From assembly GCA_026125665.1 (NCBI GenBank), contig JAHCKS010000032.1, forward strand, positions 1 through 49,564: 49,564 bases of DNA, written 5' to 3'. This document shows positions 1 to 49,564 of this stretch, one piece after another. The stretch's first letter is position 1, and each line of letters begins with the position of its first letter. The DNA is from Rubrivivax sp. (lineage in GTDB: Bacteria; Pseudomonadota; Gammaproteobacteria; Burkholderiales; Burkholderiaceae_C). The notes below the pieces were generated by a model. That model did no database searches, was not told the origin of the DNA, and worked only from the letters and a program-made list of their open reading frames with translations. The translations under genes were made by a program, and so were the position numbers.

Positions 1-258
1 AACCACGTGCTGCGCCAGCATGCCGCCCATCGAGTGGCCGACCAGCAGCAGCGGCCCGGCGGCCGCATCACCGTCCTCGTCGAGCAGCGCGCGCGCCATC
101 TCCGGCAGCGTGGCGCGACGCGTCGCGACATCGCTGACCCGCGCCGCGTCGACGAGCGGCCGCAGCGCCGCCGGCACGCGGCGGCGCAGGTGTTCGCGCA
201 CCTCGTCGAAGACCTCGCCGTCGTTGGCCAGGCCGGGCAGGAACACCAGTCTCGTCAT
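1..258 (-). CDS. alpha/beta hydrolase, N-terminal part (runs off window)
   Basis: Reading leftward from ATG 258, the frame stays open to the window edge (86 codons) and begins MTRLVFLPGLANDGEVFDEV, a typical first beta strand and oxyanion region of a small alpha/beta hydrolase. Near residue 75 it has GHSMGG, the nucleophile elbow with the catalytic serine. The acid and histidine of the triad lie outside the window. In-frame ATGs also exist at 279 and 291; 258 is preferred because the fold starts directly there. It is divergent from the phosphatase gene that starts at 354. The substrate cannot be told from this fragment. Confidence 0.75.
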   Translation of the reverse strand, partial: MTRLVFLPGLANDGEVFDEVREHLRRRVPAALRPLVDAARVSDVATRRATLPEMARALLDEDGDAAAGPLLLVGHSMGGMLAQHVV

Positions 259-353
259 CGTCCGGGCGCGCAGCGTCATCGGGCCGAGCATAAGGGGGCG
301 GCAGCGCGCGGCCGGCCGCCCCGCTATGCTCGCCGACAGGCCACGAGCCGCGC

Positions 354-1001
354 ATGACCGAGCTGCTCTTCATCCGCCACGGCGAAACCGACTGGAACCG
401 CGAACAGCGCTTCCAGGGGCAGATCGACGTGCCGCTGAACCGCACCGGCCGCGAGCAGGCGGCGCGCGTGGCCGGCCGCCTGGCCGGCGACCTGCACGAT
501 GCGCTCTATTCCAGCGACCTGGTGCGCGCGCGCGAAACGGCGCAGCCGCTGGCCGACGCCTGGCGCGTCGCCGCGGCCTTCTCGAAGGGGCTGCGCGAGC
601 AGCACTTCGGCGTGCTGGAGGGGCTGGACGTGCCGACGATCAAGGCGCGCCACCCGGACCTGTGGGCGCGCTGGCTCGAGCACCGCGGCGATTTCGCGCT
701 GCCCGGCGGCGGCGAGAGCCTGCGGCAGTTCCACGCGCGCGTGCTGGCCGCCGTGCGCGAGCTGGCCGAGGCGCACGCGGGCCGGCGCCTGGCGCTCGTC
801 ACGCACGGTGGTGTGCTCGACATGCTGTGGCGCACCGCGCACGGCCAGCCGATCGAGGGCCTGCGCACCTGCGAGATCCCGAACACCGGGCTCAACCGCC
901 TGCGCTGGAAAGGCGGCACGCTCGTCATCGAGAGCTGGGGCGACGCCGCGCACCTGGCCGACCTGCCGCCGCAGCCGCCCACGCAGGCGGGCGAACGATG
1001 A
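354..1001 (+). CDS. histidine phosphatase family protein (phosphoglycerate mutase-like)
   Basis: A 215-residue single-domain protein of the histidine phosphatase superfamily. The N-terminal FIRHGETDWN carries the catalytic RHG histidine (His9). YSSDLVRARETA is the second phosphate-binding arginine region, FGVLEG supplies the acidic proton donor, and VTHGGVLD carries the second histidine. These are cofactor-independent phosphatases/dPGM-like enzymes; the length fits GpmB/CobC-type phosphatases rather than glycolytic mutase. A TATGCT box at 325-330 is a possible -10. It is the first gene of a rightward cluster with a reductase, kinase and enolase paralogue, so it may dephosphorylate a pathway intermediate (inference). 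Confidence 0.85.
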   Translation: MTELLFIRHGETDWNREQRFQGQIDVPLNRTGREQAARVAGRLAGDLHDALYSSDLVRARETAQPLADAWRVAAAFSKGLREQHFGVLEGLDVPTIKARHPDLWARWLEHRGDFALPGGGESLRQFHARVLAAVRELAEAHAGRRLALVTHGGVLDMLWRTAHGQPIEGLRTCEIPNTGLNRLRWKGGTLVIESWGDAAHLADLPPQPPTQAGER

Positions 1002-1091
1002 GGCCGGCCCCGCAACGCCGCCACGAACGCACGCCACGGCGCCGCGAAGCCCCCCGACGGAAAACGGACGCCGCGTTCGGAGAATGCCGCG

Positions 1092-2105
1092 ATGAGCACG
1101 CCTGATTCCCCTTTCCGCCACACCGTCGTCGTCGGCGCCGGCGCCGTCGGCAACTTCTTCGGCGGCATGCTGGCGCGCGCCGGCCACGCCGTGACGCTGA
1201 TCGGCCGCGCGCCGCACGTGCAGGCAGTGCAGCGCGACGGTTTGCAGATGCAGCTCGGCGCGAGTCTGGGCGGCCGCACGGAGACCGTGCGCCTGCAGGC
1301 GAGCACCGACCTGGCCGCCGTGCGCGAGGCCGAGCTCGTGCTCTTCTGCGTCAAGTCGCCGGACACCGCCGCCGTGGCGCGCGAGATGGCGCCGATGCTG
1401 CGCGAGGGCACGCTCGTGCTCAGCCTGCAGAACGGCGTGGACAACGCCGAGACCATCGCGCGCGAGCTCGGCGCCGCCGGTGCGACCGCCTCGCGAGGCG
1501 TGACGGTGGCGCCGGCCGTCGTCTACGTCGCCACGGCGATGCCGGGCCCCGGTGTCGTGGCGCACTTCGGCCGCGGCGACCTCGTCGTCGGCCCGCTCAC
1601 CGCGACCGACGCCGACGATGCGGCGAAGGCGGCGCGGCTGCAGGCGCTGGCACACTTCTTCGCCGCCGCCGGCGTGCCGGTGCGCCTCTCGCGCGACGTG
1701 CTCGACGAGCTGTGGAGCAAGCTGCTCGTCAACAGCGCCTACAACGCCATCTCGGCGCTCGTGCAGCTGCCGTACGGGCGCATGGTCGAGGTGCCGGAGG
1801 TCCGCGCACTGCAGCGCACGATCGTCGAGGAGGTGGTCGCCGTCGCGGCGGCCGAGGGCCGCAGGCTGCCGCTGGCCGAGTCGATGCAGGCGATGGAGCG
1901 CATCGCCACGGCGATGCCGGCGCAGTTCTCCTCCACCGCGCAGGACCTGGCACGCGGCAAACCGACCGAGATCGATCACCTGAACGGCCACGTCGCACGG
2001 CGCGGCGCCGCGCTCGGTGTGCCGGCGCCGGTGAACCAGGCGCTGCACGCTCTCGTCAAGCTGGCCGAGGCCGCCCGGGCCGGGCACGGCCCGGCGCAGG
2101 CCTGA
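1092..2105 (+). CDS. 2-dehydropantoate 2-reductase family protein (ketopantoate reductase-like)
   Basis: A 337-residue protein with the ApbA/PanE architecture. The N-terminal Rossmann motif VVGAGAVGNFFGG (residues 13-25) binds NADPH. LQNGVDN is the conserved Asn loop near residue 116. Lys210 in ELWSKLLVNSAYN matches the catalytic lysine, and Glu293 in GKPTEIDHLNG matches the substrate-binding glutamate. PanE reduces ketopantoate to pantoate, but the family also reduces other 2-oxo acids. No other pantothenate gene is nearby, and it is followed 25 bases later by a kinase and an enolase paralogue, so a different 2-oxo/2-hydroxy acid substrate is plausible. A GGAG ribosome site lies just before ATG 1092. 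Confidence 0.85.
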   Translation: MSTPDSPFRHTVVVGAGAVGNFFGGMLARAGHAVTLIGRAPHVQAVQRDGLQMQLGASLGGRTETVRLQASTDLAAVREAELVLFCVKSPDTAAVAREMAPMLREGTLVLSLQNGVDNAETIARELGAAGATASRGVTVAPAVVYVATAMPGPGVVAHFGRGDLVVGPLTATDADDAAKAARLQALAHFFAAAGVPVRLSRDVLDELWSKLLVNSAYNAISALVQLPYGRMVEVPEVRALQRTIVEEVVAVAAAEGRRLPLAESMQAMERIATAMPAQFSSTAQDLARGKPTEIDHLNGHVARRGAALGVPAPVNQALHALVKLAEAARAGHGPAQA

Positions 2106-2130
2106 CGCACCCGGCGCATCCGCCCCGCAC

Positions 2131-3177
2131 ATGTCGTCGCCCGCGCCGGTGCCCGCCGAGTTCGTGCAGGCGCTGCGCGATGCGGCGCTGATCGACGCCG
2201 ACGAGGTGCCCGGCGGCGCGGCGCTGGCAGGCGGCGTCTCGTCGGACATCTGGCGCCTGGACACGCGCCGCGGCGCGCTGTGCGCGAAGCGCGCGCTGCC
2301 GAAGCTGCGGGTGGCCGCCGACTGGCGCGCGCCGATCGAGCGCAACCGCTACGAAGCGCGCTGGATGCACGTCGCGAACGCGGCCGTGCCCGGCGCGGCG
2401 CCGCGCGTGCTGGCGCAGCACGAGGCGCTGGGCGTGCTGGTGATGGAGTACCTGCCGCCGGAACGGCACACGCTGTGGAAGGCGCAGCTGGCGCGCGGAC
2501 AGGCCGAAGCGGCCACGGCCCATGCCGTCGGCGCGACGCTCGTGCGCATCCATGCGCACGCGGCGGCCCGCGCAGCCGAGCTGGCGCCGCGCTTCGACAC
2601 CGACCGCATCTTCTTCGACATCCGGCTCGAGCCCTACCTCGTCGCCACGGCGGCGAAACATCCGGACCGCGCTGACGCGCTGCACACGCTCGTCGCGCAG
2701 ACGCAGGCCAACGCGCGCTCGCTGGTGCACGGCGACGTGAGCCCGAAGAACATCCTCGTGCGCACGGACCCGTCGGACGACGGCCCGGCCCAGCCGGTGC
2801 TGCTGGACGCCGAGTGCGCCTGGTGGGGCGACCCGGCGTTCGACCTCGCGTTCTGCCTCAACCACCTGCTGCTCAAGGCGCTGTGGGTGCGCGGCGCGCG
2901 TGCCGCGCTCGGCCGCTGCTTCGACGCGCTCGCCGCGGCGTACCGCGAAGGCATTCACTGGGAGCTTCCGGCGGCGGTCGAAGCACGCGCCGCACGCCTG
3001 CTGCCGGGCCTGCTGCTCGCGCGCGTGGACGGCAAGTCGCCGGTGGAGTACCTCGACCGGCCGGCACAGCACGAGGCCGTGCGTCGCGTGGCGCGCGCGC
3101 TGCTCGCGCGGCCCGTGGCCACGCTGGCCGAGGTGCAGGCCGCGTGGCAGATGGAACTGGAGCGCACCGACGCATGA
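2131..3177 (+). CDS. APH-fold small-molecule kinase (phosphotransferase family)
   Basis: A 348-residue aminoglycoside-phosphotransferase-fold kinase. CAKRALPKLRV (about residues 51-61) carries the ATP-binding lysine. The catalytic loop HGDVSPKNILV has Asp202 and Asn207. LLDAECAWWGDPAFDLAF holds the metal-binding Asp226, the equivalent of DFG. All kinase residues needed for activity are visible, so this looks like a working enzyme that phosphorylates an alcohol of a small metabolite. It shares features with methylthioribose-kinase-like proteins, but no methionine-salvage gene is present. Its stop overlaps the start of the enolase paralogue (ATGA), which points to coupled translation and a shared pathway. 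Confidence 0.85.
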   Translation: MSSPAPVPAEFVQALRDAALIDADEVPGGAALAGGVSSDIWRLDTRRGALCAKRALPKLRVAADWRAPIERNRYEARWMHVANAAVPGAAPRVLAQHEALGVLVMEYLPPERHTLWKAQLARGQAEAATAHAVGATLVRIHAHAAARAAELAPRFDTDRIFFDIRLEPYLVATAAKHPDRADALHTLVAQTQANARSLVHGDVSPKNILVRTDPSDDGPAQPVLLDAECAWWGDPAFDLAFCLNHLLLKALWVRGARAALGRCFDALAAAYREGIHWELPAAVEARAARLLPGLLLARVDGKSPVEYLDRPAQHEAVRRVARALLARPVATLAEVQAAWQMELERTDA

Positions 3178-4592
3178 GTCCGGCTTCTTCCACCCGCATT
3201 TCTCCCACCCGCATCCGCCACATCCACGCCCGCCGCGTTTGGGACAGCCGCGGCCGGCCGACCGTGGAGGCCGAAGTGCGCCTCGAAGGCAGCGCGGGCG
3301 GCGCAAGCCAGCCGACGGTCGGCCGCGCCATCGTGCCCGCGGGCGCCAGCCGCGGCACGCGCGAGGCCCTCGAGCTGCGCGACGGCGGTGCACGCTTCGG
3401 CGGCCAGGACGTGCAGGCGGCGGTCGGCCACGTGCGCGGCGAGATCGCGCGGGCGCTCGCGGGCATGGATGCCGCCGACCAGGCGGCGATCGACGCGCGC
3501 CTCGTCGCGCTCGACGGCACCCCGAACAAGCAGCGGCTCGGCGCCAACGCGACGCTCGCCGTGTCGATGGCGGCCGCGCACGCGGCGGCCGCGGCCGCCG
3601 GGCTGCCGCTCTTCGAGCACCTGGCGCGCAGCACGTCCTCCGTGCCGGAGCGTCTGATCCCGCTGCCGCAGATCCAGATCTTCGGCGGCGGCGCACACGC
3701 CGAGCGCCGCGTCGACATCCAGGACTTCATGGTGATGTGTCCCGGTGCCGGCTCGTTCGCCGAGGCGCTGGAGTGGACGGCCGAGGTCTATCGCGCCGCC
3801 GGCGCGGCGTTGCGCGAACGCGGTGCGCTCGCCGGCGTGGCCGACGAAGGCGGCTGGTGGCCGCAGTTCGGCAGCAACGAGGAAGCGCTCGGCGCGCTCG
3901 TCGCCGCCATCGAGCGTGCCGGCTACGTGCCGGGCACGCAGGTGGCGATCGCGCTCGACGTCGCGGCCAGCGAGCTCGGCCGCGGCGGCCGCTACCGGCT
4001 CGGCCTCGAGCAGCGCGAGCTCGACAGCGACGCGATGGCCGAGCTGCTGCTGCGCTGGTGCGAGCGTTATCCCATCGCCAGCATCGAAGACCCGCTGGCC
4101 GAGGACGACCTGGCCGGCTTCGCGCGCTTCACGCGGGCCGTGGGCCACCGCGTGCAGGTGGTCGGCGACGACCTGCTCGTCAGCGACGCGGCACTGGTGC
4201 GCGAAGCGGCCGCCGCGGGCGCGGCGAACACGGTGCTGCTGAAGCCGAACCAGCGCGGCACCCTGACCGAGACGTGGCAGTGCTGGCAGGCGGCGCGTGC
4301 CCTCGGCCACGCCGGCATCGTCTCGGCGCGCTCGGGCGAGAGCGAAGACACGACGATCGTCGATCTCGCCATCGGCTGGGGCGTCGGCCAGCTGAAGGTC
4401 GGCTCGTTCGCGCGCAGCGAGCGCATGGCGAAGTGGAACGAGGTGCTGCGCATCGAGGAGCGGCTCGGCGCGCTCGCGCGCTTCGCCGGTGCGGCGGTGC
4501 TGGGGCGCAACGCCAAGCCGGCGGCATCGGCCGCAGCGCCAGCATCGGCCGCACCGGCCGCACCGGATTTGCGGCCCGGGCGCGGCGGCTGA
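3174..4592 (+). CDS. enolase paralogue with altered substrate-site residues
   Basis: A 472-residue member of the true enolase family, recognisable along its full length (WDSRGRPTVEAEV at the N-terminus, KVGSFARSERMAKWNE near the C-terminus). Compared with yeast enolase from memory, it keeps the metal ligands (Asp262, Glu305, Asp332), the catalytic acid/base pair (Glu225, Lys357), Lys408, His175 and loop Ser59. It differs at three substrate-site positions: Thr40 is Arg60, Glu168 is Asp184 (in DIQDFM), and His373 is Ala385 (in VSARSGESED). It also has a low-complexity Ala/Pro C-terminal tail of about 25 residues. Glycolytic enolase would not be expected to lose these. The gene overlaps the upstream kinase by ATGA. 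Probably a dehydratase acting on a 2-phospho-hydroxy acid other than 2-phosphoglycerate (inference). Confidence 0.85.
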   Translation: MSPASSTRISPTRIRHIHARRVWDSRGRPTVEAEVRLEGSAGGASQPTVGRAIVPAGASRGTREALELRDGGARFGGQDVQAAVGHVRGEIARALAGMDAADQAAIDARLVALDGTPNKQRLGANATLAVSMAAAHAAAAAAGLPLFEHLARSTSSVPERLIPLPQIQIFGGGAHAERRVDIQDFMVMCPGAGSFAEALEWTAEVYRAAGAALRERGALAGVADEGGWWPQFGSNEEALGALVAAIERAGYVPGTQVAIALDVAASELGRGGRYRLGLEQRELDSDAMAELLLRWCERYPIASIEDPLAEDDLAGFARFTRAVGHRVQVVGDDLLVSDAALVREAAAAGAANTVLLKPNQRGTLTETWQCWQAARALGHAGIVSARSGESEDTTIVDLAIGWGVGQLKVGSFARSERMAKWNEVLRIEERLGALARFAGAAVLGRNAKPAASAAAPASAAPAAPDLRPGRGG

Positions 4593-4637
4593 CCTCGACG
4601 ATCAGGCGTCACCACCTCGCGAGAGAGCCACCCGCGC

Positions 4638-5483
4638 ATGGACAGCCTCTCGCTCACCGCCGCGCTGGCGAGCGCGTTGCTGCATGCCGGCTGGAACGCG
4701 GCAGTGAAGGCGCACCCCGCGCCGCGCGAGGCGATGGCGGCGCAGATGATCGCCGCGGCCGTGCTGGCCATCTTCGGCCTTGCCGCCACCGGGCTGCCTG
4801 CGCCGGCCGCCTGGCCTTGGATCGTCGCGTCGACGGCGCTCAACGTCGGCGCCGTCACGTCGATGCTGCGGGCCTACGAGCACGGCGGCTTCGGCACCGT
4901 CTATCCGGTGATGCGGGCCGTCGGCGTGCTCGGCGTCGCGGTGGTGGCGCCGCTCGCGCTCGGCGAGCGGCTGGGCCTCGGCGCGATGTCCGGCGTGGCG
5001 CTCGTCGTCGTGGCGCTGCTGCTGCTGACGCAGGACGCGCGCGGTGGCGACTTCCCGCCGCGCGCGCTGGCGTGGACGCTGCTGGCCGGTGTGGTCACCA
5101 GCGGCTACGTGCTCGCCGACGCGCAGGGCGCGCGCGCCGGAGGCGGCGGTGGCGCCGGGCCGCTCGCCTACGGCTTCGCCGTCAGCATCACCAACGCCGT
5201 CGCCATCTCGTGGGTCTCGCGCGGCGTCGGTGCACCGTGGGTGCTGCTGGCGCGGCACTGGCGGCTGGCCGCGCCGGCCTCGTTCGCGTCGATGGGCTCG
5301 TACCTGCTGATCCTGTGGGTGTTCACGCGCGCGCCGGTGGCACCGGCAGCGGCGCTGCGCGACACCAGCGCCGTGTTCGCGATGCTGATCGCCGTGCTGT
5401 GGCTGAAGGAGCGGCTCGCGGCGCGGCGCTGGCTGGCGCTGGCGCTGGTCGTCGCCGGCGTGCCGTTGCTGCGGCTGGGGTAG
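4638..5483 (+). CDS. DMT/EamA-type transporter
   Basis: A 281-residue integral membrane protein with about ten hydrophobic segments in two repeats, matching the drug/metabolite transporter superfamily. Residues 1-135 form one EamA half (LHAGWNAAVKAHPAPREAM; RAYEHGGFGTVYPVMRAVGV), and residues about 145-281 form the second (LRDTSAVFAMLIAVLWLKER is the diagnostic last-helix pattern). Such proteins export or import small metabolites in the inner membrane. It follows the enolase paralogue by 45 bases on the same strand, with GAGAG upstream as a ribosome site, so it probably moves a substrate or product of that cluster. The substrate is unknown. Confidence 0.85.
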   Translation: MDSLSLTAALASALLHAGWNAAVKAHPAPREAMAAQMIAAAVLAIFGLAATGLPAPAAWPWIVASTALNVGAVTSMLRAYEHGGFGTVYPVMRAVGVLGVAVVAPLALGERLGLGAMSGVALVVVALLLLTQDARGGDFPPRALAWTLLAGVVTSGYVLADAQGARAGGGGGAGPLAYGFAVSITNAVAISWVSRGVGAPWVLLARHWRLAAPASFASMGSYLLILWVFTRAPVAPAAALRDTSAVFAMLIAVLWLKERLAARRWLALALVVAGVPLLRLG

Positions 5484-5620
5484 GCCGCACGGCCCTCGGG
5501 GGGGCTCAGGCGCTTGCGTGCGCCCTTGGGTGCCCCCACGTGCCACGCGGTGCTACAAGGCGGGCTGCCGATGCCGCCCCCGCGCGCGCCGCCGCCGACC
5601 GAACGCACCGAGGAGTCCGC

Positions 5621-6010
5621 ATGCGCCAGCGCTTCCGCCGCCGCCCCGACCAGGCCGTCACCGCCGTGCGGCTGGCGCTCGACTTCGACGGCTTCGCCTA
5701 CCGCAAGTGGGACCACGAGCAGCGCGCGCGCGCGGGCGACTGGCTGGTCGACAACGGCGGCGACGTCTACACCGTCGCTGCCGACACGTTCGCGCGCACG
5801 TACCGCGAAGTGAGCCCCGGTCGCTGGGTCAAGGCGACGCCGGTGTGGGCCGAGCGCGCCGAGCGCGCCGGCAGCGTCGCCACACGCGAAGGCCGCACGG
5901 CCTACGCCGCCGGAGACTGGCTGGTGTCGAACCAGGCCGACGGCAGCGACGCGTACGCGATCGGCGCAGCGAAGTTCGAGCAGCTTTACGAGCCCGACCC
6001 CGAGGCCTGA
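5621..6010 (+). CDS. small protein with two copies of a GDW(L/I)V...Y domain
   Basis: A 129-residue cytosolic protein starting at ATG 5621, with GAGGAG seven bases upstream deciding the start. Two copies of the same module are visible: AGDWLVDNGGDVYTVAADTF followed by ARTY (residues about 44-67), and AGDWLVSNQADGSDAYAIGA followed by AKFEQLY (about 100-126). The modules resemble the short stand-alone family with the pattern PGD(Y/W)IVTG...YP..PD.FEATY, whose function I do not know. Here the module is duplicated in tandem with a linker containing VKATPVWAE. It has no signal peptide or membrane segment. It follows the transporter by 137 bases and may be separate from that cluster. Confidence 0.7.
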   Translation: MRQRFRRRPDQAVTAVRLALDFDGFAYRKWDHEQRARAGDWLVDNGGDVYTVAADTFARTYREVSPGRWVKATPVWAERAERAGSVATREGRTAYAAGDWLVSNQADGSDAYAIGAAKFEQLYEPDPEA

Positions 6011-6273
6011 AGCATCCCGGGCCCGTGACTGCGCCCGGCGTTGGCGAAGAGCTGTGGGCGGCCCCCGATCGCGGCGCGCCGGGCCGATGCCGTGGGGCCA
6101 CTCAGGGCATGGCACCCGAGGCGCGGCTGCCGACCTTGGAGCGCCACCGGCGGTGCGCCGTGTGTTCGGGTGCCAAGCCCTGGGCGGCGCCCCGCGACCT
6201 CGGACTTGCGCGCCGCCATCGCGCATGAAGGAAGTCTCAGCTTCTTGAGAACGGCCCTCGGGGCTGTGCGACC

Positions 6274-7683
6274 TCAACGGTCCGGCGTCGCCCGCTCACC
6301 CGGTCCGCCGCCGTGCACGATGCGGGCGTGCCGCTGGTAGGTCCAGTAGGCCCAGGCCCAGTTGACCAGCACGATCAGGCGGTTGCGGAAGCCGATCAGG
6401 AAGAACACGTGCGCGGCGAGCCAGAACCACCAGGCGACGAGGCCCGAGAGGCGGAAGCCGCGCAGGTCCACCACCGCGGCCATGCGGCCGATGGTGGCGA
6501 GGTTGCCGTAGTCGCGGTAGCGGAACGGTGCGCCGGTGGCGTCAGTGCCACCGCCGCCATGCGCCAGCCTCGCGCGCAGCACGTGCGCCACGTGCCGCCC
6601 CATCTGCTTGGCCGCCGGCGCGATGCCGGGCACCGGCCGGCCGTCGGGCTGGGACACCGCGGCCAGATCGCCGGCGACGAAGACCTCGGGGTGGCCGGGC
6701 AGGCTGAGGTCGGGCCGGACCTTCACGCGGCCGGCGCGGTCGAGCTCGATGCCGTCGCGACCGGCCTCGCCGGCCTCGCTCGCACCGGCAACATCGGCCG
6801 GGCCACCCGCAGGGCCCGCACGGGCGGCGCTCTCGGCCAGCAGCCGGCCGAGCGGCGACGCGGCCACGCCGGCGGCCCACAGCACCGTGCGGCAGCGATG
6901 CCGTTCATCGCCGAGCCGGTAGCCCTCGCCGTCGATGGCGGCCACCGGAGTGCCGGTCACCACCTCCACGCCCAGGCGCTCGAGCTGCGCGCGCGCCTTC
7001 GCCTGCAGCGCCGGCGGGAAGGTGGCCAGCACGGCCGGTCCGGCTTCGAGCAGGCGCACGCGCGCGCGGCTCGGGTCGATGTGGCGGAACTCGCGCTTCA
7101 ACGTGTGGTGCGCGATCTCGGCCATCGTGCCCGCGAGCTCCACGCCGGTGGGCCCGGCGCCGACGACGGCGAAGTGCAGCCACGCGTCGCGTTCGGCCGC
7201 ATCGCCGGCGGCTGCCGCCGCCTCGGCGCGCTCGAAGGCGGTGAGCACGCGCCGGCGGATCGTCAGCGCATCGTCCAGCGTCTTCAGCCCCGGGGCGTGG
7301 CGCGCCCAGTCGTCGTGGCCGAAGTAGGCGTGCGCGGCACCACTGGCAACGAGCAGGAAGTCGTAGGCCAGCGTCCCGCCGGCGCCGTCGGCGCCCAGCA
7401 CGACGTGCCGTGCCGCGAGGTCGATGCCGGTCACTTCCGCCAGCCGCACGTCGACGTTGACCTGCCCGCGCAGGATGTGGCGCAGCGGCGCGGCGATGTC
7501 CGGCGCCGACAGGCCGGCCGTCGCCACCTGGTAGAGCAGCGGCTGGAACAGGTGGTGGTTCGCACGGTCGACGAGCGTGATCGCCAGCGGCGCGTGCGCC
7601 AGCGCGCGCACGGCCCACAGCCCCGCGAAGCCGCCACCGACGACGACGAGGCGCGCCGGCGAGCCCCGGCTCGGGCCGGCCAT
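6274..7683 (-). CDS. ndh: type II NADH dehydrogenase (NAD(P)/FAD-dependent oxidoreductase)
   Basis: A 469-residue flavoprotein if started at ATG 7683. RLVVVGGGFAGLWAVRAL is the N-terminal FAD Rossmann motif, NHHLFQPLLYQVATAGLS is characteristic of NDH-2, VVGAGPTGVELAGTMAEIA is the NADH-binding motif, and VFVAGDLAAV is the second FAD motif. The C-terminus has hydrophobic/amphipathic helices (FWLAAHVFFLIGFRNRLI) that tether the enzyme to the inner membrane. It passes electrons from NADH to quinone without proton pumping. The start is chosen because TGATG joins the stop of the upstream DacB-like stub to this ATG; an in-frame ATG at 7695 is the alternative. Confidence 0.88.
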   Translation of the reverse strand: MAGPSRGSPARLVVVGGGFAGLWAVRALAHAPLAITLVDRANHHLFQPLLYQVATAGLSAPDIAAPLRHILRGQVNVDVRLAEVTGIDLAARHVVLGADGAGGTLAYDFLLVASGAAHAYFGHDDWARHAPGLKTLDDALTIRRRVLTAFERAEAAAAAGDAAERDAWLHFAVVGAGPTGVELAGTMAEIAHHTLKREFRHIDPSRARVRLLEAGPAVLATFPPALQAKARAQLERLGVEVVTGTPVAAIDGEGYRLGDERHRCRTVLWAAGVAASPLGRLLAESAARAGPAGGPADVAGASEAGEAGRDGIELDRAGRVKVRPDLSLPGHPEVFVAGDLAAVSQPDGRPVPGIAPAAKQMGRHVAHVLRARLAHGGGGTDATGAPFRYRDYGNLATIGRMAAVVDLRGFRLSGLVAWWFWLAAHVFFLIGFRNRLIVLVNWAWAYWTYQRHARIVHGGGPGERATPDR

Positions 7684-7964
7684 CAGGGCGACCATCCCTG
7701 CATCGGCCGGCCCGCCCGGTGGACCCAGCCTGGGCCCCGGTGCTCGAGCGGCAGCGCCACCGCGGCGAGCGATTCGGCTGGCACGTTGGCCGCGGCGAGC
7801 GCCTGCCGCACCGCGAGAGGCAGCCCGCCGGGATGCACGTGCGCTGGGTCACCGGGCTGCGCGCAGGCCGCGAGCAGCACCGCACCCGGCAAGGCGGTGG
7901 AGCGCGCGCCGAGGCGGCGCAGGGTGCGCCGGCACAGCGGCAGGAGACCGGTCGACGCGCTCAC
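7683..7964 (-). pseudogene. truncated DacB-like (PBP4) N-terminal stub, 93 residues
   Basis: From GTG 7964 the frame encodes a lipoprotein-like signal (LPGAVLLAAC) and then LPLAVRQALAAANVPAESLA and HRAGRPMQ, the usual opening of betaproteobacterial D-alanyl-D-alanine carboxypeptidase/endopeptidase DacB. In DacB the next residues are (P)AS-x-x-K, the catalytic Ser-x-x-Lys motif. Here the frame instead reads GWSP and stops at 7683-7685. All catalytic domains are missing, so it cannot be an active enzyme. The stop overlaps the ndh start (TGATG), so the stub is probably translated and couples to ndh. The DacB assignment rests on a short stretch and is tentative; a small lipoprotein is the alternative. 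Confidence 0.55.
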
Positions 7965-8160
7965 GCGCACGATTGTGGCGCGAGCGCCGGGCCGGGCTGC
8001 GCAGCGCCAGGCGAGCGGCCCGCCCAGGGTGGGCCCGCCCAGGCGACACGCCGGCACCACCCGCAGCGTTGTGCGGCGTGAACAGGCGTGCCTTCCGGCC
8101 CGCCGGCGACATGCCCTTTACGCGTGCGAAGCAACCGCCGCGCCACAATCGCCCCCCAAC

Positions 8161-9174
8161 ATGAAGGCCACGCGGCACGACAGGGAAGCCGGCGCACTGG
8201 CGGCGCTGGGCATCGACGCCGGCGGCACGGGCACGCGCTACCTGCTGCTCGCCGCCGACGGCGAGGTGCTGGCCGACGGTCTGGGGGCACCGCTGTCGGG
8301 CACCCAGCTCTTCGACGACGACGGGCGGGCCGCCGTCAACGTCGTGCTGGGCGGCATCGCGCGGGCGCTGCCGATGCTGCCGCACAGCGTCGTCGCCGGC
8401 ATCACCGGCTACGACCACGCGCTGGCGCCGCACCTGCTGCCGCGCCTCCTGCAGACCTTCGGCGTCGAGGCCGGCCACGCCAAGGCGATGAGCGACATCG
8501 AGCTGCTGTGCCGCGCCGCGTTCCCGCCGGGCGACGGCATCGTGCTGTACGCCGGCACGGGCTCGATCGCCGCGCTGCTGGACGCGATGGGCTACCTGCA
8601 CCGCGCCGGCGGCCGCGGCACGGTGATCGACGATGCCGGCGGCGGCCACTGGATCGCGCGCGAGGCGCTCAAGCGCGTCTGGCGCGCCGAGGACGAGGAG
8701 CCGGGCGCCTGGCAGCGCAGCCCGCTGGCGCAGGCGCTGTTCGAGCAGCTCGGCGGCAGCGACTGGGCGCACACCAAGCAGTGGGTGTACGGCGGGCCGG
8801 GGCTCGGCCCGGCCAGTTCCGGCATCTCGCGCGGCCGCCTCGGCGAGCTGGCCACGGTCGTCGCCGCCGTCGCGGGCAAGGACGCAGCGGCGATGGCGCT
8901 GCTCGAGCAGGCCGGGCGCGAGCTGGCGCGCCTGCCCGGGGCGCTGATGCGGCGCTACGGCCGCCACCCGGTGGCGCTGGCCGGGCGCGTGTTCCAGCTG
9001 CATCCGGCCGTCGAGCGCGGCCTCGTGGCGGCGCTGCCCCCGGGCACCGAGCTCGAGCACGCCGACGATGCGCCGCACCGCGCCGCCGCGCGCCTGGCGC
9101 TGCGGCTGCTGGCGCCCGGCGCACCGCCTTCCCCCGCAACACCGGCCGCCGCCCTGGCCGGGGGCACGGTTTGA
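8161..9174 (+). CDS. BadF/BcrA-type amino-sugar kinase (GlcNAc or MurNAc kinase-like)
   Basis: A 337-residue ASKHA-fold kinase of the BadF/BadG/BcrA/BcrD ATPase family. GIDAGGTGTRYLLL (residues 17-30) is the phosphate-1 ATP motif, VLYAGTGSIAALL is the phosphate-2/connect region, and DDAGGGHWIAREAL is typical of N-acetylglucosamine kinases. It heads a tight rightward operon with amidase, DUF3052, DigH-like glycosidase and MurQ. MurQ acts on MurNAc-6-phosphate, and clostridial MurK, a kinase of this same family, phosphorylates both MurNAc and GlcNAc. This enzyme may therefore supply MurQ with substrate (inference). Its stop overlaps the next start as TTGA. Confidence 0.8.
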   Translation: MKATRHDREAGALAALGIDAGGTGTRYLLLAADGEVLADGLGAPLSGTQLFDDDGRAAVNVVLGGIARALPMLPHSVVAGITGYDHALAPHLLPRLLQTFGVEAGHAKAMSDIELLCRAAFPPGDGIVLYAGTGSIAALLDAMGYLHRAGGRGTVIDDAGGGHWIAREALKRVWRAEDEEPGAWQRSPLAQALFEQLGGSDWAHTKQWVYGGPGLGPASSGISRGRLGELATVVAAVAGKDAAAMALLEQAGRELARLPGALMRRYGRHPVALAGRVFQLHPAVERGLVAALPPGTELEHADDAPHRAAARLALRLLAPGAPPSPATPAAALAGGTV

Positions 9175-10133
9175 CGGCCGTTGGCCGCCGGCGCGCGCTG
9201 GTGCGCGCGGCGTTCGGCACGGCCGTCGGCGCCCCGCTCGGCGGCGCGCTGACCGGCCTGCTGGTGCTGGCCGGCTGCACCGTCACCACCACGCCGGGCG
9301 GCGTGCCGATCGACACGCGGCACTCGAGCCGCGGTCAGGACAGCCGCGTGCTCTTCCTCGTCATCCACTACACGGTGGCCGACCTGCCGCTCGCGATCAA
9401 GGTGCTCACCGAGCGCGAGGTGTCGGCGCACTACCTGCTCAGCGACGAGGCGCCGCCGCGCATCTATCGCCTCGTGCCCGAGGAGCGGCGCGCATGGCAC
9501 TCGGGGCTGAGCGCGTGGAAGGGGCACCGGCTGCTCAATGCCAGCTCGATCGGCATCGAGATCGTGCACCCGGGCTTTCGCCTCGATGCCGACGGCGAGC
9601 GCATCCACCTGCCGTTTCCGCAGGCGCAGATCGAAGCGCTGGTGCCGCTCGTGCGCGACATCGTCGCGCGGCACGGCATCCGGCCCGAACGCATCCTCGG
9701 CCATGGCGAGGTGAGCCCGCAGCACAAGCAGGACCCGGGGCCGACGTTCCCGTGGCGGCTCTTCTCCGAGCTCGGCATCACGCCGCCGTGGCCCGACGCG
9801 GCGCGCGTGGCCGCGCAGCGGCAGCGGTTCGACGCGCTGCCCACCGGCGTGCCCGACATCCCCTGGTTCCAGGAGCAACTGGCGCAGCACGGTTACGCGG
9901 TCGAGAGGACCGGCCGCTTCGACGCGCAGATGCGCAACGTGATGATCAACTTCCAGATGCGCTACCGGCCCGAGCGCCACGATGGCGCGCCCGACGCGGA
10001 GAGCGCGGCGATCCTGTGGGTGCTGAACAACCCGGCCGCGGCGTCACCCGGACGGCAGCCGCTGGCGCTGCCGCCGGCCTTTCCGGCGGCAACGGGCGGG
10101 CCGGCAGCGGCGACGTCGGCGGCGCAGCCATGA
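9171..10133 (+). CDS. amiD: AmiD-like N-acetylmuramoyl-L-alanine amidase lipoprotein
   Basis: A 320-residue protein starting at TTG 9171, which overlaps the upstream stop; GTG 9201 is an alternative. The lipobox LVLAGC predicts lipid anchoring. The Amidase_2 domain follows: VIHYT with zinc ligand His66, SAHYLL, SIGIEIVHPG, and GHGEVSPQHKQDPG with His178 and Asp188, spaced ten apart as in AmpD. A C-terminal peptidoglycan-binding-like region (IPWFQEQLAQHGY ... NVMINFQMRYRP, residues about 230-285) completes the AmiD layout. It cleaves the MurNAc-L-Ala bond, probably at the outer membrane. Neighbouring kinase, glycosidase and etherase place it in cell-wall turnover. Confidence 0.85.
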   Translation: MTAVGRRRALVRAAFGTAVGAPLGGALTGLLVLAGCTVTTTPGGVPIDTRHSSRGQDSRVLFLVIHYTVADLPLAIKVLTEREVSAHYLLSDEAPPRIYRLVPEERRAWHSGLSAWKGHRLLNASSIGIEIVHPGFRLDADGERIHLPFPQAQIEALVPLVRDIVARHGIRPERILGHGEVSPQHKQDPGPTFPWRLFSELGITPPWPDAARVAAQRQRFDALPTGVPDIPWFQEQLAQHGYAVERTGRFDAQMRNVMINFQMRYRPERHDGAPDAESAAILWVLNNPAAASPGRQPLALPPAFPAATGGPAAATSAAQP

Positions 10134-10603
10134 GCACCCGCGCGAAGGGCGCGGCGCCCGCGGTGGCTGCCGCCGGCTATTCCGGCACGCCGCTGGCGAA
10201 AAAGCTCGGCATCGCCGCCGGCGACACCGTGGCGCTCGTCGACGCGCCCGCCGAATGGCCGGCATGGACCGCACCGCTGCCGCCGGGCGTGGCGTTCGCA
10301 GCGCGACCGGCGCGCGGCGTGCGGCTGGTGCACGCGTTCTTCGTGCAGCGCGCGGCGCTCGCGCGTTCGCTCGCCGCGTGGAGGCGCACGCTCGACGACG
10401 ACGCGGTGCTGTGGATCTCGTGGCCGAAGAAGGCGGCGAAGGTGGACACCGACATCGACGAGGAAACGATCCGCGCCGAAGCGCTGCCGCTCGGTTTGGT
10501 CGACGTGAAGGTGTGCGCCGTGAGCGAGGTCTGGTCGGGGCTGAAGCTCGTCGTGCGCAAGGAGCTGCGCGCGAAGGCGGTGGCTGCGAAGGGGCGTGGT
10601 TGA
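10130..10603 (+). CDS. DUF3052 family protein
   Basis: A 157-residue cytosolic protein with no signal peptide, whose ATG 10130 overlaps the amidase stop. It begins with GYSGTPLAKKLGI (about residues 16-28) and ends with the diagnostic LWISWPKKAAKVDTDIDEET and LGLVDVKVCAVSEVWSGLKL, as in the DUF3052 family. I do not know a biochemical function for this family. The conserved WPKK motif and tail suggest a fold that binds a small ligand or protein (speculative). Its place inside a peptidoglycan-salvage operon, with overlap on one side and only 8 bases on the other, is the main clue here. Confidence 0.8.
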   Translation: MSTRAKGAAPAVAAAGYSGTPLAKKLGIAAGDTVALVDAPAEWPAWTAPLPPGVAFAARPARGVRLVHAFFVQRAALARSLAAWRRTLDDDAVLWISWPKKAAKVDTDIDEETIRAEALPLGLVDVKVCAVSEVWSGLKLVVRKELRAKAVAAKGRG

Positions 10604-10611
10604 GGTTGCGG

Positions 10612-12234
10612 ATGGGGCCGCCGTCGGAGGTGCACGTGCTGGCGCGTCTGGGCCAGGCGGCGCGGCGGTTCGCGGCCCTTGTCCTGGCCGCTGCCGGGTC
10701 GATCGCGCTCGCCACCATCGGCGCGCCGCGTGCTGTGGCGGAAGATGGCACGAAAGGCGTGCCCGCGGCCACGCTGCTCGCCGCTGGGGAGCTGCCGCCT
10801 CCCGAGCCGCGCCAGTTCCGCGCCGCCTGGGTGGCCACGGTGGCCAACATCGACTGGCCGAGCCGGCCGGGCCTGCCCACGGCGCAGCAGCAGGCCGAGG
10901 CGCTGGCCATCCTCGACCGAGCCGCCGCCATCGGCCTGAACGCCATCGTGCTGCAGGTGCGGCCGGCCGGCGACGCGCTGTACGCGTCGCGCCTGGAGCC
11001 GTGGAGCGAGTACCTCACCGGCGCGCAGGGGCAGCGGCCGCAGCCGTGGTGGGACCCGCTCGCCTTCTGGGTGCGCGAGGCGCACCGCCGCGGCCTGCAG
11101 CTGCACGCGTGGTTCAACCCGTTCCGCGCCCGCCACCCCTCGGCCAAGACGCCGCTCGTGCGGCCGCACCTGGCGCTGCGCGCGCCGGGCTCGGTGAAGG
11201 CCTACGGCGAGCTGCTGTGGATGGACCCGGGTGACGCCGTCGCGCGCGCGCACACGCTGGCGGTCATCGAGGACGTGCTGCGCCGCTACGACATCGACGG
11301 CGTGCACATCGACGACTACTTCTACCCCTACCCCGTGGCCCAGCCCGACGGTGGCGACCTGCTGTTCCCGGACCTCGCGAGCTACCTGACGTACCTGCGC
11401 GGCGGCGGCAAGCTCGCGCTGGCGGACTGGCGGCGCGCCCACGTCGACTCGCTCGTGCAGGCGCTGTTCGAACGGGTGCGGCGGGTGAAGCCGCAGGTGC
11501 TGGTGGGCATCAGCCCGTTCGGGCTCGGCCGGCCCGACCGGCGGCCACCCGGCGTGGCGCCGGGCGGCTTCAGCCAGTACGACAGGCTCTACGCCGACGT
11601 CGAGCGCTGGCTCGAGATGGGCTGGCTCGACTACCTGGCGCCGCAGCTGTACTGGCCGATCGCCAACGAGGGGCGCCCCTTCGCGCCGCTGTTGCGCTAC
11701 TGGGCCCAGGCCAACGTGCGCGGCCGGCACCTGTGGCCGGGGCTGTTCACGAGCTCGGTGCGCGCGCCGGCGGGTGCGGCCGGCGACACGCAGGGCCTCG
11801 GCCCGACGCGCGCGTGGCCGGCGCGCGAGGTGCTGGCGCAGCTGGAGCTGCTCGAGCGGCCGGGCTCCGGCGCCGGCGGCCACATCCACTTCAGCATGGC
11901 CGCGCTGATGCAGGACCGCGACGGCCTGGCCACGCAGCTGCAGCGCGGGGCCTACGCCACGCCAGCGCTGGTGCCGGTGACACCGTGGCTCGACGCCGAG
12001 CCGCCGGGGCCGCCGCGCCTGGAGCGGCGCGGCGAGGCGGTGCTCGTCGAGCGTGCGCCCGGCGAGCCCGCGGCGCGCTACGCCGTGTGGCGGCGCGTCG
12101 ACGGGCGCTGGCGCTTCGCCGCGGTGCCTGCCGGCGAGCGGCGCCTGGCGCGCGAAGGCGCCGACGTGATCGTCGTCGCTGCGGTGGACCGGCGCGGCAA
12201 CGCCAGCGAGCGGCAGGCCGTGCGCTGGCCATGA
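10612..12234 (+). CDS. GHL10/DigH-like peptidoglycan glycosidase
   Basis: A 540-residue exported protein. A hydrophobic signal (FAALVLAAAGSIALATIG, about residues 22-39) is followed by the glycosyl-hydrolase-like 10 domain, which opens with PRQFRAAWVATVANIDWPSR. Family hallmarks follow: GLNAIVLQVRPAGDALYAS, RRGLQLHAWFNPFRA, DIDGVHIDDYFYPYP with the acidic catalytic centre, ISPFGLGRP, and WLDYLAPQLYWPI. The E. coli relative DigH cleaves glycan strands that amidases have stripped of peptides, which fits the AmiD-like gene just upstream. The C-terminus (about 455-540) looks like a fibronectin-type module. TTG 10606 is an alternative start. The stop overlaps an in-frame ATG of murQ. Confidence 0.82.
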   Translation: MGPPSEVHVLARLGQAARRFAALVLAAAGSIALATIGAPRAVAEDGTKGVPAATLLAAGELPPPEPRQFRAAWVATVANIDWPSRPGLPTAQQQAEALAILDRAAAIGLNAIVLQVRPAGDALYASRLEPWSEYLTGAQGQRPQPWWDPLAFWVREAHRRGLQLHAWFNPFRARHPSAKTPLVRPHLALRAPGSVKAYGELLWMDPGDAVARAHTLAVIEDVLRRYDIDGVHIDDYFYPYPVAQPDGGDLLFPDLASYLTYLRGGGKLALADWRRAHVDSLVQALFERVRRVKPQVLVGISPFGLGRPDRRPPGVAPGGFSQYDRLYADVERWLEMGWLDYLAPQLYWPIANEGRPFAPLLRYWAQANVRGRHLWPGLFTSSVRAPAGAAGDTQGLGPTRAWPAREVLAQLELLERPGSGAGGHIHFSMAALMQDRDGLATQLQRGAYATPALVPVTPWLDAEPPGPPRLERRGEAVLVERAPGEPAARYAVWRRVDGRWRFAAVPAGERRLAREGADVIVVAAVDRRGNASERQAVRWP

Positions 12235-12287
12235 GGCCCGTGGCGCCGCTTGATCGGCGCGGCCGCGGCGAAGTAGAAACCGCTCCG

Positions 12288-13202
12288 ATGCGAGAGCCTT
12301 TCTCCGTGCCACCTTCGCTGCCGCCACGGACCGAGCAGCCGAGCGACGACCACCCCGCGCTGGACACCTACACCAGCGCCGCGCTCGTGCGCGCCTTCGT
12401 CGAGGACCAGGCACGCGCCGCGCCGGCGGTGCAGGCGGCTTCGGGCGCGCTGGCTGCGGCGGTGGAGGCGGCGGTGCCGCGCCTGCTCGCCGGCGGCCGC
12501 CTCGTCTATTGTGGTGCCGGCACCAGCGGGCGGCTGGGCGTGCTCGACAGCGTCGAGCTCTGGCCAACCTTCTCGTGGCCGCGCGAGCGCGCGCGGGCGC
12601 TGCTGGCAGGCGGCGAGCGCGCCATGTTCGTTGCCGTCGAAGGCGCCGAGGACGACGCGGCGCAGGGCGCGGCCGACATGCAGGGCTTGCAGGCGGGCCC
12701 GCACGACGTCGCGCTGCTCGTCGCGGCCTCGGGCAGCACGCCCTACGTGCTCGGTGCGGCGCGGGCAGCGCGCGAACGCGGTGCGCTCACCATCGCCTTC
12801 ACCAACAACGCCGGCGCGCCGCTGGCCGCGGCGTGCGAGATCGCCATCGTGCTGGACACCGGGCCCGAGGTCGTCTCCGGCAGCACGCGGCTGAAGGCCG
12901 GCACGGCGCAGAAGATCGCGCTCAATGCCTTCTCCAGCAGCGTCATGGTGCGGCTGGGCAAGGTATACGGCAACCTGATGGTGGACCTGCGCGCCACCAA
13001 CACGAAGCTCGAGCGCCGTGCGCTGGCGCTCGCGATGCGCGCCAGCGGCGCCGGCGAGGCCGACGCGCGCGCCGCGCTGGCCGCCGGCGGCGGCAGCGTG
13101 AAGACGGCGATCGTCATGCTGCGTGCCAGCGTCGACGCCGCCGAGGCGACGCGGCGGCTGGACGCGGCGCAGGGCAGTGTGCGGGTTGCGCTTGGCGGGT
13201 GA
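12288..13202 (+). CDS. murQ: N-acetylmuramic acid 6-phosphate etherase
   Basis: A 304-residue SIS-domain protein that aligns with MurQ throughout. YCGAGTSGRLGVLDSVE contains the catalytic glutamate (Glu90), VAVEGAEDD contains the second glutamate (Glu118), VAASGSTPYVLG and VVSGSTRLKAGTAQKIALN form the sugar-phosphate site, and KVYGNLMVDL is a family signature. It splits D-lactate from MurNAc-6-phosphate to give GlcNAc-6-phosphate in the cytosol. ATG 12288 gives the usual family length (about 300); ATG 12231, which overlaps the upstream stop, would add 19 residues unlike MurQ. It is last in the salvage operon and is followed by a half palindromic repeat. Confidence 0.9.
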   Translation: MREPFSVPPSLPPRTEQPSDDHPALDTYTSAALVRAFVEDQARAAPAVQAASGALAAAVEAAVPRLLAGGRLVYCGAGTSGRLGVLDSVELWPTFSWPRERARALLAGGERAMFVAVEGAEDDAAQGAADMQGLQAGPHDVALLVAASGSTPYVLGAARAARERGALTIAFTNNAGAPLAAACEIAIVLDTGPEVVSGSTRLKAGTAQKIALNAFSSSVMVRLGKVYGNLMVDLRATNTKLERRALALAMRASGAGEADARAALAAGGGSVKTAIVMLRASVDAAEATRRLDAAQGSVRVALGG

Positions 13203-13249
13203 GGGTGAGATCTGAACTGGAACTGAATCCGTCCTCGCGGGTGGTGGCG

Positions 13250-13302
13250 GGATCGGGCCGGTGGAGCGCCCTGCGCCGTGAATGTCCGCTTCCGCCGGCC
13301 CA
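13250..13302 (+). repeat. half copy (copy C) of the palindromic element
   Basis: A 33-base arm at 13250-13282 matches the arm of the element at 26430-26546 with four differences. A shortened core (TGTCCGCTTCCGCCGGCCCA) follows and runs into the stop of the convergent cytochrome gene. The right arm is absent. The outside flank GGTGGTGGCGGGATCGGG is also shared with the 26 kb copy. The element lies between the convergent ends of murQ and the cytochrome gene. Confidence 0.75.
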
Positions 13303-13304
13303 CT

Positions 13305-14168
13305 TCAGCGCTTCGCCACCGTCGCCAGCGCGTCGTTCGAGAACAGGTAGTTGGCCTTGTCCAGCGGCTTGTGGCAGCCCAGGCAGTCGGCCTGGTTGGC
13401 GGCGGTGCGCCGCTTCATGTCCGGGCCGAAGACGGCGTAGTTCCAGTCGCCGTTGCGCAGCATCTCCGGGAAACCGGCGCCCCAGCCGCTGCCGCTGGCC
13501 ATCACGGCGTAGGCGACGAAGCGGTCGGGCTGGTAGAAGCCGTCGGCGCCGACCACCGGCTTGCCGTCGGCGCCGAGCTTGGCCGCCCATTGCTCGAGCA
13601 GCAGCACCGAGCCGGCCGGCAGCGGCCGCCCCTCGCGCGCCGCCTGCAGCGCCACCGGGTTGGCGTAGAGGTAGCGCACCTGGTTGATGTCGGCGCGGTT
13701 GACCGTCTGGTACATGCGGAAGGTCGAGCGGTAGCCCTCGGGGAAGGTGACCTCGGTCTTCGCCAGCTGCGGCAGCGGCTCGGACTTCTGCGCCACGTTC
13801 GCCGGCGCGAGGCCGCCGAAGAACGCGGCGACATCGCTGATGTCGGCCGGCGACAGCTGCGCGGCCAGCGCGTTCATCGACGCGGCCTTGCGCGTGCCGG
13901 CCTTGAAGGCGCGCAGCTGCGCTTCGAGGTAGGCGACACGCTGCCCGGCGAGGTTGGGGATGTTGTCGGCGATGCTCACGCCGTTGGCACCGTGGCAGGC
14001 GGCACACACCGCCTGCGCGCGCGCCTGGCCGGCTTCGACGTTGGCCGCGGCGCCCTGCGCCAGCGCGACGCCGTGGCCCGCCAGCGTGGCCAGGGCGGCC
14101 CAGGTCACCGCGAGCGCGGTCGAGGTCACGGACAGTCCGGCACGGGCCGGCAGGACATGCAACTTCAT
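13305..14168 (-). CDS. cytochrome c / cytochrome P460 domain protein
   Basis: A 287-residue periplasmic protein. A Sec signal ends near GVALAQ (about residue 37). The first class-I cytochrome c domain has CAACH (residues about 55-59) and a distal Met candidate. From TFPEGYRSTF onward (about 143-287) the protein matches the cytochrome P460 family, with a second haem motif CLGCH near the C-terminus. The cytochrome P460 family includes enzymes that oxidise hydroxylamine through a lysine-linked haem; whether this one does cannot be told by eye. GAGGAG lies just upstream of the ATG at 14168. A GTACGT palindrome sits 62-77 bases upstream. It could also be a simple electron carrier. Confidence 0.8.
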   Translation of the reverse strand: MKLHVLPARAGLSVTSTALAVTWAALATLAGHGVALAQGAAANVEAGQARAQAVCAACHGANGVSIADNIPNLAGQRVAYLEAQLRAFKAGTRKAASMNALAAQLSPADISDVAAFFGGLAPANVAQKSEPLPQLAKTEVTFPEGYRSTFRMYQTVNRADINQVRYLYANPVALQAAREGRPLPAGSVLLLEQWAAKLGADGKPVVGADGFYQPDRFVAYAVMASGSGWGAGFPEMLRNGDWNYAVFGPDMKRRTAANQADCLGCHKPLDKANYLFSNDALATVAKR

Positions 14169-14229
14169 CGTCGGAGGCTCCTCGTCGTTGCGCCCGCTCG
14201 GTGGCTCCCGGCCGGGCAGGGTGTGCGGT

Positions 14230-14245
14230 GTACGTACGAACGTAC
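14230..14245. promoter_or_regulatory. inverted repeat GTACGT-ACGA-ACGTAC, putative operator
   Basis: Perfect 6-base arms with a 4-base spacer lie between the flavoprotein stop and the cytochrome c/P460 start, at -62 to -77 of the cytochrome gene. Short GTAC-centred palindromes of this kind are common operators of TetR-family repressors. No such regulator gene is in the window. Confidence 0.35.
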
Positions 14246-14365
14246 GCATCCGAGCCGCGGCGGATGCAAACCCGAGCAGGACGGTCGGCCTCATGGCATG
14301 CGGGGCGCCGGATGCGCCCGGCCGCCAGCCCGAGGAACGAAGACGAGGGCGCGGCCCGCTCAGGG

Positions 14366-16018
14366 TCAGGCGGGCTCGGCGGCGGGCGACGCCGACCGGG
14401 TCGCGACACCACAACCGCCGGCGGTGCCGTTCGAGGCGACGACGCGCCCGCCCGCCGATTCCGGCCCTCCGAGGCGAGTCGTGGATGCGCTGCCGCAGCA
14501 GGCATCGTCGCTGCCGCCGACGCCTGCGAGGCTGCCGGTGCTGCACACACCGGTCTGCGGCAGATCGAGCTCCACGCGGTCGGCCGCCTCGATGTCGCCG
14601 GCGATCGCCGCCACCACCGAGCGCGCCTGCTCGAAGCCGGTCGCCATCAGGAAGGTCGGTGCACGGCCGTAGCTCTTCACGCCGAGCGTGTAGAAGCCGG
14701 GCTCGGGGTGCGCCAGCTCGCGGTGGCCGTGCGGGCGCACCGTGCCGCAGCTGTGCACGTTGGGGTCGATCAGCGGCCCGAGCGCCTCGGTCGACTCGAG
14801 CGCCGGGTCCAGGCGCAGGCGCAGCTCGCCGAGCATCGCGAGGTCGGGGCGCTGGCCGGTGGCGCAGACGATCTCGTCGATACCGTCGAGCTCGACCGGG
14901 CGGCCTTCGCCGTCGTGGCCGCGCACGGTGAGCGCCGCGCCGTCGGCGGCGACTTCGGCGATGCGCAGGCCGGCGATGAACTCGAGCCGGCCGCCGTCGC
15001 GCAACGCCTTCAGCGCCGTGCCGAGCGCGCCGCGCGCCGGCAGCGCGTCGGCGTCGCCGCCGCCGAAGACGCGCGTCAGCACCGGCGAGCGCACCGCCCA
15101 CGCGAGGCGCGTGTTCGCCGCGCGGTCGGCGAGCTCGGCCAGCGCCAGCAGCGCGTTGGCCGCCGAGTGGCCGGCGCCGACGACGAGCGTGCGCCGCCCG
15201 GCGTAGCGCGCGCGGTCGCGGCCGAGCACGTCGGGGATGCCGTAGAAGATGCGCGCGGCGTGTTCGCGTTCGCCGCGCGCCGGCAGGCCGCCGGCGCCGA
15301 GCGGGTTCGGTGTCGACCAGGTGCCGCTCGCGTCGATGACGGCGCGGGCGCGGAACTCGACCGGCCGGCCATCCTGCATGGCGCGGACGACGAAGGGCGC
15401 GCGCTCGCGGCCTTCGCTCTTGACCTTGTCGAAGCCCTCGCGGCCGATGGCCAGCACGCGGGTGCGCAGGCGCAGCGCGCGCCGCACGGCCGGCACCTCG
15501 GCGTACGGGCGCAGCACCTGCGCGACGATGTCGCCGGCCAAGGGCATGCCGTCAGCGTCGGGGCGCGTCCAGCCCGACTGTGCTTCGAGCTGGGCGGCCA
15601 TCGCCGCGTCGACGCTGTAGCGCCACGGCGAGAACAGGCGCACATGGCCGACCTCGAGCAGATGCGCGCCGACGCTGCTGCCGGCTTCGAGCACGAGCGG
15701 CTCGATGCCGCGTTCGATGAGGCGTGCCGCGGCCGCCAGGCCCACCGGGCCGGCGCCGATGACGGCGACCGGCAGGTTCACGGGCGGCCGGCCGCCGCCG
15801 GGGCGTGCCGTGCCGGCCGCGGCAGCCTTCGGCGTGCCGCAGCAGGCCGAGGCCGCCGCCTCGGCATCGCTTGTCGCGGGTCCGGCCGTTGCGGCGCTCG
15901 CACAGCCGCAGCCGGCGGCGCCGCTGGCCTTGGCATCGGCGTCGCGCACGCAGCAGGCGTCGGTGCCGGCGGGGGCGGGGCCGCCGCAGCAGGCAGCGCC
16001 TTCGAGGTTCGTCTTCAT
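14366..16018 (-). CDS. flavin monooxygenase-like NAD(P)/FAD oxidoreductase with Cys-pair extensions
   Basis: A 550-residue protein. The core (about residues 80-490) is a two-dinucleotide flavoprotein: VAVIGAGPVGLAAAARLIER (FAD), TLVVGAGHSAANALLALAEL (NAD(P)H), and IVCATGQRPDL (ATG motif), as in flavin monooxygenase/ArsO-like enzymes. The extensions are unusual. Residues 1-62 hold CC at 10-11, CC at 22-23, C-x-C at 37-39 and CC at 59-60. The C-terminal 60 residues add a lone Cys, DACCGS and GGCGVA. Vicinal Cys pairs are typical As(III)/heavy-metal ligands (as in ArsD). With arsR, sigZ and ars remnants upstream on the same strand, an arsenic or thiol-reactive metal role is likely. The exact reaction is unknown. 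Confidence 0.75.
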   Translation of the reverse strand: MKTNLEGAACCGGPAPAGTDACCVRDADAKASGAAGCGCASAATAGPATSDAEAAASACCGTPKAAAAGTARPGGGRPPVNLPVAVIGAGPVGLAAAARLIERGIEPLVLEAGSSVGAHLLEVGHVRLFSPWRYSVDAAMAAQLEAQSGWTRPDADGMPLAGDIVAQVLRPYAEVPAVRRALRLRTRVLAIGREGFDKVKSEGRERAPFVVRAMQDGRPVEFRARAVIDASGTWSTPNPLGAGGLPARGEREHAARIFYGIPDVLGRDRARYAGRRTLVVGAGHSAANALLALAELADRAANTRLAWAVRSPVLTRVFGGGDADALPARGALGTALKALRDGGRLEFIAGLRIAEVAADGAALTVRGHDGEGRPVELDGIDEIVCATGQRPDLAMLGELRLRLDPALESTEALGPLIDPNVHSCGTVRPHGHRELAHPEPGFYTLGVKSYGRAPTFLMATGFEQARSVVAAIAGDIEAADRVELDLPQTGVCSTGSLAGVGGSDDACCGSASTTRLGGPESAGGRVVASNGTAGGCGVATRSASPAAEPA

Positions 16019-16056
16019 GGTCGCGGGTCTCCGTCGAGGGGTGGGCGGGTGCAGGT

Positions 16057-16073
16057 GGGCGTCGGCGACGCCC
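16057..16073 (-). other. 7-bp stem hairpin between sigma factor and flavoprotein genes
   Basis: GGGCGTC-GGC-GACGCCC forms a tight stem in the 78-base gap between the sigma factor stop and the flavoprotein start on the minus strand. There is no T-run, so it may be an mRNA processing or stabilising hairpin rather than a terminator. Confidence 0.35.
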
Positions 16074-16096
16074 GTGTCCCCATTGACGGAGAAGGC

Positions 16097-16726
16097 TCAG
16101 GAAGGACGCATCCCCGCGTCCGGCGTCATCCCGCCGCCGGCACAGCCGGCACGGCCGGCACGGCCCTCGGGCCGGCACGGCGCGCGCCGCTCGAAGCCGG
16201 TGATCGCCCCGCGCACCACCAGCACGCGGCAGCAGGCTTCGATCTGCCGGCGCAGCAGCGCGCGGCCGCGCTGCACCCGCGACTTCGCCCCCGAAAGCGA
16301 GATGCCCAGGCGGCGCGCCACCTCGCGCTGCGGCAGGCCTTCGAGCCCGGACCAGCGCACCGCGTCGCGGAACGTCCCAGGCAGGTCTTCGACGAGTCCC
16401 GGCAGGCAGGTGGCGAGCCGCGCCACCGGGTCGTCCTCGGGCTCCGGCGCGGCGAGGTCCTCGGGCAGCTCGTCGCCCGGGCGGCGGGCGCGGTGCGTGT
16501 CGACGATGAGGTTGGCGGCGATGCGTGCCAGCCAGGCCGGAAGCTGCTCGGGCGAGCGCAGCTGGTGCCGCGCCTCGTGCGCCCGCGCCAGCGCCTCCTG
16601 CACGATGTCCTCGGCCTCGTGGCGGTCGAAGACGCGGCGGCCGACGAAGCGGCGCAGCTCGGCGCGGTGGCGGCGCCAGGGGTCGTTCGTCGCGGCAGGC
16701 TGCATGGCGTGTGTCTCGGTGCGCAA
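16097..16726 (-). CDS. sigZ: SigZ-like RNA polymerase ECF sigma factor with C-terminal cysteines
   Basis: A 209-residue ECF sigma factor. Region 2 is WRRHRAELRRFVGRRVFDRH with EAEDIVQEALARAHEA after it; region 4 is LPGTFRDAVRWSGLEGLPQR with LGISLSGAKSRVQRGRALLR after it. The wording of the region 4 helix and the CC that follows (IEACCRVLVVRGAITGFERR) match the SigZ group. Two further cysteines lie in the tail (APCRPEG, AGCAGGG). No anti-sigma gene adjoins, so the cysteine tail itself may sense metal or thiol stress (inference). It lies between the ACR3 remnant and the Cys-rich flavoprotein on one strand. ATG 16705 is an alternative start. Confidence 0.8.
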   Translation of the reverse strand: MRTETHAMQPAATNDPWRRHRAELRRFVGRRVFDRHEAEDIVQEALARAHEARHQLRSPEQLPAWLARIAANLIVDTHRARRPGDELPEDLAAPEPEDDPVARLATCLPGLVEDLPGTFRDAVRWSGLEGLPQREVARRLGISLSGAKSRVQRGRALLRRQIEACCRVLVVRGAITGFERRAPCRPEGRAGRAGCAGGGMTPDAGMRPS

Positions 16727-16729
16727 GCG

Positions 16730-17029
16730 TCAGGCGCGTGCCGCGGCTTCGCGAGGGGCCGCGCCGCGCTCGTACCAGCCCTTGCTGCGGTTCACCACGT
16801 GCACCACGAGCAGCATCACCGGCACCTCGATATACAGCACGACCGAGGTGAGCAGCGTGTCCCACGGCACGGTGATGGCCGAAAGCCCCAGCCACAGAGC
16901 GACGATGGGCGCGAAGGCGAACACCATGATCGTGTCGTTCAGCGCCACCTTGCTGAGCGTGAACAGCGGGTGGCCGTGGGTCAGCCGGCTCCACACGAAG
17001 ACCATCGCCGTGCACGGCGCGCCGAGTGC
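16730..17029 (-). pseudogene. ACR3 arsenite efflux gene remnant (two deletions)
   Basis: Leftward from about 17029 the frame reads [20 protein letters not shown], then [20 protein letters not shown] and [14 protein letters not shown], the middle of the ACR3 arsenite permease. It then passes directly into [20 protein letters not shown], which in ACR3 proteins is the extreme C-terminus. Roughly 100 residues of membrane helices are missing at this join (about 16826-16834), which is in frame. The N-terminal 100 or more residues are also missing, replaced by an arsC fragment in another frame. Only about 100 of the usual 340-360 residues remain, so efflux function is lost. Confidence 0.75.
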
Positions 17030-17136
17030 GCGGCGAAGCGGCCGCGCCCCAGGTGGGCCAGCAGGCCCTCGGCCATGATCGAGCGCGCCGAGTTGCCGGT
17101 GCAGAGGAAGAGGACGTGCAGCGGCGGATCGTTCAT
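16981..17136 (-). pseudogene. truncated LMW-phosphatase-type arsenate reductase (arsC) fragment
   Basis: From ATG 17136, which overlaps the arsR stop (ATGA), the frame reads [20 protein letters not shown] and then [18 protein letters not shown]. This is the start of a low-molecular-weight phosphatase-type arsenate reductase, with the C-T-G-N-S-A-R-S phosphate loop (Cys12). At about codon 39 the homology ends at the junction with ACR3 sequence, and the frame continues as unrelated residues to a stop at 16981 (51 residues in total). The missing part includes the catalytic Asp, so the protein should be inactive. Confidence 0.72.
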
Positions 17137-17516
17137 GGCTTGGCGGGGTGCAGGCGGGCGACGACGCGCCGCGAAGAAGGCGCCGAGCGGGCCGGCGTGC
17201 AGACCGGCTGCCGCTGCGCCGGCGCACAGTCGCTGCCTTGGCAGCAGTGCGCGCTGAGGTACTCCATCAGCGCGTTCATCCGATCGATCGACGAGCGGTA
17301 GATGAGGTAGCGGCCGGCGCGGTCCTGCGTGACGAGGCCGGCGTGCAGCAGCTCCTTCAGGTGGAACGACAGCGTCGAGGCCGGCAGGCCGAGCATCGCC
17401 GCCAGCATGCCGGGGGTCATGCCCTCGGGCGCGGCGCCGACGAGGGCGCGGTAGATGCGCAGGCGCTGCCCCTGGGCCAGGGCGGCCAGCGAAACGACGG
17501 CGGTTGCTTCGTCCAT
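17133..17516 (-). CDS. arsR: ArsR-family metalloregulator
   Basis: A 127-residue winged-helix repressor. [20 protein letters not shown] and [20 protein letters not shown] form the helix-turn-helix region, and GRYLIYRSS is the wing. The tail after [10 protein letters not shown] has CCQGSDC and a further Cys (PVC), a likely As(III)/metal sensor as in proteobacterial ArsR proteins that bind at the C-terminal side. It would repress its own operon until arsenite binds. A palindrome begins two bases upstream of the ATG. The stop overlaps the arsC fragment start. The repressor seems intact although its classical target genes are broken. Confidence 0.88.
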
Positions 17517-17517
17517 A

Positions 17518-17535
17518 TTTCCAGTCTAATGGAAA
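17518..17535 (-). promoter_or_regulatory. ArsR operator palindrome and possible leaderless promoter
   Basis: TTTCCAGTCTAATGGAAA has perfect 6-base arms and a 6-base spacer, and ends one base before the arsR ATG (17516). On the minus strand a -10-like TAGACT (17528-17523) lies inside it, with TTGCTG 18 bases further upstream as a weak -35. With only six bases between the -10 and ATG, the transcript would be nearly leaderless and the repressor would sit directly on the -10. Confidence 0.55.
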
Positions 17536-17607
17536 CGTGGAAGGCTCAGCAACCCCTCCTTCCGCAACGGCGAGCGCCGCGGCACGCCGCTGCAACAGAC
17601 TCAACGG

Positions 17608-20067
17608 CTACAGCTTCAGTTCCAGCCGCAGCTGCAGGTTCAGCCAGCTCGGGCCGCGCGTCGTTGCCGTTTCGCGCAGCGGCACGCCGCTGCCCGGGTC
17701 GACGTAGTCGAACTCGGTGCGGTTGGCGTAGTCGCGCGGCGCCAGGTTGTTGGCCAGCACGCGCAAGCCCACCGCCGGGCTGAAGGTCCACAGCGCGAAG
17801 GCGTCGAAGACGCGCTTGCTGCTCACCGTGACGGCGCGGTCGTCGGCGAGCTGCGTGCGGTAGCCGGGCACGAGGTTGAGGTTGCCGCCGAGCGTGAGCG
17901 GCAGTGCGCGCAACCGGTAGTCGGCGCCGATGTTGGCGGTGGCCCTGGCCTGCTGGTCGAGGCGGTTGTCCGGGCCCGGCACGCCTCCGACGCGCGAGCG
18001 GTAGAAGGCGACGTTGTGGCGCAGCTCGACGCGCGGCGCGTCGGTGACCAGCTGCTCGAGCCGGTACTTCGCCTCGAGCTCCAGGCCCATCGTCGTCGCG
18101 TCGCCGATGTTCTGCTCGCGCGCGACATACCGCTGTACGGGGCTCCACGACACCGCCTCCAGCGTCGTCACGCGGCGCATCAGGTCGCGCACGTGGCGGT
18201 AGAAGGTGTTGGAGCTGAGCACGCCGCCGCCATCGAGGTAGCGTTCGAACGCGAGGTCCAGGCCGATGGCGCGCTCGGGCCGGAGCTCGGGGTTGCCGGC
18301 AGTGTCGGGCCGCGTGGGGTCGTTGGGGCCGCTGGCCGGCGAGCTGCTGTTGATCGACGGCCGCGCGATGAGGCTCTGCGTCGTCGGCGCGCGGTAGCTG
18401 CGCGTCAGCGACAGGCGCACCTGGTCGCGCCGGGCCGGGTCGGGCTTCCACAGCAGGTGCACGAGCGGGGTCGTGACGCTGCTGGTGTTCGCCGGGCGCG
18501 TGCCGTCGCCGGCGTCGCCCTGCGTGCGGATGCCCTCCCAGCGCAGGCCGGCGTGGAAGGCCCAGTGCGCGTCGAGGTTCCATTCGTCCTGCAGGTAGGC
18601 GGCCAGGCGCAGCGTCGAGGCCTCGAAGGTGTCGCCGAACTCGGCGGCCTGCACGACGCCGCCGTCGGTGAACACGCGCAGCTCGTCGCGCCGCGCACCT
18701 TCGATCTCCAAGCCGCCGACGAGATGGTGCTCGGCCGGTGGCGGCGGGCCACCCGTGCCCGCACCGAAGGCGGCGCCGCGCGCGCCCGGCACCGCGACGC
18801 CGCTGAACTTGGCCGTCAGGTTGAGCGAACGTTCGCGGGTGCGGCCGAGCTCGTCGGTGAAGCGCGTGGGGCCCGCGACTCCTTCCTGGAACTCGGTGCG
18901 CTGCGTGTTGTTCGCCGCGCGCCACGAGCCGACGCCACCGTTGAGCTCCATGCGCACCGCCGGGCCCAGGCGCTGGCGCCACTGGCCGTTCAGGCGCAGG
19001 CTGGTGAAGTGGTTCGTCGTGTCGCTCGTGCCGCTGTCGTAGTAGGCGCTGCCGGGCGCCGGCGCGGGCACCTGCGTGCGCGTGAAGTCACGGTCGGTGC
19101 GGCCCTCGCTGTGGAAGAGGTGCGGCATGAAGATGAACATGTCGCCCGTCTCGCCCAGCCGCCACTGCAGCCGCGACGTGAGCGCGACGCCGGTGCGCTT
19201 CTCCTCCGAGCGCAGGGTGCCGGAGGCCTGCTCGACGAGGCTGCCGTCGTCGCGGCGCACGAGCAGCGTCTCGTTGTCGCTGTCGGTGATGCGCTGCGGG
19301 AGGAAGACGGAAAGCGAGACGTTGTAGATCAGCTCGTCGACGGCGTCGTTGCGCACGACGTTGAGCCCGGGCGTGACGCCGCCGTTCTCCGTGCCGAAGC
19401 CCAGCCGCAGGTCGTTCAGCCGGCGGCGGAAACCTTCGCGCGTGACGATGTTGATCGTGCCGGCGATGGCGCGCGCGCCGGTCTCGGCCGTGGGCGCGCG
19501 CAGGATCTCGATGCGCTCGATCTGCTCGGGCGTCAGCGAATCGAGGCTGAAGCCGGGCGGCAGGCGCTGGCCGTCGATGAGCAGCTGCGTGTAGCCGCTG
19601 CCCAGGCCGCGCAGCCGCGGCGGCCCGCCGCGGCCGGGGGCGCCCGGTGTGGTGACGCCGGGCAGGCGGCGCAGCACCTCGCCGACGGTGGCGTCGCCGA
19701 ACTTCTCGATCTCCTCGCGGCCGATGACGATCTTCGCCGCGGTGCTGCGCCGGCGTGTTTCGGTGTCGCTGTCGCGGCCGCCGGTGATCTCGATGCGCTG
19801 CTGCGGCGCGGCCGCCGGCGCGCTGGCCGCGGCAGCGGGTGCGCTGGCTGCACTGGCGGGACGACCCGTCGCCGGGGCGGTGGTCGCCGCCGGCTTCTCG
19901 CTGGCCGGGCTCGGCGACGTGCCGGCCGCCGAGCTCGCCGAGGCCGGCGCCGACGCCGCGGGCCGCGGCGCCTCCTGGGCAGCGGCCGGCAGGCCGAGCA
20001 CCAGGCTTCCCATTGCGGCAGCGCATGCCCGCCCGAAGACACGCGCCACCCTCCGCATCCCACTCAT
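17608..20067 (-). CDS. TonB-dependent outer-membrane receptor
   Basis: An 819-residue receptor. It has a signal peptide (about residues 1-30, ending LPAAAQ) and a low-complexity Ala/Pro/Ser stretch (about 32-88). The plug domain carries [49 protein letters not shown] and [20 protein letters not shown], followed by the beta-barrel with [20 protein letters not shown] and [18 protein letters not shown]. These features place it with receptors for siderophores or other large ligands. The chain ends LELKL, without the usual final aromatic residue. It is transcribed toward arsR, 72 bases before the arsR operator. The ligand is unknown. ATG 20058 is an alternative start. Confidence 0.88.
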
Positions 20068-20125
20068 CGGCGCGCATTCTCGGCGAGGGTCTTCAGCCTG
20101 ATGCGGCGCGGCGATGGGCTTTGCC

Positions 20126-20193
20126 CAACTTCACATGCCGGTGCCGCAGGCCGGCAGCGCGCCACGCCGGCCGGCATGCGGGGCAAGTTCACA
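20126..20193. promoter_or_regulatory. divergent intergenic region with paired CAA(C/G)TTCACA and CATGCCGG inverted repeat
   Basis: Between the receptor and kinase starts lie two near-identical direct sequences, CAACTTCACA (20126-20135) and CAAGTTCACA (20184-20193). An 8-base inverted pair CATGCCGG/CCGGCATG (20134-20141, 20171-20178) lies between them. They may be binding sites for a regulator of either divergent gene. I recognise no known consensus. Confidence 0.25.
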
Positions 20194-20267
20194 CCTCGCC
20201 GGCACGGCGCCGGCGGTGCGGGGCGAAGCGCGTCATGGCGGCGCCATACTGCCGGCCCCCGCGAGAC

Positions 20268-23200
20268 ATGCAAAACACCGGTTCGCCAGCTCCAACCGCC
20301 AACGGGCCGGCGCCTGCCGGGCTCGGCAGCCCGCCGCCGGCGCCCGCCGACCCGGCGTCGGAGATGCGCCTCGTCGGCGCGCGCACGCTCACCTTGACCG
20401 TAGCCGTGCTCGGCGCCGTGCTCGCGTTCGCTTCGCTGGCCGAGATCGCCCTCATCGGCACGAACGACGTGGCGGCCAAACGGGCGCTGCTGGGGGCTGC
20501 GCTGCTCGTGGTGGCGTGGCCCGCGTGGCAGCTGAAGCAGCGTGCGCCCGGCCCGGTGCTCGTCGGGCTGCTCGGCATCGTCATGCTCGGCATGGGCTTC
20601 AACGCCTGGTCCACCCAGCTCGGCGTGCACATGGTCACGCTCGGCGGCCTGGGCATGGTCATCGCGACGGCCGGGCCGACGCTCGGGCTGCGATCTGCCG
20701 CCTGGCTGGCCTTGCTCTATGCGGGGGTGGTCGGCTTCCTGGCCTGGAGCGAGACAGCCGGGCTGCTGGCCGGCCGGGCCGCCGAGGCGCGCCTGTCGCT
20801 CGCCAGCCGACTCGTCGGGCACGGCCTCGTGGCCGCGGCCGGGCTGCTGGTGGCGGCGTTCTTCGCGCGCATCGTCCAGGCGGCGCTGGCGCGCGCCACG
20901 CGCGACCACGAGCGGGTCACCGAGCTGCTCGAGCTCGGCAGCGACTGGACCTGGGAGCTGGATGCGCAAGCCCGCCTCGTCACCATCTCGCCTTCGTTCG
21001 AGGCGCGCACCGGCTACCGGCGCGCGGACTTCGAGCGCCTGAACGAACCGGGCCAGCCGCGCATCGTCGACGACGAGAACTGGCGTGCGCTGCAGGCCGC
21101 GTTGCGCGAGCGACGCGCCTTCCGCGAGATGGCCGTCACCTACGTCGGCCCGGACGGCGCGCCGATGCATGCGCTGTTCTCGGGCACCCCGGTGTTCGAC
21201 GCCGCCGGGGGCCTGACCGGCTGGCGCGGCGTCGGCCGCAACGTCACCGCCGAACGCGAGGCGCGGCTCGCGCAGCAGCGCACCGAGACGCTGCTCAACC
21301 GCCTGTACGAAGCGAGCCCGGACGCCATCTGCGTCGGCCGCGCCAGCGACGGCCGCATCCTGCTGGCCAACGCCGGCTTCCTGGCGTTCACCGGCCTCAC
21401 CCAGGCCGAGGTGGTGGGGCGCACGATCGGCGAGCTCGGCCTGTGGCCCGACCTCGACGAGCCGAGGCGCGTGCTGCGCACGATGCGCGCCGGTGACGGC
21501 AGCGTGCGCGACCTGCGCAGCATCGTGCGCCTGAGCGACGGGCGCGAGCGCGAGGTGCTCGTCACCGCCGCCGGCTTCGAGAGCGAAGGCACGACGCTCG
21601 CCGTGGTGACGCTGCGCGACATCACCGAGGTCGAGCGGGCGCGGCGCGAGAGCGATGCCATCCTCGACAACGCCGGCGTCGGCATCGCGCTCGTGCGCCA
21701 CAACCGCATCGAACGCGCCAACGCGGCGCTCGAGTCGATGTTCGGCTGGGCGCCCGGCACGCTGGCCGGCGAGCGCACGCACGCCATCTTGCCGGTGCCG
21801 CAGCCGGGCGGCGCGCGCACGCCGCGCGCGCCGGCAAGCGAAGGGGCCTCCCCGCACGGTGGCCTGGAGTTCGAACGCGAGGTCACGCGGCGCGACGGCC
21901 GGCGCATCCTCGTGCGCCTGCGCGCGCGGCCGATCGAGGCGGCGCCGGGCGCGGCCGCGCAAGGGGTCGACGGGCCGCGCGCGGCTGCAGGCACGATCTG
22001 GGTCGTCGAGGACATCACGGCGCGGCGCGCCGACGAGCTGGCACTCGAAGCCGCCAAGCGTGACGCCGAGGCGGCGAGCCGCGCCAAGAGCGCGTTCCTG
22101 GCGACGATGAGCCACGAGATCCGCACGCCGCTGAACGGCGTCGTCGGCCTGGCGCGCCTGCTGCAGGACGAGCGGCTGGACGGCTCGCGCCGTGCCGAGT
22201 ACCTGGCACACCTGGCCGATTCGGCGCGGCTGCTGTCGGGCATCGTCTCCGACGTGCTCGACCTGTCGAAGATCGAGTCGGGCCACCTGCAGGTCGAATG
22301 CATCGACTTCGACCTGCACGAGGTGCTTCAAGGCACCTTCGCCGCCTTCGCCGCGCTGGGTCGCGAGCGGGGGCTGGCGATGCGCTGCGTGCTGGCCGCC
22401 GGCCTGCCGCGGCACGTGCGCGGCGACCCCGTGCGGCTTCGGCAGATCCTCGCCAACTACCTGGGCAACGCGCTCAAGTTCACCGAGCGCGGCTCGGTAA
22501 CGCTCAGCGCGCAGCCGCGCCCGGGTGGGCGCGTGCGGCTCACGGTGCAGGACACCGGCCCCGGCGTCGCGCCCGAGCTGCACGACAAGCTCTTCGAGCC
22601 CTTCCTGCAGGCCGACAGCTCGACCACGCGCCGCTTCGGCGGCACGGGGCTCGGCCTGGCGATCTGCCGGCAGCTGGCGCGGCTGATGGGCGGCGAGGTC
22701 GGGGTCGAGAGCCGCGGCATCGATGCAGGCGCGACCGGCGCGGCCGGCGCGATCGGCGCCACCGGTGCCGGCCTGGCCGAACACGGCGGCAGCCTGTTCT
22801 GGGCCGAGCTGCCGCTGCCGGCGCAGGGCCTGCCGCAGCCGCCGCGGGCCCCGCAGGCAGGCGCCGGCGAAGGCGAAGGGCGTGACGAGCCGGCACGGCC
22901 GCTCGCCGGCTTGCGCGTGCTGGTGGCCGAGGACAACGCCGTCAACATGCTCATCGTCGTGGCGATGCTGCAGCGCCTCGGGGCCAGCGTCGTCGAGGCG
23001 ACCGACGGCCTGATGGCGCTGGCCACGGCGCGTGAGCACACGGCGACGCTGCACGCGGTGCTGATGGACCTGCACATGCCCGGCTGCGACGGCCTGGCGG
23101 CGACACGTGCGCTGCGCGCCGAGCCGGCGACGGCGGCGCTGCCGGTGTTCGCCTTCTCCGCGGCCGTGCTGGACCACGAGCGGCGTGCCGCCGAAGCGGC

Positions 23201-23363
23201 GGGCATGAACGGCTTCATCGCCAAGCCGGTGGAGGTGGCGGAGCTGCTGCGCGTGCTGGCGCCGCTGGCGGGTGACCCGACGTCGACTCCGTCGGGGCCC
23301 GCGGCGGCCACCGACGAGCGTTCGCGCGTGCCCGGGGCGGCGCCCGAGTCGACTCCGGCGTGA
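20268..23363 (+). CDS. multi-PAS hybrid sensor histidine kinase/response regulator
   Basis: A 1031-residue inner-membrane kinase starting at ATG 20268 (ATG 20235 is in frame). Residues about 38-205 form six or so membrane segments. Three PAS-like domains follow (about 220-345, 350-470 and 475-600). HisKA has the H-box [15 protein letters not shown] with His616. The ATPase domain has [19 protein letters not shown] and [10 protein letters not shown]-terminal receiver domain (about 885-1000) has VAEDNAVN and VLMDLHMP with Asp934. A Gly/Ala-rich insert lies between the kinase G2 region and FWAELPLP. No HPt domain or DNA-binding output is attached, so it needs partners elsewhere. It is divergent from the TonB receptor. 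Confidence 0.88.
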
Positions 23364-23402
23364 CGACCGTGGCCCGCGCGGCGACGCTGCCGCCCCGACC
23401 GG

Positions 23403-25124
23403 CTACGCCGTCGCCGGGCGTCCCTGGTAGCCGCGCGGCACGGCGGCCAGCAGCCGCTTCGTGTACTCCTCGCGCGGCGCGGCCAGGATCTGCGCCGCGC
23501 TCGCCTGCTCGACGACGACACCGTCCTTCATCACCAGCACCTCGTCGCTGATGAAGCGCACCACGGCCAGGTCGTGGCTGATGAAGACGTAGGCGAGGCC
23601 GAGGTCGTCCTGCAGGTCCTTCAGCAGGTTCAGCACCTGCGCCTGCACGCTCACGTCGAGCGCGCTCACCGCCTCGTCGAGCACGAGCACCTCGGGTTCG
23701 AGCGTCAGGCAGCGCGCGATGGCCACGCGCTGGCGCTGGCCGCCGCTGAACTCGTGCGGGTACTTGCCGAAGGCGCGGCCGTCCAGCCCCACCTTCTCGA
23801 GCAGGCTGCGGGCGCGCTGCTCGCGCTCGGCGACGCTGGCGCCGATGCCGTGGATGGTCATCGGCTCCACCAGCGTCTGGCCGATCGTGAAACGCGGGTT
23901 CAGGCTCGCGTACGGGTTCTGGAAGACGATCTGGATGCGCCGGCGCATCGCCTGGCGTTCGCTGTCGGGCAGCGTCAGCAGGTCGCGGCCGTCGAAGAGC
24001 ACTTCGCCGCCGGCGGGGCCGGACCTCGGCTCGTGCAGGCGCAAGAGCGTCAGCCCCATCGTCGTCTTGCCCGAGCCCGACTCGCCGACGACACCCAGCG
24101 TGTGGCCGCGGCGCAGCTGGAAGTTGACGTTCTGCACCGCCTTGAACTCGCGCCGGCCGAAGAGGCCCTCGCGCAGCCAGAAGCTCTTGGCCAGTGATCG
24201 CACCTCGAGCAGCACCGGCGCGTTCGGATCCTTCGGTGTCGCCTGCGCGCGCGCGGTGGCCGCTTCGCCACGCGCCGCGGCCTGGCTCGCGGCGATGTGG
24301 TCGTCGATGACCATCAGCCGCGCCGGGCTGCCTTCCAGGCTCGGGCGGCAGGCGAGCAGCGCCTTGGTGTAGTCGTCCCGCGGCGCACTGAAGATGCGTG
24401 CCACCGGTCCCTGCTCGCGCACGATGCCGTGGCGCATCACCACCACGTGGTCGGCGATCTCGCCGACGAGGCCGAGGTCGTGGCTGATGAACAGCAAGCT
24501 CATCTGGTGCGTGTTCTTCAGCCGCGCCAGCAGCTCGAGGATCTGGCGCTGGATCGTCACGTCGAGCGCCGTGGTCGGCTCGTCGGCGATGAGCAGCTTC
24601 GGCTCGCAGGCGAGCGCCATGGCGATCATCACGCGTTGCTGCTGGCCGCCGCTCATCTCGTGCGGGTAGCTCGCCAGGCGCCGCTTCGGCTCGGGGATGC
24701 CGACCTCGCCGAGCAGCTCCTCGGCACGCTTCAGCGCCGCAGAGCGCGAGAGGCCCAGGTGCTTCATCAGCGGCTCGCTCAGCTGGCGGCCGACGTCGAA
24801 CACCGGGTTCAGCGAGCTCATCGGGTCCTGGAAGACGCAGGCGATCTCGCGCCCGCGCAGCGCCTGCAGCTCGGCCGTGGGCATCTGCAGCAGGTCCTTC
24901 GACCCTTGCCACGTGATTCGCCCGGCGCGCTCGGCGTTCTCGGGCAGCAGGTTCAGCACCGACATCGCGGTGACGCTCTTGCCCGAGCCCGATTCGCCGA
25001 CGAGCGCGACGGTGCTGTGGGGGGCGATGTCGAAGCTGACGCCGCGCACGGCCTCGGCGACCACGCCGCGGCCCATGCGAAAGCCGACCTTGAGGTCCTG
25101 GATCGACAGCAGTGCGGAGGACAT
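23403..25124 (-). CDS. peptide ABC transporter, fused dual ATPase subunit (YejF-like)
   Basis: A 573-residue protein with two complete ABC ATPase domains in tandem, as in YejF/GsiA. The first (about residues 5-265) has VALVGESGSGKSVTAMSVL, MSGGQQQRVMIAMAL and LLIADEPTTALD. The second (about 305-570) has LGVVGESGSGKTTMGLTLLR, FSGGQRQRVAIARCL and VLVLDEAVSALD. Q-loop sequences VFQDPMSSLNPVF and VFQNPYASLNPRF are typical of oligopeptide/nickel transporters. It powers uptake through the two permeases encoded immediately upstream; only 4 bases separate it from the first. Confidence 0.9.
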   Translation of the reverse strand: MSSALLSIQDLKVGFRMGRGVVAEAVRGVSFDIAPHSTVALVGESGSGKSVTAMSVLNLLPENAERAGRITWQGSKDLLQMPTAELQALRGREIACVFQDPMSSLNPVFDVGRQLSEPLMKHLGLSRSAALKRAEELLGEVGIPEPKRRLASYPHEMSGGQQQRVMIAMALACEPKLLIADEPTTALDVTIQRQILELLARLKNTHQMSLLFISHDLGLVGEIADHVVVMRHGIVREQGPVARIFSAPRDDYTKALLACRPSLEGSPARLMVIDDHIAASQAAARGEAATARAQATPKDPNAPVLLEVRSLAKSFWLREGLFGRREFKAVQNVNFQLRRGHTLGVVGESGSGKTTMGLTLLRLHEPRSGPAGGEVLFDGRDLLTLPDSERQAMRRRIQIVFQNPYASLNPRFTIGQTLVEPMTIHGIGASVAEREQRARSLLEKVGLDGRAFGKYPHEFSGGQRQRVAIARCLTLEPEVLVLDEAVSALDVSVQAQVLNLLKDLQDDLGLAYVFISHDLAVVRFISDEVLVMKDGVVVEQASAAQILAAPREEYTKRLLAAVPRGYQGRPATA

Positions 25125-25128
25125 CGGG

Positions 25129-26193
25129 CTACTTCTCCAGGCCCCGCAGCTTCGGGTCGAGTGCGTCGCGCCAGGCGTCGGCCATCATCGAGAACGCCGT
25201 GACGAACACCGCCATGAACAGCGTCGCCGTGGCCAGCTGCCACCAGTGGCCGAGAATCAGCTCGCTCTGCGCCTCGGCGAGCATGGTGCCCCAGCTCACC
25301 TGGTCGACGCGCACCCCGAGGCCGAGGTACGACAGGATCACCTCGGCCTTGATGAAGCCCACGGCCAGCAGGCTCATGCGCACGAGGATGACGTGGCTGA
25401 CGTTGGGCAGGATGTGCCGGAACATGCGGCTGCCGGCGGAAGCGCCGATGGCTTCGGCGGCACGCACGTACTCGCGCGAGCGGTGCTTGATGAACTCGGC
25501 GCGCACCTGCCGGTACATGCCCGTCCAGCCGGTGAGCGCGAGGATGATGACGACGCTCTGCACGCCGCGGCCCACCACGGCGGCAAAGGCGAAGATGAGC
25601 AGGATGTTCGGGATGCTCTCGAAGACGTTGTAGACCCACTCGAGGAAGTCGCCGACCTTGCCGCCGAAGAAGCCGCCGAGCGCGCCGAGCAGCGTGCCCA
25701 GGCACGTGGCGGCAATCGCCGCCATCACGCCGACGAAGACCGAGATCTCGGTGCCCTTGATGGCCTTGGCCAGCACGTCGCGGCCGAGGCGGTCGGCGCC
25801 GAAGGGCAGCGTCTCGCGCTTGGGCACCTCGGCCGTCTGGAACTTCTTCGCCAGTTCGTCCCACTCCTTGTACCGCGGCGCGAGCGGGTCGATGTCCGAG
25901 AGGTCGACGTTCGGGCCCCTGGGCTGCTCGACGGCGCCGGCGGCCTGCGGTGCGGCCGGGCCCATGAACGTGGGCGGCGCGTTGGGTACGCCGACCTCGT
26001 CCTGCCAGTTCTTCGCCACCAGGCCCATGGCCGCCAGCGCGATCAGTGCGATGAAGGCGAACACCACCATCATCGACCAGAAGCCGACGCGGTCGCCCTT
26101 GAAGCGCCGCCAGGCGGCGTGCCAGACGCCTTCGCTCTTTTGCTGCGCGTCGTCGAGCCCGCCGGGGCTCGAGATGGGGAGAACGGCACTCAT
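25129..26193 (-). CDS. peptide ABC transporter permease (DppC/YejE-like)
   Basis: A 354-residue inner-membrane protein. The first helix (MMVVFAFIALIALAAMGLVA, about residues 40-59) is followed by a long periplasmic loop that ends FGADRLGRDVLAKAIKGTEI, the diagnostic DppC/OppC motif. Five further helices follow, with the EAA loop REYVRAAEAIGASAGSRMFR contacting the ATPase. The start at ATG 26193 is chosen because upstream in-frame sequence is repeat DNA. It lies 4 bases from the ATPase gene, while the partner permease gene lies 373 bases upstream, behind two palindromic repeats. Confidence 0.9.
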   Translation of the reverse strand: MSAVLPISSPGGLDDAQQKSEGVWHAAWRRFKGDRVGFWSMMVVFAFIALIALAAMGLVAKNWQDEVGVPNAPPTFMGPAAPQAAGAVEQPRGPNVDLSDIDPLAPRYKEWDELAKKFQTAEVPKRETLPFGADRLGRDVLAKAIKGTEISVFVGVMAAIAATCLGTLLGALGGFFGGKVGDFLEWVYNVFESIPNILLIFAFAAVVGRGVQSVVIILALTGWTGMYRQVRAEFIKHRSREYVRAAEAIGASAGSRMFRHILPNVSHVILVRMSLLAVGFIKAEVILSYLGLGVRVDQVSWGTMLAEAQSELILGHWWQLATATLFMAVFVTAFSMMADAWRDALDPKLRGLEK

Positions 26194-26271
26194 CGGGCGT
26201 GCCTCACTTCGAACGGTTCCATCGCTTTGCGCCTGATGTGCGAGGTGCGGAAGGCCGTGGAGGTCAGCGCG

Positions 26272-26386
26272 CGCCAAGGCCGCCGGGTGGTCGGCTTCGC
26301 GAATGTCCTCTTCGGGCGGCCCAGCTTCGCTGGTCCCCCCGATGCCCCCTTGATTTCGCTGCGCCGACCACCCGGCGTCCTTGGCG
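26272..26386 (+). repeat. palindromic element copy A (between permease genes)
   Basis: Arms 26272-26303 and 26355-26386 pair over 32 positions with about four non-pairs. The core between them (from TGTCCTCTTCGGGCGG to ATGCCCCCTTGA) contains the small hairpin CCAGC-TTC-GCTGG. The core matches copy B at 43 of 50 positions, whereas the arms match copy B far less well yet remain self-complementary. No open frame or transposase is present. Confidence 0.85.
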
Positions 26387-26429
26387 TGGCACCGTGGTCT
26401 GTCCTCGGCGGGATACCACTGCGGGTGCC

Positions 26430-26546
26430 GGATCGGGCCGGCGGGGTGCCCTGCTCCGTGAAATCAAGGGGGCATTCGGGGGACGAGCGAAGCTCGTCCG
26501 CCGAAAGAGGACATTCACGGAGCAGGGCACCCCGCCGGCCCGATCC
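26430..26546 (-). repeat. palindromic element copy B (perfect 33-bp arms)
   Basis: Arms 26430-26462 and 26514-26546 are perfect reverse complements over 33 bases. The core, read on the minus strand, matches copy A and contains the hairpin CGAGC-TTC-GCTCG (26481-26499 region). It is inverted relative to copy A, 43 bases away. With copy A it fills most of the 373-base gap 26194-26566 between the two permease genes. I see no gene in that gap. Confidence 0.9.
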
Positions 26547-26566
26547 CGCCACCACCTGCGTGGCCT

Positions 26567-27505
26567 TCACTTCAGCACCACACGCGGGTCGGCGATCTTG
26601 TAGGCCAGGTCGGTCGCCAGGTTGATCAGCATCGTCAGCACCGCGAGGTAGATCGTCACCGCCTGGATGACCGGGAAGTCGCTGCGGTTCACGGCCAGCA
26701 GCACCTCGCGCCCGAGGCCGGGGATCGAGAAGAACACCTCGATCAGGAAGCTGCCGACGAAGATGCCGGGCAGCTGCAGGCCGATGTTGGTGAGGATCGG
26801 GATCAGCGCGTTGCGCAGCACGTGCCTGAACAGCACCACGCCTTCGGTGAGCCCCTTGGCGCGCGCCGTGCGCACGTAGTCCTGGCCGAGCTCGTCGAGC
26901 AGGAAGCTGCGGTACAGGCGCGTCTGCGGCGCCAGCCCCACCGCCACGGCCAGCACCACCGGCAGCGGCACGTAGACGAGCAGGTTCGTAAGCGTGCTGT
27001 CGCTCCAGCCCTGCACCGGGAACCAGCCGAGCTGGAAGCCGAACACGTACTGGCCGATGATGACGTAGACGAGGAAGCTGATCGACAGCGCCACCGTGGT
27101 GGCGACCATGATCGTGCGGTCGGTCAGCGAGCCGCGGCGGTAGGCCACCCACATCGCGATCGGCAGGGCCAGCACGACGTCGAGCACGAGGATGGGCACC
27201 ATCACCGTCAGCGTGGCCGGCAGGCGCGTGGCGAAGAGGTTGCTCACCGCCTCGTTCGTCGCCCAGCTCTTGCCCCAGTCGAAGGTGAGGATCTGCTTGA
27301 CGAAGATCCACAGCTGCACCCACACCGGCTCGTCCAGGCCGAGCGTCTGGCGGATGGCCTTGATCTGTTCGGGGCTGGCGTTGAGGCCGCCCAGCACCTC
27401 GGCCGGGTCGCCGCCGAAGTACTTGAAGAGGAAGAAGACCAGCAGCACGACCCCGGCGAGCGTGGGGATCATCTGCCACAGGCGGCGAATCAGGTAGGCG
27501 GTCAT
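26567..27505 (-). CDS. peptide ABC transporter permease (DppB/YejB-like)
   Basis: A 312-residue inner-membrane protein beginning MTAYLIRRLWQMIPTLAGVV, the typical N-terminus of DppB/OppB permeases. Periplasmic residues about 40-95 contain LGLDEPVWVQLWIFVKQILT and FDWGKSW. Five more helices follow, with the EAA loop DYVRTARAKGLTEGVVLFRH and the terminal LINLATDLAYKIADPRV, all standard. It pairs with the downstream DppC-like permease. The 210-base region 27506-27715 separates its start from the divergent binding-protein gene and should hold both promoters, though I see no convincing boxes. Confidence 0.9.
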   Translation of the reverse strand: MTAYLIRRLWQMIPTLAGVVLLVFFLFKYFGGDPAEVLGGLNASPEQIKAIRQTLGLDEPVWVQLWIFVKQILTFDWGKSWATNEAVSNLFATRLPATLTVMVPILVLDVVLALPIAMWVAYRRGSLTDRTIMVATTVALSISFLVYVIIGQYVFGFQLGWFPVQGWSDSTLTNLLVYVPLPVVLAVAVGLAPQTRLYRSFLLDELGQDYVRTARAKGLTEGVVLFRHVLRNALIPILTNIGLQLPGIFVGSFLIEVFFSIPGLGREVLLAVNRSDFPVIQAVTIYLAVLTMLINLATDLAYKIADPRVVLK

Positions 27506-27715
27506 CGGGCGGCGGCGTGCCGGCGGCAGCGGCCCTCGTGGGGCGATGCGGGCACGTCTGGGGCGAGGATGGGCGCGAGTGTAGGGGGCGCCCCCGGACC
27601 CTCCGGCCGGGGGTTTCCCGTCGTCAGGGGCATCGCGCCGGCCATAGACTTTCCGCCTCGGCGTTCCGCCTCTGCCGCATCGGCCACTTCCTGCCGGCCG
27701 CCTCGTGAGGGCACG

Positions 27716-29602
27716 ATGAAGACCACCCCCCTGCTCGCGCGGGCCGTGCGTGCGCTTTCCGCCGCCGCGGCCGGCCTCGTGCTGCTCCATGGCGGCGCCG
27801 CATGCGCGCAACAAGGTGCGGTGCCCGCCGCCGCGACCGCGAACGGCACCGTCAACGGCACCAAGACGCTGCGCTACGCCTTCCTCATCGCCGAGACGAC
27901 CTTCGACCCGGCGCAGGTCTCCGACCTCTACTCGCGCACCGTGCTGGCCGGCATCTTCGACGCGCCGCTGGAATACGAGTTCCTCGCCAAGCCGGTGAAG
28001 ATGCGGCTCAACACCGCCGCCGCGATGCCCGAGGTCAGCGACGACTTCAAGACCTTCACCTTCCGCATCAAGCCGGGCATCCACTTCGCCGACGACCCCG
28101 CGTTCAAGGGGAAGAAGCGCGAGCTCGTCGCCGAGGACTACGTCTACGCGCTGAAGCGCCACTACGACCCGCGCTGGAAGAGCCCGAACCTGTACCTGCT
28201 GGAGAACGCGAAGATCCTCGGCCTGTCGGAGCTGCGCAGGAAGCTCATTGAGGAGAAGAAGCCGTTCGATTACGACGCGCCGGTGGAAGGGCTGAAGGTG
28301 CTCGACCGCTACACCTTTCAGGTGCGCCTGGGCGTGGCGACGCCGCGCTTCCTGCAGAACTTCACCGACGGCTCGTTCACTGGCGCCGTGGCGCGCGAGG
28401 TCGTCGAAGCCTACGGCGACAAGATCGGCGAGCACCCGGTGGGCACGGGTCCGTACCGCCTGGCGGAGTGGAAGCGCAGCTCGCGCATCGTGCTGGAGAA
28501 GAACCCCAACTACCGCGAGGTGCTCTACAACGAGACGCCGCAGCCCGGCGACACGCGCCTGGCCCAGGCCGTCGAGCGGCTGAAGGGCCGACAGCTGCCC
28601 TTCATCGACCGCGTCGTCATCTCGATCATCGAAGAGCCGCAGCCGCGCTGGCTGTCCTTCCTGAACGAGGAGCAGGACGTGATGGACAACCTGCCGGCCG
28701 ACTTCGCGACGACCGTCATCCCCAACAACCGCCTCGCGCCCAACCTCGCGAAGAAGGGCATCTCGATGGTGCGCTACCTGCGCGCCGACGTCTCGGTGTC
28801 GTTCTTCAACATGGAACACCCGCTGGTGGGCGGCTACGAGCCGCACAAGGTGGCGCTGCGGCGCGCCGTCAGCCTGGGCGTGGACGTCGAGCGCGAGATC
28901 CGGTTGGCACGCCGCGGCCAGGCCATCCCGGCGCAGAGCCCGATCGCGCCGGAGGTCTTCGGCTACGACCCGAAGCTGAAGACGACGCTGTCGGACTTCA
29001 GCGTTGCGCGCGCCAAGGCGCTGCTGGACATGCACGGCTACGTCGACCGCAACGGCGACGGCTGGCGCGAGCAGCCCGACGGCAGGCCGCTGGTGCTGCG
29101 CTACGCGACGCAGCCCGACCAGCAGAGCCGCCAGCTCGTCGAGTTGTGGCAGAAGAACATGACGGCCATCGGCCTGAAGATCGAGTTCGACACGCAGAAG
29201 TGGCCCGAGAACCTGAAGGCCAGCCGCACCGGCAAGCTGATGATGTGGGGCGTGGGCTGGCTCGCCGGCAACCCCGACGGCGACACCTTCCTCGCGCTCG
29301 GCTACGGGCCGAACATCGGCGGCGCCAACCACGCGCGCTTCAACCTCCCGGCCTTCAACGCCCTGTACGAGAAGCAGCGGCAGATGCCCGACGGCCCCGA
29401 GCGCGTGGCCGTGATGCAGGACGCGGCGCGCCTGATGGTGGCCTACATGCCCTACAAGGTGCACGTGCACCGCTACTTCACCGATCTCGCGCACCCCTGG
29501 GTGGTGGGCTACCACCGCAACATCTTCGTGCGCGACTTCTTCAAGTACGTGGACATCGACCTCGCCGAGCTGCAGCGGCGCGGCGGCGGCAACGGCCACT
29601 GA
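27716..29602 (+). CDS. extracellular solute-binding protein family 5, copy 1
   Basis: A 628-residue periplasmic peptide/oligopeptide-binding protein. A Sec signal (AAAAGLVLLHGGAACAQ, about residues 17-33) is followed by the SBP_bac_5 domain: LRYAFLIAETTFDPAQVSDL, FRIKPGIHFADDPAF, EHPVGTGPYRLAEWKRSSRI, EPQPRWLSFLNEEQDVMDNL and LLDMHGYVDRNGDGW. It is divergent from the permease/ATPase genes and first of three tandem paralogues, so it probably delivers ligand to that transporter. ATG 27716 is preceded by GAGGG. Ligand not determinable from sequence; peptides or peptide-like compounds are likely. Confidence 0.88.
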   Translation: MKTTPLLARAVRALSAAAAGLVLLHGGAACAQQGAVPAAATANGTVNGTKTLRYAFLIAETTFDPAQVSDLYSRTVLAGIFDAPLEYEFLAKPVKMRLNTAAAMPEVSDDFKTFTFRIKPGIHFADDPAFKGKKRELVAEDYVYALKRHYDPRWKSPNLYLLENAKILGLSELRRKLIEEKKPFDYDAPVEGLKVLDRYTFQVRLGVATPRFLQNFTDGSFTGAVAREVVEAYGDKIGEHPVGTGPYRLAEWKRSSRIVLEKNPNYREVLYNETPQPGDTRLAQAVERLKGRQLPFIDRVVISIIEEPQPRWLSFLNEEQDVMDNLPADFATTVIPNNRLAPNLAKKGISMVRYLRADVSVSFFNMEHPLVGGYEPHKVALRRAVSLGVDVEREIRLARRGQAIPAQSPIAPEVFGYDPKLKTTLSDFSVARAKALLDMHGYVDRNGDGWREQPDGRPLVLRYATQPDQQSRQLVELWQKNMTAIGLKIEFDTQKWPENLKASRTGKLMMWGVGWLAGNPDGDTFLALGYGPNIGGANHARFNLPAFNALYEKQRQMPDGPERVAVMQDAARLMVAYMPYKVHVHRYFTDLAHPWVVGYHRNIFVRDFFKYVDIDLAELQRRGGGNGH

Positions 29603-29621
29603 GAACACCGAGGGCCGTCCG

Positions 29622-31448
29622 TTGAAGCGCCGCACCACGCTGGCCCTGGGCGCCGCCGCCGCGTGGCCGGCGTGGATGAGCGAGGCGCGCGCGGCCGGCG
29701 GCGCCCCGTCCGGCACGCCGGAAGGCCAGCGCGTGCTGCGCTACGCCATCGCGGCGGCCGAGACGAGCTTCGACCCGGCGCAGATCAACGACAACACGTC
29801 GCGCACGATCACCTCGCACATCTTCGAGTCGCTGTACTGCTTCGACCACCTGGCGCGGCCGCCGAGGCTGGTGCCGCTGGTGGCCGATGGCGAGCCGGTG
29901 GCCGAAGACGAGTACAAGCGCTGGACGTTCAAGGTGCGGCCGGGCATCCACTTCGCCGACGACGCCGCCTTCAAGGGGCGCAAGCGCGAGCTCCTCGCCG
30001 CCGACTTCCTCTACGCCATCAAGCGCTACGCCGACCCGGCGCTGAAGAGCCCGCTGTGGGCGAGCGTGGAGAACTTCAAGGTACTCGGCCTGGCGGAAGT
30101 GCGCAAGGAGGCGCTCGAGAAGAAGGCGAAGTTCGACTACGACCGGCCGGTCGAGGGCATGAAGCTCCTCGACCGCTACACGTTCCAGCTGCAGCTGGCC
30201 GAGCCGCGGCCGCGCTTCAAGGAGAACATGGCCGTGCCCGACCTCTTCGGCGCCGTGGCGCGCGAAGTGTGCGAGGCCTACGGCGACAAGATCGGCGAGC
30301 ACCCGGTGGGTACCGGCCCGTACCGCCTGGCACAGTGGCGGCGCAGCTCGCGCATCGTCTTCGAGCGCAACCCGCACTACCGCGAGCGCGCATGGGACTG
30401 CCAGCCGGCCGCCGACGATGTCGAAGGGCAGGAGATCGCCAAGCGCCTGCGCGGCCGCAAGCTGCCGCTGGTGGACCGCGTGGAAATCGCCATCATCGAG
30501 GAAGCGCAGCCGCGCTGGCTGGCCTTCGTCAACGGCGAGCACGACTTCCTCGACCGCCTGCCGCCGGAGTTCGTCGGCGTGGCGATGCCCGGGCGCAAGG
30601 TGGCGCCGCACCTGGCGAAGAAGGGCGTGCGCGGCGCGATCTCGCTGCAGTCGGACGTCACCTTCTACTACTTCAACATGGACGACCCGGTGGTCGGCGG
30701 GCTGGACGCGCCGCGCGTCGCGCTGCGCCGGGCCATCAGCCTGGCCATCGACACCGAGCGCGAGATCCGCCTGCTGCGCCGGGGCATGGCGATCCCGGCG
30801 CAGGGGCCGATCGTGCCGCACACCACCGGCTACGACCCGAAGTTCAAGAGCGAGATGAGCGAGTACAGCCCGGCACGCGCCAAGGCGCTGCTCGAGATGC
30901 ACGGCTACGTCGACCGCGACGGCGACGGCTGGCGCGAGCTGCCCGACGGCAAGCCGCTCGTGCTCGAGGTCTCGACGCAGCCCGAGCAGATCAACCGCCA
31001 GCTCAACGAGCTGCTGCGGCGCGACATGGACGCGGTGGGCATCCGCGTCGTCTTCAAGACCGCGAAGTGGCCCGAGAACCTGAAGGCCAGCCGTGCCGGC
31101 AAGCTGCAGATGTGGTCGCTGTCGTCGCTGGGTTCCGGCGGCGACGGCCAGGGCATGGTCACCCGCTACTACGGGCCGCAGGCCGGCAACCAGAACCTCT
31201 CGCGCTTCAGGCATCCGCGCATGGACGCCATCCACGAACGCATGACGGTGCTGCCCGACGGGCCCGAGCGCGAGGCCCTGTTCGTCGAGGCGCGCAAGAT
31301 CGCCATCGCCTACATGCCGTACAAGCTGCAGGTGCACCGGCTGGTGGCCGACATGATGCACGCGCAGGTCTTCGGCTACCGCCGCCCGGCCTACTGGAAC
31401 GGCTGGTGGCAGTACGTCGACGTGCTGCCGGGGCCGAGCCCCGCGTGA
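29622..31448 (+). CDS. extracellular solute-binding protein family 5, copy 2
   Basis: A 608-residue paralogue of the preceding gene, starting at TTG 29622, 19 bases after its stop. The N-terminus MKRRTTLALGAAAAWPAW has a twin arginine and hydrophobic stretch, suggesting Tat export rather than the Sec signal of copy 1. The same domain landmarks follow in the same order (LRYAIAAAETSFDPAQINDN, PGIHFADDAAFKGRKREL, EHPVGTGPYRLAQWRRSSRI, LLEMHGYVDRDGDGW). It differs in the ligand-cleft region (QSDVTFYYFNMDDPVVGGLD), so its ligand may differ. It probably shares the divergent permeases. Confidence 0.88.
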   Translation: MKRRTTLALGAAAAWPAWMSEARAAGGAPSGTPEGQRVLRYAIAAAETSFDPAQINDNTSRTITSHIFESLYCFDHLARPPRLVPLVADGEPVAEDEYKRWTFKVRPGIHFADDAAFKGRKRELLAADFLYAIKRYADPALKSPLWASVENFKVLGLAEVRKEALEKKAKFDYDRPVEGMKLLDRYTFQLQLAEPRPRFKENMAVPDLFGAVAREVCEAYGDKIGEHPVGTGPYRLAQWRRSSRIVFERNPHYRERAWDCQPAADDVEGQEIAKRLRGRKLPLVDRVEIAIIEEAQPRWLAFVNGEHDFLDRLPPEFVGVAMPGRKVAPHLAKKGVRGAISLQSDVTFYYFNMDDPVVGGLDAPRVALRRAISLAIDTEREIRLLRRGMAIPAQGPIVPHTTGYDPKFKSEMSEYSPARAKALLEMHGYVDRDGDGWRELPDGKPLVLEVSTQPEQINRQLNELLRRDMDAVGIRVVFKTAKWPENLKASRAGKLQMWSLSSLGSGGDGQGMVTRYYGPQAGNQNLSRFRHPRMDAIHERMTVLPDGPEREALFVEARKIAIAYMPYKLQVHRLVADMMHAQVFGYRRPAYWNGWWQYVDVLPGPSPA

Positions 31449-31523
31449 CTGGATCCCCCCCGAAGCGCCTTCGGCGCCTCCCCCCCAGGGGGGCGCCGCC
31501 AGCGGCCCGGCAGAGCCGGATCC
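31449..31523 (+). repeat. GC-rich hairpin cluster after SBP copy 2
   Basis: Just after the stop at 31448, GCGCC-TTC-GGCGC (31465-31477) can form a hairpin, and GGCGCC at 31473-31478 can pair instead with GGCGCC at 31492-31497 across a C7/G6 stretch. The two folds share bases and exclude each other. GGATCC occurs at both ends (31451-31456, 31518-31523). The wording resembles dispersed C-rich intergenic repeats of Burkholderiales. It may attenuate transcription into the third binding-protein gene; the rest of the gap to 31584 shows nothing else. Confidence 0.5.
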
Positions 31524-31584
31524 GCGGCGGCCGCTTGGCTGCGCCGGTTCGCTGCAGTGAGGATGCCGCCAGGGGGCCGCGGAC

Positions 31585-33378
31585 GTGAAGCGACGAGAGC
31601 TGCTTGCCGGCAGCACGGCGGCTTGGCCGCTCCTGGCGCCGCGAGTTGCGCGCGCCGCCAGCGGCGAGAAGGTCTTCCGCTACGCCTTCAACTTCGCCGA
31701 GACGGGGTTCGATCCGCCGCGCGTCTCGGACCAGTCGTCGATCCGCGTGCTGGCGCACATCTTCGAGCCGCCGCTCGGGTGGGATCCGCTGGCGCGGCCG
31801 GTGAAGCTCGTGCCGCTCGTCGCTGCCACGCTGCCCGACGTGGCCGACGAGCACCGCCGCTTCACGTTCACTATCCGCCCGGGCATCTTCTTCGCCGACG
31901 ACCCGGCCTTCGAGGGCCGGCCGCGCGAGCTGGTGGCGGCGGACTTCGTCTACACGATCAAGCGGTTCTACGACCCCGCGCTGCGCAGCGAGTGGCTGTA
32001 CCAGTGGGAGAACGCCAAGATCCTCGGGCTGTCGGAGCTGCGCAAGCGAGTCCTCGACCAGAAGAAGCCGTTCCCGTACGACGAGCCGGTGGCGGGCCTG
32101 CGGGCGCTGGACCGCTACCGCTTCGAAGTGCGCCTGGCCGAGCCGGCGCCGCGGTTCCTCTACCTCTTCGCCTCGCACACGCTGGCCGGGGCGGTGGCGC
32201 GCGAGGTCATCGAGCGCTACGGCGCCGACCCGCAGGCGCACCCGGTGGGCACGGGCCCGTTCATGCTGCACCAGTGGCGGCGCGCCTCGCGCATCGTGCT
32301 GGTGAAGAACCCGCGTTTTCGCGAGCAGCGCTTCGCCGGCGACCCGCCGGATGGCGACGCCGAGGCGCTGGCCACCGCGCGGCGGCTGGCCGGCGCGCGC
32401 GCGCCGCTCGTCGACCGGCTCGAGTTCGACATCATCGAGGAGTCGCAGCCGCGCTGGCTCGCCTTCCTGCGCGGCGAGCACGATGCAGTGACGGTGCCGG
32501 TGGACCTGGCCTCGCTCGCGGTGCCCGGCGGCAGGCTCGCGCCATACCTCATGCGGCGCGGCGTGCAACTCAACCGCCAGCTCTCGGCCAGCGTCTCGCA
32601 CACCTTCTTCAACTTCGACGACCCACTGGTCGGCGGCTACACGCCGGACAAGGTGGCATTGCGCCGCGCCATCATGCTCGCCTACGACAGCGAGCTGGAG
32701 TCGCGCCTCGTGCGCAGCGGCCAGGCCGTGCCGGCGCAGAGCATGATCCCGCCGGCCTGCTACGGCGCCGAGCCGGGCCTGGTGAGCGAAGCGAGCCGGC
32801 CGAGTCCGGCACGCGCCCGCGCGCTGCTCGAGATGCACGGCTACGTCGACCGCGACGGCGACGGCTTCCGCGAGGCGCCGGACGGCCGGCCACTCGCGCT
32901 GCGCATCGCCTTCCTGCCCGACCAGCGTTCGCGTCGCCTGAGCGAGCTGTGGCTCAAGCGCATGACGGCCGTGGGCTTGCGCGTGCGGTTCGACGTCGCG
33001 CCGTTCGGCGAACTGATCCGCCGCTCGCTCGCCGGCCAGCTGATGATGTGGGGCTTCTCGTGGAGCTCCGGTGCGCCCGACGGCGACTTCTTCCTCGGCC
33101 TGGCCTACGGGCCGAACGCCGAGCAGAGCAACGACGCACGCTTCCGCCTGCCCGCCTTCGACCGCCTGTACGAACGCCAGCGAACGCTGCCCGACGGCCC
33201 CGAGCGCCTGGCGCTGATGCAGCGCGCGACGCGGCTGATGCTCGCCTACGTGCCGTACATCCCGCACGTGCACGAGATCACCAACGACCTCCTGCATGCA
33301 CACGTGCGCGGGCCGATGCGCCAGCCCTTCGGCACCGACTGGTTCCGCTGGATCGACGTCGGCGCGCCGCCGGCCTGA
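31585..33378 (+). CDS. extracellular solute-binding protein family 5, copy 3
   Basis: A 597-residue third paralogue starting at GTG 31585. The signal MKRRELLAGSTAAWPLLAPR has a twin arginine, as in copy 2. Landmarks: FRYAFNFAETGFDPPRVSDQ, IRPGIFFADDPAFEGRPREL, HPVGTGPFMLHQWRRASRIV, ESQPRWLAFLRGEHDAVTVP and LLEMHGYVDRDGDGFREAPD. It lacks the acidic run found in copies 1 and 2 near the middle and is the most divergent of the three. A hairpin at 33396-33419 follows the stop. Three binding proteins for one permease pair suggests a widened ligand range. Confidence 0.87.
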   Translation: MKRRELLAGSTAAWPLLAPRVARAASGEKVFRYAFNFAETGFDPPRVSDQSSIRVLAHIFEPPLGWDPLARPVKLVPLVAATLPDVADEHRRFTFTIRPGIFFADDPAFEGRPRELVAADFVYTIKRFYDPALRSEWLYQWENAKILGLSELRKRVLDQKKPFPYDEPVAGLRALDRYRFEVRLAEPAPRFLYLFASHTLAGAVAREVIERYGADPQAHPVGTGPFMLHQWRRASRIVLVKNPRFREQRFAGDPPDGDAEALATARRLAGARAPLVDRLEFDIIEESQPRWLAFLRGEHDAVTVPVDLASLAVPGGRLAPYLMRRGVQLNRQLSASVSHTFFNFDDPLVGGYTPDKVALRRAIMLAYDSELESRLVRSGQAVPAQSMIPPACYGAEPGLVSEASRPSPARARALLEMHGYVDRDGDGFREAPDGRPLALRIAFLPDQRSRRLSELWLKRMTAVGLRVRFDVAPFGELIRRSLAGQLMMWGFSWSSGAPDGDFFLGLAYGPNAEQSNDARFRLPAFDRLYERQRTLPDGPERLALMQRATRLMLAYVPYIPHVHEITNDLLHAHVRGPMRQPFGTDWFRWIDVGAPPA

Positions 33379-33395
33379 AGGGCGCCCGAATGCAC

Positions 33396-33419
33396 GAAGG
33401 CGGCCCGCAGGCCGCCTTC
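33396..33419. terminator. bidirectional terminator hairpin
   Basis: GAAGGCGGCC-CGCA-GGCCGCCTTC has a perfect 10-bp stem and 4-base loop between the convergent ends of SBP copy 3 and the OmpA-like gene. The T-rich GGGTTTCGGTT follows on the plus strand. Confidence 0.75.
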
Positions 33420-33444
33420 CGGGTTTCGGTTCAGCGCCGCCGCG

Positions 33445-34089
33445 TCACTTGGCCTGAGAGACGATCGTCACGCGCCGGTTCTCGGGCGCGGCGATGTTCG
33501 TCTTGTTCAGCAGGTTGGCCGAGCCCTTGCCGACGGCGTCGATGCGGCCGGCCTCGAGGCCGTGCTGGCTGATGAGGTACGCACGCACCGACTCGGCCCG
33601 TGCCTGCGACAGGCGCAGGTTGTACTCGTCGCCACCGCGCGGGTCGGCGTGGCCCTCGATCGTGAAGCGCACGCCGGCCAGGCGTTCGGACTTCATCGCG
33701 GCGGCGAGCACGTCCAGCGCGCCCTTGGCCGGGCCGGTGAGGTCGGCCCGGTCGGTGACGAAGGTGACCAGGATGGAAGCGCGGCCGGCCTGGCTGGCCG
33801 CTGCGCCGGTGCTGGCTGTCGCGGCAGCGGTGGCCGCCGGGCGCACGGCCGGGCGGAAGCTGCGCGTACGGATGCCGTCGTCGGGTGCCGAGGCGGCCTG
33901 CGGAGGCGTCAGCGCCTCGACGAGCGAGCGCTCGGAAACGTCCCGCTCGCGCATGACTCGCTCCTGCGCCAGGGCCGGGCTGGCGAGCAAGGCGGAGGCG
34001 ACGCTGGCCACGCCGAGGAGGCCGGTGACGCTGAACAAGCGCAGGGCCCGACGCTGCTGGGCTGGGCGGGTGGAGGCAAGGCGGTTCAT
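33445..34089 (-). CDS. OmpA-family peptidoglycan-binding protein
   Basis: A 214-residue exported protein. A signal peptide (about residues 1-43, ending ASPALAQ) and an Ala/Thr-rich linker (about 60-100) precede the OmpA C-terminal domain (about 102-214). Key residues: TIEGHADPRGGDEYNLRLSQ with RAESVRAYL after it, then GKGSANLLN, then ENRRVTIV. The GHAD aspartate and following arginine are the pair that binds the meso-diaminopimelate of peptidoglycan. It probably tethers the outer membrane or another partner to the wall. It is divergent from the response regulator gene across a 286-base region. Confidence 0.88.
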   Translation of the reverse strand: MNRLASTRPAQQRRALRLFSVTGLLGVASVASALLASPALAQERVMRERDVSERSLVEALTPPQAASAPDDGIRTRSFRPAVRPAATAAATASTGAAASQAGRASILVTFVTDRADLTGPAKGALDVLAAAMKSERLAGVRFTIEGHADPRGGDEYNLRLSQARAESVRAYLISQHGLEAGRIDAVGKGSANLLNKTNIAAPENRRVTIVSQAK

Positions 34090-34295
34090 GGCGGTCTTCC
34101 GGTGGATGGAGAAGCTCGTGCCGATCAAGCGGATGGTAGGACAAGGCGGTTGACACGTCGTCCCCCAAACGGAGTCTCTGCGGCCCCGCCGTTGCCCCGC
34201 GGGTCCGCTCGGCTGAGGGTGCATTTGGCCACCGCGCCGCCTGCATTGGCAGGAGACCAAGGTATCACCGAGCGGCGGCCGGTGGCGCCGCGCGT

Positions 34296-34331
34296 GATAC
34301 TTTGCCCACCCCGGGGCCGCGTGGCCCCGGG
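34296..34331 (+). promoter_or_regulatory. possible promoter and 5' leader hairpin of the response regulator gene
   Basis: GATACT at 34296-34301 is a -10-like box preceded by T (extended TG form). A perfect 9-bp stem CCCGGGGCC-GCGT-GGCCCCGGG lies at 34310-34331, so a transcript from this promoter would begin just before the hairpin. No clear -35. The hairpin could protect the mRNA 5' end. The rest of 34090-34375 shows nothing else. Confidence 0.35.
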
Positions 34332-34375
34332 CCGTGCCCGCGAAGCAGCCGATCCGGCCGGAGACCCACCCCGCC

Positions 34376-35095
34376 ATGACCGCCGCCCATCCTCACGGCT
34401 CCCTGCTGCTTGCCGACGACCACGGCCTCGTGCGGCACGGCCTGCAGCTGCTGATCGCCGAGGTGCTGCCGCAGCTGCGCGTGCACCTCGCGGGCTCCCT
34501 CGCCGAGACGGTTCAGGCGCTGGCCACCGCGGGCCGCTTCGACCTCGTGCTGCTCGACCTCACGCTGTCGGACGTGCACGGCATGGCCGGCCTGCGCCGG
34601 CTGCGCGAGGAGTTCCCGTACGTGCCGGTGGTCATCCTCTCGGCGCAGGACGACCGCGACACGGTGCTCGCGGCGCTGGACGCCGGCGCGATGGGCTTCA
34701 TCTCCAAGGCCGCCGCGCCGAGCGAGCTGCGCGAGGCGCTGACGCGCGTGCTCGTCGAGCACCGCATCCACCTGCCGCAGTCGGTCTCGGGCGGCATGGC
34801 CGCGGCGGCGCCCGAAGGCGGCGGGCGCGAGCTGTCGGAGCTGGCCGCGCTCGGCCTCACCGAGCGGCAGATCGAGGTCCTCGGCTACGTCGTGCAGGGC
34901 CTGCGCAACAAGGAGATCGCGCGCCTGCTCGACCGCTCCGAGGTCGTCGTGAAGAAGCACGTCACGGCCACGCTGCAGGCGCTGGGCGCGCCGAACCGCA
35001 CGAAGCTGCTGGTGCTGCTCAGCCAGCGCGGCTACCGCGTACCCTCGTTGCGCGTGGCCGACGGCGGCGGCGGCGAGGACGGTGCCGCGCCGTGA
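34376..35095 (+). CDS. NarL/FixJ-type LuxR response regulator
   Basis: A 239-residue two-component regulator. The receiver domain has LADDHGLVRHG, phospho-acceptor Asp61 in LVLLDLTLSDVHG, and ISKAAAPSE with the conserved lysine. The C-terminal LuxR helix-turn-helix (about 158-220) has LTERQIEVLGYVVQGLRNKE with IARLLDRSEVVVKKHVTATL after it. ATG 34376 gives a normal N-terminus; GTG 34334 would add an unlikely 14 residues. It lies 18 bases before a hybrid histidine kinase on the same strand, its probable partner. Confidence 0.9.
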   Translation: MTAAHPHGSLLLADDHGLVRHGLQLLIAEVLPQLRVHLAGSLAETVQALATAGRFDLVLLDLTLSDVHGMAGLRRLREEFPYVPVVILSAQDDRDTVLAALDAGAMGFISKAAAPSELREALTRVLVEHRIHLPQSVSGGMAAAAPEGGGRELSELAALGLTERQIEVLGYVVQGLRNKEIARLLDRSEVVVKKHVTATLQALGAPNRTKLLVLLSQRGYRVPSLRVADGGGGEDGAAP

Positions 35096-35113
35096 GCTCG
35101 GCATGAGCCACGC

Positions 35114-36871
35114 ATGAGCGAGGCCGCCCGCGCCTCGGAGATCGCGGCGCAGCTGCCGCTGCGCCGCCGCCGGCTGGGCCTGGCCTTCGTCGGCCTGGGG
35201 GTGCTGGCGCTGGCGGCGCAGTCCTCGTTCGAGTGGCTGTTGCCGTACGACCCCCTGGGTCTGCTGCACTTGCGGCGCTGGTTCGACTGGCCCGATCTCG
35301 GCCCCGCCCTGCCGGCCTGGCTGTGGGCCGGCCTCGCCGCCGGGCTGCTGGCGCTGCTCGAGCGCTGGCGCGGCGCACCGGTGGCCGTGGCGGCGCCGGC
35401 CGGGGTCGTGCTCGGCTCGGTGTACGTCGCCGCAGGGGGGGCCTCGCCCGCCGTGGCCCTGCTCCTCCTCGTGGGCGTGGCGAGCCTCGGGTGGCAGGTG
35501 CGGGCCGGGGGCGGGATGGCGCTGCTGCTCGGCACGGCGTTGGCCGTGGCGGCGTGGGACGCGGCGCTCTCCTCGTTCCCGACGCTGTGGCTGGCGGCCG
35601 GCGTCTTCGTCGCGATGTTCCTGTGGATCGACAGCCGCCACATCCGCGCCAGCGACAAGCGCCTGTTCGCGGCGCTCGAGGAGCGCGACGCGCTGATCCG
35701 CGATCTCGACGCGCGTGGCGACCAGCTGCAGGGGGTGCAGCAGGCGCGCACGCGGCTCCTGGCCAGCATCAGCCACGACCTGCGCCAGCCGTTGCAGGCG
35801 GTGCGCCTGTATGCCGAGGCGCTGCGCGCGCGCCCCGACCTCGACGCGACCGCGCGCCAGCTGCTGAAGCAGCAGGTGCAGGCGGCCGACGACGCGGTGG
35901 GGATGCTCGACCAGTTCAGCGAGTTCAGCGCCATCGAGCACGGCATGCTCGTCAGCCACCCCGAGCTGGTGAACCTGCGCGAGGTGCTCGAGCGCGTGGC
36001 CGGCGGCCTGCAGCCGGCCTATCCCAAGAGCCGCCTGCGCCTGGGCGTGCACGGCCGCCCCACCTGGGTGTGGCTGGACCGCAGCCAGATCACGCGGCTG
36101 GTGCAGAACCTCGCCGGCAACGCCGTGCGCTACAGCGTCGGCGTGCCGATCGAGGGGCCGGCACGCGTCGTGCTCGCGGTGCGCCCGCACAAGGGCGGCT
36201 GCTGCATCGACGTGCTCGACAACGGCCGCGGCATCCCGGCCGATAAGCTCGACGCCGTCTTCGAGCCCTACGTGCAGCTGGCTCAGGCGGCGGAGGCGTC
36301 GCGTGCCGGCCGCGGCCTCGGCCTGGCCATCGTGCGCGGCCTCGTGGCGCAGCTCGGCCTGGCCCTGGCGCCGGTGAGGAGCCGCCTCGGCAACGGCACG
36401 CGTTTTCGCGTCACGGTCCCGCGGGCGCTGATGCGCGAGGCGCCGATGCCGCGCACCGTCACCGGCGTGCAGCTGGCGATGCGCCTGGACGGGTGGCTGC
36501 TGGCGCTGCTGGACGACGAGGACGCACCGCGCCGCGCACTGCGCGCTGCGCTCGAAGGCATCGGCGCGACGGTGGTCGACGCCGAGTCGCTCGGGCGGCT
36601 CAAGCGGCTTCTCGACGCGCAGGAGCGCTTTCCCGACGCGCTCGTCTTCGACCTCGATCTCGGCGCCGACCAGCCCGACGGGCGCATCGCGCTGGCCGAG
36701 CTGCGCCAGGAGTGGGAGACGCAGGTGCCGGCGGTCATCCTCACCGGCCGCGTCGGCGCACGCAGCGTCATCCTGCCGCCGCAGTGCAGCCTGCTGGAAA
36801 AGCCCGTGGCGCTGGCGGACCTGGTGGGCACCCTCAACCGGGTCGCACCCCGCACCGACCTGCCGATCTGA
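35114..36871 (+). CDS. hybrid sensor histidine kinase (DLRQPL type) with atypical receiver
   Basis: A 585-residue inner-membrane kinase. Residues about 22-178 contain six or so membrane segments with very short loops, so it probably senses within or near the membrane. After a short coiled region, HisKA has LLASISHDLRQPLQAVRLYA with His221, the H-box variant of the NahK-like group. The ATPase has NLAGNAVRYS, DNGRGIPADKLDAVFEPY and GRGLGLAIV. The C-terminal receiver (about 460-580) keeps LLDDEDAP, FDLDLGADQPDG and EKPVALADL. It is downstream of a LuxR-type response regulator, which it probably phosphorylates. Confidence 0.88.
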   Translation: MSEAARASEIAAQLPLRRRRLGLAFVGLGVLALAAQSSFEWLLPYDPLGLLHLRRWFDWPDLGPALPAWLWAGLAAGLLALLERWRGAPVAVAAPAGVVLGSVYVAAGGASPAVALLLLVGVASLGWQVRAGGGMALLLGTALAVAAWDAALSSFPTLWLAAGVFVAMFLWIDSRHIRASDKRLFAALEERDALIRDLDARGDQLQGVQQARTRLLASISHDLRQPLQAVRLYAEALRARPDLDATARQLLKQQVQAADDAVGMLDQFSEFSAIEHGMLVSHPELVNLREVLERVAGGLQPAYPKSRLRLGVHGRPTWVWLDRSQITRLVQNLAGNAVRYSVGVPIEGPARVVLAVRPHKGGCCIDVLDNGRGIPADKLDAVFEPYVQLAQAAEASRAGRGLGLAIVRGLVAQLGLALAPVRSRLGNGTRFRVTVPRALMREAPMPRTVTGVQLAMRLDGWLLALLDDEDAPRRALRAALEGIGATVVDAESLGRLKRLLDAQERFPDALVFDLDLGADQPDGRIALAELRQEWETQVPAVILTGRVGARSVILPPQCSLLEKPVALADLVGTLNRVAPRTDLPI

Positions 36872-37105
36872 GTGCGGTGCCGGTGGGTGGACCGAGCCGC
36901 CGTGGGGCGGCCGGGAAGTCGCGCCGGGTGACGCCCCCGCCGTCTACCGCGGGCCGACCGTGAATCCGTCGGCGCAAGGATCCGTTGGGATCATCGACAG
37001 AGTGCCCTCGACGGCGCTCCAATGGAGCCTCGCTGCCGCCCCCGGTCTCGGGGGCTGCGGCCCGCTGCCCGATCCGGCGCCCCATCCCCGAAGAGAATCC
37101 GCACC

Positions 37106-37705
37106 ATGGTTGCCGCCAACGTGCCTTGCCCGACCCGCCTGCCCGACCTCGCGCATCGGCTGCGCTGGCTCGGCGCCGCCGCGCTGCTGGCCGCCGCAAC
37201 GGCGCTGTCGGCACAGACCACGCCGCCGACGGCGCTGCACGCGGCCCCGGCGGGCCCGTCGTTCGCCTTCGAGCTCATTACCGCGGCCGAGGCCCGACGC
37301 GACCTCGAGGCGCGCCCGAAGAACGAGGCGCTGGACATGCCCGAGCTGCGCTCACGCGGCATGCCCGCGGCGGCCGGCACGGCCGAGGTGCCGGCGGCGT
37401 TTGCCATCCGCGTGCTGGCGCCCACGCCACAGGAGGTGGTGACCGCGCCGCTGCGCATCGAGCTCGCCTTCGACGTGCCGCCGGGCACGCGCGTCAAGCC
37501 CTCGACCTTCCGCGTCCTGTACGGCGTGCTGAAGATCGACCTCACCGAGCGGCTGCGCCGCTTCGCCACGATCAGCGAGCGCGGCGTGGTCGTCGACCAG
37601 GCCGTGGTGCCCGACGGCATGCACCGGCTGTTCCTGCAGGTGGCCGACGACCACGGCAACGTGGCCGAGCGCGAGCTCAGGCTGCGCGTGGGAGCGACGT
37701 CGTGA
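37106..37705 (+). CDS. exported protein with Ig-like domain, function unknown
   Basis: A 199-residue protein starting at ATG 37106. A signal peptide ends near ATALSAQ (about residue 36). The C-terminal half (about 102-199) alternates short strands (FAIRVLAPTPQEVVTAPLRI, PSTFRVLYGVLKIDL, LFLQVADDHGNVAERELRLR) and resembles a bacterial Ig-like or cell-surface beta-sandwich domain. I do not recognise a family. Its stop overlaps the GTG start of the OmpA-like gene (GTGA), so the two are probably made together and act in the periplasm. In the 234-base gap upstream, a GCCCCCG/CGGGGGC hairpin (37038-37055) is the only structure I see. Confidence 0.7.
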   Translation: MVAANVPCPTRLPDLAHRLRWLGAAALLAAATALSAQTTPPTALHAAPAGPSFAFELITAAEARRDLEARPKNEALDMPELRSRGMPAAAGTAEVPAAFAIRVLAPTPQEVVTAPLRIELAFDVPPGTRVKPSTFRVLYGVLKIDLTERLRRFATISERGVVVDQAVVPDGMHRLFLQVADDHGNVAERELRLRVGATS

Positions 37706-38421
37706 CGCGGGCGCGACCTGCGTCGGCGCTCGGCCGGGTGCTTCGTCTCGCCACCTGGGGCGTGGCGGCCGCCTGCGGCGCGGCGCATGCCGCCGGCTCC
37801 GATGCCGAAGTGCGGCGCATGATCGAGTCGCTTCGGCCCGCCGCGCCGTCTGCCGCGCCGTCTGCCGCGCCGTCTGCCGCGCCGTCTGCCGCGCCGTCTG
37901 CCGCGCTGGCCGCCGCGCCCGCGCGCACCCAGCCCGCACGACCGCAAGGCAACGGCCGCACGCGCAACCTCGTCATCGAGGCGGCGCCCGCGGCACAGCC
38001 GGCCGACACCTCACCGGCCGGGGCTGCAACGGCCGCCGGCAACTCGGCTGCCCCCGCCGCGGAGGGCGCGGCGTCGCGCCCGGCCAGCGGCCTGTCGCTG
38101 GCCATCGGGTTCGAGCCGAACTCGGCGCAGCTGCGCCCGGAAAGCGGCGAAACGCTGGGCGCCCTCGTCGCGGCGATGCTGTCGGCGGAGCTGCGGCAGC
38201 ACCGCTTCCTGATCGAGGGGCACACCGACGCGAGTGGCTCGCCGGCGCAGAACCTGCGCCTGTCGCGCGAGCGTGCCGAGCAGGTGCGCCTGTTCCTGGT
38301 GACGCTGGGCGTCGAAGGCGAGCGGCTGCGCGCGGTGGGCAAGGGCTCGAGCGAGCCGCTCAACGTGCAGGACCCGCACTCCGCCGAGAACCGCCGCGTG
38401 CGCGTCGTCGCGCTGCCCTGA
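37702..38421 (+). CDS. OmpA-family protein with PSAA repeat linker
   Basis: A 239-residue exported protein starting at GTG 37702. A signal peptide (about residues 1-31, GVAAACGAAHA) is followed by a low-complexity linker with five perfect 12-base repeats encoding AAPS, then the OmpA C-terminal domain (about 130-239). Landmarks: IGFEPNSAQLRPES, FLIEGHTDASGSPAQNLRLS and GKGSSEPLNVQDPHSAENRR. The GHTD aspartate and RVRV arginines support peptidoglycan binding. It is coupled to the upstream Ig-like protein and probably anchors it or a shared complex to the cell wall. Confidence 0.88.
   Translation: MTRARPASALGRVLRLATWGVAAACGAAHAAGSDAEVRRMIESLRPAAPSAAPSAAPSAAPSAAPSAALAAAPARTQPARPQGNGRTRNLVIEAAPAAQPADTSPAGAATAAGNSAAPAAEGAASRPASGLSLAIGFEPNSAQLRPESGETLGALVAAMLSAELRQHRFLIEGHTDASGSPAQNLRLSRERAEQVRLFLVTLGVEGERLRAVGKGSSEPLNVQDPHSAENRRVRVVALP
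37840..37899 (+). repeat. tandem repeat, 5 x 12 bases (GCCGCGCCGTCT)
   Basis: Five identical 12-base units in frame inside the OmpA-like gene encode Ala-Ala-Pro-Ser. Unit identity at the DNA level implies recent expansion, and copy number could vary between strains without shifting the frame, changing linker length. Confidence 0.9.
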
Positions 38422-38487
38422 ATCGGCCCGGGCCGCCAGCGCGGCGGCCACCCTGGCATGCACGCCGCGCCGCCGGGCGCGCGGCGG

Positions 38488-38493
38488 AATAAT
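38488..38493 (+). promoter_or_regulatory. -10-like box upstream of ECF sigma gene
   Basis: AATAAT matches the -10 consensus at five of six positions and lies 27 bases before the GTG start of the sigma factor gene, in otherwise GC-rich DNA. No matching -35 is clear. Confidence 0.35.
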
Positions 38494-38519
38494 GCCCCGC
38501 GCCTCGCGTAAACCTCACC

Positions 38520-39050
38520 GTGGACGCTCCACCGGTCTTCCGCCAGCGGCTGCTCGACGCCATCCCGCGCCTGCGCCGCTACGCGCGCTCGCTGACGCAC
38601 GAGCCGGTCGAGGCGGACGACCTGACGCAGCAGACGCTGGCCCGTGCACTCGCGCACTGGAGGCAGTTCGACCCCGAGCGCGACATGCTCGTGTGGCTGC
38701 TGTCGATCGCCCACAACGCGTTCCTCGACGGCCGCCGCCGCGATGCGCGGCTGCAGATCGTCGACCCGGCCGAGCTGCAGCGCACGCAGGAGGCCGCCGG
38801 CGGCACCGGCGGCACCGACGTCGGCTTGCGGCTCGACCTCGTCGCGGCGCTGGCGCGCCTCACGCCCGAGCAATGCGAGCCGCTGCTGCTGGTGTGCGTG
38901 GAGCAGCTCAGCTATGCCGAGGTGGCCGAGGTGCTGCGCATCCCGATCGGCACCGTGATGTCGCGCGTGAGCCGCGCGCGCCAGGCGCTCAGGCGTTTTC
39001 TCGAAGCCGAAGCGCGGCCCGGGGCGGCCGTGCTGCGGCGGGTGGTGTGA
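38520..39050 (+). CDS. RNA polymerase ECF sigma factor
   Basis: A 176-residue ECF sigma factor starting at GTG 38520. Region 2 (about residues 10-80) reads LLDAIPRLRRYARSLTHEPV, then EADDLTQQTLARALAHWRQF, then LVWLLSIAHNAFLDGRRRDA. Region 4 (about 110-165) has LTPEQCEPLLLVCVEQLSYA and IPIGTVMSRVSRARQALRRF. It follows the proteobacterial ECF pattern where the next gene encodes a membrane anti-sigma factor, here beginning 2 bases after its stop. The signal and regulon cannot be inferred. Confidence 0.88.
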   Translation: MDAPPVFRQRLLDAIPRLRRYARSLTHEPVEADDLTQQTLARALAHWRQFDPERDMLVWLLSIAHNAFLDGRRRDARLQIVDPAELQRTQEAAGGTGGTDVGLRLDLVAALARLTPEQCEPLLLVCVEQLSYAEVAEVLRIPIGTVMSRVSRARQALRRFLEAEARPGAAVLRRVV

Positions 39051-39052
39051 CG

Positions 39053-39871
39053 ATGGACAACTCCGACAGCCGGCCGGTCAGCGAAGACCTGCTCAGCGCC
39101 TATGTCGACGGTGAAGGCAGCCCGGCCGAGCGTGCCGCCGTCGAGGCCTGGCTGCGCACGCACCCCGACGATGCGGCGCGCGTGAGGGCCTGGCGCGAGG
39201 ACCGCGAGGCGCTGCACGCGCGTTTCGCGCGTGTCGTCGCCGAGCCGGTGCCTTCGCACCTTTCGGCTCTGGTGTGGCGGCTCGGTCCGCCGTTCGTCGC
39301 CCGCGGCTGGGCGCTGGCGGCCGCGGCGGCCGGCCTCTTCGTGCTGGGCGGGCTGGCCGGCGGTGCGGCGGTGTGGCAATGGCACAGGGGGAGCGGCGCG
39401 GCCACCGGCCTGGCCGGCAGCGGCGGCACGGTCGAGCCTTGGGTGCAGCGCGCCGCGCTCGCGCATGCCGTCTACGTGCCCGAGCCGCGCCACGCCGTCG
39501 AGGTGAAGGCACAGGAGGAGCACCTGGCGCGCTGGCTGACGCGGCGCATCGACGCGCCGGTGAAGCTGTTCGACCTGCGCGAGCACGGGTTCGAGCTGGT
39601 CGGCGGCCGCCTGCTGCCCGACGGCACGGGCAAGAGCGCGCAGCTCATGTACCAGGACGCGCAGGGCATGCGCGTCACGGTGTACCTGCGCAAGCCGGAG
39701 AAGGGTGCCGGCACCGCCTTCCGCTACGAGCGGCACGGCAACCTCGGCATGTTCTACTGGATCGACGAGAACTGCGGCTACGCCGTCGTAGGCGGCCTGC
39801 CTCGCGAGCAGCTGCTGGCGATGGCGCAGACGATCTACCGGCAGGAGCCGGAGCCGCCCGACAAGCGCTGA
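39053..39871 (+). CDS. membrane anti-sigma factor
   Basis: A 272-residue protein. The N-terminal cytosolic part, with EDLLSAYVDGEGSPAERAAV (about residues 10-29), is typical of anti-sigma factors that bind ECF sigma regions. I see no HxxxCxxC zinc motif. One membrane segment (about 84-108, LAAAAAGLFVLGGLAGGAAV) is followed by a periplasmic domain (about 130-272) with HAVYVPEPRHAVEVKAQEEH, LTRRIDAPVKLFDL, RVTVYLRKP and FYWIDENCGYAVVGGL, as in the anti-sigma family with a C-terminal sensor domain. It should hold the adjacent sigma factor inactive at the membrane until a signal arrives. Confidence 0.85.
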   Translation: MDNSDSRPVSEDLLSAYVDGEGSPAERAAVEAWLRTHPDDAARVRAWREDREALHARFARVVAEPVPSHLSALVWRLGPPFVARGWALAAAAAGLFVLGGLAGGAAVWQWHRGSGAATGLAGSGGTVEPWVQRAALAHAVYVPEPRHAVEVKAQEEHLARWLTRRIDAPVKLFDLREHGFELVGGRLLPDGTGKSAQLMYQDAQGMRVTVYLRKPEKGAGTAFRYERHGNLGMFYWIDENCGYAVVGGLPREQLLAMAQTIYRQEPEPPDKR

Positions 39872-39899
39872 CGGCCGCGCCGGCAGAATCGCGGCCGAC

Positions 39900-41504
39900 G
39901 TGGCTGCGTTCGACTCGAAGACCTCATCGGTGCGTGGCCCCGCGGCCATCGCGGCGCCCTGGCGGCAGCGGCTGGCCGCGGCGCACCGGCTGGCTGTCGT
40001 CACGCTGCTGGGCTTCGCGTCGGGCCTGCCGCTGGCGCTCACCGGCCAGGCGATGCAAGCCTGGCTCACCGTCGACGGGCTCGACCTCGCGGCGATCGGC
40101 TTCCTGAGCCTCGTCGGCCTGCCCTACACCTTCAAGTTCCTGTGGGCGCCGCTGATGGACCGCTTCGAGCTGCCGTGGTTCGGGCGGCGGCGCGGCTGGC
40201 TGGTGCTGACGCAGCTGGTACTCGCCGCGCTGCTGCTGCTGCTGGCCGAGACCTCGCCGCGCGAATCGCTTCGCGCCTTCGCGCTGCTGGCCTTCGCGGT
40301 GGCCTTCGCGTCGGCGTCGCAGGACGTGGTCGTCGATGCCTATCGGACCGACCTGCTGCCGGCCGGCGAACGTGGCCTCGGCGCATCACTCGGCGTCATG
40401 GGCTACCGGCTGGCGATGATCCTCACGGGAGGACTCGCGCTCATCTGGACCGACGCGGCGCAGGGCGGCGGCTGGACCTGGCCCGAGGTCTACCGGTTCA
40501 TGGCCGCGCTGATGGTCGGCTGCGCCGTCGTCTCGGCGCTGCTGCTGCCGCGGCTGCGGCACGCGGTGGCGCCGGCGAGCGTGGCGCGGCACGACCTCGC
40601 CGGCTTCGTCGCCGTGCTGGCGGCGGTGGCGTTCGGCGCCTGGCTCACCGACCGCTTCGGCACCGCCGTGGCGCGCGCGCTCGCCGGCCCGCTGCTCGAA
40701 GGCAGCGCGCTGCCGGCGGCGCTGCGCTCGCGCTGGATCGACCTCGCGGCGCTGCTGCTCGGCATCGCGCTGACGCTGCCGCTGGCGGCCTGGGCGGCGC
40801 GGCGCGCGCGTTTCGAGACGCTGCAGGCGGGGCTGGCCAGCTACTTCGCGCAACCGGGCGCCTGGGGTTTCCTCGCGCTGATCGTGCTCTACAAGCTCGG
40901 CGACGCCTTCGCCGGCTCGTTGATGACGCCGTTCCTGCTGAAGAGCATGGCCTACGGCTCGGCCGAGGTTGGCGTGGTCAACAAGGTGATCGGCCTGTGG
41001 CTGACGATCGGCGGCGCGCTCGTCGGCGGCGCGCTGATGCTCAAGCTCGGGCTGTGGCGTTCGCTGATGCTCTTCGGCGTGCTGCAACTGGCCAGCAACC
41101 TCGGCTTCTGGTGGCTCGCCGTCGGCGGCAAGGGCAGCCTTGGCGGGGCCGTGCTGCCGGCCTTCGATTGGGGCTTCGTCCAGCTCGCCGCCGCCACGCC
41201 GGTGGACGGCGCGCTGCTGATGGTGGTGGCCTGCGAGAACATCAGCGGGGGCATGGGCACGGCGGCCTTCGTGGCGTTCCTGATGGGCCTGTGCAACCAG
41301 CGCTTCACGGCCACGCAGTACGCGCTGCTGTCGGCCTTCGCCTCGGTGGGGCGGGTGTGGGTGGGGCCGCTGGCGGGCGTGCTGGCCGAGAGCATCGGCT
41401 GGCCGGTGTTCTTCGTGCTGAGCACCGTGCTGGCGGCGCCCGCACTCGTGCTGTTGTGGTGGCTGCGCGCGCCGATCCGCGCGCTGGAGGCGCCGCCGGG
41501 CTGA
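39900..41504 (+). CDS. ampG: AmpG-like muropeptide permease (MFS)
   Basis: A 534-residue membrane protein with about 12-14 helices, starting at GTG 39900. AVVTLLGFASGLPLALTGQA (about residues 33-52) and LGFLSLVGLPYTFKFLWAPL-like sequence IGFLSLVGLPYTFKFLWAPL (about 63-82) are AmpG hallmarks; also FASASQDVVVDAYRTDLLP and MGYRLAMILTGGLAL. AmpG imports anhydro-muropeptides released in cell-wall turnover. It supplies the import step that would complement the AmiD/DigH/kinase/MurQ operon 27 kb upstream. AGAATC just before the start may be part of a near-leaderless promoter. Confidence 0.87.
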   Translation: MAAFDSKTSSVRGPAAIAAPWRQRLAAAHRLAVVTLLGFASGLPLALTGQAMQAWLTVDGLDLAAIGFLSLVGLPYTFKFLWAPLMDRFELPWFGRRRGWLVLTQLVLAALLLLLAETSPRESLRAFALLAFAVAFASASQDVVVDAYRTDLLPAGERGLGASLGVMGYRLAMILTGGLALIWTDAAQGGGWTWPEVYRFMAALMVGCAVVSALLLPRLRHAVAPASVARHDLAGFVAVLAAVAFGAWLTDRFGTAVARALAGPLLEGSALPAALRSRWIDLAALLLGIALTLPLAAWAARRARFETLQAGLASYFAQPGAWGFLALIVLYKLGDAFAGSLMTPFLLKSMAYGSAEVGVVNKVIGLWLTIGGALVGGALMLKLGLWRSLMLFGVLQLASNLGFWWLAVGGKGSLGGAVLPAFDWGFVQLAAATPVDGALLMVVACENISGGMGTAAFVAFLMGLCNQRFTATQYALLSAFASVGRVWVGPLAGVLAESIGWPVFFVLSTVLAAPALVLLWWLRAPIRALEAPPG

Positions 41505-41558
41505 GGCGGGATCGGGCGCGCCACGCCCTTGCAGTGGCCGGGGCCGAACCCCAATTCC

Positions 41559-41564
41559 TAGAAT
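41559..41564 (+). promoter_or_regulatory. -10 box TAGAAT before the M48 protease gene
   Basis: TAGAAT matches the -10 consensus at five of six positions and sits 15 bases before ATG 41580. Such CCTAGAAT boxes close to start codons are frequent in Burkholderiales. No well-spaced -35 is visible. Confidence 0.45.
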
Positions 41565-41579
41565 CGTCGCGGCCGGTGC

Positions 41580-42539
41580 ATGCAAGCGACTTCGGCCGCG
41601 CGTTCGCGCATGGAACACCCCGAATCCCGAGCTGACGACCTGTCTGCGGCGATCTTGTCGCCGCTGGGCGGCTGCACGTGCCCGTGGCACGTCGACCGGC
41701 CGCGCCGGCGCCTGTTCACCGCGTTGCTGGCGGCCGGCGCCGCGCCGCTGCTCGGCGCGCCGAGCGGCGCGGCGGCGGCCGACCCGGAGTGCAAGCGCTC
41801 GATGGCGGCCGGTGTGTGGCCGGCCGACCAGGTGGAAGGCATGGCGCGGCAGGAGTACCTGCAGCTGATGCGCGAGGCGCAAGGCAAGAACGTGCTTGCC
41901 CCGCCCGGCGACCCGCAGCTCGAGCGGTTGCGCTACATCGCGCGGCGCATCATCCCGTTCACCGCGGCGTGCAATGCGCGCGCGCGTGAATGGCGCTGGG
42001 AGGTGAACCTGCTGCGCAGCGACTCGCTCAACGCCTTCTGCATGCCGGGGGGCAAGATCGCCTTCTTCAGCGGCATCCTCTCGCGCCTGAAGCTCGGCGA
42101 CGACGAGGTGGCGGTGATCATGGGCCACGAGGCGGCCCATGCGCTGCTCGAGCACGCCCGCGAGCGCCTGACGAAGAGCACCGGGACCAGCCTCCTCCTG
42201 CGCTTCGGCGCGGCGCTGCTGGGCCTCGGCAACCTCGGCGACCTCGCCGCGCAGGGGCTGTCGCAGCTGGCGAGCCTGAAGTTCAGCCGCGACGACGAGG
42301 CCGAGGCCGATGCGCTCGGCCTGCTGCTCGCCGCGCGGGCCGGCTACGACCCGGCTGCCGGCGTGTCGCTGTGGCGAAAGATGGGCCAGGCGAGCGGCGG
42401 CAAGACGCCGCCGGCGTGGCTGTCCACGCACCCGGCGGGGCCGCAGCGCATCAAGGAAATCGAGCAGCGGCTGCCGCGCGTGCTGGCGGAGTTCCAGCGC
42501 GCCGCCACGCCGGATCGGCGGTTCCCGGTCGCCACCTGA
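41580..42539 (+). CDS. M48-family zinc metalloprotease, exported
   Basis: A 319-residue protein (ATG 41580; ATG 41610 is an alternative). The N-terminus has an extended polar region with GGCTCPWHVD, then RPRRRLFTALLAAGAAPLLG, a twin-arginine-like signal. The peptidase M48 domain (about 85-310) has DSLNAFCMPGGKIAFFSGIL, the zinc motif HEAAH (His183-His187), and the third ligand in SRDDEAEADALG (Glu240). WLSTHPAGPQRIKEIEQRLP is a typical M48/LoiP/BepA C-terminal sequence. These periplasmic proteases act in outer-membrane protein quality control. Confidence 0.87.
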   Translation: MQATSAARSRMEHPESRADDLSAAILSPLGGCTCPWHVDRPRRRLFTALLAAGAAPLLGAPSGAAAADPECKRSMAAGVWPADQVEGMARQEYLQLMREAQGKNVLAPPGDPQLERLRYIARRIIPFTAACNARAREWRWEVNLLRSDSLNAFCMPGGKIAFFSGILSRLKLGDDEVAVIMGHEAAHALLEHARERLTKSTGTSLLLRFGAALLGLGNLGDLAAQGLSQLASLKFSRDDEAEADALGLLLAARAGYDPAAGVSLWRKMGQASGGKTPPAWLSTHPAGPQRIKEIEQRLPRVLAEFQRAATPDRRFPVAT

Positions 42540-42582
42540 GCCGGCCGCTGCGGGCGGCGGGCGGCGCGTGGCGCCACCGACC

Positions 42583-43257
42583 TCACCACTTCGACGGCAG
42601 CGCCTTCAGCAGCCGGATGTGCCGGCGGCCGCTCTCGACGTAGCCGCCTTGCTCGAGGTCCTTCATGACCCGGCTCACCATCTCGCGGCTGCAGCCGATC
42701 TGGCGCGAGATCTCGAGGTGCGACGGCGCCGGTTCGAGGGCCGCCGTGCCGTCGGCGGCGCGCACGGCCTGCGCCTCGAGCAGCGCGCGCAGGCGGCCGT
42801 AGACGTCGTTGAGCGCGATCTCGCGCAGCCCGACGGTGGCCTTGCGCGCGCGCCGGATGACCTTGGCCAGCAGCTCGAAGGCGAACTGCGGCTGTTCGGC
42901 CAGGTGCTGCTCGAGCGTGCGCCGCGTGACGAGCACGACGAGGCCGGGCTCGACCACCTCGACGTCGGCGGCACGCGGCCCGCCGTCCAGGCTCATCTCG
43001 CCGACGTACTCGCCGGGGCCGTAGGTGCCGTAGGTGATCTCGCGTTCGTCGGCGCCGACGCTGTAGGCGCGCAGCCGCCCCTGCACCACGAGGAACAGCG
43101 TGTCGCCGAACTGGCCTTCGATGATGAGCTGCGTGCCCTTGCGCACGCGCCGCGGCTCGCCGCGCCGCGCCAGCGCGCGCAGGCTTTCGCTGAAGGGGGC
43201 CTGCTCGATGAGCACGGCCGGGTCGGACAGAGGTGCGGGCGCTCTACTTCGCGGCAT
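42583..43257 (-). CDS. Crp/Fnr-family transcription regulator
   Basis: A 224-residue regulator. The cyclic-nucleotide-binding beta-roll (about residues 15-130) has GTQLIIEGQFGDTLFLVVQG and PGEYVGEMSLDGGPRAADVE. The DNA-binding domain (about 145-215) has PSHLEISRQIGCSREMVSRV and MKDLEQGGYVE. The GEMSLDGGPRAA pocket is CRP-like, and there is no N-terminal Cys cluster for an iron-sulphur centre, so an Fnr-type oxygen sensor is unlikely. It is convergent with the M48 gene, only 43 bases away. Confidence 0.88.
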   Translation of the reverse strand: MPRSRAPAPLSDPAVLIEQAPFSESLRALARRGEPRRVRKGTQLIIEGQFGDTLFLVVQGRLRAYSVGADEREITYGTYGPGEYVGEMSLDGGPRAADVEVVEPGLVVLVTRRTLEQHLAEQPQFAFELLAKVIRRARKATVGLREIALNDVYGRLRALLEAQAVRAADGTAALEPAPSHLEISRQIGCSREMVSRVMKDLEQGGYVESGRRHIRLLKALPSKW

Positions 43258-43377
43258 GTCGTCGGCTTCGCCCTGCGGCCCGGTGCGAATTCGCCGGGCC
43301 GCAGGGCTCGCCGATCTTAGCCGGCGGTACGTGCCGCCTGCCTTTCCTCCGAAGTCCTCGAGATCTCGGCCCGTTCG

Positions 43378-44208
43378 CTACGAGGCCGGGGCCAGCGGCA
43401 TGCGCAAGCCGCCGGCCAGCGCCGACGCGGTGCTGCGCAGCGCACCGACGAGCGGCGGCAGCACGGCCACCTGGCGCACGAGCTCGCGGATGCTGTTGGC
43501 GCCGGTCTTGGCGCGGATGCTGCCGATCTGCGTGCGCACGGTGGACACGGCGACACCCTGCTGGCGGGCGATGGCCGTGGGCTGCACGCCGCCGCAGAGC
43601 ATCTCGAGCACGCGCGTCTCGGCGGGCGTCAGCGCGCGCGCGCGGGCGTAGCCCTGCACCGTGAGCTGCTCGCACACCGCGCGCTTGCCCAGCATCAGCA
43701 GCGTCGTGCCGCCACGCGCGTCGGGCTCGTCGAGCGGCACGACCGAGATGCCGACGAGCTGGTCGCCGCGGCCGAGCGTCAGCAGCCGGCGCAGCCCGCG
43801 CTGCGCCGCGGCCAGGGCGTCCTGCAGCTTCGCCGCCTCGCCCGGATGCGCCGCCGCGACGTGGCGGCCCAGCAGCTGCAGCGGGTGAGCGCCGTCGAGC
43901 TCGCGCCGCGCCGCGTGGTTCAGGTACAGCACCTGCCCGTCGGCATCGACCAGCAGCATGCCGTAGTCGATCTCGTCCAGCATGTGGGACATGCAGCGGG
44001 CGAGCGCGCCGGACAGTTCGCGCTCGTGCGTTGCGGCGTGACCCTGCGCGGGTGCGCGGGCCGGGCCGTGAGGCGGCTGGCAGGACGGCAGGTGCGCCGG
44101 CACCCGCGGCAGCATGTGCCCGGCGGGCTGCGAGCGCGGCGCCGCGAGCGGCATCGAGGCCGGCGGCACGGAAGGGTGGCGCAGGGTCTGGGCGATCGAT
44201 TCGAACAT
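43378..44208 (-). CDS. LuxR-family regulator with PAS-like sensor domain
   Basis: A 276-residue protein. After a Pro/Ala-rich N-terminus (about 1-60), a PAS-like domain (about 76-180) contains MLDEIDYGMLLVDADGQVLY and LNHAARRELDG. The C-terminal LuxR helix-turn-helix (about 192-250) has LTPAETRVLEMLCGGVQPTA with IARQQGVAVSTVRTQIGSIR after it. It is not a receiver-domain protein, so it probably senses a ligand or redox state directly. A TGGTGAAT/ATTCACCA inverted repeat lies 79-117 bases upstream and may be its operator. Confidence 0.85.
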   Translation of the reverse strand: MFESIAQTLRHPSVPPASMPLAAPRSQPAGHMLPRVPAHLPSCQPPHGPARAPAQGHAATHERELSGALARCMSHMLDEIDYGMLLVDADGQVLYLNHAARRELDGAHPLQLLGRHVAAAHPGEAAKLQDALAAAQRGLRRLLTLGRGDQLVGISVVPLDEPDARGGTTLLMLGKRAVCEQLTVQGYARARALTPAETRVLEMLCGGVQPTAIARQQGVAVSTVRTQIGSIRAKTGANSIRELVRQVAVLPPLVGALRSTASALAGGLRMPLAPAS

Positions 44209-44673
44209 GGTCTTCTTCCCTGGTTCTGCGTGCGGTGGCGGGTATCGCCACCGGACGCCACGTTAGGAAAGAGACCTCGACGGGAGTGGTGAATCAGGGC
44301 CGGGTGGACGGTGATGCATTCACCAAACCGTGTTCCCTGCCGCTGGCCGGGACGGCACGGCGAGCCCGTGAGGCCGGCCCGGCGGGCGAGGCCGCTCGGG
44401 CCGGCCGCCAGACTGCAGCATGCGCCTGCCGGCCGCCAGCGTGCATCCGCCCGCGTGCGGATGCCGCGGGGCGCCGTGCAGCAGGCGACCCGGGCCGGCG
44501 TGGCCGGCACGCCGCAGGCCCGCCTGCTTCGCCGACCCGCTTGTCGGCTCGATGCACAGCTAACGGCATGGCCGTCGACGGGACGCTCGTCGACCCCGCA
44601 GGGGTGCGGCGCGACTTCCCGCGCGTCGACTGACGGTGCGGCGGCCGGCCGCCCGCCGCGGCAAGGGTGTCTG
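44209..44673. other. 465-base intergenic region with inverted repeats, no gene seen
   Basis: The gap between the LuxR gene start and the end of the next minus-strand gene holds an 8-base perfect inverted repeat (TGGTGAAT 44287-44294, ATTCACCA 44318-44325; centres 31 bases apart, about three helical turns), a likely operator near the LuxR promoter. It also holds a 7-bp stem hairpin GTCGACG-GGACGCT-CGTCGAC (44574-44594), which may end transcription of the gene stopping at 44674. No convincing coding frame or RNA gene was found in the rest. Confidence 0.45.
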
Positions 44674-45930
44674 CTACCAGGCGACGCGCGGCACGCAGTC
44701 GTTCACCGGGTTGGGTGTCGATCCGCGGCAGGCGGCAAGCGTGCGCGCCAGGCGTTCCTGCGTCGGTCGCAGGAAGTCGTACTCGCGCTCACCGCGGCAC
44801 AGGCGCTCGAGCAGCCCCATCTGCTCGGTGAGCATGTAGATCTCGACCTGTTGCGAGGCCAGCCGGTCGGGCTGCGCCGGGCGCCGCCGCTGGATGGCCT
44901 CGAACCGCTCCTCCATGCGCCGCAGCGCGGCCCTGCACTCGCCGGGCGCGCCGGCGTCGGCGCGAGCCGCCGGGCTCGCGTGCGCGGCCGCGGCGAGCGC
45001 AGCCGGCGGGGCTGGCGGCGCCGAGGCCGGCACCGGCGGCGAGACCACCACCGCCGGCGGCGTGCCGGCCGTCTGGACGACGCGCTCGATGGGGGGCCGC
45101 GTGTCCTGGGCACCGGGAGCGGGCACGTCGGCCGCCGCGGAGATCAGCGCCTGCTGCGGCGTCAGCGTGGTGCCCGGCACCGTCTGCGGGCAGGCCGGCA
45201 GTTCCAGCGAGCGCAGCGTCTGCAGCGCCTCCGCCTGGCCGAGGCGCTGCGCGTCGATCTGCAGCACCTCGCGCCGCTGGTACCAGTTGTCGCGGAAGAA
45301 CTCGCACGCGCGCACGGCCTCGAGCGCCTCGCGGCATGGCGCGTCGCGTTCGGGGCCGGGCCGCGCGGCGCCGCAGGCCTCCAGCTTCTGGTCGGCGGTG
45401 CGGAAGGCGTCGGCGGGAATGCGCGCGCGCTCCTGCTGCTCGACGAGGCGCCGCAGCGAGAGCTGGAACTGCGCCGAGCGCGTCGGCCCGCTGGCCGTCT
45501 CGCCCGACGGGTTCTCGAGGTTGAGGAAATTGCGGCACAAGGCGCGGTTGAAGTGGCTGGTGCAGCTGGCCAGCCCCGTCGCCGGCACGCCGGCGTCGAC
45601 CAGCGTGCGCAGCAGCACCGTGTCGTCGACACCTTCGGCGGCGTGGTTGCCGAGCAGTTCCACGAAGACCTGCAACGCCGCGCAGCTGTCGATGATGCGC
45701 ACGACCGCGCGGCAGCCGGCATGCTGTTCGCACAGCAGCAGCCGGGCCGTCGCCGCGGCCGACATCTCCGCGCGGCACATCGCGGCGGGGCCTTGCGCGA
45801 ACGCCGGCGCGGCGCCAAGCGACGCCAGCAATGCGCCCGCCCATGCCGCGCGCCGGGCCCGTTCCTTCACGCCGCCCATCCACTCACGAACCGAACTCAT
45901 TTGCCCAGCCATCCTGCGTCGACCCGACAC
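44674..45930 (-). CDS. exported protein with many cysteines, function unknown
   Basis: Up to 418 residues; ATG 45900 or 45879 are also possible, the last placing a signal peptide directly at the start (AGALLASLGAAPAFAQ). The mature protein has 14 cysteines spread evenly, an even number that suits periplasmic disulphides. Residues about 55-235 are mainly helical (LLLCEQHAGCRAVVRIIDSC), then a Pro/Ala linker (about 270-330) leads to a C-terminal helical segment (about 330-418) with ECRAALRRMEERFEAIQRRR. I do not recognise a family. It lies downstream of a large hybrid kinase on the same strand. Confidence 0.65.
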   Translation of the reverse strand: MSGRRRMAGQMSSVREWMGGVKERARRAAWAGALLASLGAAPAFAQGPAAMCRAEMSAAATARLLLCEQHAGCRAVVRIIDSCAALQVFVELLGNHAAEGVDDTVLLRTLVDAGVPATGLASCTSHFNRALCRNFLNLENPSGETASGPTRSAQFQLSLRRLVEQQERARIPADAFRTADQKLEACGAARPGPERDAPCREALEAVRACEFFRDNWYQRREVLQIDAQRLGQAEALQTLRSLELPACPQTVPGTTLTPQQALISAAADVPAPGAQDTRPPIERVVQTAGTPPAVVVSPPVPASAPPAPPAALAAAAHASPAARADAGAPGECRAALRRMEERFEAIQRRRPAQPDRLASQQVEIYMLTEQMGLLERLCRGEREYDFLRPTQERLARTLAACRGSTPNPVNDCVPRVAW

Positions 45931-46062
45931 GGGCGATTGTCACCGCGGCCGGATCTTCGCAGGCCGCCCCCGGGCACCGGCTCGACGCCGCTCGGCTTGC
46001 GTCGTGGCCCGGGCAGCGCGTCGCCTTCGCGGGGTGACGGCATGGCGCGGGCGGCAGCCTCG

Positions 46063-49000
46063 TCACCTGCTGCCGGCGCCCACGGTGGCGCGGCGCCAGC
46101 GCGCCAGCGTCGCGCGCAGGCGCTCGGCGTCGATCGGCTTGGTGAGGAAGTCGTCCATGCCAGCGGCGCGCGCTCGGTCGCGCTCCTCGACCATCGCCGC
46201 GGCGGTCAGCGCCACCACCGGCAGCTGCTGCAGCCCGGGCAGGGCCCGCAACTGGCGCGTCGCCTCGTAGCCGCTCATGCGCGGCATCTGCAGGTCCATC
46301 AGCACCACGTCGGGCAGCCGGCCGTGCGCCAACCCGTGCTGCAGCGCCAGCAGCGCCTGCGCGCCGTCGGTGGCCTGCTCGACCTCGACGCCCCAGCTCT
46401 CGAGCATCGCCGCGGCGATGATCATGTTGACGTGGTTGTCCTCGACCATCAGCACGCGCAGGCCGGCCAGGCTGCCCGGGGCCGCAGTCGGCGGCGCCGG
46501 CGGCAATGCGGCGCCGGGCAGCGGCAGCTCGACCCAGAAGCGGCTGCCGCGGCCGGGCTCGCTCGCCACGCCGACCTCGCCGCCCATCAGCTGTGCCAGC
46601 TCGCGGCTGATCGAAAGCCCCAGGCCCGTGCCGCCGAAGCGCCGCGTGGTGGACTCGTCGGCCTGCGTGAACGGCTGGAACAGGCGCGCCCGCGCCGCCT
46701 CGTCGATGCCGATGCCGGTGTCCTCGACCTCGATGCGCACGCGCTGGGCCGGCGCTTCGGCGCCCGCGGCCGGGGCCGGCCGCCAGGCGCGCAGCGCGAT
46801 CTCGCCGGTGGCCGTGAACTTCAGCGCGTTGGCCAGGAAGTTGCCCACCACCTGGCGCAGGCGCAGCGGGTCGCCGAGGGCGCCGCCAGCGACGCTGTCG
46901 TCGAACTCGGCGCGCAGCGCCAGGCCGCGCGCCGCAGCCAGCGGCGTGTACGTGCGCTGCAGCGTGCGCAGCAGCTCGCCGAGGTCGAAGGCGGTGTGTT
47001 CCAGCTCCAGCCGGCCGGCCTCGATCTTCGACAGGTCGAGGATGTCCGAGAGGATCGCGGCGAGCGCGCGGGCGCTGTCGACGATCTGCTCCAGGTGGCG
47101 CTGGCGCGTGGCGGCGTCGATGGCCGGGTCGTTGGCCAGCGCCGCCAGGCCGACGATGCCGTTCAGCGGCGTGCGCAGCTCGTGGCTGGTGTTGGCGAGG
47201 AAGGCGCTCTTGGCGCGGTTGGCGGCCTCGGCGGCGCGGCGCGCCTCCTCCAGGGCGCGTTCGGCTTCGCGCCGCGCCGTCACGTCCTCGGCGATCCACA
47301 CCGTGCCTCCGTCGCGCGGGTTCGCCGGGTCGATGGCGTGCGCCCGCATGTAGGCCAGCAGCGTCGTGCCGTCCTTGCGCGCCATCGTCGTCTCGAACTC
47401 GGCCGCCTCGCCGCGCGCCAGCGCCGGGCCGTGCAGGCGGCCGATCGCCTCGTAGGCCTCGTCGCCGGGCCACACGGCGCGGCCGGGCTGGCCGACCAGC
47501 TCGCCCGGCGCCCAGCCGAACATCTCCTCGAAGTGGCGGTTGGCCAGCACGAACCGGCGCTCGCGCGTCAACGCGATGCCCACCGAGGCGTTGGCGAGGA
47601 TCGCCTCGCGCTCCAGCCGCATGCGCTCGACCTGCGTCAGGTCGCGTGCGCTCAGCACCATGTACTCCTGGCCGCCCATCGCGAAGCGCGCGGCCGACAC
47701 CGACATCTCGATGCGCCGGCCGTCGCGCGTGCGGAAGGTCGTCGGTCGGTTGTAGATGCGGCCGCTCGCCTTCAGCGCGGCGATGAACGGCCCGCGCTCG
47801 CCGGGCGACCACCAGGTGTTGAGCTCCAGCGACGTGCGGCCGATCGCCTCGGCCGCGCTCCAGCCGAGGTCGCGCTCGAAGGCCGGGTTGACCATCGTGA
47901 AGCGGCCGGTGGCCACCTCGGTGACGGCGACGAGATCCGGCGTCGTCGCCACGAGGTGCGACAGCAGCGCCTCCGAGTGCCGCACCGCCGCCTCGGCGGC
48001 GAGGCGCTCGGTGTCGTCGGCGATGATGACGAGCACGGCCGGTTCGCCGCCCACGTCGATCACGACGCCGGCCGTGCGCACCGAGAGCAGCCGCTCGCCG
48101 ACGACGAAGCGGAACGCGGCTTCGGGCAGCAGCGAGCCCACCGGCATCTTCGCGATCGCCTCGCGGCGCTCGTAGGCGCGCTCGCGCGTCGGCCCCGGCT
48201 CGAAGAAGTCGTACAGGTTCGTGCGCTGCAGCTCGGCCAGCGACGCGACGCCGTACAGCGCCAGGGCCGCCGGGTTGGCGTCGATGGCCACGCCGCGACG
48301 GTGCACCACCAGCGGCGCCGGGCTCAGGCGGAACAGGTCGCGGTAGCGCGTCTCCGAGGCCTGCAGTGCCGCCTCGGCGGCGCGCATGCGCGTGACGTCG
48401 CGCGCCACGCCCCAGTAGCCGGCGAAACGGCCCTGCTCGTCGTGGCGCGGCGCGCCGCTCACCAGCAGGTGGCGTGGCGCCTCGCCCGGCGCAAGGCGGA
48501 AGCGCATCGGCACGTCGCGCACCGGCTCGTGCGCGTCGAGGTCGGCGCGCAGGGCACCGAGCACGCCCGCGTCGGCCTCGAAGCCTTCGAGGGTCCATCC
48601 TTCCCGCCCGAGCACGGCCGCCTGCAGCGCCTCGGCGCGGCCGCCGGCGGCCGCGTCGGCGAGCTTCAGCAGCCGGTGCTGCGTGTCCGTCTCCCAGTAG
48701 GCGTCGGCGGCGAGCGCCAGCAGACGGCGAAAGCGCTGCTCGCGTTCGGCGGCGGTGCGCATGTGGCGCGAGATCGAACGCGCCAGCAGCAGCCCGGAAA
48801 CCACGCCCGTGGCGAGGTTGATCATGTGCAGCGCGAGCCCTGCCATGAACGCGCCGGCGGCGCCGTGGGCCGCGGCGGCCGGCCACCAGGCGGCGTGCAG
48901 CAGCAGCACGATCGTCAGCTGCGCCGCCGCCACGAGCTGGCCGGCGCGGCGGCCCGAGCCGGTGAACGCCACGCACGCCAGCACGCCGAAGGGTGCGAGG

Positions 49001-49416
49001 GCGGCGTGGCCCAGTCCGGCCGGATGGGCGAAGGCGATGCCGGCCAGCGCCAGGCTGTCGGCCACGACGAAGGCGGCGAGCGCGACGCCCTGCAGCGCGA
49101 CAGGGAGCCGCGGCGCCAGGCCGGCGCCGACGCCGAGGGCGAAGAACGCCGCGGCGATCCACGCCGGCGCGATGCGCGCCTGCGGCAGCAGGAAGGCCAG
49201 CGGCGCGCCGAGCAGGCACATCGCCGCCGCCACGCGGAAGAAGCTGCGCCGCGCGCCGCTGGCCAGCGCCGCGGTCCGTGGTGCCGGCAGGCTGTGCGCA
49301 GCGAAGCCGGCCTCGCTGTCGCGGCCGGCCTCGTCGATCACGGCAGCACGTGCATCGCGGCGCGCGCCGGCCGGGGCGTGGCTCGTGGGGTCGTCGCGTT
49401 CACGCGCCGAGGCCAT
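46063..49416 (-). CDS. multi-PAS hybrid sensor histidine kinase/response regulator
   Basis: A 1117-residue inner-membrane kinase. Residues about 58-215 contain six or so membrane segments. Four PAS-like domains follow (about 225-350, 350-480, 485-600 and 605-725), one with FGWAPGELVGQPGR. HisKA has FLANTSHELRTPLNGIVGLA with His745. The ATPase has NFLANALKFTATGEI, DTGIGIDEAARARLF and GTGLGLSISRELAQLMGGEV. The receiver (about 985-1105) has VLMVEDNHVN and VVLMDLQMPRMSGYEATR with Asp1041. Its layout and wording parallel the kinase at 20268, so the two are probably paralogues with one extra PAS domain here. No cognate regulator gene adjoins. Confidence 0.88.
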   Translation of the reverse strand: MASARERDDPTSHAPAGARRDARAAVIDEAGRDSEAGFAAHSLPAPRTAALASGARRSFFRVAAAMCLLGAPLAFLLPQARIAPAWIAAAFFALGVGAGLAPRLPVALQGVALAAFVVADSLALAGIAFAHPAGLGHAALAPFGVLACVAFTGSGRRAGQLVAAAQLTIVLLLHAAWWPAAAAHGAAGAFMAGLALHMINLATGVVSGLLLARSISRHMRTAAEREQRFRRLLALAADAYWETDTQHRLLKLADAAAGGRAEALQAAVLGREGWTLEGFEADAGVLGALRADLDAHEPVRDVPMRFRLAPGEAPRHLLVSGAPRHDEQGRFAGYWGVARDVTRMRAAEAALQASETRYRDLFRLSPAPLVVHRRGVAIDANPAALALYGVASLAELQRTNLYDFFEPGPTRERAYERREAIAKMPVGSLLPEAAFRFVVGERLLSVRTAGVVIDVGGEPAVLVIIADDTERLAAEAAVRHSEALLSHLVATTPDLVAVTEVATGRFTMVNPAFERDLGWSAAEAIGRTSLELNTWWSPGERGPFIAALKASGRIYNRPTTFRTRDGRRIEMSVSAARFAMGGQEYMVLSARDLTQVERMRLEREAILANASVGIALTRERRFVLANRHFEEMFGWAPGELVGQPGRAVWPGDEAYEAIGRLHGPALARGEAAEFETTMARKDGTTLLAYMRAHAIDPANPRDGGTVWIAEDVTARREAERALEEARRAAEAANRAKSAFLANTSHELRTPLNGIVGLAALANDPAIDAATRQRHLEQIVDSARALAAILSDILDLSKIEAGRLELEHTAFDLGELLRTLQRTYTPLAAARGLALRAEFDDSVAGGALGDPLRLRQVVGNFLANALKFTATGEIALRAWRPAPAAGAEAPAQRVRIEVEDTGIGIDEAARARLFQPFTQADESTTRRFGGTGLGLSISRELAQLMGGEVGVASEPGRGSRFWVELPLPGAALPPAPPTAAPGSLAGLRVLMVEDNHVNMIIAAAMLESWGVEVEQATDGAQALLALQHGLAHGRLPDVVLMDLQMPRMSGYEATRQLRALPGLQQLPVVALTAAAMVEERDRARAAGMDDFLTKPIDAERLRATLARWRRATVGAGSR

Positions 49417-49564
49417 CTGTGCGAACCGCCTGGAGCCTTCTCTTGCGGGAACCCGCCTGCCCTGCCGCAGACACGAGGGAAGACGCTGCTGCTGTCCGCC
49501 TCGGCGCGGCGGGCCGGCGCTCAGCGCCCGCGCGCGCCATGCAGCTGCTGCCGCGTCGCGGCGG

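Follow-up and report, generated by a model that had tools for sequence, protein, structure and literature searches.

The serine cycle contains a segment made up of hydroxypyruvate reductase, glycerate 2-kinase, enolase and PEP carboxylase. Sugar acids are dehydrated in the non-phosphorylating L-fucose and L-rhamnose pathways (FucC-FucF-FucG and LRA5-LRA6). Few enzymes of central metabolism are as conserved as enolase, and automatic annotation labels its genes glycolytic. We take His373 to have a role in the enolase substrate site. The residue equivalent to enolase E168 is reported to contact the substrate (PMC11199699 or PMC4450660). Here we describe a kinase (KIN) and an enolase paralogue (ENO) whose pairing, often with a 2-hydroxy acid enzyme, points to an undescribed breakdown of sugar-type acids. 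Among the papers listed by literature searches on the pair or its possible chemistry, none is evidently about the pair, as judged by titles and the starts of abstracts.

The window, a 49,564-nucleotide stretch of Rubrivivax sp. DNA, carries five consecutive genes on one strand with gaps of at most 90 bases:

354-1001, + strand: histidine phosphatase (branch 1); open frame; PF00300 His_Phos_1, 209 bits
1092-2105, + strand: PanE/ApbA-family 2-oxoacid reductase; Pfam ApbA 114 bits, ApbA_C 116 bits
2131-3177, + strand: KIN, APH-family small-molecule kinase; PF01636 APH, 62.9 bits (cut-off 23.2)
3174-4592, + strand: ENO, enolase paralogue; Pfam Enolase_C about 285-286 bits, Enolase_N 160 bits; translated frame
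4638-5483, + strand: EamA/DMT transporter; PF00892, 50 bits; TIGR03340, 122 (cut-off 288)

Open frames and Pfam profiles confirmed this five-gene arrangement, including its positions and strand, as given in a preliminary description of the DNA. The reported overlap of kinase and enolase was also borne out: bases 3174-3177 read ATGA, so that the KIN stop and the ENO start share four bases. Inspection by eye of the called genes of the 49.6 kb window revealed no further gene of glycolysis, of pantothenate metabolism or of methionine salvage. Family searches covered 11 genes up to 14.2 kb, leaving aside the genes at 1-291, 5621-6010 and 10130-10603 and the remaining window.

KIN passes the criteria of the APH superfamily by family score and by its catalytic motifs, HGD(x4)N and DAE (H200-G201-D202, N207, D226, E228), which are invariant in 11 homologues. 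In an AlphaFold model (pLDDT 90), the top Foldseek matches are 5-methylthioribose (MTR) kinases, with TM scores (query) of 0.71-0.80. A sequence search against solved structures returned two MTR-kinase-type entries and corramycin phosphotransferase only. KIN is thus, as modelled, an APH-family small-molecule kinase whose nearest known fold is that of MTR kinase. A role in methionine salvage was rejected because KIN scores 51.6 bits in the TIGR01767 MTRK model, far below the cut-off of 275. The APH family name and the EamA gene would suit a role in drug resistance, with KIN as an aminoglycoside-type kinase, EamA as a drug exporter and ENO as an ordinary enolase next to them; this is very improbable, however, as aminoglycoside kinases appear in the Foldseek ranking only from rank 29 downward and KIN is co-inherited with ENO (see below). 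Neither drug resistance nor phage defence was retained as the main function, the sole PADLOC match (PD-T4-6) being weak at 17 bits, and carriage by phages was set aside as well, a search of the phage collection with KIN at E 1e-10 having found nothing.

ENO scores 470.8 bits in TIGR01060 (phosphopyruvate hydratase), above the curated equivalog cut-off of 300, yet its active site differs from that of known enolases. It has D184 in place of enolase Glu168 and A385 in place of His373, and this Asp/Ala (D/A) signature occurs in all 121 KIN-linked enolases examined, against Glu/His (E/H) in 26 of 27 other enolase rows. Enolase S36 is replaced by Ala in 116 of the 121. The catalytic Lys, Glu211, three metal ligands, loop Ser39, Arg374 and Ser375 are kept in window ENO and in 121/121, the phosphate-binding Arg and Ser being Arg386 and Ser387 in window numbering. 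The signature also holds in 18 of 20 plasmid loci, which include actinobacteria, one Bacteroidota member and the archaeon Halomarina. Gene starts are sometimes trimmed by the simple gene caller, that of window ENO among them. The preliminary description allowed that ENO might be the only enolase of its genome and work in glycolysis; this possibility falls because a separate, canonical enolase lies on contig C217 of the same genome (G000:C217, row L001), with the E/H signature and a PF00113 score of 445 bits versus 286 for ENO.

In the genome collection, the next gene downstream of KIN is ENO in 74 of 80 loci, which is more than chance adjacency; among the other six, three are cut by a contig end, two have ENO further away and one has no ENO. 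Over 133 loci, which are not all independent (the same contig is counted twice for, e.g., L034/L049, L035/L060 and L036/L085, and L089 and L142 share one kinase sequence), 122 ENO genes were found within four genes of KIN, all on the same strand as KIN. KIN itself escaped the gene caller in 8 of 141 stretches. Of 398 genomes from the window's phylum, nine, representing 8 genera, have KIN, and exactly these nine have ENO; in another class, 39 of 385 genomes have KIN and 34 have ENO, every one of the 34 being a KIN carrier; presence of ENO was called at E 1e-178, a threshold chosen after canonical enolases scored about 548-575 bits. Carriers belong to Pseudomonadota, and also to Actinomycetota, Bacteroidota and a haloarchaeon; Azospirillum brasilense Sp7 and Paracoccus seriniphilus are cultured examples. 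Linkage is looser in places: six of the 20 plasmid loci have 3.8-6.8 kb between KIN and ENO, and in G644, G928 and G946 KIN is present and no D/A enolase was found. G709 and G907, where the two genes are unlinked, still have a D/A enolase elsewhere in the genome. The adjacency in other genomes on which the preliminary description depended therefore holds for KIN and ENO, and sequence comparison supports the two as a conserved, co-inherited unit distinct from glycolysis.

The commonest partner of this unit is an enzyme of 2-hydroxy/2-oxo acids. Near KIN, a D-2-hydroxyacid dehydrogenase (DHDH) was found in 50 of the 133 loci, PanE in 28, both in none and neither in 55, of which eight are cut by contig ends. 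All 28 PanE loci belong to a single group of 34 rows in the kinase tree, the window's clade, and PanE would on this pattern be a lineage-specific partner; a non-homologous swap between PanE and DHDH is supported. Window PanE passes TIGR00745 (249.7 bits, cut-off 141.35), with the listed equivalog models under their cut-offs, and is one of six PF02558 stretches of at least 69 bits in its genome. DHDH resembles glyoxylate/hydroxypyruvate reductases among others, with scores below cut-offs, and its division into subfamilies by single linkage is crude.

The remaining two genes of the window are far less constant. By profile, only 5 of 133 loci have a histidine phosphatase near KIN, namely the window and close relatives (L034, L049, L050 and L063, with L034 and L049 on the same contig); L033 has one by tblastn. 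A DMT gene directly follows ENO in 5 of 133 loci (the window, L033, L038, L144 and L151, with L144 and L151 sister rows in the kinase tree). The phosphatase is probably a neighbour and not a core part, and EamA/DMT appears from its distribution to be an occasional partner. A full five-step pathway, in which the histidine phosphatase removes the phosphate and EamA exports the product, had been proposed. The close, same-strand spacing of the window genes would agree with it, L033 carries the same five genes and three further loci have the transporter, but no locus other than the window and L033 was seen with the complete set, and such a pathway is improbable. A single conserved five-gene operon was rejected because the pair seldom has a phosphatase or EamA gene next to it. 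Of the earlier proposal, the KIN-ENO unit with a 2-hydroxy/2-oxo acid enzyme is supported, and dephosphorylation and export as pathway steps are not.

Transporters, regulators and catabolic genes surround KIN-ENO in many loci, and several neighbors suggest sugar acids, although their model scores are mostly below curated cut-offs. FAH genes near the pair are most like 2,4-didehydro-3-deoxy-L-rhamnonate hydrolase (334 and 352, cut-off 500), and SDR and FAH genes lie beside the unit in some relatives (L136, L137, L208, L209 and L218); none was seen beside the window's pair among the called genes. L138 has an HpaI/GarL-like aldolase (269, cut-off 369) and a 2-keto-4-pentenoate hydratase-like gene (267, cut-off 350). 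L066 has a D-threonate-kinase-like gene (104, cut-off 450) and PdxA, which at 342 bits is above its cut-off of 290. A UxuA-like dehydratase and an SMP-30 lactonase adjoin KIN-ENO in L218, and the archaeal pair is flanked by genes annotated as galactonate dehydratase and RraA. Since the 2-keto-3-deoxy-acid neighbors were initially chosen by eye near KIN, their enrichment over the 133 loci is biased. These surroundings also bear on the idea that KIN-ENO serves secondary metabolism by supplying a special building block of phosphoenol or phosphonate type. Two loci would fit it: on an Enterobacter chuandaensis plasmid (L210), diverged genes of kinase and enolase type are accompanied by those for an aminotransferase, an oxidoreductase and a transporter, and in Azospirillum (L219) a PEP-mutase-family gene is near KIN-ENO. 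Set against the catabolic setting of many loci, and with no biosynthetic cluster seen among the called genes of the window, it is about as improbable as the five-step pathway.

Taken together, the comparison of sequences shows conserved pairing, co-inheritance, a fixed active-site signature, interchangeable reductases and recurrent sugar-acid neighbors. KIN and ENO very probably act consecutively on one metabolite, and we lean slightly towards a substrate other than D-glycerate/2-PG. The best reading, with about an even chance of being correct, is phosphorylation-primed dehydration of a sugar-type 2,3-dihydroxy acid. KIN would transfer the phosphate of ATP to the C2 hydroxyl of the acid. In ENO, whose pocket around substrate C3 would be remodelled, Lys357 would abstract the C2 proton and Glu225 would expel the C3 hydroxyl, so that the product would be a substituted phosphoenolpyruvate, equivalent to a 2-keto-3-deoxy acid in phosphorylated form. 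The 2-oxoacid reductase (PanE here, DHDH in many other carriers) would supply or remove the 2-hydroxy acid, and in some other carriers genes resembling 2-keto-3-deoxy acid hydrolases, aldolases or hydratases may act next. We infer the substrate class, C2 as the phosphorylated position, the direction of the reductase and the fate of the phosphate; the order of reductase, kinase and enolase proposed earlier fits.

Several observations count against phosphorylation-primed dehydration: ENO lies above the NCBI phosphopyruvate hydratase cut-off, PEP carboxylase genes occur near DHDH-KIN in five loci, 55 of 133 loci have no nearby reductase, ENO is distant in the six plasmid loci, three genomes have KIN with no D/A enolase found, and no aldolase, FAH or sugar-acid dehydratase was seen among the window's called genes near its pair.

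The main rival is a glycerate-to-PEP module. In it, DHDH would convert hydroxypyruvate to glycerate (or, in a variant, an L-glycerate route would be used), KIN would act as a new glycerate 2-kinase, with ENO as an enolase isozyme dedicated to PEP formation; PEP carboxylase may use the PEP, and FAH, SDR and aldolase neighbors would belong to upstream glycerate-releasing pathways. PEP carboxylase genes (ppc) near DHDH-KIN, in L131, L132, L204, L205 and L214 (three of them Rhizobiaceae plasmids), are expected if PEP is the product. The L204 enzyme scores 1114 in NF000584 (cut-off 815) and keeps W248, L504 and M538 of E. coli PEPC, which presumably line the PEP pocket. The TIGR01060 score of ENO, the likeness of DHDH to hydroxypyruvate reductases and the presence of KIN-ENO in Methylobacterium nodulans agree with such a module, as does the GarL-like aldolase of L138 with its reductase and kinase, a trio that we liken to E. 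coli garLRK. However, two enolase-site residues are changed without exception in 121/121, which is not expected for unchanged chemistry. The genome also already has a canonical enolase and a DUF4147 gene, which we take to be of the glycerate-kinase family, and a ppc gene turned up at just 2 of 140 loci and at 3 of the 20 plasmid loci. On balance we consider the glycerate-to-PEP module unlikely.

We tentatively propose, at a little under an even chance, a catabolic unit new to description, in which the 2-hydroxyl of sugar-type acids is phosphorylated and an enolase with a widened pocket then dehydrates them. If true, this would be a further route to 2-keto-3-deoxy acids beside the known sugar-acid dehydratases, with the phosphate retained as a high-energy phosphoenol and energy stored in the substituted phosphoenolpyruvate. 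With its altered site and co-inherited kinase, a subfamily this sharply defined would be an instance of enolase chemistry put to use in a different pathway. It would also correct many annotations; 8 of 10 plasmid records name the ENO gene eno, phosphopyruvate hydratase, glycolytic process.

Compared with known systems, ENO shares with enolase (TIGR01060, PF00113) the fold, the base Lys, the general-acid Glu, the metal ligands and the phosphate-binding Arg and Ser; it differs in the invariant E168 to Asp and H373 to Ala changes, in the nearly constant S36 to Ala change, in its pairing with a kinase and in having a canonical copy elsewhere. KIN has the kinase fold and catalytic motifs of MtnK (5-methylthioribose kinase) and the APH superfamily, but its MTRK score is low, no methionine-salvage neighbor was seen in the window and it is co-inherited with ENO; to our knowledge, its family differs from the known glycerate kinases. 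The serine-cycle segment has the same series of reaction types as the unit, and ppc is near the unit in five loci, but the enolase active site is altered here. The L-fucose and L-rhamnose pathways offer an analogous sugar-acid dehydration, and SDR and FAH genes follow the unit in several relatives; there the step falls to a phosphate-free dehydratase, whereas here a kinase and a true enolase would carry it out.

Near the start of the window (G+C 74%), five genes stand consecutively on one strand, and an ATGA overlap joins the end of the APH-family kinase gene (KIN) to the start of the enolase paralogue gene (ENO), just as the preliminary description had reported.

354-1001, + strand, histidine phosphatase
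1092-2105, + strand, PanE-family reductase
2131-3177, + strand, KIN, APH-family kinase
3174-4592, + strand, ENO, enolase paralogue
4638-5483, + strand, EamA transporter

Ahead of them, a gene truncated at the contig end (1-291, - strand) has a start similar, by eye, to the alpha/beta-hydrolase-like gene cluster c20, members of which lie three to four genes from KIN in L034, L049, L050, L133 and L141. Farther along, positions 8161-13202 encode a BadF-type kinase, an N-acetylmuramoyl-alanine amidase, a GHL10 hydrolase and a SIS-domain protein that resembles MurNAc-6-phosphate etherase; this region looks like a cell-wall recycling cluster, and synteny with it is partial in L033 and L049. A single gene at 13305-14168 (- strand) fuses cytochrome P460 and cytochrome c domains.

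KIN has the APH catalytic motifs, its predicted model has 5-methylthioribose kinases as nearest structures, and its score is below the MTRK cut-off. A profile built from 11 kinases was run against the genome collection, where at least 578 of at least 591 matched stretches encode relatives; the top two named kinase relatives among the matches listed came from MAGs labelled Rubrivivax. In 74 of the 80 loci kept from this search, KIN was directly upstream of ENO. Three of the remaining six stop at a contig end (L050, L062 and L113), two have a more distant ENO (L086 and L100), and L094 has none. The full set comprised the window and 140 loci (these 80, 11 with a KIN match out of 16 other stretches, and 49 from genome samples), and gene calling recovered KIN in 133 of the 141 stretches. 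Over these 133 loci, 122 ENO genes stand no more than four genes from KIN and share its strand, and tblastn matched ENO somewhere in 132 of the 140 loci.

The two genes were also inherited together, in counts for which related genomes are non-independent draws and the ENO threshold was set once canonical enolase scores had been seen. In a phylum sample of 398 genomes, KIN and ENO occurred in the identical nine genomes (eight genera); in the class of G103 (385 genomes), KIN was found in 39 and ENO in 34, every one of them a KIN genome. ENO does adjoin KIN in two genomes outside the 34, G901 (cut by a contig end) and G952 (L143 and L168), and the enolases found in the KIN carriers G644, G928 and G946 were of canonical type only. 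ENO with its Asp/Ala signature, at the places of E168 and H373, was unlinked to KIN in G709 and G907. A further enolase-like paralogue in L046 (G046:C42; 36% identity to ENO) has Arg and Ala at these places, with no KIN match within the 20 kb stretch.

KIN was matched by 28 plasmid records at E 1e-25. All 20 that were examined carry an ENO-like gene, with the Asp/Ala signature in 18; that of L221 is a fragment, and the distance from KIN to ENO was 3.8-6.8 kb in six. Carriers include Rhodococcus, Rhizobium, Azospirillum, Cupriavidus, Methylobacterium and Paracoccus, as well as Persicobacter (Bacteroidota) and the archaeon Halomarina. On the Enterobacter chuandaensis plasmid NZ_CP097174.1 (L210, 5262-14884), a diverged kinase gene and a divergently oriented enolase-like gene, with Asp, Lys and Gly at the places of E168, E211 and H373, have aminotransferase, oxidoreductase and transporter genes as neighbours, an arrangement suggestive of a biosynthetic cluster.

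The most frequent partners of the pair were two reductases. Of the 133 loci, 50 have a D-2-hydroxyacid dehydrogenase (DHDH) near KIN, 28 a PanE-family gene, none both and 55 neither, eight of the latter being cut by contig ends; by profile, L107 combines a DHDH with a PanE-family gene at a distance of three genes. When all gene clusters were counted, DHDH stood at 50 loci near versus two genes far and PanE at 28 versus one, and the next-commonest family outside KIN and ENO, at seven, was far below both. In a FastTree phylogeny of the 133 kinases, all 28 PanE loci fell within one fully supported group of 34 (28 PanE, five with none, one cut). This group lacks any near DHDH, which is scattered over the rest of the tree; in two of its members without PanE (L072 and L073), a DHDH occurs several genes off. 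The strongest support for the first step of the pathway originally proposed, 2-oxoacid reduction, comes from this substitution of unrelated enzymes of one reaction type for each other beside KIN-ENO. Conservation of the complete five-gene set did not hold up: it was seen only in the window and L033, and a histidine phosphatase (by profile) and a DMT-family transporter were each near KIN in 5 of 133 loci.

A PhyH-family dioxygenase gene immediately precedes KIN in L039 (7340-8203) and lies one gene before it in L219 (6166-7074), where no PanE or DHDH was seen; this enzyme might hydroxylate its substrate to yield the 2-hydroxy acid. L219 additionally holds a PEP-mutase-family gene. In L082, L087, L088 and L092, a block of genes named by eye as M81-type metallopeptidase-like, SelA-like and D-serine-deaminase-like adjoins KIN-ENO-DHDH.

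On the simplest account, to which we would give an even chance, a 2-oxo acid would be reduced to a 2-hydroxy acid (or the reverse), the 2-hydroxyl would then be phosphorylated, and enolase-type removal of the 3-hydroxyl would give a phosphorylated 2-keto-3-deoxy acid. Were the acid glycerate, the product would be PEP; in support of this rival, the PEP carboxylase gene ppc lies close to DHDH-KIN at five loci (L131, L132, L204, L205 and L214; 3 of the 20 plasmid records, by blastp, and 2 of the 140 loci). We nevertheless consider glycerate the less likely reading, given that the active-site change is invariant and that the window's own genome, of which the window is contig C194, has a spare canonical enolase (contig C217) and a spare DUF4147 gene (contig C190), a member of a glycerate-kinase family. 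The same genome has six PanE-family stretches of at least 69 bits, the window's copy included. In the Rhizobium records with ppc, the block that follows contains ENO together with genes for extradiol-type dioxygenase, alcohol dehydrogenase and NAD(P)H-dependent oxidoreductase enzymes.

Several neighbourhoods contain families tied to sugar-acid routes. By profile, DHDH was present in 11 of the 20 plasmid records (weakly in L210, 95 bits) and FAH hydrolase genes in nine (for L215, just a truncated gene at a distance of 8 kb). One context has LacI, KIN, ENO, FAH, SDR and sugar-annotated transporters; a Sinorhizobium context has SDR, a UxuA-like dehydratase, an SMP-30 lactonase, KIN, ENO, FAH, SDR and, by eye, an ABC transporter. 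KIN, ENO and DHDH are accompanied in L138 by 2-keto-4-pentenoate hydratase-like and HpaI/GarL-like genes, both under cut-offs, and in L066, L081, L092 and L108 by D-threonate-kinase-like and PdxA-family genes. The archaeal pair is flanked by genes annotated as galactonate dehydratase, RraA and C-terminal binding protein, the last of which is a DHDH. Literature searches on the KIN-ENO pair or its chemistry, limited to open-licence papers, listed none that names the pair. The kinase and enolase families are each already known, and PMC11199699 describes non-phosphorylating L-fucose and L-rhamnose pathways as ending with such FAH hydrolases and 4-dehydrogenases.
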